From IMG/VR virus record IMGVR_UViG_3300028840_001858, positions 1 through 47,577 of that record: a stretch of DNA of 47,577 bases. One strand, written 5' to 3'. Below the pieces are notes generated by a model. The model did not search any database. It saw only the letters and a list, made by a program, of their open reading frames with translations, and was not told the origin of the DNA. The stretch comes from a virus. The position numbers and the translations under genes were made by a program. Below are positions 1 through 47,577 of the stretch, piece by piece; the first letter of the stretch is position 1; every line of letters begins with the position of its first letter.

Positions 1-144
1 GCTGTGACTACCCATCGAGCTCACCCAGGGCCGCGACGAAGCCGACGAAATTCGAGGGGTCGACGTCCGCAAGCTTGCCGCTGTCTGAGAACTTCGTGAG
101 TAGGTCCTTGACCGCCGCCCGCTTCTCGGCATTGCCGCCGGTGT
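1..144. repeat. Terminal direct repeat (left copy), circular join
   Basis: Bases 1-144 are identical to 47434-47577. The repeat begins inside the start of one gene and ends inside the next, so no gene is interrupted once the ends are joined. This is what an assembler yields from a circular or circularly permuted molecule, and the unit genome is then 47433 bp. A genuine packaged direct terminal repeat is possible but usually does not cut through two coding regions like this. Confidence 0.9.
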
Positions 145-412
145 AGTTCACGATCGCCGCCCGGACGGCCTCGAAGTCGAGGTCACTCTCGGGCTCCGGC
201 TTGGGCTCCGGCTTGGGCTCCGGCTTGGGCTCCGGCTTGGGCTCCGGCTTGGGCTCGGGTTTCTTCTCGGCCTTCATCTCTTCAAGCAGCTCGGCCGCCG
301 CGGTGTCTTCGGACCCGCACCCGCCGCATGCTGTCTTTTCGATGGCCTCGACAATCTTGTCAATTGCCTTTTGGGCCGCCTTGTCCAATTTGATTGTTAC
401 TGCAATATCCAT
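8..412 (-). CDS. Hypothetical protein with PKPE repeat hinge
   Basis: 134 residues, function not recognised. An N-terminal segment (about 1-50) carries a CGGCG cysteine motif. It is followed by a Pro/Lys/Glu linker (about 51-74) encoded by five exact copies and one degraded copy of a 12-base repeat at 191-262. The C-terminal part (about 77-134) is predicted helical and compact. The start has a strong site (GAGGAGG, 5 bases before ATG). Its 3' end is repeated at the right edge (stop at 47441-47443), where it overlaps the DUF2800 gene start by 8 bases; the two genes are adjacent across the circular join. A two-domain protein with a stiff extended hinge is inferred, perhaps tied to the replication proteins downstream. 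Confidence 0.8.
   Translation of the reverse strand: MDIAVTIKLDKAAQKAIDKIVEAIEKTACGGCGSEDTAAAELLEEMKAEKKPEPKPEPKPEPKPEPKPEPKPEPESDLDFEAVRAAIVNYTGGNAEKRAAVKDLLTKFSDSGKLADVDPSNFVGFVAALGELDG
191..262 (-). repeat. 12-bp tandem repeat coding PKPE
   Basis: Five perfect copies of gggctccggctt (191-250) are followed by one diverged copy (251-262). The repeat is in frame and encodes the Pro-Lys-Pro-Glu linker of the surrounding gene. Copy number would be expected to vary between relatives by slippage. Confidence 0.95.
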
Positions 413-433
413 ATCATCCTCCTCGTTGATATT

Positions 434-772
434 TTATTTGAGCCCGCACTGGCACCACTCGTCGGGGTCGTCCAGCACGCACTCGATGTACGTCTCGATT
501 GATTCCATCAACCCCATCACCCTGTCGGGCTCTACGAGGTCATACAGTGCCGTCAGGTCGTCGGGCCTGTCGCCATAAGCGACATCGAAGTGCAGCCCCT
601 GGTAGTAGTCGTGGAGCTGGACCCGGAGGACCTTGCAAGCATACAGCACGCAGGGTCTCTCACATCCTGGCTCAAGGTCTTTCTCGTGCACGAAGACTTT
701 GAGGGTTGTGTTTTTCTTTTTCTTTTTCGGTTTTTGCATCCTTTGTTCTTTTAGCAAGACTTGGATTGACAT
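434..772 (-). CDS. Hypothetical protein with basic N-terminus
   Basis: 112 residues, no family recognised. A lysine run (about residues 14-20) is followed by a mixed acidic region with cysteines near 37, 41, 46, 98, 107 and 109, the last two as a CQC motif near the C-terminus. The ATG follows GGGGAGG with 8-9 bases spacing, and the site overlaps the end of the upstream methyltransferase gene. The position between the C5 methyltransferase and the PKPE protein suggests the same transcript. It could be nucleic-acid binding because of the lysine patch, but this is inference. Confidence 0.75.
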   Translation of the reverse strand: MSIQVLLKEQRMQKPKKKKKNTTLKVFVHEKDLEPGCERPCVLYACKVLRVQLHDYYQGLHFDVAYGDRPDDLTALYDLVEPDRVMGLMESIETYIECVLDDPDEWCQCGLK

Positions 773-773
773 G

Positions 774-1667
774 TCAACTTCCTCCCCGCATTATTTTCCA
801 TGCTGTTGCAGCCACTCGTGGAACCTGTCCATTCCCAAGGGCTTTAAGTCGGTCCACCCGACGGGCCACCCCATGAGCCACTCGACCCACATCGGGTTCA
901 GTTGGCCACCCACCCGCTCTGATAGTGGTCGGCTGTTTCGGCTCATGGTAGTAGGACTCGCTTTCCCTGATCTCCAATCCCTCGCAGTCGGCGTCGGCCA
1001 AAGGTTTTTCTTCGCCATTGTTTGCAGGCTCGGGCGTTCCTTCCCTGTCCGACCGGCCGCCCTGCCTTTGTTTGTCCCGTAACTGCACGCGCTTGGAGTC
1101 GGAAACAAGTTCCGATGCCGTAGCCACTTCTGCATTGACGGTGCCATCATATTCGCCTTTGCCGTTGGAGTTGGCAAATATCCAGATCCGGTCCCTTTTA
1201 TGGGGCGCTCCGCAGTCCTCCGCCGATACACGACACCATTCCGTATCGTACCCCAGAAGGGCCAGGTCTTTGAGGACCACGGCAAGACCACGAATCCGGA
1301 GAAGCGGCGAATTCTCCACAAAGACAAAACTCGGTCTAACCTCACTGATAATCCTTGCCATCTCCGACCAAAGCCCGGATCGTTCCCCCTCGAGCCCCGC
1401 ACCTTTTCCGGCGGCGCTGATGTCCTGGCACGGGAAGCCCCCAGAGACGACATCCACCTTTCCACGCCATGGTCTACCATCGAAGGTTCTAATGTCGTCC
1501 CAGATGGGGAAAGGCCGGAGGGTTTTATCTTCTTGTCTTCGAAGGAGGACCTCTCGGCAATACGGATCGATCTCAACTGCGCACACTGTTCGCCACCCAA
1601 GCAGTCGTCCACCCAGAATTCCTCCTCCAGCGCCAGCGAACAATGCCAACTCATTCAACTCCTCCAT
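774..1667 (-). CDS. DNA (cytosine-5)-methyltransferase
   Basis: 297 residues. It transfers a methyl group from S-adenosylmethionine to C5 of cytosine in DNA, presumably masking phage DNA from restriction. Motif I (FAGAGG, residues 10-15), motif IV with catalytic Cys80 (GGFPCQ), motif VI Glu118 (ENS, where ENV is usual), the motif VIII region (KRDRIWI, about 157-163) and motif X (ALGNGQVP, about 276-283) are all visible. The target-recognition region between VIII and IX is short and rich in repeated A/D-N/D-S/A units. The ATG at 1667 has GGAG 10 bases upstream. A second frame of the same strand is open over nearly the whole gene (791-1654) and looks coding; see the next entry. Enzyme activity is probable, specificity unknown. 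Confidence 0.92.
   Translation of the reverse strand: MEELNELALFAGAGGGILGGRLLGWRTVCAVEIDPYCREVLLRRQEDKTLRPFPIWDDIRTFDGRPWRGKVDVVSGGFPCQDISAAGKGAGLEGERSGLWSEMARIISEVRPSFVFVENSPLLRIRGLAVVLKDLALLGYDTEWCRVSAEDCGAPHKRDRIWIFANSNGKGEYDGTVNAEVATASELVSDSKRVQLRDKQRQGGRSDREGTPEPANNGEEKPLADADCEGLEIRESESYYHEPKQPTTIRAGGWPTEPDVGRVAHGVARRVDRLKALGNGQVPRVAATAWKIMRGGS
791..1654 (-). CDS. Overlapping-frame ORF inside methyltransferase, PTPTA/WVEWLMGWP type
   Basis: 287 codons open in the +1 frame relative to the C5 methyltransferase, same strand, without a stop. It has its own ATG preceded by GGAGGAG at 4-5 bases, a better site than that of the methyltransferase. From about residue 70 it reads like a protein type I remember from phage methyltransferase annotations: repeated L/F/W-PTPTA units (about 160, 185 and 219), DWRSGKAS, and a C-terminal LNPMWVEWLMGWPVGWT. 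The PTPTA units lie on the same bases that encode ANSNG, VSDSK and LADAD in the methyltransferase frame. Either both frames are translated or one is the shadow of a family that has switched frame. Function unknown; whether this frame is expressed is uncertain. Confidence 0.45.
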   Translation of the reverse strand: MSWHCSLALEEEFWVDDCLGGEQCAQLRSIRIAERSSFEDKKIKPSGLSPSGTTLEPSMVDHGVERWMSSLGASRARTSAPPEKVRGSRGNDPGFGRRWQGLSVRLDRVLSLWRIRRFSGFVVLPWSSKTWPFWGTIRNGVVYRRRTAERPIKGTGSGYLPTPTAKANMMAPSMQKWLRHRNLFPTPSACSYGTNKGRAAGRTGKERPSLQTMAKKNLWPTPTARDWRSGKASPTTMSRNSRPLSERVGGQLNPMWVEWLMGWPVGWTDLKPLGMDRFHEWLQQHGK

Positions 1668-1668
1668 T

Positions 1669-2364
1669 CTAAATGTTCTCCACTAGTTTTTCGTACTCTT
1701 CGTGAAATTGTTCCCAGCCCTCCTCGGTCCAAAAGTTGAACCGGAGGTCGCCCTTGAGCGCTTTGACCCAAGTCTTCCACTCGATGCTGAAAGGCTTATG
1801 CATCCATTCAATGTAGCTGGAATTGAACGTGACCACGTAAGGGTTTCGGGTGGTATGACCGCTCGTGTAGTGTGCATAGACCGTCGGTTCGGGGACGTTC
1901 CTATAATTCAAGAGGTCCAGCAGGTCCTCGGCATAGCACCCGTCCGTCACGTCGTGGGCCGGGAAGTACCACCTCTTCTTTTGGTCGATCTTTCGATTCC
2001 GCGCGCAGCTGCAGGCATACAGAATGATGTCGAGACTCTCGGCGCCCTCCGTCGCGTCCTGGATTGCATTCGCCAGCTTGGAGTTCGTTGCCAGGTCGAA
2101 GCCGAATTGGATCTTGTCCGGGTGGCCGTGGCAAAAGAAAGCGATCGTTTCAATCCGGGTATGCTTACGAAGCGCTTGCATCACAAGCGCCCGGCGCTTC
2201 CACCGAGGCACCCCCCTGCAGGGTATCGGGACCAGGTTCTCATCCGGCACCCCATGGAACTTTGCGAACGCCTTGGCCTCCGGGATAAAAGCCCCGGTCG
2301 CGTCCCGCTTCCATGGTCGGCTGTTGGTCGACGTGTAGAAGACTAGTGTACGTCTCGGATCCAT
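1669..2364 (-). CDS. Caspase/CHAT-like (clan CD type) protein
   Basis: 231 residues. A beta strand ending in HG (His79-Gly80, in IAFFCHGH) is followed 39 residues later by a strand ending in AC (Ala117-Cys118, in DIILYACSC). This strand-HG / strand-AC arrangement is the signature of clan CD cysteine peptidases (caspases, metacaspases, CHAT, gingipains). The N-terminal strand (LVFYTS) and intervening helix fit a caspase-type fold. The region after 125 has no recognised domain. I chose the ATG at 2364 because AAAGGAG lies 5 bases upstream; a longer frame begins 10 codons earlier. It overlaps the upstream gene by 22 bases. Proteolysis of a host or phage protein is inferred, and the fold needs confirmation by structure prediction. 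Confidence 0.7.
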   Translation of the reverse strand: MDPRRTLVFYTSTNSRPWKRDATGAFIPEAKAFAKFHGVPDENLVPIPCRGVPRWKRRALVMQALRKHTRIETIAFFCHGHPDKIQFGFDLATNSKLANAIQDATEGAESLDIILYACSCARNRKIDQKKRWYFPAHDVTDGCYAEDLLDLLNYRNVPEPTVYAHYTSGHTTRNPYVVTFNSSYIEWMHKPFSIEWKTWVKALKGDLRFNFWTEEGWEQFHEEYEKLVENI

Positions 2365-2780
2365 ATCAACTCCTTTCGTCCTCGGGAGTTCCACCCCCGC
2401 TTGGTCATCGCTTTAGATAGGTCCTTACTGAACTGGGTATACCCCCGGTGCCCCTCCCGGTCGTCGTGCTCTGGGTAGGCCGCACTGACGGCAATGGAGC
2501 CGGCAACGCTGTGCAACATCTGTGCCTGGGGATCGAAGGATTCATCCATCCAATGATCCCGACAGACCGACTGGCCATGAGTGCGGGGCTCATTGCAATC
2601 CTCGTGGTCGCAACGTGGTCCCTTGAACCAACAAGTTTTGCAGATGATCCCGGGGCCATGGTCCATGAACCGATACAGGTGATTCTGCGTTTGTTTGCCG
2701 CAGCAAGAGCAGCGGACCTCCTCAAGGGGGACCACGTCTTTTGCGAGCGGCGCGGCAAACCATTTTTCTAGTTTGGTCAT
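2343..2780 (-). CDS. Cysteine-rich zinc-binding-like protein
   Basis: 145 residues. The N-terminal half has CSCC, CKTC, C-DHEDC and C-RDH motifs (residues about 24-76), enough for two zinc sites. The C-terminal half is polar with an H-D-D-R-E-G-H-R-G-Y stretch and ends in a basic segment. No family recognised; a DNA- or RNA-binding adaptor is possible. The 3' end carries the ribosome-binding site of the caspase-like gene. Confidence 0.75.
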   Translation of the reverse strand: MTKLEKWFAAPLAKDVVPLEEVRCSCCGKQTQNHLYRFMDHGPGIICKTCWFKGPRCDHEDCNEPRTHGQSVCRDHWMDESFDPQAQMLHSVAGSIAVSAAYPEHDDREGHRGYTQFSKDLSKAMTKRGWNSRGRKELIWIRDVH

Positions 2781-3050
2781 TTATTCAGCCTCAGAAGAAT
2801 ATCGTTCAAAGTCGAAACAGCTATCCTCGTTTTTCTTCTCACCTGGATGTATGTCGCATGCGCCCTCAAAAGTCCGAAAGTGCTTGCAATCAATACATTT
2901 CCTATCAGTCGATACAGTCCCATCGGCCACCTCCGGGGGCAGTCGGATGCCTGACTGTCTCACGATGCAGGCATCATAGTAGTCGTGGAGCTCGCACATG
3001 CTTTGCATGGGGCACCCGGCACAGTTTGGATCAGTAGACGGGGTCTTCAT
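2781..3050 (-). CDS. Small Cys-rich protein
   Basis: 89 residues from the ATG at 3050, which has GAGGTG 4-5 bases upstream; a TTG 8 codons earlier is a weaker start. Cysteines are arranged as C-x2-C-x5-C near the N-terminus and C-x2-C-x-H-F...C-x2-HP...C in the C-terminal half. The second module closely resembles that of the gene at 5844-6068 (C-x2-C-x-H-F...C-x2-NP...C), so the two are probably paralogues. A metal-binding knuckle is inferred, function unknown. The stop directly abuts the start of the 145-residue gene. Confidence 0.75.
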   Translation of the reverse strand: MKTPSTDPNCAGCPMQSMCELHDYYDACIVRQSGIRLPPEVADGTVSTDRKCIDCKHFRTFEGACDIHPGEKKNEDSCFDFERYSSEAE

Positions 3051-3180
3051 TGAGCACCTCTTCGAGCTTTTCAATCGCGTGTTTCAACCAAAGACTTTGG
3101 CCTGATTGGTTTTTTCTGTGCAATAATTCCAGTGCCTCCGCAATTACACTTTCGAGCCTTTCGATTCTCTCATCTTCCAT
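3031..3180 (-). CDS. Small helical protein, 49 aa
   Basis: 49 codons read from the gap after the primase gene. Its ATG (3180-3178) overlaps the primase TGA in a TGATG arrangement, and its end overlaps the next gene by 20 bases. The product is charged and heptad-like (MEDERIERLESVIAEALELL at the start), consistent with a short coiled coil. No family recognised. Confidence 0.65.
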   Translation of the reverse strand: MEDERIERLESVIAEALELLHRKNQSGQSLWLKHAIEKLEEVLNEDPVY

Positions 3181-5657
3181 CAAAACACCCAATCCCTTTC
3201 TTCCGTCGGTTTCATTCGGATCCCTCTGAATCGCACGGGAGTCCCCCGGCCCCCAATCAATTCATGACCCAATGCCTGCATCCCTTCGACGAATGCCGGC
3301 CGGGGGACCTTCTTCCGGCCCTGCTCCTGGATCCAAAACTGATACTCATTCCAAATCTCCCTGACCAATACCGTATCATTTTCATTCCCTATTGTACAGC
3401 AATCCGCAAAGAAAGCCGCGAGGGGGTTGGCACCCCGGAGCCAATTGGCCGCGGCGGTTCGCAGTGCCAGCGGCGGGTCGAAGCGCCCCCGGGCCCTCAG
3501 TCTGTTCAGTCCTTCCAGTGCTTTGTTCAGTACCCCTGGCAACTCAGACTCAATCACCCGCTCAGCCCGGGCGGTGTCCTGCTCCTCCGGGTGGAATATC
3601 CGCATGAACGGCACGACCAGCGCCCGGCGCCGCATGCCCGACGAGATGTCGGTGGTCCGGGGGTAGTCATTGGCCGCCATCACTACTGACGTGCAGGCGA
3701 CGAACTGGAAGGTCTTGGCGCCCTTTGGGTTGGCCAACATCTTTTTGTTTTCGGTGATTTTTTTGAGCAGCTCGCCCGGGAGCTTCGTCCCTTTCTCGAC
3801 GTCCTCGTCAATCAGGGCCAGCTTGCCGACCAAGTCGGTGGTCGCGTGGTTGTTTCCATTGTTGAAATTTCCAAGCGACGTGCAAAGCCCACACTCCCCC
3901 AGGAGGGCGGTGAGGACGTCCAGCACCACCGTCTTACCATTGGCCCCGCGGCCGAAGAATAGCCACCAGTGAGGCATGTTCTTGCGGGGCTGCAGGGTGT
4001 AGCCAATCATTTCCCAGAGGTGGTCAATGACAAAGTTGCCGGCATCCCCGAGGGGGTTGAATATGTCGGTGAGGGTCGACTCGAACAGGGGGCATTGAGC
4101 CTCGGGGTCGTAGTCTGTATCGATGCGGTGGGTGAGGTAACTCCGCGGATCGTGTGGCTTGAACTCATGCTGCCCGCTGCGCTCGTCAATCCAGATCTCC
4201 CCGTTGAGACAGTTGATAACCGGCGGGGGCTGCACGGTCAAGCGCAGTAGGTCCTCCTCGCTGCTCGATTCCCTTTTCAACGTTTTGAGCACCTCGTCGG
4301 TCAAGCTCGCGACTGACTTCTTACTCTTTGGATTCGCCTGGACCCAGTCCCGAACCACATACATCACATCCTTACCGACGACATCCTGGTCGGTCGGCTT
4401 CCAATACTTCCCAGTGTAGGTCCAGAACTGCCCGCCGAGGGTGATGATATTTGCGCCCTTATTGTAAACCTGGTCGAGGGCTGTGTAGGTGACCTCGTCC
4501 CCGGCGTCCATTGAGGACGTGGGGCGCTCGCCGACTACGGGCGCGAGGGATTGCATGAGCCGCTTGAGGGCCTCGGCCAGCACGCTCTTGGGCCGGTTGG
4601 ACTGCCGGGCCAGGGCGTCGAGTGCGTCGTGTCGGTCGAGGGGGTCGAGGTAACAGATGTCGTCCAGCACTGACTTGATTTGTTTGATGTCGCACGACGG
4701 GGTGACCTCGTCAATCTGCGCCCTCACAGCCGCCAGGGTCGGCCGCTCTTTCGTCGCGGGCACCGGCACGGCCTCGAACTCAGACTCAGCACTGACAACC
4801 CCCGGCAGCCCCACGGGGAGGGGTTTCCCCCGCTTGCTGATCTCATGGCAGATCGTCCCGGCCGTGCGCTTGGTCGGTGCTGGGCTTTGCAGGCTGGCCC
4901 AGCGCGCTCGGATTGATGGCCCGGCGTTGCGGTACTTGGGGTCACTGGTCGACCACTCAATGAACTCATCGACCCCGGCGCCCCCGGTCGCGTGGTACGC
5001 AGCGCACATCAAGGGGAACCAACTGGCATTTGAATTGAATTCCTCGACGGGCAGCAACTCGAGGGCAGCCTTGAGGTTCTCGGGCGACCACGCTGTAATG
5101 TAGGACTCGTCGGCCACGTCCGATGCTGTCGGGGTGATGAGCAGTGCGGCCAGCAACCGGTCCGGAGGGGGTGGGATTTCGCTTATTGTGATGTTCGAAA
5201 ACTCGTCGAACTCGTATTCATCCCCGGTCTCCGGGTGAATCGACCCAGGGATAACCACCTGCCTCCCTAAGCCTTTGAACTCAATCCCGTCATACCCCAG
5301 CACCTCCCGGAACTTCGAGCCCCAGCGGGCCGCCTGGTCCACGGTGAGCCTCATATAGAAATGGTACCCACCCCCGCCGGTCAGCACGGCCGGGAGAACA
5401 TTCGCCGTGATCTCCGGGTAGTCCTCCTGCAGGTCCGGCAGGGAGTCAAGCCCCCCGTGCCGAGCGTCTACGTCGACCACGAGGTCCCGCGGCCCCATCC
5501 GAAACCCAACATTGCTGGCATGGGATTGAAGTTCCATCGGACTGTATTCCCGGGTGGTCCACTCGGAATGCAACGGCCGCTTGCCGTCCTTCCCGGCTCG
5601 GAGGGGGATCAGTGTGCAGTCGCGATCGTAATACCATTTTAGTATTTCTGGATTCAC
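3180..5657 (-). CDS. PrimPol-SF3 helicase (phage/plasmid primase, D5-like)
   Basis: 825 residues from the GTG at 5657, which has GGAGGG 4-5 bases upstream; a TTG four codons earlier is possible. The N-terminal part (about 1-180) is a primase-polymerase domain with the metal-binding D-x-D (VVDVDARHGG, about residue 60). A PriCT-like linker with WFPLMCAAYHATGG (about 215) follows. The C-terminal part contains a D5_N region and an SF3-type helicase with Walker A GRGANGKT (about 567) and Walker B LALIDEDVEKG (about 610). It should synthesise primers and unwind the phage origin. It works with the family A polymerase, DUF2815 protein and helicase near the right edge, which are downstream on the same strand across the join. 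Confidence 0.92.
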   Translation of the reverse strand: MNPEILKWYYDRDCTLIPLRAGKDGKRPLHSEWTTREYSPMELQSHASNVGFRMGPRDLVVDVDARHGGLDSLPDLQEDYPEITANVLPAVLTGGGGYHFYMRLTVDQAARWGSKFREVLGYDGIEFKGLGRQVVIPGSIHPETGDEYEFDEFSNITISEIPPPPDRLLAALLITPTASDVADESYITAWSPENLKAALELLPVEEFNSNASWFPLMCAAYHATGGAGVDEFIEWSTSDPKYRNAGPSIRARWASLQSPAPTKRTAGTICHEISKRGKPLPVGLPGVVSAESEFEAVPVPATKERPTLAAVRAQIDEVTPSCDIKQIKSVLDDICYLDPLDRHDALDALARQSNRPKSVLAEALKRLMQSLAPVVGERPTSSMDAGDEVTYTALDQVYNKGANIITLGGQFWTYTGKYWKPTDQDVVGKDVMYVVRDWVQANPKSKKSVASLTDEVLKTLKRESSSEEDLLRLTVQPPPVINCLNGEIWIDERSGQHEFKPHDPRSYLTHRIDTDYDPEAQCPLFESTLTDIFNPLGDAGNFVIDHLWEMIGYTLQPRKNMPHWWLFFGRGANGKTVVLDVLTALLGECGLCTSLGNFNNGNNHATTDLVGKLALIDEDVEKGTKLPGELLKKITENKKMLANPKGAKTFQFVACTSVVMAANDYPRTTDISSGMRRRALVVPFMRIFHPEEQDTARAERVIESELPGVLNKALEGLNRLRARGRFDPPLALRTAAANWLRGANPLAAFFADCCTIGNENDTVLVREIWNEYQFWIQEQGRKKVPRPAFVEGMQALGHELIGGRGTPVRFRGIRMKPTEERDWVF

Positions 5658-5670
5658 TTCGCCCTCCAAG

Positions 5671-5683
5671 ACAGTATCACTGT
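5671..5683. promoter_or_regulatory. Palindrome before primase gene, possible operator
   Basis: ACAGT-GAT-ACTGT, a perfect 5-bp inverted repeat with a 3-bp centre, sits 14 bases before the primase start codon and just before its ribosome-binding site. A short hairpin or a repressor site is possible. It is short enough to occur by chance. Confidence 0.3.
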
Positions 5684-5690
5684 AACCAAT

Positions 5691-5840
5691 TTACTCAAGG
5701 TCGTCAAGCGCCCCGAGATCCATTCCACCCGTAAAACCAATAAGCTCGCCAGGATCAATAATGACCACCTGGCCTCCAAGATCCCACATGACCCACATAC
5801 AAGTAATCCCATAGTACTGTATCGATACAGCCAGACGCAT
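5691..5840 (-). CDS. Small acidic protein, 49 aa
   Basis: 49 codons from the ATG at 5840, 3 bases after the end of the upstream Cys-rich gene; no strong ribosome-binding site is visible. The product is acidic at its C-terminus (GGMDLGALDDLE) with a hydrophobic core. An alternative frame across the same gap gives a tryptophan- and leucine-rich peptide that looks less protein-like. Function unknown. Confidence 0.45.
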   Translation of the reverse strand: MRLAVSIQYYGITCMWVMWDLGGQVVIIDPGELIGFTGGMDLGALDDLE

Positions 5841-5843
5841 ACT

Positions 5844-6068
5844 TTATTCCACTTCCACATCGAAACTGACCGGTTCATGTTGGGCCGCGTAGAGCTCCCA
5901 GTGCGGGTGATATGAGCACCATGAGTGAGCCTTTTTCTTGAGGGGACAGGGGTTCAGATGGCACTCCCCAAACTCAATCAGTGGCAGGGCATCAGACAGG
6001 CCCCGGCGCTTTTGGTTGTCCTCGGGTGTCTCAAAATGGATACAGGTTTTACACGTTGGTTGCTTCAC
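5844..6068 (-). CDS. Small Cys-rich protein, paralogue-like
   Basis: 74 residues from a GTG with GGAG 7 bases upstream. It carries C-x2-C-x-HF (residues 6-12), GECHLNPCP (about 34) and a C-x2-HPHWE motif, a pattern shared with the 89-residue gene at 2781-3050. Likely metal-binding. Function unknown. Confidence 0.7.
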   Translation of the reverse strand: MKQPTCKTCIHFETPEDNQKRRGLSDALPLIEFGECHLNPCPLKKKAHSWCSYHPHWELYAAQHEPVSFDVEVE

Positions 6069-6279
6069 AGAACATCTCCAGTGCTTCGATTTGTTTGTCG
6101 GTCAACTCTTTGAGCTGCTCATTTTTCATTTCCAATTCTTGGACCCGAACCCAAAGCTCGCGGTTCCTCGCGTGGGCTTCAGTCAGCCGAGCCCTCAGCG
6201 CGTCGATCTCCGGGTTGGATCCATCCGTTCTCATCCAACCACTCACGACTGACATAACCCTTTTCAGTAGCCCACTCAT
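6049..6279 (-). CDS. Coiled-coil protein
   Basis: 76 residues if it starts at the ATG at 6279, which follows GGAGGAG at 4-5 bases. A start at 6234 would give 61 residues and reduce the overlap with the upstream gene from 101 to 56 bases. The last 50 residues form a clear heptad pattern (IDALRARL, ELWVRVQELEMKNEQLKEL). Probable dimer. No function recognised. Confidence 0.6.
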   Translation of the reverse strand: MSGLLKRVMSVVSGWMRTDGSNPEIDALRARLTEAHARNRELWVRVQELEMKNEQLKELTDKQIEALEMFCEATNV

Positions 6280-6418
6280 GCAACTCCTCCTCCTCGAATA
6301 CCACATTCGCGTCCAAGTTCTCGCGAATCCACTCGATTGTTTTTTCCAGCAAGCTCGTGCCGACCACCCGGTCGGTGAACGCCCGCTCCTCCCGGTCATT
6401 GGAGAAAAACCTACTCAC
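6179..6418 (-). CDS. Hypothetical acidic helical protein
   Basis: 79 residues, acidic, tryptophan-containing, with two predicted helices (EKTIEWIRENL and EEEELHEWATEKG). The region EWATEKGYVSREWLDENGW could be a small winged or helix-turn-helix unit, but this is weak. It overlaps the upstream coiled-coil gene by 8 bases and the next gene by about 100 bases. Confidence 0.65.
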   Translation of the reverse strand: MSRFFSNDREERAFTDRVVGTSLLEKTIEWIRENLDANVVFEEEELHEWATEKGYVSREWLDENGWIQPGDRRAEGSAD

Positions 6419-6731
6419 CGTAGTGCCTCAACTTCCCGAGCATCCATTCTTGCTCTGTTTTGAGTTCGTCGATCTGTTCGGTCAACTCCTCAATCTCAAT
6501 GTCCGCGGACTCCCTCTGAGCCGCCCACTGCATCACGTGCTCAATGGCCTCGTCAATGGTCGGGGTCAGCATCTCATAGCCCGTGAGGTCCCTCCAGTAT
6601 TTGATCAGTCGGTCCACCTTGCGATTGTAGTGCCCGAGGGTCGCCGTCGCATTGCTGAGCTCGAGTCTCAGTTGTTTGTTTTCGGCCTCGAGTTCTTTCA
6701 CCCGGGCCTCCATTTTGTCCAAAAGACTCAT
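6411..6731 (-). CDS. Coiled-coil protein
   Basis: 106 residues with two heptad stretches (about 1-30, MEARVKELEAENKQLRLEL, and about 76-104, IEIEELTEQIDELKTEQEW) around a central YEMLTPTIDEAIEHVMQW segment. Start ATG overlaps the upstream stop in ATGA. It resembles the coiled-coil gene at 6049 in general design but not obviously in sequence. Function unknown. Confidence 0.75.
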   Translation of the reverse strand: MSLLDKMEARVKELEAENKQLRLELSNATATLGHYNRKVDRLIKYWRDLTGYEMLTPTIDEAIEHVMQWAAQRESADIEIEELTEQIDELKTEQEWMLGKLRHYGE

Positions 6732-7027
6732 CCCGTTACCTCCTCAATGTATTCGTTCGCGCAGTCCCAGCCGCAAAACCGCAGCTCGTCGTCGAAAAAT
6801 ATCGCGTCTCCAAAGTCCCGATTGACTGGTCGGCAGCACCACCGGCAGCGGTCCTCGGCTCTGTCCTGGTCTCGAATCCATGCCGAAATGCATTCGTCGC
6901 AGCAAAAAAAGATTTCCAAAAGCGCCACGTAGCGGTGACTTTTGGTCACGCTCTGCTCGCACCACTCACAATCAATGTAGGTATCACCTTGCAATCGCTC
7001 ACCTCGGTACCAGAGTACATCAACCAT
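6728..7027 (-). CDS. Zinc-finger-like protein with three Cys pairs
   Basis: 99 residues with CEWC (about 21-24), FCCDEC (about 41-46), CRWCCRP (about 61-67) and FCGWDC (about 84-89). The pairs are spaced like two treble-clef or FCS/MYM-type zinc knuckles. A nucleic-acid or protein interaction role is likely; no specific family assigned. Overlaps its neighbours by 4 and 8 bases. Confidence 0.75.
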   Translation of the reverse strand: MVDVLWYRGERLQGDTYIDCEWCEQSVTKSHRYVALLEIFFCCDECISAWIRDQDRAEDRCRWCCRPVNRDFGDAIFFDDELRFCGWDCANEYIEEVTG

Positions 7028-7253
7028 TGGAATCTGTCAATACCCTAATTGTGAGGTCCTTTGGTTTTGGAATCACCAGATTCGCCGCTGCCAGCACCGC
7101 ACGCCCCGCCGCGAGGTACACCTGTTGAATGGTAGCCCCCTGGAGCATACCATACTCAGTGCACTGGTAGACCCCGCTGGGCCCTTTGTAGTCGACCTTC
7201 CAGCGGCCGGTGGTCTCATTGTATTCGATCGTTACTTCTTTTGCTTGTAGCAT
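7020..7253 (-). CDS. Hypothetical small protein
   Basis: 77 residues, beta-strand N-terminus (VTIEYNETTGRWKVDY) followed by an alanine-rich helix. No recognised family. Its ATG has GAGGA 9 bases upstream, just inside the end of the DNA methyltransferase gene. Confidence 0.7.
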   Translation of the reverse strand: MLQAKEVTIEYNETTGRWKVDYKGPSGVYQCTEYGMLQGATIQQVYLAAGRAVLAAANLVIPKPKDLTIRVLTDSNG

Positions 7254-7255
7254 TC

Positions 7256-8377
7256 TTACCAGTCCTCATGCTCGCATCGGAGCCTTGCGATCTCGATGTA
7301 CTTTTCTTCCAGGTCAATGCCGATGGGCCTAAAGCCCTCCTGCATTGCCGCGACCAGGGTCGACCCGGACCCGCAGAAGGGGTCCAGCACGATGCCCGCC
7401 GGGGGCGTGACCATCCGGCACAGCCATTTCATCAAAGCGACCGGTTTCACCGTCGGGTGAAAATTCTTTGCCGGGGTGTGGAGTGAGCCATAGATCCTCC
7501 CGGCCTCGGGATTGTTCATCCCACCCCCGCCCTTGGCCTGGCCCGTCGGGAGCTCTTGGAGGCCGGCATTGCGCTCCGCCTGGGATGCTTTGGCGCAGTA
7601 GAAATAGCGGGCCGCTGAGCCCTCGGACCCTTTGATGGCGGGGCCGCCGTCCCCATCGGCACCATGAAAACCCATACCTTTTCGCACCCCCGCTTTTCTC
7701 GATCCGCTCTTGCTGTTCGGAAACAGATCGACAACTTCGTCGGACCCATCGTGCACGAGGTTTGCTGGCCATCTCTCCCCAACCCTACACCCATCAATAT
7801 TCAAAGCCCCCGTGCCGTGTTCCAAAACATTCCCGGCCACGGTGCCCTTGAAGGGCTTGCGGGCGAGTATGATAGGCTCCCAGGCCGGTTTGAGTGCGGT
7901 GCCCCAGCCTTGCCATTGCGCGGCCTCGGGGGTTGCTGGGGCTGTCTTATAGTATTCTCCACCTTTAAAATCACCGGCCATGCACGATCTTCGGGCCCCG
8001 CTCTTTCCTGACACAACCCCCTCCTCCCGCTCCGCCCCAGCCGCCTTATCAATCGCCTTGCTGACGTCGTGAGACTTCGGAAACCCCGAGCCATAAACCC
8101 ACATCAAACAATCACGGATCTCAAACCCAGCATCCTCAATCGCGCAGGTCAACCGATGGTACAGCCGGGTCCCACCGAAGGCGGCGAGGTAACCCCCGGG
8201 CTTGAGCACTCGGAGGCACTCGGCCCAGTAGTCGACCCCGGGGACTGCGTGGTCCCATTGCTTGCCCATGAACGCCAGACCGTAGGGCGGGTCGGAAACA
8301 ACCGAGTGGACTGATTCTGGTTCCATGTCCTGCATCCGTTCGATGCAATTGCCGTGGATCAGTTTGAAGGTCCACAT
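7256..8377 (-). CDS. DNA N6-adenine or N4-cytosine methyltransferase
   Basis: 373 residues from the ATG at 8377, which overlaps the upstream stop as TGATG and has a G-rich site before it. Motif IV SDPPYGLAF (28-36) precedes motif I LDPFCGSGST (about 332-341), the order of beta-group amino-methyltransferases. A long middle segment (about 120-270), with LNIDGCRVG and HPTVKPVALM, is typical of phage and prophage site-specific methyltransferases. DPPY is common to adenine enzymes and also occurs in N4-cytosine ones, so the base is open. No cognate endonuclease is nearby, which favours protection of phage DNA from host restriction. Confidence 0.92.
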   Translation of the reverse strand: MWTFKLIHGNCIERMQDMEPESVHSVVSDPPYGLAFMGKQWDHAVPGVDYWAECLRVLKPGGYLAAFGGTRLYHRLTCAIEDAGFEIRDCLMWVYGSGFPKSHDVSKAIDKAAGAEREEGVVSGKSGARRSCMAGDFKGGEYYKTAPATPEAAQWQGWGTALKPAWEPIILARKPFKGTVAGNVLEHGTGALNIDGCRVGERWPANLVHDGSDEVVDLFPNSKSGSRKAGVRKGMGFHGADGDGGPAIKGSEGSAARYFYCAKASQAERNAGLQELPTGQAKGGGGMNNPEAGRIYGSLHTPAKNFHPTVKPVALMKWLCRMVTPPAGIVLDPFCGSGSTLVAAMQEGFRPIGIDLEEKYIEIARLRCEHEDW

Positions 8378-8538
8378 CACATCCCCCCACACTCAATCTC
8401 AAGCATGCCCTTGACCACGTCCAGGGCGGTCTCCAAGTGCTTCCGTTCCTCGGGGGACAGCATGGCCTCAATGAGGTCCTCGTTGAGGATGTCCTGCAGT
8501 TTCATTGCTGCGATTGTTAGTTCATTTTGGAATGTCAT
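8377..8538 (-). CDS. Small protein, 53 aa
   Basis: 53 codons. The ATG has an excellent site (AGGAGGTGA) and is the first gene after a candidate promoter at 8559-8587. The stop overlaps the methyltransferase ATG. The product is helical and amphipathic (MTFQNELTIAAMKLQDILNE at the start) and ends in ECGGM, encoded by the next gene's ribosome-binding site. Function unknown. Confidence 0.75.
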   Translation of the reverse strand: MTFQNELTIAAMKLQDILNEDLIEAMLSPEERKHLETALDVVKGMLEIECGGM

Positions 8539-8558
8539 CACTCACCTCCTACCTATCA

Positions 8559-8587
8559 ACACTACCAGCCCCCGAAGCCCCCGTCAA
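8559..8587 (-). promoter_or_regulatory. Candidate sigma70-type promoter
   Basis: TTGACG (8582-8587), 17 bases, TAGTGT (8559-8564). The -10 is weak. It lies immediately after the T-tract of a terminator hairpin and about 20 bases before the start codon of the 53-aa gene, so it would restart transcription for that gene and the methyltransferase. Confidence 0.5.
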
Positions 8588-8630
8588 GAAAAAAGTGCCC
8601 CCGAGCTACTTTTTATTTTCACTCGGGGGC
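8588..8630 (-). terminator. Rho-independent terminator
   Basis: On the minus strand GCCCCCGAG (8630-8622), a 16-base loop, CTCGGGGGC (8605-8597), then AC and TTTTTT. The 9-bp GC-rich stem is perfect. It ends the transcript carrying TnpB and the Lar-like gene. Confidence 0.8.
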
Positions 8631-8673
8631 GCGACCAGGTGCGGGTTGCCCTTGCGGGCCTCTCGAGGGTTAG

Positions 8674-8916
8674 TCAGACGCCCCCGCCGGCGCCACCTTT
8701 TCTTAGGAGTAGGTTCCAAAGACGTATTGATTCTTCCTCAGTCCCACTTGCTGACATTACAATAATACCGCAAATCATGCATGCCACCGCCGGGTCATTT
8801 TGGTCCTCGTCAGAGTAGCAAACATCAACACTGTAACTTTCACATATAGGGCACTTTTTTGGAAAGTGCTCATTTATTTCGTCGAAAACGTCCGCTGGGA
8901 TTCGTATTTCTTTCAT
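8674..8916 (-). CDS. Lar-like restriction alleviation protein
   Basis: 80 residues. The N-terminal CPIC-x-SYSVDVCY and VACMIC cysteine pairs and the C-terminal TEEESIRLWNLL segment follow the pattern of the Lar family (CPFCG, C-x2-CG, then T-x-E-E-A-I-x-x-W-N). Members of that family reduce type I restriction of unmethylated DNA in enterobacterial prophages. Here it follows TnpB with an ATGA overlap and precedes a terminator. The first pair lacks the usual glycine, so the assignment is by overall pattern. Confidence 0.7.
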   Translation of the reverse strand: MKEIRIPADVFDEINEHFPKKCPICESYSVDVCYSDEDQNDPAVACMICGIIVMSASGTEEESIRLWNLLLRKGGAGGGV

Positions 8917-9941
8917 CTCAATCCTCTCCTCAATATATTCCGCGCCGCTCCGAGGTCCCTGTCGACCCCACAGCCGCAGCGCTCGCAGTCCAGCACCCGG
9001 TCCGACAGGGTGAGCTCATCAGCCCGCCAGCCACAAATGCTGCAGTCCTTCGACGTGTAAGCTGGATTCACCTTTATCACCTCCCGACCGGCGCGCTCGG
9101 CCTTGTACTCGAGCAGGGTGAGGAATCGCCCCCAGCCTGCCCATGCCACTCGCTGCCCGATATAACCACTATGCCGTGACATTCGGGCAATGTCAAGTTT
9201 TTCAAGCACAATTATATCCCATCGGTCCACGAGCCGTCGGCTGAGCTTGTGCATGAAGTCCTGGCGGCGACGTCGCCAGCGCCTCAAATGGTGGAGATAG
9301 CGTCGGTCTGGGTTGCGTCTGAGTCTTATCCGTTCCCGCAGTTGCTCAGGGGTGAGGGTCGGGATGTGGTGGCGCTCCCCGTTGCTGAGGGTTGCGAAGG
9401 TTGATAGGCCCAAATCCACACCGACGGCCGTGAACCTCCGGGCTGGATGCACCAGGGCCGCCGGTCGCTCGACTGTAAGCCCATAGAACCAATCCCCCAG
9501 GCGGTCCACCCAGACGGTTAAGGTCTTAACCCCCTCCTCCGGCATCGACCCCCGGACCCGCACCTGACCGAGCTTCGGCACCCGCAGCAGCCCCCCTGCC
9601 GGCACGGCTCGATACTGGGGGTAGGTCATTGAGACCACGTTGTCCTTCGGCACCGGTCGGTCACTCAGGCCTTTGTAGTACCTGGACCAGGCCTGGTCCA
9701 GCCGGCGCGCCACGTTCTGCAGGGCCTGGGAGTGACACAGATAGAGCTCGGGCATGGTCGTGCGCTTGAGTTGAGTGATCTGGGCCGTCAGGGTGTAGTT
9801 GCTGAGGGGCTTGTCATTATCTAATGTGATTGCCAGGAGGCGGTTGTAAAGCCTCGTGCTGGCCTCCAGTTGAGCGTTGAGCGCCGTCCGCTGCGCCGGG
9901 GTGGGATACAATCGGCCCTTGTAGGTGAGCCTATTCGTCAT
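8913..9941 (-). CDS. tnpB: TnpB-type RNA-guided endonuclease (OrfB, IS605 family)
   Basis: 342 residues from the ATG at 9941. All RuvC acidic residues are present: Asp176 (GVDLGLST), Glu247 (IVLEKLD) and Asp327 (GVDRDLGAARN). The zinc ribbon is intact (Cys300, 303, 319 and 322). TnpB normally lies in IS200/IS605 elements and cuts DNA guided by an RNA from the element's right end. Here no transposase, no palindromic ends and no spare flanking DNA are visible: the start overlaps the upstream gene by 11 bases and the stop overlaps the Lar-like gene in ATGA. This looks like a TnpB kept as an operon gene. Any guide RNA would have to lie within the TnpB 3' end and the Lar-like gene. Confidence 0.93.
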   Translation of the reverse strand: MTNRLTYKGRLYPTPAQRTALNAQLEASTRLYNRLLAITLDNDKPLSNYTLTAQITQLKRTTMPELYLCHSQALQNVARRLDQAWSRYYKGLSDRPVPKDNVVSMTYPQYRAVPAGGLLRVPKLGQVRVRGSMPEEGVKTLTVWVDRLGDWFYGLTVERPAALVHPARRFTAVGVDLGLSTFATLSNGERHHIPTLTPEQLRERIRLRRNPDRRYLHHLRRWRRRRQDFMHKLSRRLVDRWDIIVLEKLDIARMSRHSGYIGQRVAWAGWGRFLTLLEYKAERAGREVIKVNPAYTSKDCSICGWRADELTLSDRVLDCERCGCGVDRDLGAARNILRRGLR

Positions 9942-10275
9942 TCCAGCGCTCAATCTCCGCCCTGAGAATACGTTCAGCCGTCAGTTTATTTGACCACACG
10001 CACCCGTCGAATGCGTCTCGGATCACTTGCTTGAGGTGTTTGACCTCCAAGGAATCTTCCATACGAACATACTGGACCTCGCCTTTAGATCTGTCGTCGT
10101 ATTTATATCTCAAACTTTTGGTGTATCGGTCCTCTGGAGACGCCCCCGCAAGTTCGAAAAATGTCAAACTAATACGCCCGACCTCTCGGTCGTCCCAAGG
10201 TTCGTCTATGTCTCGGACTATGTCCCCAGGCCGGAGATCACTCCACTCTACTCGTACCCAATCTTTATGACTCAT
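9931..10275 (-). CDS. 'DLRPGD' family small protein
   Basis: 114 residues, function unknown. The N-terminal module (WVRVEWSDLRPGDIVRDID, residues 6-24) is shared with at least four other genes of this arm (10473, 10793, 11074 and 15744). The C-terminal LKQVIRDAFDG...ERWNDE segment is shared with the gene at 10265-10486. The gene thus joins two locally mobile modules. The W-x4-W-x-DLRPGD motif suggests a small beta-barrel, but this is inference. Confidence 0.75.
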   Translation of the reverse strand: MSHKDWVRVEWSDLRPGDIVRDIDEPWDDREVGRISLTFFELAGASPEDRYTKSLRYKYDDRSKGEVQYVRMEDSLEVKHLKQVIRDAFDGCVWSNKLTAERILRAEIERWNDE

Positions 10276-10486
10276 CGTCTTCCTCCCATGAGTTGATTTC
10301 GTCTTCGAGAGGCTTTATCCCACAGCCCCAATAAACTTGACAGTCCCTCGCATCTCGAATCACATCTTTCAACCTTTCAATCTCCGCTGCGGCCTCGTCA
10401 TATTCGACCCAGTCGCCGTCTTTTGACGCAACCATAGGATCATACGACGGGCCGTCTTCAAACAATTCCACATCAAACCTTTTCAT
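10265..10486 (-). CDS. Small acidic protein, related C-terminus
   Basis: 73 residues, strongly acidic. Its C-terminal half (IERLKDVIRDARDC...NSWEEDDE) aligns with the C-terminus of the 114-residue gene downstream, but the DLRPGD module is absent. The start has AAGGGAGGTG 6-7 bases upstream. It overlaps neighbours on both sides by 11-14 bases. Confidence 0.7.
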   Translation of the reverse strand: MKRFDVELFEDGPSYDPMVASKDGDWVEYDEAAAEIERLKDVIRDARDCQVYWGCGIKPLEDEINSWEEDDES

Positions 10487-10793
10487 TCTTCACCTCCCTT
10501 TCATACACCTCAAACAACCGGTCACGGGCCTTCATCCACTCCGTGAGGGACACGTGGTCCTGGTAGGACTTGAGGTACTCACCGACGGCGTCGAGCAGTG
10601 TGGGGGTCTCGGGGGTCTCCCAGCGTGAATATTGATTCTCCCCCAGCTTAGGGTCGTCGTGCCGATACCGGCACCAGCGCGCGGGCTCCAATTCGTCGTC
10701 AATGTACATATACCTGTTTCCGATGTGTTCAACGAAACCCTCAAACAGCAGGTCCCCAGGCCGGATGTCCTTCCATTCCACATCAACCCACAT
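10473..10793 (-). CDS. 'DIRPGD' family small protein
   Basis: 106 residues from the ATG at 10793, which overlaps the upstream stop as TGATG and follows GGAGG at 6 bases. WVDVEWKDIRPGDLLF (2-17) marks the shared module, and EHIGNRYMY (about 22) resembles EHIGNDYFK in the 15744 gene. The C-terminal half is helical with DRLFEVYEREVK. Function unknown. Confidence 0.75.
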   Translation of the reverse strand: MWVDVEWKDIRPGDLLFEGFVEHIGNRYMYIDDELEPARWCRYRHDDPKLGENQYSRWETPETPTLLDAVGEYLKSYQDHVSLTEWMKARDRLFEVYEREVKNEKV

Positions 10794-11077
10794 CACTCAC
10801 CTCCCTGCACGTTCATCTTGATCTCACCCCCGCAGTGGGGGCAGCGGCAATCGAACCGGACGGGCTTGGGGCTGGCACGGACCCAGAAGTATCCCGCTTC
10901 TTCGAAAGTATGCTGGCACCCACTGTAAACCCCAGTGGCATAAACCACTCCCGCGTCAAAATCCGTGAACTTAACGCTGAAAGTAATTCCGTCATTCATC
11001 CCGTTCGCGTCAGCCATCCACCAAAACTCATCGCCCGGGCGGAGGTCCTCGAAGTTTGTCAGTTTCCATTGGCTCAT
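10793..11077 (-). CDS. 'DLRPGD' protein with C-terminal zinc knuckle
   Basis: 94 residues. The N-terminal WKLTNFEDLRPGDEFWW module is followed by a beta-rich middle and a C-terminal CRCPHCGGEI motif. It ends in VQGGE, where GGE is encoded by the ribosome-binding site of the next gene. Start overlaps the upstream stop in ATGA. Function unknown. Confidence 0.75.
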   Translation of the reverse strand: MSQWKLTNFEDLRPGDEFWWMADANGMNDGITFSVKFTDFDAGVVYATGVYSGCQHTFEEAGYFWVRASPKPVRFDCRCPHCGGEIKMNVQGGE

Positions 11078-11856
11078 TTGCTCGCCTCACAATTTCCTTT
11101 GCAATCAATCCCGTACTCCCCGACGTAGGCCGGAGACCCGCAATGGTAGCAGGTATGGGGGTAGTCGTCGATGACCTTTGGTGCTGGGGGGCTCGGCTCA
11201 CGGATGGTTCTTTTGGTGTAGTAAGTGACTGATCCGTCCACATAGTATGCCCCAGTGTGCCTATTGATGGGGTCTCTGACCGCAACTATTTTGGGGTCTG
11301 GGTAGTACTTGACGAACTCGAGGACTGTTGGTGTATTCTCAAGGTCGGCGGGGTCATTGGTTCTCACAATGAGACTGCCAGGGCTGAGGGTGCTGAGGTC
11401 ACACTTGACCCATTCCATTGGGGCCTGCGCAGGGACGGTTCCAAGAGACACGTTGACCTTCACAGCCTTCGTAATAGCCTCCCAGCGCTCGAATGTTTGC
11501 ATGGACGCAGTCCACAGATCCCCCGGGAACATCGTGGTCGGATCCACATACACCATACCCCCGTCCATCCTTCTGAACACCGTCTCAGACCCAGCCTTGC
11601 CCACGACTCGGATTTTGTCCCCTGGGACCATGTCCTCCGGCTTGCACTCTTTCCACGCCCCCACAGGCTCCTCCCAGCACTCGAAGCGGTCCTCCTCTCG
11701 GATGGTATAAGAGATCGCCATCGCCGAACCTTTCTCCCGAACCATTATAACGTCCCTCTTTCTGATCATGACAATGTACTCAACCCCCGCTAGCCCACCC
11801 AAAAACCGCACCCGGTCACCTACTTTAATGTCTTCGTTATCTACTAAGGTCCACAT
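11074..11856 (-). CDS. Three-module 'xGD' repeat protein with zinc knuckle
   Basis: 260 residues from the ATG at 11856 (AGGGAG 9 bases upstream). It contains three diverged copies of the local module: MWTLVDNEDIKVGDRVRF (1-18), W-KECKPEDMVPGDKIRV (about 64-82) and MEWVKCDLSTLSPGSLIVR (about 147-165). A C-terminal C-x2-C...C-x3-C zinc knuckle (CYHCGS) follows. Tandem modules in one protein suggest a chain of small domains, each with the W-x(8-10)-GD core. The product and target are unknown. Confidence 0.75.
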   Translation of the reverse strand: MWTLVDNEDIKVGDRVRFLGGLAGVEYIVMIRKRDVIMVREKGSAMAISYTIREEDRFECWEEPVGAWKECKPEDMVPGDKIRVVGKAGSETVFRRMDGGMVYVDPTTMFPGDLWTASMQTFERWEAITKAVKVNVSLGTVPAQAPMEWVKCDLSTLSPGSLIVRTNDPADLENTPTVLEFVKYYPDPKIVAVRDPINRHTGAYYVDGSVTYYTKRTIREPSPPAPKVIDDYPHTCYHCGSPAYVGEYGIDCKGNCEASK

Positions 11857-11857
11857 C

Positions 11858-12391
11858 TCAATCATCTCCCTTCTGCGCCAGCTTGCGGCGCCTTTGGTAC
11901 GCGTACCACTTTGAACTGCAGCTCTTGCACCTCCGAGCCCGGCCGTCGGGACAGCCATTGTCCCGGGAGAACATTTTCATAGCCTTGACCTTCCCGCAAG
12001 TGTTGCACTCTTTCGATTTTGCAAGCCCCAGGGACCCAAATCTCGAATTCAACTTGATACTCCGCCGCTTCCTCCGCTGCCGAGCCCGATCCAACCTGCA
12101 CATCTTGCACACTTGGTCGAAACCGCCAGGCTTCTTCCGGTCCCGGTGCCAATACCTTGGCATCAGGGCCTTTTCGTCCTGGCACCACTCACAGACCCGC
12201 ACCGGACCACTTGAGGTGCTCTTCTTAGGCGTTCTCTTGCACATGCAGACCGCGCAATACGGATCCCACATCCCAAGGTAGTCCTCGTCAGTATTCAGGG
12301 TCCAGTGGCGTTCTGTGAGCGGCAGGACCATTTGACACGACGGGCAGAACTCCATTCCGTCCGGGAGCTTCTTTCGATACCGTCTGGCCAT
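11858..12391 (-). CDS. Triple zinc-ribbon protein
   Basis: 177 residues from the ATG at 12391 (GGAGG 8 bases upstream). It has three tandem modules of C-x2-C, about 20 residues, C-x2-C: FCPSCQ...YCAVC, VCEWCQ...VCKMC and ECNTCG...RCKSC. Basic linkers (RQRRKRRS and YQRRRKL) separate or follow them. The third module resembles the zinc finger often found next to phage HNH nucleases, but no HNH motif is present here. DNA binding is inferred. Confidence 0.75.
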   Translation of the reverse strand: MARRYRKKLPDGMEFCPSCQMVLPLTERHWTLNTDEDYLGMWDPYCAVCMCKRTPKKSTSSGPVRVCEWCQDEKALMPRYWHRDRKKPGGFDQVCKMCRLDRARQRRKRRSIKLNSRFGSLGLAKSKECNTCGKVKAMKMFSRDNGCPDGRARRCKSCSSKWYAYQRRRKLAQKGDD

Positions 12392-12404
12392 GTCTCTCAC
12401 CTCC

Positions 12405-12956
12405 CTATTTAATGTATTCGATCAGTTTGCTCAATTGCCACTCCCTTTCGGCAACCCAAGCTCTTTCAGCGTCCCCAGCGGCCCCAGCGTCCCAAGCAGC
12501 GGCCCCAGCGTCCCAAGCGGCGTCCCGAGCGGTGGCCCAAGCGGCGTCCCAAGCGGCGGCCCCGGCGGCGGCCCGAGCGGCCCGAGCGGCCCCGGCGGCG
12601 TCCCAAGCGGCGTCCCAGGCGGCGGCCCGAGCGGCTCTCAATTCCTCCAGAGTAGTCTCCCCTTTGGCGTATGCTCGAGCCACTTCGATCGCCCGCCTTG
12701 GCCGCATATCATCCGGCCGCTCGGCCTCGAAAAGAGGCAGCGCCCGCTCAGCGCAGTCGCATGCGAAAAGAAGAATCACCCGATCGTCTTTGATCAGCTG
12801 CAGCAAAGCCCAAAGCCGGTCCTCTGCCGGAATCGGGAAATGGGCGATCTCGACCAAAGTCACCTGCCTTCGGCCAGCAAAAAGGTCTTCGACCCTCGAT
12901 TGAGTGTACTCTTCACATGGTTCAAGGTCCATAATGTCTTTAACTGTCACTAGCAT
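12405..12956 (-). CDS. Ala-rich WDAA-repeat protein
   Basis: 183 residues from the ATG at 12956 (GGAGG 8 bases upstream), the first gene after a strong promoter. The N-terminal part (1-95) is a mixed alpha/beta region. The C-terminal part (about 98-170) is made of repeated AAWDAA and AARAA units, encoded by GC-rich degenerate repeats at about 12470-12650, and ends in an amphipathic helix. I remember similar alanine/tryptophan/aspartate repeats from uncharacterised phage and bacterial proteins, some labelled putative immunity proteins. Function unknown. Confidence 0.75.
   Translation of the reverse strand: MLVTVKDIMDLEPCEEYTQSRVEDLFAGRRQVTLVEIAHFPIPAEDRLWALLQLIKDDRVILLFACDCAERALPLFEAERPDDMRPRRAIEVARAYAKGETTLEELRAARAAAWDAAWDAAGAARAARAAAGAAAWDAAWATARDAAWDAGAAAWDAGAAGDAERAWVAEREWQLSKLIEYIK
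12470..12650 (-). repeat. Degenerate GC-rich repeat coding Ala/Trp/Asp units
   Basis: Variants of gcggcgtcccaa and gcggcggcccga recur in frame through this segment and encode AAWDAAW and AARAARA units. Copies are imperfect, so this is an old or selected repeat rather than a fresh slippage tract. Confidence 0.75.
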
Positions 12957-12976
12957 GTCTCTCACCTCCTTCAGTC

Positions 12977-13005
12977 ACTTTACCAGCAAGGGGAAGGCGT
13001 GTCAA
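12977..13005 (-). promoter_or_regulatory. Strong sigma70-type promoter
   Basis: TTGACA (13000-13005), 17 bases, TAAAGT (12977-12982). The -35 is perfect. Transcription would start about 15 bases before the GGAGGTGAG site of the Ala-rich gene and drive the accessory genes from 12956 leftward. Confidence 0.75.
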
Positions 13006-13862
13006 GTCCGGTGAGAGTGAAACGAGGGTTTTTTTGTGTTTTTTGCGCCCTGAGGAGTATTCATTCGTATCGGAATGGTTTGGTTGGGTAGGTTTTTTCT
13101 AGTTTTGTTGGATTTTTTAGAGGGGGTCGGATTTTTTTAAAATGTTGAAATTTCGTTAATCCCAGGAAATATATCGGGTTTGCGATATTTGAATGATTCC
13201 GCTGGGTTGGCGGGTCGTTCGGGTCGTGCGATATTCGGGTATTGATATTATTGGTTTATCTTGGGGGGCTAATGATTTTAATGGGTTGCAAGGAATGAAT
13301 AATGTATAAAAAAATGTATGAAAAATAACTTTAAAAAAAGATATGAGCCTAGTGACTTTTTTCAGAACATTGTGTTTTCTCCCTAGCTCAGCAAACCGCA
13401 AACTTTATTTCCGACGAGCAAAAACGTCACGAACTGCCACCCTATCTATACCCTTGAATCCATTAATCTTTTTCAAATAAACTAATATATCAAAGTACTA
13501 TATATCGTAACTAAGTGCATATTTCTATCCTAGCGGAATCCTTGCTGTTTTAGAAACGCAAATAATTGCTGGGGTCAACGAACATGAGACTACGATTGAA
13601 TAGTACGAATAATTATTCAAAAAACCCATAACCTATTGATATTATTCATACTGACCGGTGAGTCTAAAAACCCACCTCTTTGCGATTTCGCGATCCGAAG
13701 TTAAGTATAATAACGATCCACGATAAGTATGTTTCGTGAATGATTTCGGAGGTTTACAAGAAATTTGCGTTCTTTGTCACAACATTTTACGATACTTTTT
13801 TTACAGTATATCTTTAAAAACGGAAGCCCCATTTTTTCCACCAACACTGTAAACTCTATCGG

Positions 13863-13913
13863 GACCCGGGAAAATTTCTCGGTATTGTATCGAGACCCGG
13901 GAAAATTTTTCGG
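13863..13913. repeat. Two 20-bp CCCGGG direct repeats, 31 bp apart
   Basis: gacccgggaaaatttctcgg (13863-13882) and gacccgggaaaatttttcgg (13894-13913) differ at one base. Start-to-start distance is 31 bp, close to three helical turns, as expected for two protein-binding sites on the same face of DNA. Confidence 0.7.
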
Positions 13914-13926
13914 TGTGAAGATTTTG

Positions 13927-14190
13927 CTACAGGTCGCCGGCGTCGGCCGTGCCGGCATCGCAGGGGTCAATGCGGCACCAATCATACTCACCATCCGCAT
14001 CGTGCCAGCAAGCACCATACCCAGTGCATAGGCCCGGGAGCTCTGGTGAGCCAGTAGTGCAGTGAGTGCCTCGAGGTTGCTGGTAGCATTCGGAGGTTTG
14101 GGTGTGGTGTAGGTCGAGGTCGATGGGTAGGTATTCGCAGGCTGTTAGGGTGAGAAATAGGGCGAGGAAACCCGCGTGGTTACTGGGTTT
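13927..14190 (-). pseudogene. Lipoprotein-like fragment lacking a start
   Basis: An open frame here reads as a lipoprotein: hydrophobic run GFLALFLTL, lipobox LTAC (cysteine at about 14145), then a Cys-rich secreted-type region ending in CDAGTADAGDL. No ATG, GTG or TTG with a ribosome-binding site precedes the hydrophobic run in frame. The frame extends upstream to 14400 only through the repeat cluster and terminator. I read it as a gene that lost its 5' end, perhaps when the repeats formed. The acidic DAG-rich tail is reminiscent of lipoproteins of large-genome bacteria, but this does not identify the host. Confidence 0.4.
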
Positions 14191-14295
14191 GCGGCGACGG
14201 GGAGGGCTAGTAGTACTGCGGGTTTCCCGACCGTGCCCGGAAACCCGCGTGGTTACTGGGCCGCAGCGATCGCTGAAACCCCTATAAACACTGGG
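14166..14295. repeat. 22-bp direct repeats with inverted copy
   Basis: ggaaacccgcgtggttactggg occurs at 14166-14187 and 14239-14260, and a diverged third copy starts at 14274. In addition gcgggtttcc (14218-14227) is an exact inverted match of ggaaacccgc (14239-14248), which can form a 10-bp stem with an 11-base loop. Confidence 0.85.
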
Positions 14296-14310
14296 CCTGC
14301 GGGGTGGGGG

Positions 14311-14344
14311 GTCAAAAAATTCCAGGGGGGCTGTAATCCCCTGG
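14311..14344 (-). terminator. Rho-independent terminator
   Basis: On the minus strand CCAGGGG (14344-14338), 9-base loop, CCCCTGG (14328-14322), then AATTTTTTG. It lies 56 bases after the stop of the last gene of the 18393-14400 block and would end that transcript. Confidence 0.7.
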
Positions 14345-14399
14345 GCCGCCGAAAAACATCGCGGAGCAATTCTCATGAAAACGCAAAGAACGCAAAACA

Positions 14400-14690
14400 T
14401 TAGACTTCCTCCTCCACAAGCCTTGAGATCACTTCATAGTCCTTCCAAACACCCCTATACCCCCCTTCCAGGTCGTAGGTCTTACCACCTCTTTTTTCTC
14501 GGCAGAATATCATATCATTAAACTTCACCCTATAAATCCCGTCCTCGAGCTCAGGCTCCGGCAACCCAGGGAACTCAGGTGGCTCGAACTCTTGATGGAC
14601 AAAGGTCCCACCTTTCGAGAAATCACAATCCTTATTATCACTTACCCCTTGGTATTCCCCACCTAAATCCCAATAATGATACATTTTCAT
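14400..14690 (-). CDS. 'EDGIYRV' family protein, copy 1
   Basis: 96 residues, function unknown. It is a clear paralogue of the next gene upstream. Both begin MKMYHYW, share KGG/EGG-FVHQEF (about 26-35) and PEPELEDGIYRV (about 45-56), and end in SRLVEEEV. Start has GGAGG 7 bases upstream and overlaps the paralogue's stop in ATGA. Tandem duplication is evident. A beta-rich small domain is inferred. Confidence 0.75.
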   Translation of the reverse strand: MKMYHYWDLGGEYQGVSDNKDCDFSKGGTFVHQEFEPPEFPGLPEPELEDGIYRVKFNDMIFCREKRGGKTYDLEGGYRGVWKDYEVISRLVEEEV

Positions 14691-15013
14691 TTCACTTCCT
14701 CCTCTACAAGCCTTGAGAGTACTTCCAGCCCCCCAGCCCTCTTATCCTCCACACTCCCCATGAACTTACCATATAGTGAATACCAAGAGTCCCTCCTTTT
14801 CCTCAAATACTCAACTTTCTCCCACCCACCATCTCCGACTCTCACCCTATAAATCCCATCCTCGAGCTCAGGCTCAGGCACCCCAGGGAACACCGGGTCA
14901 GGAGTATAAAACTCCTGGTGAACGAATTCCCCACCTTCCGAGACATCCCATCTCGCGTTAGTAGAAACCCCTTTATACGTACCGTCCAAATACCAATAAT
15001 GATACATTTTCAT
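14687..15013 (-). CDS. 'EDGIYRV' family protein, copy 2
   Basis: 108 residues from the ATG at 15013 (AGGAGG 9 bases upstream); the longer frame upstream overlaps the small membrane protein and is unlikely. It is the duplicate of the 96-residue gene downstream, with a 12-residue insertion after EDGIYRVRV. Function unknown. Confidence 0.75.
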   Translation of the reverse strand: MKMYHYWYLDGTYKGVSTNARWDVSEGGEFVHQEFYTPDPVFPGVPEPELEDGIYRVRVGDGGWEKVEYLRKRRDSWYSLYGKFMGSVEDKRAGGLEVLSRLVEEEVK

Positions 15014-15126
15014 CCCAAAACACCTCCTATGAAACAGGACCCCAAGAGTCCCAAACCAACGAAATAAACCACCAGACCAAACAGAATCACATAGATCAAC
15101 CATGCAATCACTTCGCGCTTTGACAT
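15010..15126 (-). CDS. Single-pass membrane microprotein, 38 aa
   Basis: 38 codons. MSKREVIAW is followed by a hydrophobic helix (LIYVILFGLVVYFVGLGLLG) and a short tail. The ATG (15126) overlaps the stop of the 32-aa gene as TGATG and has GGGGAG 7 bases upstream. A basic cytoplasmic N-terminus with one membrane span is expected. It could be a holin-like, antiholin-like or regulatory peptide; nothing in sequence decides. Confidence 0.7.
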   Translation of the reverse strand: MSKREVIAWLIYVILFGLVVYFVGLGLLGSCFIGGVLG

Positions 15127-15224
15127 CACAATACTCCCCAAACTAGCAAGGTTCCTGCAACCATTGCAGTCCCTATAAGGATCAGTGTAACCCATGCTGT
15201 CCCGATGTCAAGAGGCGCGTTCAT
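15126..15224 (-). CDS. Single-pass membrane microprotein, 32 aa
   Basis: 32 codons starting in an ATGA overlap with the upstream gene and ending in a TGATG overlap with the 38-aa membrane gene. Almost the whole product is one hydrophobic helix (WVTLILIGTAMVAGTLLVWG). The tight coupling to a second membrane microprotein suggests a pair acting together in the cytoplasmic membrane. Confidence 0.65.
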   Translation of the reverse strand: MNAPLDIGTAWVTLILIGTAMVAGTLLVWGVL

Positions 15225-15580
15225 TTTGTTTCGATTATTTCTCCGGGTTCGAGCTTTTGGTAGGCGGTGTAAGCTGTGTCGAAGTCGCTGGCCATCCATT
15301 CCCCGCAAGCGTTAGTGCTTCTACCGTCGGGCTCTCTTTCTCTATAGACCCAATTGCCCGTGTTTGATCTCACCCGATATAACCCCGGCTCAAATTCAAT
15401 CACCGGCTCCGGTTCCGGTGGCAGTTCGATTTTGCGGTAGACGAATGATTTTCTATCCCATGCTCCATCGTTTCTAAACTCTGTGCATCTATGCCAATCC
15501 TTCAGCTTTTTGCCTGTTTTTATCTCCCATACCCGATATAATCCAGGCCCCTCCCATTTGCTTTCGTATCTTTTTTTCAT
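15221..15580 (-). CDS. 'PGLYRV' two-module protein
   Basis: 119 residues with two diverged copies of the local module, GPGLYRVWEIKTGKK (about 11-25) and EFEPGLYRVRSNTGNW (about 62-77), related to EDGIYRV in the two genes downstream. A proline/glutamate linker (PPEPEPVIEF) separates them. GGGGAG lies 8 bases before the ATG. Function unknown. Confidence 0.7.
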   Translation of the reverse strand: MKKRYESKWEGPGLYRVWEIKTGKKLKDWHRCTEFRNDGAWDRKSFVYRKIELPPEPEPVIEFEPGLYRVRSNTGNWVYREREPDGRSTNACGEWMASDFDTAYTAYQKLEPGEIIETK

Positions 15581-15747
15581 TTCACATTCTCCCCAGGCTC
15601 ATACTTGCTCTGTTTCTTAGCCCTCGCATCCCCCCGAGTGCTCATAGGGTAACCACACTCGGGGCACTGCGCGCCACTCACCTTCGCCCTCCCGTCGAAG
15701 TCATCAAACTCAAAGTGCTTAACGCACTTAGTGCACCGTAGAATCAT
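15577..15747 (-). CDS. Zinc-ribbon microprotein, 56 aa
   Basis: 56 codons, coupled to its neighbours by ATGA overlaps at both ends. CTKC (residues 5-8) and CPECG (about 28-32) form a zinc ribbon, with GGAGG before the start. A nucleic-acid-binding role is likely; specific function unknown. Confidence 0.75.
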   Translation of the reverse strand: MILRCTKCVKHFEFDDFDGRAKVSGAQCPECGYPMSTRGDARAKKQSKYEPGENVK

Positions 15748-16112
15748 TGCTGGTCCTCCAAGTCTTTGAACTCAACACGTTTGATGAAGACGTATTCTTC
15801 CCAATCGCAACCACGCTGGTCCAAATTTGAATTGCTATACATATATTTGCCGTGTTTGTATCTGACCATCTCTTCCCCGTCATATTCCACCAAATACCAC
15901 CCGTCAGGTGGCTCGACTTCTTCCAGGCGTTGGTATCTCTCTGGTCCAAAGAAATTCTTTCTTATTGCAAGCCAGGGTTTACCATAAGCTTCTGTCTTGA
16001 AATAATCATTCCCAATGTGTTCTATTTTGTAAGAAAAATCAGGATCTACAAAATACCTAACAATATCCCCAGATCTCAACTCACTCCAATCTCGCTCGAC
16101 CCATTTCTTCAT
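15744..16112 (-). CDS. Fusion of 'LRSGD' and 'DGWYLV' modules
   Basis: 122 residues from the ATG at 16112 (TGATG overlap and GGAGG 6 bases upstream). The N-terminal KWVERDWSELRSGDIVRYF (about 3-21) belongs to the DLRPGD family of the 9931-11856 block. The C-terminal PPDGWYLVEYDGEEMVRY (about 75-92) resembles the EDGIYRV modules of the 14400-15580 block. This gene therefore links the two local families. EHIGNDYFK (about 31) matches EHIGNRYMY in the 10473 gene. Confidence 0.75.
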   Translation of the reverse strand: MKKWVERDWSELRSGDIVRYFVDPDFSYKIEHIGNDYFKTEAYGKPWLAIRKNFFGPERYQRLEEVEPPDGWYLVEYDGEEMVRYKHGKYMYSNSNLDQRGCDWEEYVFIKRVEFKDLEDQQ

Positions 16113-16315
16113 CACTCACCTCCCATGCCGTTTAGGTCTACCGACAGGTTCACGAAAGCCCGGAGCCGTTGCTCCCTGCCGTTCTCGAGCATCCAAAGGG
16201 GCGACACGCCCCCGAGTAGTGGGTTGCTGGTCTCGAACCACAGCCGCGCTTTGTCGACGTCGTAAGAGAAGATATACCCCACCTGTTGCCAAAGGTCATC
16301 CGGGATATTTTCCAT
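16112..16315 (-). CDS. MbcA/ParS/Xre-type antitoxin domain (DUF2384-like)
   Basis: 67 residues. The segment KARLWFETSNPLLGGVSPLW-x-L (about 22-44) follows the toxin-binding domain of Xre/MbcA/ParS antitoxins, whose usual pattern is A-x-x-W-x-x-x-P-N-x-x-L-G-G-x-x-P-x-x-L-L. In type II systems that domain neutralises RES-type NAD-degrading toxins. Neither a RES toxin nor an N-terminal Xre domain is present, so it is an orphan. A phage-borne neutraliser of a host toxin is a reasonable inference, not shown. Ends in GMGGE, from the next gene's ribosome-binding site. Confidence 0.65.
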   Translation of the reverse strand: MENIPDDLWQQVGYIFSYDVDKARLWFETSNPLLGGVSPLWMLENGREQRLRAFVNLSVDLNGMGGE

Positions 16316-16584
16316 CACTCACCTCCCCCTTGCCGGTTGCGGTGGATCATATACATCACAAGGTACCCGGCCAAATCTTTGGGCACGTCCTCGTCCTCCT
16401 CGTCGTCCCCCCGTGCAATCCTGCTGAGTTTGTCGTCCATTCTGACGAAAAGTTGCTCTTTTGTGCTGGCTTTTGAGAAAATTCGCACCGGATTCAGTGC
16501 AGAATCGCCGTATTTTTGGTTTTTTTCGAGCAACATTTCACGTATTTCCTCGAGAACTTCGTCTAATTCTCCCTCAAATTCCAC
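16315..16584 (-). CDS. DUF1599-like (nucleotide modification associated domain 1) protein
   Basis: 89 residues. EKNQKYGDSALNPVRIFSK (about 20-38), VRMDDKLSRI (about 47-56) and DVPKDLAGYLVMY (about 66-78) follow the Nmad1/DUF1599 pattern, an all-alpha family related to MazG-like nucleotide hydrolases and common in phages. A nucleotide-pool or base-modification role is inferred. Overlaps neighbours by 1 and 22 bases. Confidence 0.7.
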   Translation of the reverse strand: MEFEGELDEVLEEIREMLLEKNQKYGDSALNPVRIFSKASTKEQLFVRMDDKLSRIARGDDEEDEDVPKDLAGYLVMYMIHRNRQGGGE

Positions 16585-16781
16585 TTTTCAACCCTCCTTT
16601 TTCTCTGAATTTCGTCGATCATGTCGGCTTTTTTCAACAATCTGAGGTACATTTCATCGTCCCAGATACGTTTGAATTTGCGATCACACCACACATTCCT
16701 AGCTTTTACATCCCGATCAGCCTGCTTCGCGGCCCTTGCGAGCTCCAAATCCGACAGGGATTCATAGTATTCGCGGGTCAT
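16563..16781 (-). CDS. Hypothetical basic helical protein
   Basis: 72 residues, highly charged and helical (LELARAAKQADRDVKARN and LRLLKKADMIDEIQRKRR). No recognised family. ATGA overlap with the upstream protease gene. Confidence 0.7.
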   Translation of the reverse strand: MTREYYESLSDLELARAAKQADRDVKARNVWCDRKFKRIWDDEMYLRLLKKADMIDEIQRKRRVEKWNLREN

Positions 16782-17344
16782 TTAGCCACCAGGTACACTC
16801 TCAAAAACTCCCGCGCCGCGAATGCGGACGTCGCAATACCCCGCATGTCGGGAATGCTGACGGCCTTCGCGACCCCGGCCACGCACCTCCGGAGCCCTCG
16901 GCCTTTCAACATCGGTGACCCACTATTGCCGGGGATCAACCCAATAGTAGTAACCACCCGTTCAAACCAGCGACTCTCGACCATGCCCCTCTTTTCCCGA
17001 AAGCGCCCGAAGTCCCAAGTCCAGACATACACCTCGTCACCTTCCATGGTATCCCCGCAGAACGTCAGCGGCCGGGGGCCCTTGCCCTTGACCTCAATCA
17101 ATGCGAGGTCAAGACCGGGCTCCACGGCCACGACCTGGCCCCAGACTTTGTAGGTTCGATGGTGTATGATCATCATTTCCCCGCCCCTAACAACGTGATG
17201 GTTTGTCATCACCAGGTTGCGGGTTACAAAGAACCCTGTCCCACGGCCCCCCTCTAGAGTCTCGACCTGCACGACAGCCGACCGCCCAGCCTCCGCACTG
17301 CAGGCCATCGAACTCAAAACCAACACCATCAAAAAAACTTTCAT
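16778..17344 (-). CDS. Secreted trypsin-like serine protease
   Basis: 188 residues from the ATG at 17344 (GAGGAG 6 bases upstream). An N-terminal signal peptide (hydrophobic 2-12, probable cleavage after AEA, about residue 19) precedes a chymotrypsin-fold protease. The catalytic triad reads as His50 (MTNHHVV), Asp79 (GLDLALI) and Ser141 (GNSGSP), close to DegP/HtrA-type spacing but with no PDZ domain. It would act outside the cytoplasm. Such an exported protease is unusual in a phage early or accessory block. It is coupled to a two-span membrane microprotein, so a role in lysis, envelope remodelling or superinfection control is possible. Confidence 0.85.
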   Translation of the reverse strand: MKVFLMVLVLSSMACSAEAGRSAVVQVETLEGGRGTGFFVTRNLVMTNHHVVRGGEMMIIHHRTYKVWGQVVAVEPGLDLALIEVKGKGPRPLTFCGDTMEGDEVYVWTWDFGRFREKRGMVESRWFERVVTTIGLIPGNSGSPMLKGRGLRRCVAGVAKAVSIPDMRGIATSAFAAREFLRVYLVAK

Positions 17345-17493
17345 TGTTCTCTCCTCGCTCGGTACCACATCCCCGCGAACGCGCCGCAGGATGCGATCCA
17401 GATGTCAAACTCTACCCCGGCCACTGCACAGATGCCGTAAATGAACAGCACCGCCAGCACTCCCGAGGCTATGTCCAGAACCCATCGGCTCAT
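17341..17493 (-). CDS. Two-span membrane microprotein, holin candidate, 50 aa
   Basis: 50 codons with GAGGAGG about 7 bases before the ATG. Two hydrophobic spans (IASGVLAVLFIYGICAVAG and FDIWIASCGAFAGMW) are followed by a basic tail (YRARREQ), the layout of small class II holins. It ends in an ATGA overlap with the secreted protease gene. Holin function is plausible from size and topology only. Confidence 0.7.
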   Translation of the reverse strand: MSRWVLDIASGVLAVLFIYGICAVAGVEFDIWIASCGAFAGMWYRARREQ

Positions 17494-17654
17494 TTGCTTA
17501 CCTCCTCAAACCACGTCGCCCCGTCCTGAGTCCACACCCGCCGCCACTCGCCGTCGACCTTCACAGCACCCCTCAAGGTGCGGCCCTCAACGTGCCGGTC
17601 GTATACCTTGGCCTTCAAGCACGTCCCGTCTTTGAGCATTATCCGACTTTTCAT
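17490..17654 (-). CDS. Small protein, 54 aa
   Basis: 54 codons, first gene after a candidate promoter, with AGGAGG before the ATG at 17654. Beta-rich and basic (MKSRIMLKDGT-CLKAKVYD; GEWRRVWTQDGATWFEEV). No family recognised. Overlaps the membrane microprotein in ATGA. Confidence 0.7.
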   Translation of the reverse strand: MKSRIMLKDGTCLKAKVYDRHVEGRTLRGAVKVDGEWRRVWTQDGATWFEEVSK

Positions 17655-17671
17655 TTCAACCTCCTACTAAC

Positions 17672-17699
17672 AACATAAGGCTTCTTTCGGCCTTGTCAA
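17672..17699 (-). promoter_or_regulatory. Candidate sigma70-type promoter
   Basis: TTGACA (17694-17699), 16 bases, TATGTT (17672-17677), about 20 bases before the start of the 54-aa gene. A short inverted repeat AAGGC/GCCTT lies in the spacer. The -35 overlaps the end of the upstream gene. Confidence 0.6.
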
Positions 17700-17890
17700 T
17701 ATCTTTTTGGCCTAATAAGGTGCAGGCCCTGGACGCACCGGCCTTCCTCGTCCCATGAGTTCAGGACCGAGACGGGCACGATTGTTTCGTATTCTTCGAG
17801 GACACGCCCAGTAATCGGGGGGACGTCCGTGAACCGGGGGTACTCGAGGGACTCGGGAATGAAGAACCAAACCTTAAATTTGCTGGTCAT
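17696..17890 (-). CDS. Hypothetical small protein
   Basis: 64 residues, beta-rich (FKVWFFIPESLEYPRF). GGGAGGTG precedes the start, which overlaps the upstream stop in ATGA. No family recognised. Confidence 0.7.
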   Translation of the reverse strand: MTSKFKVWFFIPESLEYPRFTDVPPITGRVLEEYETIVPVSVLNSWDEEGRCVQGLHLIRPKRY

Positions 17891-18096
17891 CGTTCACCTC
17901 CCACTTGCTTCCTAACAAAATTATGTATTGCAATTTCCGCTATTTCTTCGAACGTTTTCCCGGGGTGGTCTCTTTCGTAAACTGGGTATCCAGCTTCACC
18001 TTCGCAGTCTAGACAGCAAGCAGAGAATCCCCCGTCTATATTGAGCTTTATACTCCAAATTCCCAGGGCCAGCCCGCATCTTAGGCACTTTTGCAT
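17887..18096 (-). CDS. Zinc-ribbon small protein
   Basis: 69 residues from the ATG at 18096 (GGAGG 8 bases upstream). CLRC (4-7) and CCLDC (about 27-31) form a zinc ribbon, followed by a helical segment (FEEIAEIAIHNFVRKQ). It resembles the 94-residue gene upstream in its N-terminus (MQKCLRCG versus MQNCPRCN). Function unknown. Confidence 0.75.
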   Translation of the reverse strand: MQKCLRCGLALGIWSIKLNIDGGFSACCLDCEGEAGYPVYERDHPGKTFEEIAEIAIHNFVRKQVGGER

Positions 18097-18108
18097 TTCG
18101 CTCACCTC

Positions 18109-18393
18109 CTAAAAACTGATGCTGGCACGTTCAAGGCGCTCTTCCAGTTCGGCAATCCGGTGAAAAAGTTCATGAATCAATTGCCGGTCGCTTTTCTTTT
18201 GGTATTTTTCACAGACCTCGTCCCATTTACATTCTGCCGCGGCTCGGGTACTCTCAAAAGAGTCGTCCGCGTCCACATCGAAGCTCTCAGATTGTAAACC
18301 ACAAATTTCACACTCATAGAGGGCATAGTAGCAGTTTAAAGTTAAGTCAGATACACGTCCAATCTCACTATTACATCTTGGGCAATTTTGCAT
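18109..18393 (-). CDS. Zinc-ribbon small protein, first leftward gene
   Basis: 94 residues from the ATG at 18393 (GGAGG 8 bases upstream). CPRC (4-7) and CEICG (about 28-32) form a zinc ribbon, and the C-terminal half is a helical, heptad-like segment (ELFHRIAELEERLERA). It is the first gene of the leftward unit, directly after a promoter. A transcription-related role would fit the position but is not shown. Confidence 0.75.
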   Translation of the reverse strand: MQNCPRCNSEIGRVSDLTLNCYYALYECEICGLQSESFDVDADDSFESTRAAAECKWDEVCEKYQKKSDRQLIHELFHRIAELEERLERASISF

Positions 18394-18414
18394 TTCACTC
18401 ACCTCCTGTATACC

Positions 18415-18444
18415 AACATAACACCTACACCCCCCGAAAGTCAA
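18415..18444 (-). promoter_or_regulatory. Candidate sigma70-type early promoter
   Basis: TTGACT (18439-18444), 18 bases, TATGTT (18415-18420), about 22 bases before the first leftward start codon. The TTATGTTG core is shared with the promoter at 17672-17699. It faces away from the rightward late unit. Confidence 0.6.
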
Positions 18445-18453
18445 GCCCTAAAT

Positions 18454-18482
18454 TTCAGAAATACAACTTAATGTGATATAAT
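18454..18482 (+). promoter_or_regulatory. Extended -10 promoter of the rightward unit
   Basis: TTCAGA (18454-18459), 17 bases, TGA-TATAAT with the hexamer at 18477-18482. The hexamer is perfect and carries the TGn extension. The start codon ATG follows only 6 bases after it, so the transcript would begin at or very near the ATG. The 13 bases TATAATACGAATA are repeated exactly at 26768-26780. Confidence 0.65.
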
Positions 18483-18488
18483 ACGAAT

Positions 18489-18896
18489 ATGAAAGACGAA
18501 AAAACATTACTCGAGAGGGTGCAAGCCGTATGCCTGGCCGAGGGCTGCCCGGAGCCCGACGAGTGGCTGGCCCAGGTGATGGCAGGGGTTGACCCGCGGT
18601 TTGATGCGAGCCCCCTATACAAGATGGTGCTCAAGCTCGACGAGGAGAATGGGGACGCCCCGCCGGATATGTCCGACTGGGTACAGCTGCGGGATCTGAT
18701 CCTCAACGACCCAGGGTATAAGCCCGTGAGGATTGAGCAAACCGTGAGCATGCGGGCGGCTGAGCGGCTGATGGACCACCTGTATCCGAAGCTTAAGGCT
18801 GTGGACGTGACGGGGGACGCAATCCCGCGGACGGCCGAGGACCTCAAAGAGCACGAGATCGTTGAACTGCGGAAAGCGATAGCTGATAAGTATTAA
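18489..18896 (+). CDS. Putative small terminase subunit
   Basis: 135 residues. No strong domain signature, but size, the position directly before the large terminase, and the C-terminal GDAIPRTAEDLKEHEIVELRK region fit a phage small terminase, which recognises DNA for packaging. No ribosome-binding site precedes the ATG. The promoter's -10 box ends 6 bases upstream, suggesting a leaderless or nearly leaderless message. Confidence 0.6.
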   Translation: MKDEKTLLERVQAVCLAEGCPEPDEWLAQVMAGVDPRFDASPLYKMVLKLDEENGDAPPDMSDWVQLRDLILNDPGYKPVRIEQTVSMRAAERLMDHLYPKLKAVDVTGDAIPRTAEDLKEHEIVELRKAIADKY

Positions 18897-18939
18897 CGAG
18901 ACCAGACTCCTCCGGCATCTGTGCCAGGAGGATCTATTG

Positions 18940-20400
18940 ATGTTCGAGCGCGTGTTTTTCAAGCACCGCGAGCGGCAGAAATTTATAGTCAACCGGCATC
19001 ACCGGTTGATTGCCGATACACTGCAACGAGTTATTGACGGCGAGATCACCCGGCTTATTATCAATATTCCACCCGGTTACACTAAGACTGAAGAAGTAGT
19101 CATTTCATTTACTGCCTGGTGTCTTGCCAAATATCCCGATTCCAAATTTATTCACAGCTCCTACTCCGACGATCTCGCCGTCACTAACTCAGCAACCATT
19201 CGGGACATTATCCGGTCCAAACGATTCCAGGACATGTGGCCGATGCAGGTCCGGGATGACACCGCGGCGAAGAAACGGTGGTTCACCGAGTTCGGCGGCG
19301 GGATGCATGCGGTCTCGAGCGGTGGGCAGATCACCGGTTTCCGTGCTGGTCGAATGCGCGATGGATTCAGCGGTGCGATTCTGATAGACGACCCGCTCAA
19401 GCCAGACGACGCCTACTCAGACACCTCCCGGAATCGAGTGAACAATAGGTTCACAAACACTTTCAAATCGAGGCTCGCGGTCGAGACCGTGCCGATCATA
19501 ATCATTATGCAACGGCTGCACGAGGACGACCTCACAGGCTTCCTCCTGGCCGGCGGGTCGGGCGAGCAGTGGCATCACCTGGAAATCCCCGTGGAGATTA
19601 CAGACGACAGGGAGTACCCTGCTGAGTACACCCACGGCGTGCCGGTCGAATTCGATTTCGAGCCTGGGCCTTTATGGGACTACAAGCACAACGAGGCCGA
19701 GATCAGGATCCTCAAAGCCGACGAGTACACGTATGCGAGCCAATATGACCAGCGGCCGGCACCGCTCGGCGGCGGTCTGTTCAAGCGCGACTGGTGGAAA
19801 TTCTATGAAGGCTTCGACCCCGCCCGCAATCAACTGATCAAAGGCGAGGGGGAATATACCCCCCTGATGTACAAGACAATCTTCGCGGACACCGCGCAGA
19901 AAGTCAAAGAGATTCACGACTACTCTGTATTCCAGTGCTGGGGTAAAGGGTTGGATGGGAACATCTATCTGCTCGACCAGATGCGTGGCAAGTGGGAAGC
20001 CCCGGACCTGCAAACCAACTTTATGCAATTTTGCGAACGCCACGATTTTGTCATGGGCAAGGTTGCGATGGGCGTGCGGGCCCGGCGGGTCGAGGATAAA
20101 GTGAGCGGGACGGGCCTCATACAGGCCGTGAACAAGATTAAAGGCATGGACTGGGTGACTGGTATCCAACGAGACAAAGACAAGGTCTCGAGGGCTATGA
20201 GCGGCGCCCCGTCGATTGCACAAGGAAAAGTTTTTTTGCCAGCGAATGCGCCCTGGCTTGGAGAATATCTCGCGGAGTTTTCGAAATTCACCCCGCAGAT
20301 GTCACACAAACACGACGATCAAATTGATCCAACTCTTGACGCGGTCCATGAGATGCTGATTACAGATCAGTTCATTGGGTACGCGGACATACTGAGGTAG
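18940..20400 (+). CDS. Terminase large subunit
   Basis: 486 residues from the ATG at 18940 (AGGAGG 8 bases upstream; a TTG one codon earlier is less likely). The motor domain has a Walker A-like NIPPGYTKTE (about 46-55) and Walker B ILIDDP (about 147-152). The RuvC-like nuclease has IFADTAQK (about 318) and a C-terminal HDDQIDPTLDAV (about 466). It cuts and translocates DNA into the prohead with the portal and small subunit. The Walker A has a non-standard last part, as is common in this family. Confidence 0.93.
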   Translation: MFERVFFKHRERQKFIVNRHHRLIADTLQRVIDGEITRLIINIPPGYTKTEEVVISFTAWCLAKYPDSKFIHSSYSDDLAVTNSATIRDIIRSKRFQDMWPMQVRDDTAAKKRWFTEFGGGMHAVSSGGQITGFRAGRMRDGFSGAILIDDPLKPDDAYSDTSRNRVNNRFTNTFKSRLAVETVPIIIIMQRLHEDDLTGFLLAGGSGEQWHHLEIPVEITDDREYPAEYTHGVPVEFDFEPGPLWDYKHNEAEIRILKADEYTYASQYDQRPAPLGGGLFKRDWWKFYEGFDPARNQLIKGEGEYTPLMYKTIFADTAQKVKEIHDYSVFQCWGKGLDGNIYLLDQMRGKWEAPDLQTNFMQFCERHDFVMGKVAMGVRARRVEDKVSGTGLIQAVNKIKGMDWVTGIQRDKDKVSRAMSGAPSIAQGKVFLPANAPWLGEYLAEFSKFTPQMSHKHDDQIDPTLDAVHEMLITDQFIGYADILR

Positions 20401-20404
20401 ACAA

Positions 20405-20956
20405 ATGGCGAACCCTCCGGTTTTGACGGGCGCACAAGCCCAACTAATAAACAGCGAATACCCCTACACCACCGAAGTGGACGCGGGCGACGACAAACTA
20501 AACCACCGCGTCGAGCTGCGCGGGTCCAGTGCGAGCACCACGACCGACTCCCTCCGAGTCACTGAGACCGACCCAGCGCGGTTTGGGCAGGTTGCCGAGG
20601 ACATCTCCCCGGCGGCGAACCTTACGGCGGACACCTATTTCCCGAGCGCCGACGGTATCAGCATGCTGGGCTTCAAGTCGATGTCACTCAGCGGTGCGCT
20701 GGTCGATGGTGGTGGGACGGCGAACGTTCTCACCTGCGAGATGCGGAATCATGAAAATGGTACGTGGATCCCGGTGACTGTAGGTGTCGAAACTGTAACC
20801 GGCGCGGCTGCGGGAAGCATCTCGTCCGCCACAACCCCCGGCACTTTGTTCAATTGGCAATTCGACGATACGAACAATATGTTTTTCAGGTTCAAGTTGA
20901 CTGTGAACGACACGACAAACACAAACGAATTGATGCTACACCGGACACCAGTCTAG
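20405..20956 (+). CDS. Hypothetical structural-type protein
   Basis: 183 residues, low charge, rich in Thr, Ser, Gly and Ala with beta-strand character, typical of virion surface proteins. GAGGT lies a few bases before the ATG. No family recognised. It starts a run of five such genes between the terminase and portal genes. Confidence 0.7.
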   Translation: MANPPVLTGAQAQLINSEYPYTTEVDAGDDKLNHRVELRGSSASTTTDSLRVTETDPARFGQVAEDISPAANLTADTYFPSADGISMLGFKSMSLSGALVDGGGTANVLTCEMRNHENGTWIPVTVGVETVTGAAAGSISSATTPGTLFNWQFDDTNNMFFRFKLTVNDTTNTNELMLHRTPV

Positions 20957-20977
20957 TGAACTGATTGGGGGAAAAGG

Positions 20978-21535
20978 ATGAAGTTGCCGCCCTTGACGCT
21001 GCGAACACCAGTTGATAGTAGATACACGACACAGAATGTATTCGGGGATGCATGTCTTCAAACATGGGGTCGCCGCCTAGCCAAAGCCGTGCGGATTACT
21101 GCCGACACCGAAACTAAGACTGTCAACATTTTCAAATACACCGGAATCCTGACTGTTCTGAATCAATGGGGCGCGATCACTGATGCCCCGGCGTTGACCA
21201 ATTGCACAAACGTCTATGCGGATGTCTGGGATGGGACAAACTCCGATCTCATCACAACCCCCGGCGTCGATCTATCTGGATGTCCAGTGAACACCGTGCT
21301 GTTCAAGGATGAAATAAACACCGAGATATTCTCGAAGGTGGACGCCGACCAGGCCCGAATCTACGAGAACCGGGACGACGACGCCCTCGGTCGGCCATTC
21401 AGTCTGGTTGCAAAACCAGGGGTCGATAATTTCATTCGATTACACCTAACCACAAACACGACGCTTGACTTTACGATCCTGATTAATTTCCGGGTGGCGT
21501 TTGTCAACGGATCGACCTTGGAGTTTGCAGCATGA
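20978..21535 (+). CDS. Hypothetical structural-type protein
   Basis: 185 residues, beta-rich, with a GGGGAAAAGG site directly before the ATG. The pattern TVNIFKYTGILTVLNQWGAITD and the predicted strands fit a virion decoration or fibre-associated protein. No family recognised. It ends in an ATGA overlap with the next gene. Confidence 0.7.
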   Translation: MKLPPLTLRTPVDSRYTTQNVFGDACLQTWGRRLAKAVRITADTETKTVNIFKYTGILTVLNQWGAITDAPALTNCTNVYADVWDGTNSDLITTPGVDLSGCPVNTVLFKDEINTEIFSKVDADQARIYENRDDDALGRPFSLVAKPGVDNFIRLHLTTNTTLDFTILINFRVAFVNGSTLEFAA

Positions 21536-22341
21536 AATCTTGTGTACAACTACCTTATCAGACGAGGGTGGACCGGGGCCTTGTAGAAGGTACCTTTTCA
21601 TTCGTAAAGTTTGGTGAGGTCCGCGCGGATAACGACTCTGCGTTTCACATCGTCTGGGAATATGGATCCGATAACCTCGGGGGCTCAGATATAGTTTTCC
21701 CAGCGGACGGAACCGCCCCGATAAACCGGGTGTCAAGCAGTGTCGATACTGACACTGGGGATATATACGTCCTTGGAAACGACATAAACGGAGCATGGAC
21801 AGAACAGACTTTCGCGCTTACCGGGCAGACGCCCAAAGCTCTGCCGACCGCACTATGGAGACACCTAACGTCCTATAATGCCGACTCCGCAACGTCCCCC
21901 GTAATTGGCGGTGGGTTTGATGGTGACATCTATTTTTATAACGATGCTGCCCCAGTGACAAACGGGGTACCAGACAATGCAACCGACGTTCTCGGGTTTT
22001 TTTCAGGGGCCAATAACCGGACACTGCAGGCTTATTTCAACTGCCCGTCGGGGTATAACGCCTATATTAAATCCGCGACCATCAGTTTAGACACGAGAAT
22101 CGCCGCTAGCATCTTATATAAAATCTACCGGCGGGACTATGGCGGGGTACCTCAAATAATCAGGTCGGGGTCGCTATCCTCGAACGGGACAAGTGTATTC
22201 AGCCGAGTTCTAAAGATCGGCCGCCGGCTCAACCCCAGGGCCGACCTAATACCTTTGATACAAGTGGACACCAACGATACATCTGTGAGTGTGGAGTTTG
22301 CTCTCAACATCACTGAAATAGGAAAAGAGAAATACGTATGA
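21532..22341 (+). CDS. Hypothetical structural-type protein
   Basis: 269 residues, beta-rich, few lysines, many Gly/Thr/Asn. No recognised domain. A+T content is visibly higher than in the core structural genes, which suggests exchange. ATGA overlaps on both sides tie it to the neighbouring surface proteins. Confidence 0.7.
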   Translation: MKSCVQLPYQTRVDRGLVEGTFSFVKFGEVRADNDSAFHIVWEYGSDNLGGSDIVFPADGTAPINRVSSSVDTDTGDIYVLGNDINGAWTEQTFALTGQTPKALPTALWRHLTSYNADSATSPVIGGGFDGDIYFYNDAAPVTNGVPDNATDVLGFFSGANNRTLQAYFNCPSGYNAYIKSATISLDTRIAASILYKIYRRDYGGVPQIIRSGSLSSNGTSVFSRVLKIGRRLNPRADLIPLIQVDTNDTSVSVEFALNITEIGKEKYV

Positions 22342-22979
22342 CCTGCTATTCAGGAACACTCCAATCACTAATTAACGAGGGGGTGGTAGTTCTATACCAC
22401 GACTATCGGAGCGGGACGTTCCTGGATTGGTCTGGTACAGGGAACGACGGAATCCCGACGGCCCCGACCGAACTAAACGGCCGGGGGATGCGGTTGAATT
22501 TGACGGGGCGGCTGGACGTTGCGGCGGATGCTAGTTTGAATCTCGGTGGGTATGATAGCGCATCTATATTTACGTATTGGCCGGACGGTTTAGTTCCTTT
22601 TACAGGGGCGCAAAACTATATCTGGACTGAATCTGCAACGGGCGGTTATTTTGGTTTCGCATCCGGCGGACTATCTGTTTTTATTAGAATAAACGGTGTA
22701 ACATCAATTGCAGTTGTTACATCAATTTTTGGAGACCGGGCGCTTTCGTATTCGTGGGAATCTGGCAACGGACCTTTGATTTATAAGAACGGAGTGTATG
22801 AGTCTCAAAGCGGGACGATATTAACAAAAAGAGACCCACAAGTGAGCACTTCTGTTTTGATAGGTACCAACTCTATTTCTACTCGCCAAATCCCCTCAAC
22901 CTTCGGAGTAGTACTAGCAACCAACCGAGCCCTAACAGCCGACGAACACCACAAGATCTATAAGGATTTATCAAGATGA
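22338..22979 (+). CDS. LamG-like (concanavalin fold) protein
   Basis: 213 residues. The order of segments (YHDYRSGTFLDWSGTGNDGI at about 14-33, then a jelly-roll pattern ending FGVVLATNRALTADEHHKIY) matches single-domain LamG/concanavalin-like proteins, where 'D.SG.GN.G' and 'RAL...E' are hallmarks. Such domains bind sugars or protein surfaces, so host attachment or virion decoration is inferred. ATGA overlaps on both sides. Confidence 0.7.
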   Translation: MTCYSGTLQSLINEGVVVLYHDYRSGTFLDWSGTGNDGIPTAPTELNGRGMRLNLTGRLDVAADASLNLGGYDSASIFTYWPDGLVPFTGAQNYIWTESATGGYFGFASGGLSVFIRINGVTSIAVVTSIFGDRALSYSWESGNGPLIYKNGVYESQSGTILTKRDPQVSTSVLIGTNSISTRQIPSTFGVVLATNRALTADEHHKIYKDLSR

Positions 22980-24295
22980 CAATATGGCCAAGCAAAACAT
23001 GGGGCCGCAACATGGGCCAACTCGGAATCGATTGCGCCCAGGACGGCCTAGTCGCCGGGTACAACATGGTACCCCGCACGGACGGTACTATTGAAGATCT
23101 CAGCGGCAACGGAAACCACGGGACTATCAACGGCCCGGTTTTTGAATTCTCGGAGATTGGGCCGGGGATGAAAGTAAAAACCGCCGGCAATAAGATAACA
23201 TCCGCTTACAACGGTGCCCCGTCTGTATTTTCTGTCTGTGGATGGGCTAAAATACTAAGCACTGGATCACTGGGTAGCGGTAGGATATTTGATAAAGGCA
23301 CTAACCATTTAAGTTTGTATACAAGCGGCGCAGTCGCGTTGACCCTTAGATACAACAATGGCGCCCAACAAAATGAAGTTCTGAATGATTCGTATACTCA
23401 AAATACAAATTTTTTCTTCGCGATAACTTACGATGGGGCCTATTTAAAAGCGTTCATAGATTCAGAAGAAATAAAATCGATCAATGATACAAACGTTGTA
23501 TTGGATGCGTCTAATTGGATCTTGGGCAACGCCGATTTGCTGGACCGACCGATGGACGGCAGCATTTCAAACTTCCAGTTTTTCGAACGCGCCCTAACCC
23601 CCGCCGAGATCGAAGCCGAATACAATGCCGGCGCCAAAGCCGTGAATTTCAAAACCGACTACGGTGTAACTGAGACAGTCTCCGCTGACACCTCCGGGGA
23701 ACTCTCAAATTCCCCCTTCCGCGTGGAGTCCGGGTCGTTTCATATCTCGAACGATACCATCAACGGTTGCAGTGCTAAAGTGATTGAGTGCGTGACAGCC
23801 GGGGTTGTGCAGATTCCAAGCGCATATTTTTTTGGAGGGGATACCCAAGCGGCTTATGGTAGCTGGGAGTGGTGGATAAACAAATCAATCGTGGGTAATA
23901 CTAGAGCTCAGATGGCATTTGTCGCTAATCAAAACACAGATCCGACGGATGCAACTTTTGATGGGTACGATCTTAGGCTGGAAACTAACGAAAGCATCCG
24001 GTTGGCCAGATACGATAACGGCACACCGACTTTCCTACAAGTCACCGTGGCGGATGTCGTGCTGGTTGATACATGGTATAAATTAAAAGTAACCAGGTCA
24101 TCCAACGGTGACTTCACAACTTACATAGACGGCCAATTAGTTGATTTAACCGGCGGGGTTGGCACAAACCCAATAACAGATTCAACGTATACTGAATCCA
24201 AATATATGATCATAAACTTGGGCGCCGGCGACAAAATAGCATACGCCACCAAAAACGGCGACTGCTCGATCGTGAAATATCAGGGGATCGTATGA
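22976..24295 (+). CDS. Double LamG-like surface protein
   Basis: 439 residues. The first half (about 15-225) is a canonical LamG domain: AGYNMVP, DLSGNGNHGTINGP, FFFAITYDGAYLKAFID and FFERALTPAEIEAEYNAG. The second half (about 235-439) is another concanavalin-like jelly roll with YDLRLETNESIRLARYDNG and WYKLKVTRSSNGDFTTYIDG. It is likely an exposed, carbohydrate- or surface-binding virion protein. Position upstream of the portal, away from the tail genes, is unusual for a receptor-binding protein. Confidence 0.8.
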   Translation: MTIWPSKTWGRNMGQLGIDCAQDGLVAGYNMVPRTDGTIEDLSGNGNHGTINGPVFEFSEIGPGMKVKTAGNKITSAYNGAPSVFSVCGWAKILSTGSLGSGRIFDKGTNHLSLYTSGAVALTLRYNNGAQQNEVLNDSYTQNTNFFFAITYDGAYLKAFIDSEEIKSINDTNVVLDASNWILGNADLLDRPMDGSISNFQFFERALTPAEIEAEYNAGAKAVNFKTDYGVTETVSADTSGELSNSPFRVESGSFHISNDTINGCSAKVIECVTAGVVQIPSAYFFGGDTQAAYGSWEWWINKSIVGNTRAQMAFVANQNTDPTDATFDGYDLRLETNESIRLARYDNGTPTFLQVTVADVVLVDTWYKLKVTRSSNGDFTTYIDGQLVDLTGGVGTNPITDSTYTESKYMIINLGAGDKIAYATKNGDCSIVKYQGIV

Positions 24296-24546
24296 TGCGA
24301 TTTATGATCCCATTAATACTCGGAGCCACCATACTCTCATGCGGCACCCCCCAACAGACAGCCGCCACGGTCAAAGCAGTCAACGACACAGCCTTCGCCA
24401 CGTGCCTCATGCTGGCCCCCTGCCTCCCCCCGGAAGCCCGGGGCCATCTACCCCCCGAGCAGTTCTGCGAGAAGTTGCAGGCTGTCGGGAAACTAATCGA
24501 ATTCATCGCAAGCCAGGAGCGTCCAACATGCCCCGCAAAAAAGTAA
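24292..24546 (+). CDS. Small putative lipoprotein
   Basis: 84 residues. A short hydrophobic signal (MMRFMIPLILGATILSCG) ends in a lipobox-like ILSC with cysteine at 17; Leu at -2 is not the usual residue. The mature part has three further cysteines. Small phage lipoproteins can be outer-membrane spanin subunits or exclusion factors; no inner-membrane spanin partner is recognised here. It starts in an ATGA overlap and overlaps the portal gene start by 19 bases. Confidence 0.65.
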   Translation: MMRFMIPLILGATILSCGTPQQTAATVKAVNDTAFATCLMLAPCLPPEARGHLPPEQFCEKLQAVGKLIEFIASQERPTCPAKK

Positions 24547-25916
24547 TTGACTCAATGATCAATTGGGTTGCTAACCTCGGCACCCCGAAAGACAAGCGCA
24601 CCCAGTCTTATTTTTATCAGAATAATGTGGTGCAAGGCGAGCTCGAGGGTCTCTATACGAACAACTGGATTGCGGGCAAGACGGTCGACATCCCGGTTGA
24701 GGACATGCTGCGGAATTGGCGCCGCATCACCACACCATCGATGAGCCCCGAGCAAATCGACGAGTACCGAAAGGCTGAGGTCGAGCTGCAGGTCCGCGAC
24801 AAGTTCGGCCGGGCTGGCAAGTGGGGGCGCCTGTATGGCGGGGCTGTGATACTGATGGGCATCAATGGTGCGGGCCCAATGGACACCCCCCTCAAGCTCG
24901 ACCGTGTCAAAAAAGGATCGCTCAAATTCTTGCACGTGATTGACCGGTATGATCTATCCGTCAATGAACTGAACACGACCGACCCGACCAAAGCAAACTA
25001 CAGGCTCCCCGAGTTCTACACCCTGTCGGGCGGCACTACGAGGATCCATCACACCAGGCTCCTACGATTCGATGGGATCGACATCCCTTGGCGTATCCGT
25101 CAAAATAACCAGTATTGGGGTATCTCAATACTACAAAGGGTTTACGACGCAATCACAAACGCGAAGACTGTCGGGGACTCCATTGCCAGCATGACCTATG
25201 AATCCAGCATCGACGTCGTGCAGGTCAAGAATTTATTCCAGCAACTTGCCGCCCCGGGCGGGACGGAGAAAGTGATTGAGCGGTTTCAGCTTGCGGACAC
25301 GATCAAGTCCTTCAATAACATGCTGATCCTGGACGAGACCGAACAGTATGACAAATCCACCGTGCAATTTGGTGCCCTCCCTGACATAATGACACGGTTC
25401 CTCAACGTGGTCGCGGCGGCGGCGGACGTGCCGGCGACTCGCATGCTGGGGCAATCGGCCCAGGGTCTCAACGCCACCGGCGAGGGGGACCTGAAAAACT
25501 ACTATGACATGGTCCAGGCCAAACAGGAAGTTGACCTCGGACCGAAGCTTCGGTATCTGGACGAGGTCCTGGTCCGCTCAACCTTCGGGTCCATGCCGAA
25601 AGACTGGTCCTTTGAGTTCGAAAGTCTATGGCAAGTTCCGCCGGCAGCCCAAGCGCTCATTGAATTGCAGAATGCACAGCGCGACGAGATCTATATGAGG
25701 AACGGCGTCGTGACTTCGTCGGTTGTGGCCAAAGAACTCCGCGAGGAACAGACATATACCAGTCTTGACGACGACTACATTGAAGTGCTGGAAGAGCTGG
25801 ACGAGGAAGAGCTCGAGGAAAGCCGCGAGCCTGAGCCGGTCCAGCCGACCCAAGCGCTTGCAAAGCCTGAGCCTGCAGCACCCGAGACCGGTGAGTCTGA
25901 GGAGCCGACTGAATGA
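24528..25916 (+). CDS. Portal protein (DUF1073 type)
   Basis: 462 residues from the ATG at 24528 (AGGAG 8 bases upstream); the longer frame overlaps the lipoprotein gene. NWIAGKTVDIPVEDMLRNWR (about 41-60), GRLYGGAVILMGINGAG and the later ATRMLGQSAQGLNATGEGDLKNYYD fit the DUF1073 portal family. It forms the dodecameric ring through which DNA passes. The family is sometimes auto-labelled 'anti-CBASS Acb1-like' because of a shared model; no separate Acb1 enzyme is visible here. The C-terminus is acidic (ELEESREPEPVQPTQ). Confidence 0.9.
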   Translation: MPRKKVIDSMINWVANLGTPKDKRTQSYFYQNNVVQGELEGLYTNNWIAGKTVDIPVEDMLRNWRRITTPSMSPEQIDEYRKAEVELQVRDKFGRAGKWGRLYGGAVILMGINGAGPMDTPLKLDRVKKGSLKFLHVIDRYDLSVNELNTTDPTKANYRLPEFYTLSGGTTRIHHTRLLRFDGIDIPWRIRQNNQYWGISILQRVYDAITNAKTVGDSIASMTYESSIDVVQVKNLFQQLAAPGGTEKVIERFQLADTIKSFNNMLILDETEQYDKSTVQFGALPDIMTRFLNVVAAAADVPATRMLGQSAQGLNATGEGDLKNYYDMVQAKQEVDLGPKLRYLDEVLVRSTFGSMPKDWSFEFESLWQVPPAAQALIELQNAQRDEIYMRNGVVTSSVVAKELREEQTYTSLDDDYIEVLEELDEEELEESREPEPVQPTQALAKPEPAAPETGESEEPTE

Positions 25917-26743
25917 GTCCAACCCAGAAAGCCAAAGTGAAAGAGCAGCTCAAGGCACAAAAGAAAATTCAACCGACGGGCAACGGCGTCGAGTCCCCCG
26001 AGTTTATCGAGCGGGCTTATAACCGGGAGCTGCAGAAGCTTGTCAAAAAGCTCGAGGCCCTGACAGTCCGTGCGCTCAAAGGGAAGATTGACGCGACGTT
26101 CAAGGTCGAGGATGCTAAAGACCCCGTGCTGGAAACCCTCCGGGGATTGCAGCGGCGGTTCACATTCACCGCCCTCGCAACCCAAGCGGCTTCGGACATG
26201 GTCAACGCCACGGATAAATACAACCGGGCTGCTTTTGTTGCGGACGTGAAGAAAGCTATCGGCGTCAACGTCAACAAGATCCTGTCGGACAAGGGGCTGC
26301 AGAAACTTCTCGACGACCGGATTGTTGAGAACGTCAAGCTGATCAAATCAATCCCAAAAGAATATTTCACTCGGGTGCGGGTTGCTATTACTCAGGGCCG
26401 CCGCAAGGGGGACCTGGATTTTTCTATAAAGAAAGACGTCGACAAGCTACTGAAAGAAGTAGGTAAGATAGGAGACATCACTGAGAACCGAGCGAAGCTA
26501 ATCGCCCGGGACCAGGTGAGCAAGACGAACTCAGCGTTGAACGAATTCAGACAGCAAGACATCGGAGTAACACACTACACTTGGAGGACCTCCGGCGACG
26601 AGAGGGTGCGGGAAGAACACAAAGCGAACAACGGGAAAAAGTTTGCATGGGCATCCCCACCTTCGAAGACAGGACACCCCGGCCACGACGTGCAGTGTCG
26701 ATGTATTCCGGACCCAGATTACTCATTTTTAAAGGCCCTGTAA
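25913..26743 (+). CDS. Head morphogenesis protein (Mu gpF-like)
   Basis: 276 residues. The C-terminal part has the Mu F/SPP1 gp7 signature: ARDQVSKTNSALNEFRQQDIG (about 200-220), TWRTSGDERVREEHKANNG and GHPGHDVQCRCIPDP. It is a minor head protein joined to the portal. The start overlaps the portal stop in ATGA. Confidence 0.9.
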   Translation: MSPTQKAKVKEQLKAQKKIQPTGNGVESPEFIERAYNRELQKLVKKLEALTVRALKGKIDATFKVEDAKDPVLETLRGLQRRFTFTALATQAASDMVNATDKYNRAAFVADVKKAIGVNVNKILSDKGLQKLLDDRIVENVKLIKSIPKEYFTRVRVAITQGRRKGDLDFSIKKDVDKLLKEVGKIGDITENRAKLIARDQVSKTNSALNEFRQQDIGVTHYTWRTSGDERVREEHKANNGKKFAWASPPSKTGHPGHDVQCRCIPDPDYSFLKAL

Positions 26744-26764
26744 TTAGGAGATTGCAACGGAAAA

Positions 26765-26780
26765 TGGTATAATACGAATA
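26765..26780 (+). promoter_or_regulatory. Extended -10 promoter, second copy of 13-mer
   Basis: TGG-TATAAT (hexamer 26768-26773) followed by ACGAATA. The 13 bases from 26768 are identical to 18477-18489. No -35 is seen at 17 bases, which an extended -10 can tolerate. It would provide extra transcription for capsid and downstream tail genes. Confidence 0.55.
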
Positions 26781-26785
26781 GGAAA

Positions 26786-27832
26786 ATGGAAATGAAATTA
26801 TTCGACATAGGCGAGATCTCAAAGCGCGAAATCACCGATGAGGGTTACCTCCTGGTGAGCGCGAAGGTTGCCAAGGTAGGGATCCAGGAGTATGGGTCCT
26901 ATGAGTTCGGAGACGACGCCCCAAGCGCCGCGAAAGACCGTGGGGTAGTGCGGTTACTCAGGCCGGAGGAAGTTGTAAGCGCGGCTGACTCGTTGGCCAC
27001 GGTGGAGAATAAACCCATCACTGACGGGCACCCCCGGGACTTCGTCGACGCGACGAATGTTCGGGACCTGCAACGGGGCTTTTCGAAACCTGGGGTTGAG
27101 TATCGCGATGGGTTTGTCCTTGCTGACCTCGTGATACAGGACGCCGACCTTATCAAACGAATCCAGCAAGGCAAGGACCAGGTGTCCCTCGGGTACACCG
27201 CCGACATTAAGTGGGACGGGGGCGATAGCCCCTATGGAATCCACGACGGTATACAGACCAACATCAAGGTGAATCACATAGCAATTGTGGACCAGGGCCG
27301 CGCTGGCCCGGAGGTCCGTTTAGATGACCAGAAAACAGGAGACGACATGGCCGAAGAGAAAGCTATCTTGGACGCTCAAAAAGAGCTGATGGATGGACTC
27401 AAAAAAGAGGTCGCGGAGTATAAAACAAAACTCGAGGATTCGGTAAAAGAAGTCGAGAAACTCCGCGGTGAATTGGATGCTGCAAAAGCTCGGATTGAAA
27501 CTGAGCTGAACGACGGCGCCCTTGATAAGAGGGTGAACGACCGCATTGCCCTGGTCGACCGAGCGCGCAAACTGCACGCTGACCTCGACCCTGCCGGCAA
27601 GAGCGACACAGAAATTAAATGTCTCGCGATCCTCCACGTCAATGACGCGGTGGACGTTGAAGGTAAATCGAACGAATACATTGACGGCATGTTCGAGGCA
27701 ATGGCCGCGAGCGCCAAAGACACCGACGCGGTTGTCAAAGACCTGCAGGATGCATGCGGGGAAAAGAAGCATGAGGATGCGCGGGATAAGTTCGTGAAGC
27801 GCTCCCGAGAAGCTTACAAAGGAGATAAATAA
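26786..27832 (+). CDS. DUF2213 prohead protease with scaffold-like C-terminus
   Basis: 348 residues from 26786; the ATG two codons later has an AGGA upstream and may be the true start. The N-terminal half (about 1-180) is the DUF2213 region: ENKPITDGHPRDFVDATN, GFVLADLVI, KDQVSLGYTADI and NHIAIVDQGRAG, a phage maturation-protease pattern with conserved His and Ser candidates. The C-terminal half is a coiled coil (EYKTKLEDSVKEVEKLRGEL) typical of scaffolds. It probably shapes the prohead, cleaves substrates and itself, and exits. Confidence 0.85.
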   Translation: MEMKLFDIGEISKREITDEGYLLVSAKVAKVGIQEYGSYEFGDDAPSAAKDRGVVRLLRPEEVVSAADSLATVENKPITDGHPRDFVDATNVRDLQRGFSKPGVEYRDGFVLADLVIQDADLIKRIQQGKDQVSLGYTADIKWDGGDSPYGIHDGIQTNIKVNHIAIVDQGRAGPEVRLDDQKTGDDMAEEKAILDAQKELMDGLKKEVAEYKTKLEDSVKEVEKLRGELDAAKARIETELNDGALDKRVNDRIALVDRARKLHADLDPAGKSDTEIKCLAILHVNDAVDVEGKSNEYIDGMFEAMAASAKDTDAVVKDLQDACGEKKHEDARDKFVKRSREAYKGDK

Positions 27833-28281
27833 TGAGTGCACAAACGACTTACTCGAGCACCATCGATGCGGCGTATGCCGGTCTTGTTGCTGACCTCGAG
27901 CCCAAAGAAGTTGTGAGTAAAGCTTGTGAAAGCGCCTCGATTGGTTTCGGCCTTGCTGTCAATCAGGGCACTGCAGACGAGCAGGCTGTGCTCGGTGGAA
28001 CCGATGTAATCGGAATCACCGTGCGGTCCCTCGACCGTGAGGGCACTTCGACTGCGGTCCAATACTCGCAGTATGAGGCTATGGGTGTATTGCGCGAAGG
28101 ATACATCTGGGTTGAAATCGAGAACACTGGATCCCCTGGGGACATCCTGTATACCGACGACACCACTGGGGCGGTCGGAACGGGCGCCGCGGGCGCTGGC
28201 CAGACGCTGCTCCCGAACAGCACGCTGGAAACAACCGTTAGCACGGCTGGGGACCTCGGCCTCATTCGCGTGAAACTGTAG
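27832..28281 (+). CDS. Structural cement (Gp24-like) protein
   Basis: 149 residues between the protease/scaffold and the capsid gene, with AAAGGAG 7 bases before the ATG. VVSKACESASIGFGLAVNQG, GDILYTDDTTGAVG and the short beta-rich build fit the head cement or decoration proteins that accompany DUF2184 capsids. It would stabilise the expanded capsid. Confidence 0.8.
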   Translation: MSAQTTYSSTIDAAYAGLVADLEPKEVVSKACESASIGFGLAVNQGTADEQAVLGGTDVIGITVRSLDREGTSTAVQYSQYEAMGVLREGYIWVEIENTGSPGDILYTDDTTGAVGTGAAGAGQTLLPNSTLETTVSTAGDLGLIRVKL

Positions 28282-28291
28282 GAGATTAGAT

Positions 28292-29212
28292 ATGAGTGAA
28301 CATAAAGTACTCGATGCCGACGGTGCTGTATTCTTCCAGCGCGAACTCGAGCATGTGAAAAGCCAGACTTACGACGTCCAATATCAGGACCTTCTTTATC
28401 GCCAGCTGTTCCCCGTTAACTCGGATGTGAACCCCGGCGCAACCTCGATCACGTACAAAACGTATGACAAAGCCGGCAAGGCTAAAGTGATCAACCACAA
28501 CGCGACGGACCTCCCCCGGGCGGACGTGGCCGGCAAAGAGACCACCATTCCGGTGCGGTCCCTCGGTGCCTCTTTTGCGTACACCGTGAAAGAAATCAAG
28601 AGTGCCCAGATGGCCGGGTTCTCCCTCGACTCCAAGCGCGCCGAGGCCGCTCGTCGTGCGGTTGAGGAATACATGAATGACGTAGCATTCAATGGCGACG
28701 CCACTTGGGACCTTCCCGGGCTGTTTTCGAACACCGACATCACGTCGACCTCGGTAGCCGTGGGTGCCGGAGCTAGCAAAGCCTGGGCCGACAAAACCCC
28801 CGACGAGATTATCTTCGACGTCAACAATGCTTGCGGTATCATGTTCGAGACCACCAAACAAAAAGAGCGCCCGAACACTTTGCTGGTCCCGCCGGCCCAG
28901 TGGAATCTGCTCTGGTCGACCCCCCGGGCAACCGGCAGCGACATGAACATCGCTCAGTGGATCCTTGCAAACTCCCCCTTCATCCGCAACATCGTTTCGG
29001 TGACCGAGATGGAAGGTGCGGGAACTGGGTCCTCGGATGTGTTCGTTATTTACAACCCTGACCCCAGCAAGTTGCAGCTTGAGATCCCGGAAGACATTAT
29101 GATGCATCCGGCTCAGCAGCAAGTGCTTGAGTTCATGGTCCCGGTGACTGCAGAGTTCGCCGGCCTGAACATCTACTACCCCAAATCCCTGGCGATCTGG
29201 GAGGACATTTAA
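28292..29212 (+). CDS. Major capsid protein (DUF2184 type)
   Basis: 306 residues, HK97-fold capsid of the DUF2184 family. The N-terminal E-x-QTYDVQYQDLLYRQLFPVN, the SAQMAGFSLDSKRAEAARRAVEEYMNDVAFNGD stretch (read in parts, about 107-139) and the C-terminal VMVPVTAEFAGLNIYYPKSLAI-type ending are diagnostic to me. AGGAG lies 7-8 bases before the ATG. No long N-terminal delta domain is present, consistent with a separate scaffold. Confidence 0.9.
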   Translation: MSEHKVLDADGAVFFQRELEHVKSQTYDVQYQDLLYRQLFPVNSDVNPGATSITYKTYDKAGKAKVINHNATDLPRADVAGKETTIPVRSLGASFAYTVKEIKSAQMAGFSLDSKRAEAARRAVEEYMNDVAFNGDATWDLPGLFSNTDITSTSVAVGAGASKAWADKTPDEIIFDVNNACGIMFETTKQKERPNTLLVPPAQWNLLWSTPRATGSDMNIAQWILANSPFIRNIVSVTEMEGAGTGSSDVFVIYNPDPSKLQLEIPEDIMMHPAQQQVLEFMVPVTAEFAGLNIYYPKSLAIWEDI

Positions 29213-29215
29213 ACC

Positions 29216-29602
29216 ATGGCTGTTACCCCGGCGGACTTCAAAGAACGGTTTCCAGAATTTGATTCTGTATCTGATACACGTGTCCAACTATTCCTTGACG
29301 ATGCTGCGCTTGAACTCGACGAGGGCCGCTGGGGTGACTTATACGACAAGGGGTTGTCATATCTGACGGCTCACTTGTTGTATATCGGTGAGCAAAGCTC
29401 GGCCGGTCAGGGTGAAGGCGGCGGGCCACTCTCGACCAAAGCGGTCGGGGATGTGTCCCTGTCCTTCGGCTCATATCTCACGACCGACAACAAGGCCGCG
29501 GTATTCAACGCCACCTCATACGGTCAAGAGTATTATCGTCTGATGATGATGGTCGGCATGGGTGCGGTTGCAGTTACTGCGAGCCGAGTGACGGTAGTAT
29601 AG
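29216..29602 (+). CDS. Head-tail connector, DUF4054
   Basis: 128 residues. TPADFKERFPEFDSVSDTRV and the DAALELDEGRWGDLYDKGLSYL helix are typical of DUF4054 head-completion adaptors that dock on the portal. Four bases after the capsid gene. Confidence 0.88.
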   Translation: MAVTPADFKERFPEFDSVSDTRVQLFLDDAALELDEGRWGDLYDKGLSYLTAHLLYIGEQSSAGQGEGGGPLSTKAVGDVSLSFGSYLTTDNKAAVFNATSYGQEYYRLMMMVGMGAVAVTASRVTVV

Positions 29603-30063
29603 TGGGAGTTGAGATCGAAAGAGTCACGCGAGGTGACGGACTCCCCGGTGCCGCCAGGGCCCTCGACAAATTGAAGGATGTCATTGTCGGCGTTCTCAGT
29701 GGGACGGGCGAGCATGTGAACTCAGACCACGGCCAGACGGTCGCGGAGATTGCCTGGTGGAATGAGTTCGGAACGAAACGTAATCCGGCGCGGCCTTTCC
29801 TCCGACCAGCGATTCGTGAGAACAAACTTGCAATCTCGAGGTTGATAAAGAAACTTTACAAGCTCGTGATTGAAAACAAGATCGAACCGCGGCGGGCTGA
29901 GAAGTTGCTTGCACTCAAAGTGCAGACACTGATCCAAAAGAAAATCACAACCCTGCAATCTCCGCCGAATGCGCCTATGACTGTCGAGCGGAAGGGCTCG
30001 TCCAGTCCACTCATCGACACTGGCCAGCTTCGTCAATCAATCAGCTGGGACACGGTGGATTGA
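29602..30063 (+). CDS. Tail completion / gp10-like neck protein
   Basis: 153 residues from a GTG that overlaps the previous stop (TAGTG). AEIAWWNEFGTKRNPARPFLRPAI (read in parts, about 50-73) is the hallmark of the HK97-gp10-like tail completion family; the C-terminus has PLIDTGQLRQSISW. It joins tail and head after both are assembled. Confidence 0.8.
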   Translation: MGVEIERVTRGDGLPGAARALDKLKDVIVGVLSGTGEHVNSDHGQTVAEIAWWNEFGTKRNPARPFLRPAIRENKLAISRLIKKLYKLVIENKIEPRRAEKLLALKVQTLIQKKITTLQSPPNAPMTVERKGSSSPLIDTGQLRQSISWDTVD

Positions 30064-30443
30064 TGCTGTCATATTTTGCAAGTGAAAAAACATCCGCGGT
30101 TTTGGTTCGACCCTCGTCCGGCGGGTATGTGAACGGGGAGTGGCGACCGGCAGCGCCGAGTACCACTAACATAGAAATCATAGTACCCCAGCCCATGAGA
30201 CCCGACGAGCTGCAAATGTTGCCGCAAGGCGAACGGGTCTACAATCACCTGGTCACGTGGATGACTCCCGAGATCAGAAACTGGCCGGTAGTCCCCGAGT
30301 CTACGTCAACTAACCCTGACATTCTCCAGATTGATGGGGCATATTACAAAGTGATGGAAATCTCAAACCGCAGCATCCTCGGAAATTTCTACCGGGTAGT
30401 GCTGAGAGAATTTGACTACACCCCACCGGAGCCCCCATCATGA
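30063..30443 (+). CDS. Head-tail joining protein, unassigned family
   Basis: 126 residues from the ATG at 30063 that overlaps the preceding TGA. It is short and beta-rich (VYNHLVTWMTPEI; GAYYKVMEISNRSILGNFYRVVL), which fits head closure or stopper proteins of SPP1 gp16 type in this position. Family not certain. Confidence 0.75.
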   Translation: MLSYFASEKTSAVLVRPSSGGYVNGEWRPAAPSTTNIEIIVPQPMRPDELQMLPQGERVYNHLVTWMTPEIRNWPVVPESTSTNPDILQIDGAYYKVMEISNRSILGNFYRVVLREFDYTPPEPPS

Positions 30444-30949
30444 TCACTACGAAGAACCTATATGATTGGATCGTGCTGGCCACCGGACTCGACAACGGCA
30501 ACGTAATCCGCGCAAATCAAAACGGGCCGAGGCCCGCGGAGCCTTTCGCAACATTCCAGATCGTGACCATTGAATCGGCGGACTATTCGGACGTCAATGG
30601 AGTGGCATCGGATTATGACATTGACTACACTGACACCCGGAAATATATGGTTGGGGTGGACGTCAATGTTTACGGATCGAATGCCCTGAGCCTCATGCAG
30701 GCTCTCAATCAATCGAACTCTAACCCGAACGTGCAGTCACTATTCGCCGCAACAGGCACAGTCCTGCACGGGACGGAATCAATACAAGACCTCACCGCAC
30801 TCGAAGACACGGCATGGGTCGAACGGTACCAGGCGGAATTTCGCTTCGGGACCTACAATCAGATCACTACCAATCAGCCGGACTTTGTCTGGGATGATTA
30901 CGAAATCAACGGCACCCTCGACGGAGACGCGGTGTCCATAAAACCATAG
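30440..30949 (+). CDS. Tail terminator / neck protein (LIC_12616-like)
   Basis: 169 residues. The ITTKNLYDWIVLATGLDNGNVIRANQNGPRP N-terminus (read in parts) and FATFQIVTIESADYSDVNG fit phage neck or tail terminator proteins seen directly before DUF3383 sheath genes. It caps the tail tube. Overlap ATGA with the upstream gene. Confidence 0.75.
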   Translation: MITTKNLYDWIVLATGLDNGNVIRANQNGPRPAEPFATFQIVTIESADYSDVNGVASDYDIDYTDTRKYMVGVDVNVYGSNALSLMQALNQSNSNPNVQSLFAATGTVLHGTESIQDLTALEDTAWVERYQAEFRFGTYNQITTNQPDFVWDDYEINGTLDGDAVSIKP

Positions 30950-30963
30950 CGAGGTAAAAACCT

Positions 30964-32394
30964 ATGGCAGTCATAACCGATCATGTTAATGTACAAGCGA
31001 TTCTGCAAACCGCGGTCGCTACTCAAACGACATTCGGGCTGCAGTTGTTTCTCGTTGACGACGATCAGATCCCTGTTGACCAGCGGATCCGCATCATGTC
31101 TCAATCGGACTACACCGATCTCACGAGTGGCACCGAGCCCCGAAACTATGCGAATGTATATTTCGCCCAGAAACGCACCCCCGCCCAGCTGATGCTCGGC
31201 CGTTGGATCTCCGCTGCAACCGCCCCATACTTCTATTGCGGCGACGAGGAGACCGACTACACCGTATGGAAGGCGGTTACTGACGGGACTTTCACGGTTA
31301 CCGACTCCTCGGCAAACTCCGAGGACCTCACGGCAGTAGACTTCTCAGCCATCACATCCATCGACCAAGTGCCTTCGGTACTCAATGCCAAACTGGCCGC
31401 GCTTGTAGCCCCGACCGTCGTTGGTCTCGACACCGCGACATTTGCGTTTGATGCACTCGGCCGCCTGGTCCTGACCATGCCGACCGCTGGGTCTACCGAA
31501 CCGACGATCACCATCGGCCCCGAGGGGACCGGCACGGACCTGTCTAGCGCAACCTTCATGGACGCCGCGAACGGCGCCGCGGTTGCGGGCTTCGACGTCG
31601 AGGAACCGACCGATGCGATCGACGCCATCCGGGCAATCAATGACACGTTCTATAATGTGCACGAGCGGGGCTCCTCGGATGCCCAACAGATTGCACTCGC
31701 CGCCCAGATTGAGGGGCTCGAGAAGTTGCTGGACCTGACCATCACGGACACCGGCGCGCTCACCCTGGGTGAGACTTCGAGTGTTCCTTATCAGGCGTTC
31801 AATCTTTCGTACAAGCGGACTATGTGTATCTTCACGAAGAACACGACCGAGTATCCGGACGCCGCGGTTGCAGGCTGCGTGCTACCCGCGAGCGAGGGGA
31901 CTACCTCTTTCGCCTACGAGGTACTGTCCGGTGTGACGGACTCCGGTGGGTCGGTACCCTTGACCACCACCGAGCGAGCAGCGCTGGCCGAGAAGAGCTG
32001 CACGTGGATTGAGACCATCAGCCCGAACACCTATCTGTACGACGGGATCACCTCCGGTGGTGAGGAGAAACGAATCATGCTGGGCCGCGATTGGTTTGTT
32101 GCTCGCATCCGTGAAGCGATCTTCACCGACCAACTCAACTCCCCGCTCAATGCATTTGACAACCCGACGCTCACAAAGCTCGAGGGTTTTGTCAGGGCTC
32201 AAGGTGAGGAAGCGATTGCAAGGGGCATCCTTGTGAATACCCCCGACAGGCCGTGGACTGTGACCTTCCCCGACGCGGACGACTTCACTGCGGCGGACAG
32301 GGCCACCAGGACCATGACCATCAATGATGCTTTCGTGGGTTATCTAAATAGTGCGGTCAATGACTATGTGATCGTCGGAACTTGGAGCATATAG
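30964..32394 (+). CDS. Tail sheath protein (DUF3383 type)
   Basis: 476 residues. DUF3383 features: an N-terminal strand region with FGLQLFLVDDDQIPVDQRIR, YANVYFAQKRTPAQLMLGRW (about 59-78), and the C-terminal third with FVARIREAIFTDQLNSP, KLEGFVRAQGEEAIARGIL and a final beta strand. It surrounds the tail tube and contracts on infection, so the phage is a myovirus type. It is followed two bases later by the tube gene. Confidence 0.9.
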   Translation: MAVITDHVNVQAILQTAVATQTTFGLQLFLVDDDQIPVDQRIRIMSQSDYTDLTSGTEPRNYANVYFAQKRTPAQLMLGRWISAATAPYFYCGDEETDYTVWKAVTDGTFTVTDSSANSEDLTAVDFSAITSIDQVPSVLNAKLAALVAPTVVGLDTATFAFDALGRLVLTMPTAGSTEPTITIGPEGTGTDLSSATFMDAANGAAVAGFDVEEPTDAIDAIRAINDTFYNVHERGSSDAQQIALAAQIEGLEKLLDLTITDTGALTLGETSSVPYQAFNLSYKRTMCIFTKNTTEYPDAAVAGCVLPASEGTTSFAYEVLSGVTDSGGSVPLTTTERAALAEKSCTWIETISPNTYLYDGITSGGEEKRIMLGRDWFVARIREAIFTDQLNSPLNAFDNPTLTKLEGFVRAQGEEAIARGILVNTPDRPWTVTFPDADDFTAADRATRTMTINDAFVGYLNSAVNDYVIVGTWSI

Positions 32395-32395
32395 A

Positions 32396-32815
32396 ATGAC
32401 TACCTTTAAACAATATGACCCCACCAAAGTTTCGGTGAGCATCGGGACTGTACTCGGCCGGGCTTTTGCTGACGGCGAGATGGTCACCGTTGAGTTCTCC
32501 GAAGACAAGCGGACCAAACACATCGGGACTGACGGCCAGGGCCGGCATATCCTGAATATGGATCGGTCTGGGACTGTGACTGTGCGATTCGCGAGCTACT
32601 CCCCAACGAACGCGGAGATCATTGCCCTCGACTTGCTGGACCAACCCTTCCCGATCACGGTGACCGACAAGTCCAGCACGGCCGATTTGTTCTTCGCTGA
32701 CTCTTGCACTCTGACCAAAGTTCCGAACATGGTCAAGGGTAGTGAGGAAGCCCCGAACGAATACGTCTTTCAATTCATCCGTGGTGAAATAGTCCACAGC
32801 GGCGCGGAGGTATAG
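32396..32815 (+). CDS. Tail tube protein (DUF3277 type)
   Basis: 139 residues. The N-terminal TFKQYDPTKVSVSIGTVLG, GRHILNMDRSGTVTVRFASYSP and the C-terminal YVFQFIRGEIVHSGAEV match DUF3277 tube proteins, which pair with DUF3383 sheaths. It polymerises around the tape measure. Confidence 0.9.
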   Translation: MTTFKQYDPTKVSVSIGTVLGRAFADGEMVTVEFSEDKRTKHIGTDGQGRHILNMDRSGTVTVRFASYSPTNAEIIALDLLDQPFPITVTDKSSTADLFFADSCTLTKVPNMVKGSEEAPNEYVFQFIRGEIVHSGAEV

Positions 32816-32818
32816 CAA

Positions 32819-33247
32819 ATGAAACGGCAGGTCGACCTTAAGGCGACAGTGAAAACTTTAGACGGAGAGAAAGAATATATCTTCGTCGCCCTAACTCGTA
32901 GAGAAGCCATGGAAGTCTTTCATGGGGCTCTTACCGCGGTGCTTTCGATTGTTTCCGAGCTGGGCTCGGGGGACTTCGGGGCACTCAAAAAACTTGACTT
33001 CGATACGATTTGGTCGCTTGCCGAGAAGTTGCTACGATTCGCAATACTCGACGGGGTGGAAATCACGGATCTCAATGAGACTGAATATTTCGATGACCAC
33101 CCTGACGAACTTTACCTTGCTGTGTTCCACGCTGTTCGATTGAACTGGCCGGATATTTTTGAGAAAGTAAAAAACGTCCTCAGCGGTTCAGACCTAAAAG
33201 GCAAAGTCTTGGGGGTTTTGAACCGCGAGGAATCAACCACAGTCTAA
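32819..33247 (+). CDS. Tail assembly chaperone, unshifted product (G-like)
   Basis: 142 residues. Position between tube and tape measure and the acidic helical content mark it as the G-type tail assembly chaperone, which guides tube subunits onto the tape measure and is absent from the virion. GGAGG lies 8 bases before the ATG. A canonical slippery heptamer A AAA AAC at 33169-33175, in the right phase, lies near its end, and the -1 frame is open to the tape measure gene; see the extension entry. Confidence 0.85.
   Translation: MKRQVDLKATVKTLDGEKEYIFVALTRREAMEVFHGALTAVLSIVSELGSGDFGALKKLDFDTIWSLAEKLLRFAILDGVEITDLNETEYFDDHPDELYLAVFHAVRLNWPDIFEKVKNVLSGSDLKGKVLGVLNREESTTV
33169..33175 (+). promoter_or_regulatory. 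Programmed -1 frameshift site
   Basis: A AAA AAC in the phase X XXY YYZ (codons GTA AAA AAC). The -1 frame has a TGA at 33160-33162, just before the heptamer, and then no stop for 79 codons. A second, non-canonical candidate is the run GGG GTT TTG at 33211-33219. An RNA structure downstream was not worked out. Confidence 0.75.
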
Positions 33248-33414
33248 CAGCGAGCCAGATTGAAAGTTATCAAGTGGCAAGGTATTACAGAGTCAGTCCC
33301 CACGAGGTCGAGAACATCTGGACCAACGTGGAGTTCATTGACCGCCGGGAATATATGGACCTGCAAAACGAAATAGATCGACAGTACCAAAAGTTCGTGG
33401 AGACTCATAGATAA
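33175..33414 (+). CDS. Tail assembly chaperone -1 frame extension (GT-like)
   Basis: 79 codons reached by a -1 frameshift from the preceding gene, giving a fusion of about 198 residues (119 + 79). The extension contains SLTASQIESYQVARYYRVSP and EVENIWTNVEFIDRREYMDL, with a short acidic-basic helical end. The layout matches the T domain of lambda-type GT proteins, which binds the tape measure. The TAA (33412-33414) overlaps the tape measure ATG as TAATG. No independent start with a good ribosome-binding site precedes this frame. Confidence 0.8.
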   Translation, partial: RPQRFRPKRQSLGGFEPRGINHSLTASQIESYQVARYYRVSPHEVENIWTNVEFIDRREYMDLQNEIDRQYQKFVETHR

Positions 33415-35030
33415 TGGCTACAGTCATTGAAGAATTCATTGCTCGACTGAACTGGGAAGTCGATGACAAAGCGGTCAAGCGATTCTCTGAAAATATGAAG
33501 TCGGTCAGCATCATGGCCAAACGTGCGGCGGCTGCAATCGTAGGCGCCACCACTGCGGCCGTTGGGTTTGCGGTAATCACTAACAAGCAGACTGCAATCA
33601 ACACGAACCTCGCCCGGTCTGTGGGCTTGTCGGCTAAATCCTTCGAGGCCTGGGCCGGGCTCATGGATCAGATGGGATTCGACGGTGAGCGCCTGGTTGA
33701 CCTCGTCGAGGAGATGAACAACAAGTTTGGTGAGATGAAGGGCCTCGGCGAGATGACTGCCGTCAGTGAGGGCCTCCGGATTCTCGGCCTTGAGTTTCGT
33801 AAAATCCGAGCGCTTGCACCCGAAGAACAATTTCTCGAAATCCTCTCGACCGCAAAGGAGATGGAAGACCAGCAGAAGGCCGTGTCCGCTGTTGACATGA
33901 TCATGGGCGGCGAGGCCAACAAGGTAGTTGGATTCCTGCGGACCATAGACGGCGACCTCCGGGATATCATTAAGCGGCGCATGCAGTTGAACTTACTTGA
34001 CGAGGAGGCCCGTGAGAGTGCCCTTAAGTTCAATCTGGTATGGTCCGACTTCCTCGCTCTGTTCAAGTCTATCGGCGCGCAGTTCTCTGGGGTTCTTGGG
34101 GATGCGTTAACCCCGATGGTCAACACAATGATTGAGTGGGCTACTGCAAACCGTGAACTCATCAAGACCAATATACGCACTTTTGTTGAGCGCTTTGCTA
34201 GTGCTTTGAAATTCATACTGCCCAGGATCATGGATCTCGTGCGGTTCATCGGTGACCTCGTCGACCGCTTCGGTGGGTTTGAGAACGTGCTGAAACTGAC
34301 AGGGATCGCAATCGGTGGGTTTGCAGTTAACAAACTGACGACCGGCGTGGGTGGTCTTGCGAAAGCTCTTATCGAAGGGAAGAAAGAGGGCAAAAGTTTT
34401 TTCGATATTTTCAGCAGTGGGATTCCCGATTTAGGCGCCGCAGTTGCTATCGGCCTGGGGCTCATAGCCGAAGACCTCTATCAGTTCTATCAGGGCAACG
34501 AGTCCGTCGCGGGTAAAGTATCGGAGACCCTCGAGGAATTCATCGGTGCGTCGATTGAGTTCTTCGGGAACATGGTCGGCATATCCAAAGAACAGATCGA
34601 CAAGACCTTAGTCAATATCGACGATGCTGTCCGAAAAGCATTCAAGAAAATTGGGGACTTCATTGTTGCTGACATGCAGGCTTTCGGCCGACTCATCAGT
34701 GAAGCCATCGACTTTTGGATTGAGGACATCAAAGCTTTCGGTCAAAAGATTAAAGGGTTCTTTGGATTCCTCGGCGCTGCCAGCGGCCCGACCCGCAACC
34801 GCTCGCCGCTCATAGGCCAGGCGCCCGCGGCCTTCGGAGGCCCGCCTGCCCCTAGCCAATTGGCGCCAGCCGGCGGCAACCGGACCAGCAATGTCAGCGT
34901 GAACAGCCCTATCACCCTCAACCTGCCGCCGGGCATGGACCCCCAACAGGTTGCCGACCAGGTCAAGAAAGAGCTGGACAAAGCGGCTGGGTGGGCTGTG
35001 GATACTAACGACACGGGAGTTGTGTACTAG
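33414..35030 (+). CDS. Tail tape measure protein
   Basis: 538 residues, short for a tape measure, implying a tail of very roughly 80 nm by the usual 0.15 nm per residue. It has alanine-rich N-terminal helices (AKRAAAAIVGATTAAVGFAV), a central helical region, and a C-terminal Gly/Pro/Asn-rich part with VNSPITLNLPPGMDPQQVAD. No peptidase or lysozyme domain is evident. It fixes tail length and reaches the host membrane during injection. Confidence 0.85.
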   Translation: MATVIEEFIARLNWEVDDKAVKRFSENMKSVSIMAKRAAAAIVGATTAAVGFAVITNKQTAINTNLARSVGLSAKSFEAWAGLMDQMGFDGERLVDLVEEMNNKFGEMKGLGEMTAVSEGLRILGLEFRKIRALAPEEQFLEILSTAKEMEDQQKAVSAVDMIMGGEANKVVGFLRTIDGDLRDIIKRRMQLNLLDEEARESALKFNLVWSDFLALFKSIGAQFSGVLGDALTPMVNTMIEWATANRELIKTNIRTFVERFASALKFILPRIMDLVRFIGDLVDRFGGFENVLKLTGIAIGGFAVNKLTTGVGGLAKALIEGKKEGKSFFDIFSSGIPDLGAAVAIGLGLIAEDLYQFYQGNESVAGKVSETLEEFIGASIEFFGNMVGISKEQIDKTLVNIDDAVRKAFKKIGDFIVADMQAFGRLISEAIDFWIEDIKAFGQKIKGFFGFLGAASGPTRNRSPLIGQAPAAFGGPPAPSQLAPAGGNRTSNVSVNSPITLNLPPGMDPQQVADQVKKELDKAAGWAVDTNDTGVVY

Positions 35031-35654
35031 ATGGCATTGATCAAAAACGTCAAAGACCTGCAAGAATATTTCGGACTCGGCAAAGTCTTGATTGACGATT
35101 TGGCTATCGACGTGCTGAGATCGGAAACCCCGTCCTATGAGTTCACCCTCACCGAGAAGCCGGTTGAATCCGGGTTCGACATCAACGACGCCCGGATCGC
35201 GCGGCCGGTTGGTGTGTCCCTCGAAGTCATCTTGACCGATGCTGAGTTGAGCGCGTCGGCCGTCGGTATCAACCTGCTCAATGATACCCTCGAGTTTGCA
35301 ACCTGGAAAGAGAAGCGAGACCGGCTGTTTGAGATCAAGGATTCCAACGAGGTGGTTGATGTAGTCACCCCCCTGCAGGTTTACGAATCGATGGTCATCA
35401 CATCCCTCCGGATTGACCAGACCAAGACGACAGCAAGAGCGCTGTTCTGCCGGATTGATTTCCAAGAGCTGCGGGTCGTTGAGTCACTCATCACGGGGGT
35501 TGAGGACGCGGCGGTGCCAAAAAAGAAAAAGGCAAAGAAGCCTGACAACGACGCGGACAAAAAGACCAAACAGAAAAAAGACCTTGGGAGCAAGCAGGCC
35601 GAGGATGCTACGCCAAAGCAGCAATCAATCCTCGCCAGCTTGATAGGTATTTAG
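35031..35654 (+). CDS. Dit-like baseplate protein
   Basis: 207 residues. The first 130 residues, with PSYEFTLTEKPVESGFDINDAR, EVILTDAELSA, TWKEKRDRLFEIKDSNEVVD and MVITSLRIDQTK, fit the N-terminal domain of Dit-like hub-associated proteins. The C-terminal part is a lysine-rich tail (PKKKKAKKPDNDADKKTKQK). Starts directly after the tape measure stop. It links tube and baseplate. Confidence 0.8.
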   Translation: MALIKNVKDLQEYFGLGKVLIDDLAIDVLRSETPSYEFTLTEKPVESGFDINDARIARPVGVSLEVILTDAELSASAVGINLLNDTLEFATWKEKRDRLFEIKDSNEVVDVVTPLQVYESMVITSLRIDQTKTTARALFCRIDFQELRVVESLITGVEDAAVPKKKKAKKPDNDADKKTKQKKDLGSKQAEDATPKQQSILASLIGI

Positions 35655-35978
35655 ATGGCAACTCGAATCATCCCGGTCACTAATAGCCCTGCGAACAGTC
35701 AGTTCAACATTGACCTCGACGGGAACACTTACACCCTGTCATTTCATTGGAACATAACAGACGGGGCTTGGTATCTGAATATCCTCGGAATCACGAACAC
35801 CGTTGACCAGAAAGGTCTCAAACTCGTGACGGGTCCGAACCTGCTGGCCCCTTATGCCCTGATTGAACTCGGGGCTCTGTATGTTGTGGACCAGACCAGC
35901 AATCAGAATGACCCGGACTTTGACAACTGGGGTGTGCTGTATCAACTGTACTACGTAGAAAAGGCTGACCTTGACTAG
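35655..35978 (+). CDS. Baseplate plug protein (DUF6983-like)
   Basis: 107 residues, beta-rich: SQFNIDLDGNTYTLSFHWN, GAWYLNIL, GPNLLAPYALIELGALYVVD. Size, position between Dit-like and hub proteins, and this pattern match the phage baseplate plug family. It would close the tube end. Confidence 0.8.
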   Translation: MATRIIPVTNSPANSQFNIDLDGNTYTLSFHWNITDGAWYLNILGITNTVDQKGLKLVTGPNLLAPYALIELGALYVVDQTSNQNDPDFDNWGVLYQLYYVEKADLD

Positions 35979-36852
35979 ACTTTTTGATCCCAGAGTCAAA
36001 CTGGAGGCATTCACCAGGACCAAGACGATCACGATCAAAGATCTGTACATGGACTTTTCCGTCACAGCGACCACCGACAGCAAGCCAAACCTCGCGACGA
36101 TTTCAATTTACAACCTATCCGCCGAGACCCGCAACCTGCTATCCGAACAGCACCTCGGAATGAACTTCTATGCGGGCTATGGGGACGACTCATCGATCAT
36201 ATTCCGCGGCACGACGACTAATGTCCTGCACGAGCGGGACGGGACTGAGTGGCGAACAGACATCTATTCAGGCGACGGGCAAAAAGAGATCGCGACCAAC
36301 TTTTTCTCACGGTCCTACACTGCCGGCACCAAAGTCAAGACCATCATTCGGGACATGGCGACAGCAATGGGGTACGTCCCCAACGACGACGTCGTGCTTG
36401 AGACTGATACGCTTTTAAAAGGGGCATCCTATAGCGGGCGAGTCAAAGACTGCCTAGATAAAGTGACGAAGGACTTTGATTATTCCTGGTCGATTCAGTG
36501 GGGGACTCTGGAGATCCTCGACTCGAGTGGCTTCCTCGGGAACACTGCAACAGCGGTGGTCCTCCGTGCCGACACCGGCATGGTAGGGAGTCCCACACTG
36601 ATAGACAGGACCGACCGGAACAAAAAAATCGTCGGGGTCCGGGTGACCTCGTTGCTCAACCCTGCAATCAAACCGGGCCGGCTGATCAAAATCGAATCAC
36701 AGTCAACCACGACTCAGCTCGGCAAGCTCGACAAAAAGGCAGCGGCCAAGACGGATGCGAATGGTATCTGGATTGCAAAGATAGTGGAATACTCCGGCAA
36801 CAATTACGGCGGCGAGTTCAAGGTCGTGGTCGAGGGAGATCAACGAGCATGA
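35971..36852 (+). CDS. Baseplate hub protein (gp44/gp27-like)
   Basis: 293 residues from a TTG overlapping the plug gene by 8 bases. KTITIKDLYMDFSVTATTDSKPNLATISIYNLS (read in parts, about 17-49) and later DYSWSIQWGTLEILDSSGF and GVRVTSLLNPAIKPGRLIKI match tail hub proteins. It forms the ring that holds the spike. Confidence 0.85.
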   Translation: MTRLFDPRVKLEAFTRTKTITIKDLYMDFSVTATTDSKPNLATISIYNLSAETRNLLSEQHLGMNFYAGYGDDSSIIFRGTTTNVLHERDGTEWRTDIYSGDGQKEIATNFFSRSYTAGTKVKTIIRDMATAMGYVPNDDVVLETDTLLKGASYSGRVKDCLDKVTKDFDYSWSIQWGTLEILDSSGFLGNTATAVVLRADTGMVGSPTLIDRTDRNKKIVGVRVTSLLNPAIKPGRLIKIESQSTTTQLGKLDKKAAAKTDANGIWIAKIVEYSGNNYGGEFKVVVEGDQRA

Positions 36853-37412
36853 CAGACATTCGGCAACCCTTCGAAATAAGCATCGGCCAGATCGTCAACT
36901 CCCTATTGCTGGACGTGCACACCGCCATGCCGGGGCAGGTGATCTCATTCGACTCCTCGACCCAGACCGCATCGGTCCAGCCCTGTTTAAAGCGGAAGTT
37001 CGCGGGGCAAGATGAACCCACTAACTTTCCGACGGTCGAGGACGTGCCAGTAGTATTCATGGGTTCCGGGGACTTCTGGGTTACCATCGACGTTAAGGCC
37101 GATTCGTATGTTCTTCTCATCGTATCGGAGCGGGCAATCGACAATTGGATTGAGCAAGGTGGAGTCTCGGACCCAGCCAAGCCCCGCAAGTTCGACATGA
37201 GCGATTGCATTGCAATCCCCGGGCTCCTCCCCGACCCCGCGAAACTGAGCGGGTTTGATTCCGATGCTATCGCAATTCGCAACCGGGACGGCGACATCTA
37301 TGTAAAGGTCGATGCGTCGGGAGTCTCGGCCGAAGCGGGCGGCGGTACAATGACCCTGGACAGCACAACCGGCCAGCTCGATGTGAGCGGAAACTTCACG
37401 GTGGATAAATGA
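36849..37412 (+). CDS. Gp138-type baseplate spike protein
   Basis: 187 residues from the ATG at 36849, overlapping the hub stop in ATGA; the longer open frame upstream is a shadow of the hub gene. MPGQVISFDSSTQTASVQPC, FMGSGDFWVTIDVKADSYVL and SERAIDNWIEQGG are the Gp138_N OB-fold pattern. The end (GTMTLDSTTGQLDVSGNF) is the start of a spike beta-helix. It punctures the envelope. Confidence 0.9.
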   Translation: MTDIRQPFEISIGQIVNSLLLDVHTAMPGQVISFDSSTQTASVQPCLKRKFAGQDEPTNFPTVEDVPVVFMGSGDFWVTIDVKADSYVLLIVSERAIDNWIEQGGVSDPAKPRKFDMSDCIAIPGLLPDPAKLSGFDSDAIAIRNRDGDIYVKVDASGVSAEAGGGTMTLDSTTGQLDVSGNFTVDK

Positions 37413-37792
37413 CATTGAAACTGATAGGAGTTGATGGGTTGACAATAGACCACGTGGTTGGGTCCCCGGTGAGCGGTGGGACTTTCACCATCACATCGAC
37501 CCCATCCCTCAAGGTCAAGGCCGAGGGGAAGGGCGTCTACTCCGGAACTCTGAACTTCACCTTTGCCGGGGGGAACGGCCCTGGGGCTGTAGACGGCACG
37601 GTAACTTGCACGGGTAGCATCAATCCCACCGCGGTCTATGTGAAGGCTGACGGGGCGCTGGTGATACGTGAGGGCGACGTGGGCAACATGACCGGCACCG
37701 GAACGAACATAAGTCCGCCCCCGCCGACAGTACCGATCGCCGCGGTGGTTGAAATAACAAACGCCGGGCAAACGAAAGCAAAAGCACAATGA
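37409..37792 (+). CDS. Spike-tip-associated protein (PAAR-like position)
   Basis: 127 residues. GSPVSGGTFTITSTPSLKVK and AEGKGVYSGTLNFTFAGG are familiar to me from small proteins that follow the spike gene in contractile-tailed phages. The location suggests a spike-tip or PAAR-type protein. No zinc-binding triad of a classical PAAR was identified, so the fold is open. Confidence 0.6.
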   Translation: MTLKLIGVDGLTIDHVVGSPVSGGTFTITSTPSLKVKAEGKGVYSGTLNFTFAGGNGPGAVDGTVTCTGSINPTAVYVKADGALVIREGDVGNMTGTGTNISPPPPTVPIAAVVEITNAGQTKAKAQ

Positions 37793-38145
37793 GCCGAGAC
37801 ATAGACTTGACAACCCTGGGCGACATAAAGAAAGAGGACGGGGACCTTGTGATCTCGGAGGAGACTCAGACGATCGCCAACAATGCCCGCATTCGATTGC
37901 TGACCATCCTGGCCGAGTGGTTCTATGACTACACTGTGGGACTCGATTGGTTTGACGAACTGTTCGCGACCTCGACCACCTACGATCAGAAAGTTTCAAT
38001 CCTGAAAAACGAAATACTCAAGGACCCTGAGATCACTTCAATCACGTCCTTCCAATTTGCGATCGACCCGGTCGCCCGCAGCGGTGAGGTTGAATTCACC
38101 GCGGATACAATCTTCTCACCGATCAATGTCGAGGTTACAATATGA
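37789..38145 (+). CDS. Baseplate wedge protein, gp25-like
   Basis: 118 residues. NNARIRLLTILAEWFYDYTVGLDWF (read in parts, about 29-53) and KNEILKDPEITSITSFQFAI follow the GPW/gp25 pattern. It initiates wedge assembly and sheath nucleation. ATGA overlaps link it to the spike-tip gene and to baseplate J. Confidence 0.85.
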   Translation: MSRDIDLTTLGDIKKEDGDLVISEETQTIANNARIRLLTILAEWFYDYTVGLDWFDELFATSTTYDQKVSILKNEILKDPEITSITSFQFAIDPVARSGEVEFTADTIFSPINVEVTI

Positions 38146-39308
38146 GTACATTTGATGACACCGGCCTAACGGTTGATGATTTCGCGACAGTGCTGGCCGC
38201 ATTGATCGCGGACTTCCAAGCATCGTTTGGCGACAACATAAAGACCGGGCCGGATTCGATCTTCGGCGGTCTGGCAAACATCATTGCCGAGGGGACCTCA
38301 GACCAGAACGAACTCATTGAGCAGGTGGCGAATGCGTTCAACCCACAGACGGCAAGCGGCGCCGCCCTGTCCGCGCTCGTGCAGTTAAATGGTATCACGC
38401 GAAACGCCGACGAGTTCTCAACCGTAACCCTGAGCTGCACGGCGAATACCGCCGGGGCGTCCATCCCAGCGGGGTCGCTCGTGTCGGACCCGGCGACGGG
38501 TAACCAGTTCGCGACCGATGCTTTGCTTGTGCTGGCCCCATCGGCCACCAACACCGTCGCTGCAACCGCGGTGGACTCCGGTGTCGTCGAGGCCGCAAGT
38601 GGGACGCTCACCCAGATTGACACCCCGGTCTATGGCTGGGAGACCGTCACGAACCCGGCGGACGCCACCGTCGGGCAGGCTGAGGAATCGGACGCGGCCC
38701 TCCGGATACGCCGGGCCCTGGTCGCTGAGGGCAGCGGGCAGGCGTCGGTTGAGGCAATATTCCGAGCGGTCTCAGAAGTCGAGGGCGTGAGTGATACGGT
38801 TGTTTTCGAGAACGTGACCCCCGCAACCGACGCGGACGGTGTCCCTCCCCACTCAATATGGGTAATTGTGGACGCCCTTGCGGGTGCTGGGGTTGACGCG
38901 GACATAGCCGAGGCCATCTTTAATTCCAAGTGCGCGGGCATCGGGACCTATGGAACCACCACGGTTTCAGTGCTATCGGAATATGGGTATTCATACAACA
39001 TCAAATTCAGCCGCGCAACAGAAACAAACGTCTACATTGAAGTAGTGCTTGACACTGACGATAACTACCCGTCCGACGGGGACACCCAGATTGAGGACGC
39101 CCTGATTGCATACTTCGAAGCGAACCAGGGGATCAGTGACGAGGTGGTATACAGCCGCCTATACACCCCGATCAACTCAGTTCCTGGGCACTCGGTCACA
39201 TCCCTGACTATCGGATTCACGGCGTCCCCTGCTGGCACCTCAGACCTCGCAATCGGGAAGGCTGCAAAGGCCGTCACTGACGCCGCTAAGATCACGGTGA
39301 CCTCCTAA
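38142..39308 (+). CDS. Baseplate J-like protein
   Basis: 388 residues. FGDNIKTGPDSIFGGLANII, ASGAALSALVQLNGITRN, SIPAGSLVSDPATGNQF, ESDAALRIRRALVAEGSGQA and the C-terminal FEANQGISDEVVYSRLYTPI follow the baseplate J (gp6-like wedge) family in order. It surrounds the hub and carries fibres. Confidence 0.93.
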   Translation: MSTFDDTGLTVDDFATVLAALIADFQASFGDNIKTGPDSIFGGLANIIAEGTSDQNELIEQVANAFNPQTASGAALSALVQLNGITRNADEFSTVTLSCTANTAGASIPAGSLVSDPATGNQFATDALLVLAPSATNTVAATAVDSGVVEAASGTLTQIDTPVYGWETVTNPADATVGQAEESDAALRIRRALVAEGSGQASVEAIFRAVSEVEGVSDTVVFENVTPATDADGVPPHSIWVIVDALAGAGVDADIAEAIFNSKCAGIGTYGTTTVSVLSEYGYSYNIKFSRATETNVYIEVVLDTDDNYPSDGDTQIEDALIAYFEANQGISDEVVYSRLYTPINSVPGHSVTSLTIGFTASPAGTSDLAIGKAAKAVTDAAKITVTS

Positions 39309-39916
39309 TGGGCGCCGCGACTGACCAAGCCCTCAGCCGGCTTCTCAATCAGTTCTCGGAGCAACCGAATATCCGAGCCTTGCTGACCGACATCTTTGCA
39401 AGGGTCGAGGATTCGAATGACATCCTTGACGACCTCCTCAACCTCCGGGACATCGACACCGCGACTGGAGTATGGTTGGACATCCTCGGGGACATTGTCG
39501 GGATTGAGCGTCCGGAAAAAGAAATATCCGCGGACTTTATTTTTGCATTCAAACAAAACCCGGCGGACCCTGACGACCCGGACAAGGCTTTTTACAATCC
39601 CAGTGGAACACCGACCGGTGGTTATTACCAAAGTTTTGAGGGACTCAAAGACCCATCGGGGGACCTTATGATCGATTCCGAATACCGGAAACTCGTGAAG
39701 GCCAAAGCCATCGGTAACCACGTGATTGGAAACATCGAAGACATCACGAGGTTTATCCTCGAGGGGTTTGGAGTTAGCAGTCACGTGACTGACGACAACC
39801 CTGGGGAAATTGAAGTCGAGCTCGTGTCAGGGTTGACCCAGGGCGAGCGGAGATCGGTGGAAGAATACGCGCCCCGCGCTGCCGGTGTCAACATCACAAT
39901 AGTAAACTGGCCATAG
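39308..39916 (+). CDS. Baseplate protein, DUF2612-like
   Basis: 202 residues. DIDTATGVWLDILGDIVGIE (about 54-73) and LVKAKAIGNHVIGNIEDITR (about 136-155) are typical of DUF2612, which follows baseplate J and links it to the tail fibre in other contractile-tailed phages, corresponding to P2 gpI in position. Confidence 0.85.
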   Translation: MGAATDQALSRLLNQFSEQPNIRALLTDIFARVEDSNDILDDLLNLRDIDTATGVWLDILGDIVGIERPEKEISADFIFAFKQNPADPDDPDKAFYNPSGTPTGGYYQSFEGLKDPSGDLMIDSEYRKLVKAKAIGNHVIGNIEDITRFILEGFGVSSHVTDDNPGEIEVELVSGLTQGERRSVEEYAPRAAGVNITIVNWP

Positions 39917-39931
39917 GCCGAGGAGAATAGA

Positions 39932-41488
39932 ATGCCGCTGACAAAAAAAGATTATCTTTGGGCCGAGACCGGCACCCAGACCACCCCCTCAGTCGCTCGC
40001 CAGCAATCCGGCTGGGTTAACGGCGAGCAACCGACGGCTGGGGATGAGAACTGGATCCAATACCTGCAGGACCTCGCGAATCGCGAATTGCAAGTGGGGG
40101 ACAACCCGGAAACAACTTACGGGGAAGTCACCGAGGCCGAGTTTGCCGGGCAGAACCTGAACAATGATTCCACCGCCGGTACCGCGAACGGGTGGGGGTA
40201 TGCTTGGTCTCCGAAGAATATCTACAATGCCAGCACCACAGCCGACACCCTCGAGGACCTGGCTGTTTCTTACGTCGCGGGGCAAAAAAGAATCTTCGCA
40301 CTTGAGACGAACACCGGCGAGGTGCAGGTCTTTGATCCGTTGGACGTGACCCTCGATTTCACAATCTCAAACGCCACCCTAGTCGCGGGGCTGCCGACCA
40401 CGACCGGCGCCTGGCTCCCCCTGTCGATGTGCGCGGACGACACTCACCTATTCATACTCTTCGAGGAGACCGGCGTCGGGGCCGGCACGGAGCGGCACTA
40501 CGTCCAATCATACGACAATGACGGAACCGGGGTTAATTCATCCTGGCCGGCCACCGGCACCCAAATCACCACCGGTGTCCTCGCGGCTACGAGCTGGACG
40601 GGGATCAATAACCGAACCTCGAAAATAATAGTGAGCTCCCCGTCATTCATAACAACCCTCAACGGGTGGGTAGGCGCCGCGTATTCAGCCGGATACAGTG
40701 CGTCCACCCCACTCACCTCGACTATGGTGAAAGCGTCCGGGGGCCTCGGTACCGAGGGCGGCGGGGATGTGTCGAGCATCGGAACCAATCACGGGACCCT
40801 ATACCCTTTCGGCGGCTTGGTAGCCGATGGTAACACCACAACTTCCGGCGGGGTGTACTTCACCCTTGCAACCCAGTCGGGTGCTACAAACCCCTACCGG
40901 GGTCACATATGTTCGGCTCAAGTGGGTGCCTTGACTGTAGGGACTGGATACACTGTATTCCCACTTGATTTCGGTCTGAATAATGTGGTGTGTCACTCAT
41001 TGGTTTATGACGGTGACATGCTCACCGCGCAGATGAGATCGTTGACGTCTACGGTCACCGCTCTTGAACGTACTTATCACTTTGACCCGGTGACCGCTAC
41101 GACCGCGGACTATCTGACAAATGACCCAGACTACCCCGGCACTAAAGAACTTGCGACTGACGGGATCAATCTGTACATGAGCTCCCGAGTCGGTGACAAC
41201 CCTGGCGGGGCTCATACCAACACGAAACACAACACAGTTCTTAAGATCGACGCGGCGTCACTCTTCCCGAGTGGAATATATGCCGCATTGACAAGCGCCG
41301 TTCAAAACAGGTTCAATCTTGAAAAAGCCCCGAGGAACAACAGCGGCGTCCGTGACACAAATGTTGACTACCTCGGGCCCATGCTGTTTGACGGTCGGGA
41401 TGTTTGGGTGATCCAGGACATCCGGGATGGGGCGACGTACACTTTCGGATCAAAGGTTTATAGGATTCCAAGAGTAGCAGTGAGATGA
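39932..41488 (+). CDS. Probable tail fibre / receptor-binding protein
   Basis: 518 residues. The short N-terminus (PLTKKDYLWAETGTQTTPSV, GWVNGEQPTAGDENWIQYL) is of the type that attaches fibres to DUF2612 proteins. The remainder is beta-rich with repeated short motifs such as GHICSAQVG, NVVCHSLVYDGDML, GTKELATDGINLYM and MLFDGRDVWVIQDI, suggestive of a beta-propeller. GAGGAG lies 7-8 bases before the ATG. Host recognition is inferred from position. Confidence 0.75.
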   Translation: MPLTKKDYLWAETGTQTTPSVARQQSGWVNGEQPTAGDENWIQYLQDLANRELQVGDNPETTYGEVTEAEFAGQNLNNDSTAGTANGWGYAWSPKNIYNASTTADTLEDLAVSYVAGQKRIFALETNTGEVQVFDPLDVTLDFTISNATLVAGLPTTTGAWLPLSMCADDTHLFILFEETGVGAGTERHYVQSYDNDGTGVNSSWPATGTQITTGVLAATSWTGINNRTSKIIVSSPSFITTLNGWVGAAYSAGYSASTPLTSTMVKASGGLGTEGGGDVSSIGTNHGTLYPFGGLVADGNTTTSGGVYFTLATQSGATNPYRGHICSAQVGALTVGTGYTVFPLDFGLNNVVCHSLVYDGDMLTAQMRSLTSTVTALERTYHFDPVTATTADYLTNDPDYPGTKELATDGINLYMSSRVGDNPGGAHTNTKHNTVLKIDAASLFPSGIYAALTSAVQNRFNLEKAPRNNSGVRDTNVDYLGPMLFDGRDVWVIQDIRDGATYTFGSKVYRIPRVAVR

Positions 41489-41709
41489 TAGACGACAAGA
41501 CCATACTCCAGATCGCCCGCGAGGTCACCGAGATTCACACAAAGCTCCCGTACCTCGCGACCAAGGAAGACCTCCGCCAGGAGCTCGCCAAACACCTCAA
41601 GTCCCCAGCGCACAAAAAGGTATTCGACAAAGCGACCACGTCCAAGCTCGTGAGTGTACTCATCGCGGCCCTCGGGGCCGTGGCGGCTCTGCTTTATTCT
41701 TTGATGTAG
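41485..41709 (+). CDS. C-terminally anchored membrane protein
   Basis: 74 residues. A helical amphipathic N-terminal part (ILQIAREVTEIHTKLPYLAT, KEDLRQELAKHL) is followed by one membrane helix at the C-terminus (LVSVLIAALGAVAALLYSLM). This topology recalls XhlA-type hemolysin or holin-associated proteins encoded at the end of phage tail operons. It is the last rightward gene and overlaps the convergent helicase gene by 16 bases. A lysis role is possible, not shown. Confidence 0.7.
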   Translation: MIDDKTILQIAREVTEIHTKLPYLATKEDLRQELAKHLKSPAHKKVFDKATTSKLVSVLIAALGAVAALLYSLM

Positions 41710-43070
41710 TTCTTCAAAGCCTCGAACAGACTTTCCTGCCGGGCTTCCTTGTCTCGGCAGCGCCGGAGCATCACCCGGTCAACCGTGCCCTGGGTGATTA
41801 TGTGATGCACCCGCACCTGACCCCCGACCCCCTGCCGGTAGACCCGCCCATTGAACTGGGTGTAGTCCTCATAGTTGTCGGTGAGACCGAACCACACGAC
41901 GTCGTTCCCTCCCCCCTGCAGGTTGAGGCCGTGGGCCATAGACTGGGGGTTGCCGAGTAGCAGGGGGATCTCCCCCCGGTTCCACCGCTCGACGATGCGG
42001 GCCGACTCCCGGGCCGTCGTGTCCCCTCCGATGTGCGGGGTTTTTGCGCCAAAGCGCGCAACCAATCGTGCCAAGTCATGGCGGAATCGGTACGCGACCA
42101 GCACGGGTTTCCCCTGCAATTCGTCGACCAGGTCGGCCAGGGCGTCTACCTTGGCCTTATGTAACTCTTTAAAAGTACTCAAGGTTTTGACATCGAAGCC
42201 CTGCATCTCTTGCTCGTACAGCGCGCCGTTCGCGACCTGGCAGCATGCCAGATATGCGCCACTGGCCGATGGCACAAAATGCATATTCCCCTCGATTTCG
42301 GCGCACAATTTGGACTTGAGTCCGTCATAGACTTTCTTCGCCGCCGGCGACATCTTGACAGGGATCTCATTGACTACCAGTTCGGGTAGGTCCAGGTGAG
42401 TCTTGGCGTCAATCCGCATCACGAGGGGCGCGACCTTCCGGTAGATCACATCGTCCGCCCCGGGCTTCAATTCGTACCTTATGAAATTCTGGAATCCAGT
42501 CCGGTTGAAATACAGATTCCGGTAGTGGGTAATATACTTTCCAAGAGCGTCCCCTTTGTCCAGAATATAGACCTGAGACCAAAGGTCCTCAAGACTTTTA
42601 GGTGTCGGGGTTCCAGTGAGAATGTAACGACGGTCGAATCGGTCGAGGTGTTTCTTGAGCAATTTGAACCGCTTGGCCTTCGGGCTTTTAAATTTGCTAG
42701 ACTCGTCTATGATTAAATTGTCGAACTTGAAATCTTTTTCAAGTAGCCAATTTAGTCCTTCTGGGTTGATGAGATAGATGTCCCGGTCCTGTTCGAACTT
42801 GGAGCCCTTGCGGGGCCCGTGGAGCTTGGTAGACGTGAGGTGCTGGAAGTTGTCCCACTTTTGGATCTCTTGCTGCCAGACGGAGTAGACCACCCGCAGG
42901 GGAGCAACGATGAGGGTGGTCTCGTTCGGGTTGAGAAGTTTCCGAGTGCGGATGTATTGCAAGGTGGTTGCAGTTTTTCCGAGGCCGGGGTCCGCGAAGA
43001 TACCCGCGGACCGGTTGGCCAGCATGAACTTAACGGCGTCGGCTTGGTAGGGGTGGGGTTTGAATTTCAC
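41694..43070 (-). CDS. SNF2-type (DEAD-like) helicase
   Basis: 458 residues from a GTG at 43070 with no clear ribosome-binding site. Walker A DPGLGKTATTLQ (about 27-38), motif II IIDESSKF (about 119-126), motif III ILTGTPTP and the C-terminal GLNLQGGGNDVVWFGL and YRQGVGGQVRVHHI motifs V and VI define an SF2 helicase of the SNF2 group. Phage versions act in replication or recombination. It is the last gene of the leftward unit. Confidence 0.92.
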   Translation of the reverse strand: MKFKPHPYQADAVKFMLANRSAGIFADPGLGKTATTLQYIRTRKLLNPNETTLIVAPLRVVYSVWQQEIQKWDNFQHLTSTKLHGPRKGSKFEQDRDIYLINPEGLNWLLEKDFKFDNLIIDESSKFKSPKAKRFKLLKKHLDRFDRRYILTGTPTPKSLEDLWSQVYILDKGDALGKYITHYRNLYFNRTGFQNFIRYELKPGADDVIYRKVAPLVMRIDAKTHLDLPELVVNEIPVKMSPAAKKVYDGLKSKLCAEIEGNMHFVPSASGAYLACCQVANGALYEQEMQGFDVKTLSTFKELHKAKVDALADLVDELQGKPVLVAYRFRHDLARLVARFGAKTPHIGGDTTARESARIVERWNRGEIPLLLGNPQSMAHGLNLQGGGNDVVWFGLTDNYEDYTQFNGRVYRQGVGGQVRVHHIITQGTVDRVMLRRCRDKEARQESLFEALKNYIKE

Positions 43071-43073
43071 TTT

Positions 43074-43355
43074 TTAAAATTTGAAACGGCGTTGAGCTGC
43101 GGGCCAGTTGTCATCAGTCAGGACGTACACATCGAACCCGAGGGACCGGAGGTTCTCGTGATACAGTAGCTGATCGGGTCGGGGTTTCTCCCCCGGGCGC
43201 TTGAATTCTACGAAGAACACATATCCTCCTGGACACAGCACCATTCGGTCAGGCGCCCCCGTCCGTGATGGGTCCCGAAACTTAACGGCGTAGAACCCAT
43301 GCTGCAGCGCTTTGTCACAAAACTTCTTTTCAATCTCGCTTTCCAAACGCTCCAC
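43074..43355 (-). CDS. VRR-NUC domain nuclease
   Basis: 93 residues from a GTG. GAPDRMVLCPGGYVFFVEFK (read in parts, about 33-52) gives the PD and E-x-K of the VRR-NUC nuclease fold, followed by RPGEKPRPDQ and LGFDVYVLTDD. Family members cut branched DNA or act with a helicase. It directly precedes the SNF2 helicase, as in many phages. Confidence 0.9.
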   Translation of the reverse strand: MERLESEIEKKFCDKALQHGFYAVKFRDPSRTGAPDRMVLCPGGYVFFVEFKRPGEKPRPDQLLYHENLRSLGFDVYVLTDDNWPAAQRRFKF

Positions 43356-43533
43356 GGCACTTCCCTTTCATGAACAATTCGACGTCGGCTCCGGGGATTA
43401 ACCATCGGGTCCCTCTAACCTTCCAGGCCCGGGGGAATGCCCCGCGACTGCAATACATCCGAATCAACGCGGGCGTCGTGTTGGTCAACCGTGCCACCTG
43501 TACCGGGGTGTAGTCTCTATCTGGGTTGATCAT
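43330..43533 (-). CDS. Excisionase/MerR-like DNA-binding protein
   Basis: 67 residues. DYTPVQVARLTNTTPALIRM (about 6-25), then YCSRGAFPRAWKVRGTRWLI (about 26-45), is a winged helix-turn-helix like those of excisionases and helix_turn_helix_17 proteins. No integrase is present, so a regulator or nucleoid-binding role is more likely than excision. Overlaps both neighbours. Confidence 0.8.
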   Translation of the reverse strand: MINPDRDYTPVQVARLTNTTPALIRMYCSRGAFPRAWKVRGTRWLIPGADVELFMKGKCRGAFGKRD

Positions 43534-43843
43534 TTCTTATCTTTCTTAAATTTGCTCCGGTCTTGTCAGAGCGCCCAGTACCCCAACATTTATCACATAC
43601 CCCATTAGTGATCATTTGGCCGCCTATACCCCCTTGCCAAGTTGATGTACTCCCATAAGCGTAATAACCATACCCGCCGCATCTTATACACTCAACTCCA
43701 CTTAGACGAAAGGCTAAAGCGCGAATGTTTTCTCCGGCTTCAATACACGTGCCTCCCTGTTTTTCAAAATCACTCTCATTAATTACACGATCTATAGCGC
43801 GCTCCAATTCCTCAGTCCATACATCTTTTGGGTTATTGATCAT
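43517..43843 (-). CDS. Zinc-finger (DnaJ-type CxxCxG-like) small protein
   Basis: 108 residues. The C-terminal half contains CIRCGGYGYYAYG (about 56-68) and CDKCWGTGRSD (about 85-95), two CxxCxGxG-like repeats as in DnaJ zinc centres. The N-terminal half is helical. It follows the polymerase gene in an ATGA overlap, with AGGAGG upstream. Function unknown. Confidence 0.75.
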   Translation of the reverse strand: MINNPKDVWTEELERAIDRVINESDFEKQGGTCIEAGENIRALAFRLSGVECIRCGGYGYYAYGSTSTWQGGIGGQMITNGVCDKCWGTGRSDKTGANLRKIRNDQPR

Positions 43844-45810
43844 TTCCTAAACCTCCTACTGACCCACCCCTCGGCAGCCACGGGCAACCCCTTGGCCCAG
43901 GCGGGCAGCTTGCATAACATGTCACTCACTTCCCATTCCTCAACGGCCCCCTCCGGCACTTCGACCACCGCCTCGTCGTGGACCGACAGCACCACGTCGT
44001 GCTCGGCGTCCTCGAGTTCGAGCATTGCGCCCGCCATCAAGTCCCGGGCTGCGGCCTGGGTGACATTCTCAATCAGCTTAGCCCCGTAGGTGTCCGTGCG
44101 ACCTCTGGGTGACTCATAGCTGATCCGGTCTATGAGTTGCTCAGGGTCCCAGGGTGCGGGCTCCTGGCTCAACTCAGGCTTATTGTATACGATCTCCCGA
44201 CCGCTGGGCAGCCGGATGATCATGTTCCCATCCCGACGGCTCACGACGCACCGACCGACGCGAGATGTCGTGCCGTATCGGATTGCATTGATCGCCGCGG
44301 AGTTCATGTCGTACCAAAGTTGCTTGACCCTGGCATACTTATTGCGATACGCAAACACAACCCGCTCGGCCATCGCATCGGATATGCTGATACCCCAGCC
44401 TTTACAGGTCAGCACGAACTTTTTCCAGCCCATGCCGTACCCCAGGCCTAGGATCGCCACTTTACCCAACATCCGCTCCGCGTCGGTCACATCGTCGGGT
44501 AACTTCCCATAGATGTCCCCGGCCATATCTCGATAGATGCACCGGCCGCCTCGGAACAAATCCAACCCGCGTTGATCGTCCGCAAGCCAGAGCAGCACCC
44601 GAGCCTCAATAGACGAGTAGTCCGCCCCGATCAATTCGTACCCTGGTCGGGCGGTCAGCATCGACCGGAGGCACGACGAGAGTAACTCGGCCGGATTGCC
44701 CAAGGCCTCGAGGTACTCGAGGTCTCGGTCTTTGATAGCATCAATCAGACCCTCGGCCACCGCAGCCTTGAGAGTCCCCCGGGGGAAGTTCTGGATCTGT
44801 ATCCCGGACCCGGCCCAGCGGCCAGTGTGGGCGCCATAGTACAGGAGCAACGACCGAATGCGGCCGTCAGTGTCCGCCCGGTCCAGCATGGCCTGGTACT
44901 TTTTCGTCGATGATTTGGAGTTGGCCTGGCGGATTTCGAGAACTTCCCGCACCTCCGGCGGCAGGTCCTCCCGGGCCAGGGCCTCGAATACGTTCGCCTT
45001 TGCTAGCCCGTCGAGCTCAACGCCCCGCTGTTTGATCCAGTCGCAAAGGGCAACCACCTGGGCCGGGGACTTCACAGCCCCTTTCGTGACCCGTTCGATG
45101 TCCCGCTTGCCTCGCTCCTCGAGCTGGGTGAGCAGGTCGATTGCGCCCTTGACGGCCTCGACGTCGCACTGCACTCCTCTTAAATTTATTTTCAGGTCTG
45201 TGTGCCACACCTGTTGCTCGGTGTCCGATAGGTGGCCGAGCTTTTGGGACAGGGCGTATTCGGTGGCGACGTCCTGCACGCAGTACTCCCCGAGCCGCTT
45301 GAGGTCCTCCGGCGTCTCATGCCACTTGGCCTTGTTGTTCTTCGTCGGCTTCCGGGGCTTGCACATTTTCAGCATGAGCTGGTGCCCCTCACGGTCCTTC
45401 TCGACGTCGAGTCCCGCGGCTGCCGATGCCCCGGCCAGGGACCGGGGGAGCCCGTGGGTTGCAGCCAGAGCGGCCGAGCAGCGCCATTGCTGAACGGGGA
45501 CTTTATGCATGTTCAGAGTGTGGTGCCAGATCACATATTCAAAAAAAGCATTGTGAGCTTCAATGAGCCCCCCGTTTTTGACGTGCTTGTAAATGATATA
45601 CGGGAAGGGGATGTCACGAGTCCACAGATTGATCGGACCGTCGTCAATCTTCCAGGCCATGCATAGCACCTCGGTCGATGGATGCTTTGAGTATATCCAG
45701 GCCCCGTGCCTCCTCAAGTCACATTCGGACCGGGTCTCAAAGTCGAGGTAAAGGGTTGGCACCCCCGGCGAGGGAGGTGAGGAGGGAGGTGTTTGCGCCG
45801 GAGGTGCCAT
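43840..45810 (-). CDS. Family A DNA polymerase
   Basis: 656 residues from the ATG at 45810; a TTG four codons upstream is possible and neither has a strong ribosome-binding site. The N-terminal 3'-5' exonuclease shows LYLDFETRSECDLRRHGAW (Asp and Glu of Exo I) and, further in, EYCVQDVATEYAL (Exo III). The polymerase domain shows motif A GADYSSIEARVL (about 393), motif B RMLGKVAILGLGYGMGW and motif C SVHDEAVVEVPE (about 610). It is the replicative enzyme of the phage and sits in a typical DUF2800-DUF2815-PolA cluster. Confidence 0.95.
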   Translation of the reverse strand: MAPPAQTPPSSPPSPGVPTLYLDFETRSECDLRRHGAWIYSKHPSTEVLCMAWKIDDGPINLWTRDIPFPYIIYKHVKNGGLIEAHNAFFEYVIWHHTLNMHKVPVQQWRCSAALAATHGLPRSLAGASAAAGLDVEKDREGHQLMLKMCKPRKPTKNNKAKWHETPEDLKRLGEYCVQDVATEYALSQKLGHLSDTEQQVWHTDLKINLRGVQCDVEAVKGAIDLLTQLEERGKRDIERVTKGAVKSPAQVVALCDWIKQRGVELDGLAKANVFEALAREDLPPEVREVLEIRQANSKSSTKKYQAMLDRADTDGRIRSLLLYYGAHTGRWAGSGIQIQNFPRGTLKAAVAEGLIDAIKDRDLEYLEALGNPAELLSSCLRSMLTARPGYELIGADYSSIEARVLLWLADDQRGLDLFRGGRCIYRDMAGDIYGKLPDDVTDAERMLGKVAILGLGYGMGWKKFVLTCKGWGISISDAMAERVVFAYRNKYARVKQLWYDMNSAAINAIRYGTTSRVGRCVVSRRDGNMIIRLPSGREIVYNKPELSQEPAPWDPEQLIDRISYESPRGRTDTYGAKLIENVTQAAARDLMAGAMLELEDAEHDVVLSVHDEAVVEVPEGAVEEWEVSDMLCKLPAWAKGLPVAAEGWVSRRFRK

Positions 45811-45815
45811 AAGTT

Positions 45816-46340
45816 TTACCAATCTTCGTCGGATGCGGTTACGGAAGATTTTGCATCGGCAAAGTCTTGCTCGGCACTGATGACCCCGATGAAAGGCTCG
45901 TCATCTTTGAGCTTTTGAATATTGTGCAGGTTGAACGCGACGCCTTTATTTCCGCTCACATCGTAAGCATAGGCGCTGACCGTGGCCCTGGCCCAGCACC
46001 CGGCATAGAATTCCGTCTGGTCAATGATGGGCTGCACGTTGGCGTCGACCAGGCCGGGCTGAAATTTCGTCGCGGCCTTCACGAAGGTGTTTCCGGGGAA
46101 CCCGGCCCAGGCAGTCTCGTCGCCATCGCGGAAGGGTTTCCGGATGCCCGCGGGGACCTTGTCTCCCCACTTCTCAACCGCTGCCGCCTGAGCGATCCGC
46201 TTGAGTTCCGAGATGTCCTCGGTTTTGTCGAACAGCATGGTAATACTGTACTTGGGTTTGGCCGGGTCCATGCCGCCGGGCACGAACACTTCGGGAAACG
46301 CCACACGAAATGCGGGGGTCATGATTCTTGCTTTACTCAT
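45816..46340 (-). CDS. DUF2815 single-stranded DNA-binding-like protein
   Basis: 174 residues from the ATG at 46340 (AAGGAGG 9 bases upstream). KARIMTPAFRVAFPEVFVPG and KYSITMLFDKTEDISELKRI followed by GVAFNLHNIQKLKDDEPF match DUF2815, a phage family taken to be OB-fold ssDNA-binding proteins. It overlaps the DUF2800 gene by 8 bases. Confidence 0.9.
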   Translation of the reverse strand: MSKARIMTPAFRVAFPEVFVPGGMDPAKPKYSITMLFDKTEDISELKRIAQAAAVEKWGDKVPAGIRKPFRDGDETAWAGFPGNTFVKAATKFQPGLVDANVQPIIDQTEFYAGCWARATVSAYAYDVSGNKGVAFNLHNIQKLKDDEPFIGVISAEQDFADAKSSVTASDEDW

Positions 46341-47448
46341 TGTCAAAATCCTCCTTTGCTGTCTTGTCCTTCACTGGGACTAACAGCATCCTCGTTTTCT
46401 TTCGGGTCGAGTGAGCCTCAATGAACTCCCTGTAGGGCTCACCGAACAACTTTAAAGCCTTCGACGGTGAGATCAGTTTCTTCTCATAGATGTCGGCGGC
46501 TTTGAATTTTTTGTTTTTCAGTTTCTTTGCAATCACATCCGGAGCATTCCACTTCGGGTGACCATACCCCTGCACGGCTTTGTAACCGTCGATTTCAAGG
46601 GTACCGTCCGAAACGAGCTGGGCCGCCCGCTCTTTGAGTTTCTTGAAGTACTCAAGGACCCGGGCCTCTTTCTGCAGTTCGTCTCTGTATTGCTCCGGGG
46701 TCATACCGTCAACGACAGCACTGAACTCCTGTGCAGCGGTGTCCGAGGCTTCCTTGCGGAGCGCCGGGCACATAGTGATACCGGGACACCAGTGGCAATG
46801 GGTCCCTGGGATGTGGGTGTCTGGCTCGTCGAGGGTCCGCTGTATCGCTTGGGTGAAGCGCTCGCGCCACTCGTCCAGCTCGGCCAGGGTGTAGGTGGTC
46901 GACCGGACTGGGCCGTCCACGTGTGGCGCCCGGGGCTGCACGATGGTGATCCTCAAGTGAGTGAATTCATAATCAGGCAACCCATCCATGGTCATGAGAC
47001 CGTAAATGATGAGCTGAGGGTTGTCCTGGATCTCAACCACCTTGCCTGAGCCGTGCTTGTAGTCGATGATTTCCAGTTCTCCAAAGTCATTGATGATCAC
47101 AGCGTCCGAGGTGCCGAAGACTTTGACCCCCGCAAATTCGGATTTCACCCGGGCCTCGAGTTTGAATTCATTGGTTCCGGTGAGTCGTGACTCCACGTAG
47201 TCAACATATTTCTGAACTGCCCGGGCCATCTCGTCGGTCACATCGATCCCATTGAGGTTTTGCCCAATCCAATCACGTGCCGGGGCCTTTAGAAACAACG
47301 CTTGCTCCCCCAAAGTATGCGCCGCGGTGCCCTCCTGGGCGTAGAACGACGACTCCCCAGGGGGTGCTTTCGCCGCAAGGGAAATGCACCCGGGGCATGC
47401 GAGCCACCGGTTCGCACTGCTCGGGGCATACTTGCTGTGACTACCCAT
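46333..47448 (-). CDS. DUF2800 (PD-(D/E)XK, Cas4/RecB-like) protein
   Basis: 371 residues from the ATG at 47448; the apparent longer frame to the right is a shadow of the repeated PKPE gene. HSKYAPSSANRWLACPGCISL at the N-terminus (read in parts), GTAAHTLGEQ, FGTSDAVIINDFGELEIIDYKHG (D and D-x-K of the nuclease core, about 132-150), QLIIYGL, and the C-terminal HCHWCPGITMCPALR iron-sulfur-type cysteines fit DUF2800, related to RecB and Cas4 nucleases. It likely processes DNA ends in replication or recombination. Confidence 0.92.
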   Translation of the reverse strand: MGSHSKYAPSSANRWLACPGCISLAAKAPPGESSFYAQEGTAAHTLGEQALFLKAPARDWIGQNLNGIDVTDEMARAVQKYVDYVESRLTGTNEFKLEARVKSEFAGVKVFGTSDAVIINDFGELEIIDYKHGSGKVVEIQDNPQLIIYGLMTMDGLPDYEFTHLRITIVQPRAPHVDGPVRSTTYTLAELDEWRERFTQAIQRTLDEPDTHIPGTHCHWCPGITMCPALRKEASDTAAQEFSAVVDGMTPEQYRDELQKEARVLEYFKKLKERAAQLVSDGTLEIDGYKAVQGYGHPKWNAPDVIAKKLKNKKFKAADIYEKKLISPSKALKLFGEPYREFIEAHSTRKKTRMLLVPVKDKTAKEDFDNE

Positions 47449-47577
47449 CGAGCTCACCCAGGGCCGCGACGAAGCCGACGAAATTCGAGGGGTCGACGTC
47501 CGCAAGCTTGCCGCTGTCTGAGAACTTCGTGAGTAGGTCCTTGACCGCCGCCCGCTTCTCGGCATTGCCGCCGGTGT
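47434..47577. repeat. Terminal direct repeat (right copy), circular join
   Basis: Exact copy of bases 1-144. It contains the start of the DUF2800 gene (47448) and repeats the last 135 bases of the PKPE gene (stop 47441-47443). Annotating these 144 bases once gives a 47433-bp circle. Confidence 0.9.

Follow-up and report, generated by a model that had tools for sequence, protein, structure and literature searches.

A methyltransferase gene in the virus DNA analysed here (the window, which is a complete IMG/VR virus record, 47,577 bases long) has two coding frames, and very probably it encodes in these overlapping frames the two chains, alpha and beta, of a heterodimeric C5-cytosine DNA methyltransferase. 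The +1 frame relative to the methyltransferase (alpha) frame is a second genuine coding frame, far beyond chance, and dual coding is very strongly supported by its conserved openness, by a codon choice that avoids stops, and by purifying selection acting within the recognition region on the protein of the +1 frame. Dual coding was one of two explanations offered by an earlier note on this DNA, and it is the one that holds. The computations made here show that both frames are under coding selection, how the motifs are shared out between the two, and to what beta is homologous.

The earlier note had described both open reading frames, the second of 287 codons with its own ATG, and both were recovered on the minus strand (Table 1). 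It had read motifs I, IV, VI, VIII and X in the methyltransferase frame, and this list is correct, the absent motif IX lying in the other frame. The PTPTA units and the LNPMWVEWLMGWPVGWT end that it had read in the +1 protein are likewise present. Directly upstream of alpha lies a 241-aa gene, complement(1669-2394), without a PHROGs match, and the position of its stop codon, 1 nt before the ATG of alpha, suggests translational coupling. Elsewhere in the window, the protein encoded by complement(8-412) has 134 aa, contains a long EPKPEPKP repeat, and weakly matches phrog_408, a family of unknown function.

Table 1. Features of the two-frame methyltransferase gene in the window, with the basis of each assignment; ratios are of the nonsynonymous/synonymous type.
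Feature	Position	Strand	Details and basis
Alpha, C5-cytosine methyltransferase frame (frame 0), ATG start	complement(774-1667)	minus	297 aa; PF00145, phrog_363
Beta, +1-frame protein, ATG start	complement(791-1654)	minus	287 aa; phrog_1008, phrog_26627; selection in the +1 frame
Content of beta: target-recognition modules and motif IX	791..1654	minus	
Content of alpha: motifs I-VIII and X, without motif IX in frame 0	774..1667	minus	
Start codon of alpha, ATG	1665..1667	minus	1 nt from the TAG of the upstream gene (1669-1671)
Start codon of beta, ATG	1652..1654	minus	within alpha codons 5-6 (AAT GAG), 13 nt past that of alpha
GGAGGAG, Shine-Dalgarno-like for beta, in the first alpha codons	1659..1665	minus	sequence; spacing in relatives
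Catalytic large domain, alpha residues 1-166 (motifs I-VIII)	1170..1667	minus	frame-0 ratio 0.09-0.30; AlphaFold confident to residue 172
Predicted strands, beta residues 95-150	1205..1372	minus	ratios 0.30 in frame 0 and 0.67 in frame +1; beta model
Three WPTP-type modules of beta (residues 160-183, 184-218, 219-251)	902..1177	minus	selection, AlphaFold, module comparison
Motif IX in beta, residues 252-270, LNPMWVEWLMGWPVGWTDL	845..901	minus	ratio 0.12 in frame +1, 0.96 in frame 0
Motif X in alpha, residues 271-290, VDRLKALGNGQVPRVAATAW	798..857	minus	ratio 0.15 in frame 0, 1.95 in frame +1

The openness of the +1 frame was evaluated in 59 distinct relatives, which were retrieved with the alpha (methyltransferase) frame only and thus independently of the +1 frame, against synonymous codon shuffles that preserve both the protein and its codon usage. 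Over alpha residues 9-280, no internal +1 stop was observed, compared with 331 expected from the shuffles, and the +1 frame was stop-free in the genes of 59 of 59 relatives (0.16 expected); stops in the second frame of relatives, which the earlier note had named as evidence that would speak against coding, are therefore absent over this range. Across the whole set of 138 genes, +1 stops numbered 1.9 per gene vs. 6.8 expected, nearly all of them at both ends, and the +2 frame carried 17.4 stops per gene vs. 14.9 expected. Four ordinary single-chain phage methyltransferases, used as controls, had about as many stops as expected (21/21.9, 21/24.0, 12/13.4, and 14/14.7, observed/expected), showing that ordinary phage methyltransferases are not open in +1. 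Codon choice points the same way. The Ile codon ATA was used at 0 of 957 positions followed by A or G, compared with 176 of 331 followed by C, and the Val codons GTA and GTG were used at 0 of 194 positions followed by A, indicating that codons which would create +1 stops are avoided. The claim of coding rests on these stop and codon tests and on the substitution tests described below, rather than on tblastn E-values, which were set aside because +1 similarity across the N-terminal half partly mirrors the conservation of alpha.

The two start codons form a close pair in most relatives. The ATG of beta lies exactly 4 nt past the start of alpha in 101 of 134 relatives, and 13 nt past it in the window. 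The alpha Asn5 codon that carries the beta ATG is AAT in 114 of 114 relatives, compared with 46% for AAT among all Asn codons there, while the alpha start codon itself varies among the 85 relatives with the 4-nt spacing (ATG in 53, TTG in 17, and GTG in 15). At its commonest spacing, the best Shine-Dalgarno match lies 7-8 nt before the beta ATG, and thus 3-4 nt before the alpha start. In the window, GGAGGAG (1659-1665) is well positioned for beta, just upstream of 1652-1654, as the earlier note had observed.

Selection passes from one frame to the other along the gene. Substitutions were counted in 24 disjoint pairs of relatives with at least 85% identity, each difference being classed, separately for the two frames, as silent or replacing, with the full set of possible single changes as the reference. 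The resulting ratios, which are simple pairwise counts with gaps excluded and which sample the variable module region mainly where close relatives align, are (frame 0/frame +1) 0.15/1.62 for alpha residues 16-105, 0.30/0.67 for 106-150, 0.09/3.05 for 151-165, 1.78/0.33 for 166-210, 3.27/0.19 for 211-255, 0.96/0.12 for residues 256-272 with motif IX, and 0.15/1.95 for residues 273-287 with motif X. Constraint thus falls mainly on frame 0 over alpha residues 1-166, with both frames constrained at about 106-150, and on the +1 frame over residues 166-272, where the frame-specific comparison suggested by the earlier note finds the second protein constrained. The picture was unchanged when 45 pairs at 75% identity or more were used. 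These ratios indicate that alpha is selected for motifs I-VIII and X, and beta for the interval between VIII and X, which is the home of the recognition domain and motif IX. The DNA of the WPTP modules, when read as alpha, is a spacer without constraint and predicted to be disordered; the first ~100 residues of beta are purged of stops and show no amino-acid constraint.

Alpha matches PF00145 (2.2e-33, residues 8-173) and phrog_363 (2.3e-69), its solved relatives in the PDB by sequence are HhaI and HaeIII, and GFPCQ, ENS, RDRIW, and GNGQVP are close to invariant across 78 relatives. Alpha thus has the PF00145 profile together with motifs I, IV (PCQ), VI, VIII, and X by which a C5-methyltransferase is recognised, whereas motif IX and the recognition domain, which an ordinary chain would also hold, both lie in the +1 frame. 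In agreement with the selection ratios, the AlphaFold model of alpha is confident for residues 1-172 and for a C-terminal helix at about 281-297, with 173-277 disordered. Beta matches phrog_1008 (2e-22) and phrog_26627 (1.1e-15), and also phrog_35493 and phrog_27243; the absence of any family matching the second frame, which the earlier note had counted as contrary evidence, is thus not what was found. No match to beta was obtained in Pfam or NCBIfam, its profile gave no meaningful match in the PDB, a profile of beta with motif X added found nothing there, and Foldseek with the low-confidence beta model returned no solved structure. That model is poor (mean pLDDT 55), its first 94 residues being below 50 and disordered; strands are predicted for 98-144, and helices for 205-287, at moderate confidence. 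When alpha-beta chimeras were built in silico and aligned to PF00145, so as to see if the family match would reach past motif IX, the alignment ended near motif VIII in all but one chimera.

What beta is can be read from its relatives. Nearly all betas contain 1-5 modules, mostly of 30-45 aa and each opening with (W/F/L)PTP, and after the modules comes LNPxWVEWLMGWPxGWTDL; in the window there are three modules. Single module types recur in different genes at different places, and the commonest, present in 37 betas, takes any position from 1 to 4. In the Propionibacterium phage PFR1, gp45 (L262) carries PCQ, ENV, RRERVF, LLPTPTARD, LSARFVEWMMGLPDG, and GNGAVPQQA in one chain and one frame, i.e., a beta-like segment (PTPTARD, LSARFVEWMMGLPDG) is fused with motifs I-VIII and X. 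In the mycobacteriophage LHTSCC, gp81 stops directly after motif VIII, and gp80, which overlaps it by 26 nt and uses the +1 frame, contains three PTP modules, an IX-like segment, and motif X; the +1 frame upstream of gp80 has stops. The same alpha/beta division, with long overlaps, was found in genes 35/36 of the Streptomyces phage Heather, in a Spirochaetia contig (L228), and in Paraburkholderia adhaesiva (L246), so that the beta of these four split systems is a separate subunit carrying modules, IX, and X. The profile of the beta family of the window matches the C-terminus of PFR1 and the split betas (probability 98.9, E 1e-17), and along the single-chain methyltransferase family phrog_116 alpha matches 207-377, the LHTSCC beta 409-489, and the Heather beta 409-498, colinear with alpha. 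Beta is therefore a homologue of the C-terminal part in enzymes of both the single-chain and the split form, and these relatives and profiles identify it as the small domain of the enzyme, with the recognition region and motif IX. In C5 methyltransferases generally, the large domain comprises I-VIII and X, and the small domain the recognition region and IX (PMC3404938).

The LNPMWVEWLMGWPVGWT end of beta, which is constrained in the +1 frame, corresponds to motif IX. The textbook form of this motif is LTPRECxRLQGFPD, and a direct profile match of beta to the motif IX of ordinary enzymes is in register and weak (P 0.039); the equation of WLMGWPxGW with the textbook motif is thus a probable assignment, made from order and context.

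A single chain produced by programmed frameshifting is very unlikely. In such a case, a +1 shift near motif VIII would join motifs I-VIII to the PTPTA modules and IX, beside or instead of beta. The changeover of selection at residues 165/166 fits what a shift would need, and PFR1 shows that the one-chain order is viable. However, the junction has no conserved slippery site, the longest nucleotide run conserved at 95% or more within residues 140-172 being 3 nt, and a frameshift product does not require the beta ATG (AAT in 114/114), nor does it require that the first 165 codons be free of +1 stops. Motif X would also be lost unless a second shift occurred, and the split relatives had to acquire X in beta. 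The other explanation of the earlier note, a gene family that switches its C-terminal specificity regions by frameshift, is not supported, on similar grounds: the same genes conserve the two frames jointly, the +1 frame possesses a conserved start codon of its own, and stops have been purged from the first ~100 of its codons, which are otherwise free. Fusion and splitting by indels do occur between lineages (PFR1, LHTSCC, L228, L246), as evolutionary change.

Overprinting usually yields new proteins, and beta has neither a Pfam nor a fold match, both of which would suit a beta that is translated as a separate protein, e.g., an anti-restriction or regulatory one, on top of an ordinary methyltransferase. 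However, alpha shows neither constraint nor a predicted fold where the recognition domain and IX belong, and beta holds exactly this missing part, is fused to the rest in PFR1, and supplies IX and X in the split pairs; we consider a separate function most improbable. High GC and a conserved frame 0 do raise the odds of an open +1 frame, and conservation of alpha alone yields part of the similarity among +1 proteins, but an untranslated by-product of composition or of the methyltransferase sequence has almost no probability left, given the 331 stops predicted by the shuffles and the 0 seen, the closed +1 frames of ordinary phage methyltransferases, and the evolution of positions 166-272 as +1-frame codons. 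A hidden homing endonuclease is equally remote, for although out-of-frame HNH endonucleases within phage methylase genes have been published (the ShiLan insertion of mycobacteriophage methylases, PMC11855218) and the relative L078 has an HNH-like insert, the gene in the window has no insertion, beta spans the whole gene, and Pfam and NCBIfam give no HNH domain in beta. In L078 itself, an HNH-endonuclease-like ORF is inserted at about 3740-4200, separating the IX from the X segment; it is in frame with neither chain and resembles the ShiLan element of the literature, and the beta frame continues through it to motif X.

In the heterodimer that we favour, alpha would be the large catalytic domain, in which motifs I-VIII bind SAM and catalyse and the motif X helix closes the domain, and the part of alpha between VIII and X would be a mere unstructured spacer imposed by the other frame. 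Beta would be the small domain, its array of WPTP modules recognising the target and its motif IX holding the recognition domain together. Each domain of the enzyme would in this way have been given its own reading frame in one gene (for the domain account, see PMC5944983). The twin starts, i.e., an ATG followed by another 13 nt later in the window and 4 nt later in most relatives, would allow both chains to be made from one mRNA, probably in comparable amounts, and we infer that beta is translated. The chains would then assemble into an active heterodimer that methylates phage DNA, and the mark would most likely counter host restriction. As a further proposal, the enzyme would be multispecific if every module recognised a target of its own, in the manner of the recognition domains of the Bacillus phage enzymes. 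A wider proposal, a little short of probable, is that the WPTP modules are freely recombining separate recognition domains, that in a widespread class of phage methyltransferases the entire, often multispecific, recognition subunit is hidden in an alternative frame of the gene for the catalytic subunit, and that the twin start sets the alpha/beta ratio. Several findings speak against the two-subunit reading: the poor beta model without a solved counterpart, the weak direct match to the textbook motif IX, the unconstrained first ~100 residues of beta, and the relatives L212 and L238, in which alpha has a single stop after or within motif VIII and beta is intact. These stops may reflect a decaying alpha, a sequencing error, or another route to motif X.

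Relatives of beta are widespread, with 558 matched stretches in viral contigs and 382 in a one-genome-per-species set of 84,980 bacteria and archaea; their hosts and sources include Pseudomonas, Acinetobacter, Desulforhopalus, Verrucomicrobiota, Planctomycetota, Nitrospirota, Actinomycetota, Paenibacillus, and one archaeal MAG. In a second set, beta lay in the +1 frame of alpha at 88 of 92 loci. One locus in which alpha and beta share a frame (L245) was not considered further, the cause probably being a deletion in a single MAG contig. In an alpha tree of 118 rows, whose bootstrap support is not fully settled, the split forms L228, L246, and L078 are placed separately inside the intertwined group, suggesting that split forms arose repeatedly, and LHTSCC and Heather cluster with the single-chain PFR1. 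These positions of split and single-chain forms suggest that the overlap is able both to form and to dissolve.

Several known genes belong here as well. The well-studied cytosine methylase of Salmonella phage epsilon15 (AAO06104.1; L259, 1297-2466) is also dual-coded, its +1 frame being open for 348 of 389 codons and reading WPTP modules and LNPAHSRWLMGLPRAW. A prophage-like region of E. coli PT62 (L261) has two methyltransferase genes about 2 kb apart (58-1044 and 3016-3753), both open in +1, of which RefSeq annotates the alpha frames only. Public records for three other loci (L162, L163, L164) annotate the beta frame as the gene, and beta is called 'hypothetical protein' in the Pseudomonas phages phPA-G and Rctr197k and 'cytosine-specific methyltransferase' in the Acidovorax phage Alfacinha1.

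To our knowledge, very few characterised enzymes divide catalysis and recognition between two frames. Lee, Kam and Shaw reportedly described in 1995 an M.EcoHK31I with an alpha of 309 aa and a beta of 176 aa, the latter nested in the alpha gene in another frame. In this E. coli enzyme, which recognises YGGCCR, the large polypeptide has motifs I-VIII and X and the small one has motif IX alone (PMC3404938). The window resembles it, by description rather than by sequence, in having two polypeptides with alpha carrying I-VIII and X and beta carrying IX, and also in the position of beta inside the alpha gene in another frame (+1 in the window), as reported for M.EcoHK31I. We note two differences between them. 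First, the recognition domain of M.EcoHK31I is predicted to lie in the large subunit (PMC3404938; the placement is itself a prediction), whereas the recognition region of the window lies in beta (residues 166-255, with ratios above 1 in frame 0 and of 0.19-0.33 in frame +1). Second, beta of the window spans almost the whole gene, starts 4-13 nt after alpha (window and relatives), and has a modular array. What is new relative to the M.EcoHK31I type is an overlap that is nearly complete, the pairing of the two starts, the array of apparently interchangeable WPTP modules that beta carries, and the wide spread.

Serial recognition domains of ~40 aa between VIII and IX are known from the multispecific C5 methyltransferases of the Bacillus phages SPR, phi3T, SPbeta, and H2, and the 1-5 WPTP modules of beta (mostly 30-45 aa) stand at that place. 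Those enzymes are single chains in one frame, however, and the pairing of modules with targets is here a proposal only. The papers on the Bacillus phage enzymes are cited in PMC8936443. M.AquI (CYCGRG) is a split enzyme in nature, its break lying between motif VIII and the point where the recognition region ends (PMC3404938), and LHTSCC gp81/gp80, Heather 35/36, L228, and L246 have about that layout. A beta with IX and X beside an alpha ending after VIII is found in L168, L228, L246, and L254, whereas in the window it is alpha that carries motif X, and the overlap of the frames is almost complete. The ShiLan element (PMC11855218) shares with beta the position of a second protein out of frame within a phage methylase gene, but this inserted element is mobile and codes for an endonuclease rather than for the half that the methylase lacks. 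In the Paenibacillus phage Diva, the depositors annotated a +1 ORF inside a methyltransferase gene (DIVA_50, KP296791, 'g49 internal gene'), as a hypothetical protein; in the Diva subgroup, however, beta starts internally, without a twin start. A literature search, which left out most subscription papers and all bioRxiv preprints, found no description of a phage family of this kind, only HNH insertions of the ShiLan type.

The gene is an unusually clear case of dual coding, in which the two structural domains of a single enzyme occupy different frames that overlap over nearly the full length, and its conservation reaches across many phyla, in hundreds of phages, prophages, and bacteria. Annotation pipelines give one chain only and sometimes the wrong one, as when the beta frame is labelled 'hypothetical protein' or 'methyltransferase', and recombinant or methylome work with a single ORF would thus probably fail or mislead. 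The copies in phage epsilon15 and in E. coli strains make experiments practical. Since the family has single-chain, split, and intertwined forms, the origin and dissolution of overlapping genes are directly testable in it, and the module arrays suggest that there may be a readable code of DNA targets.
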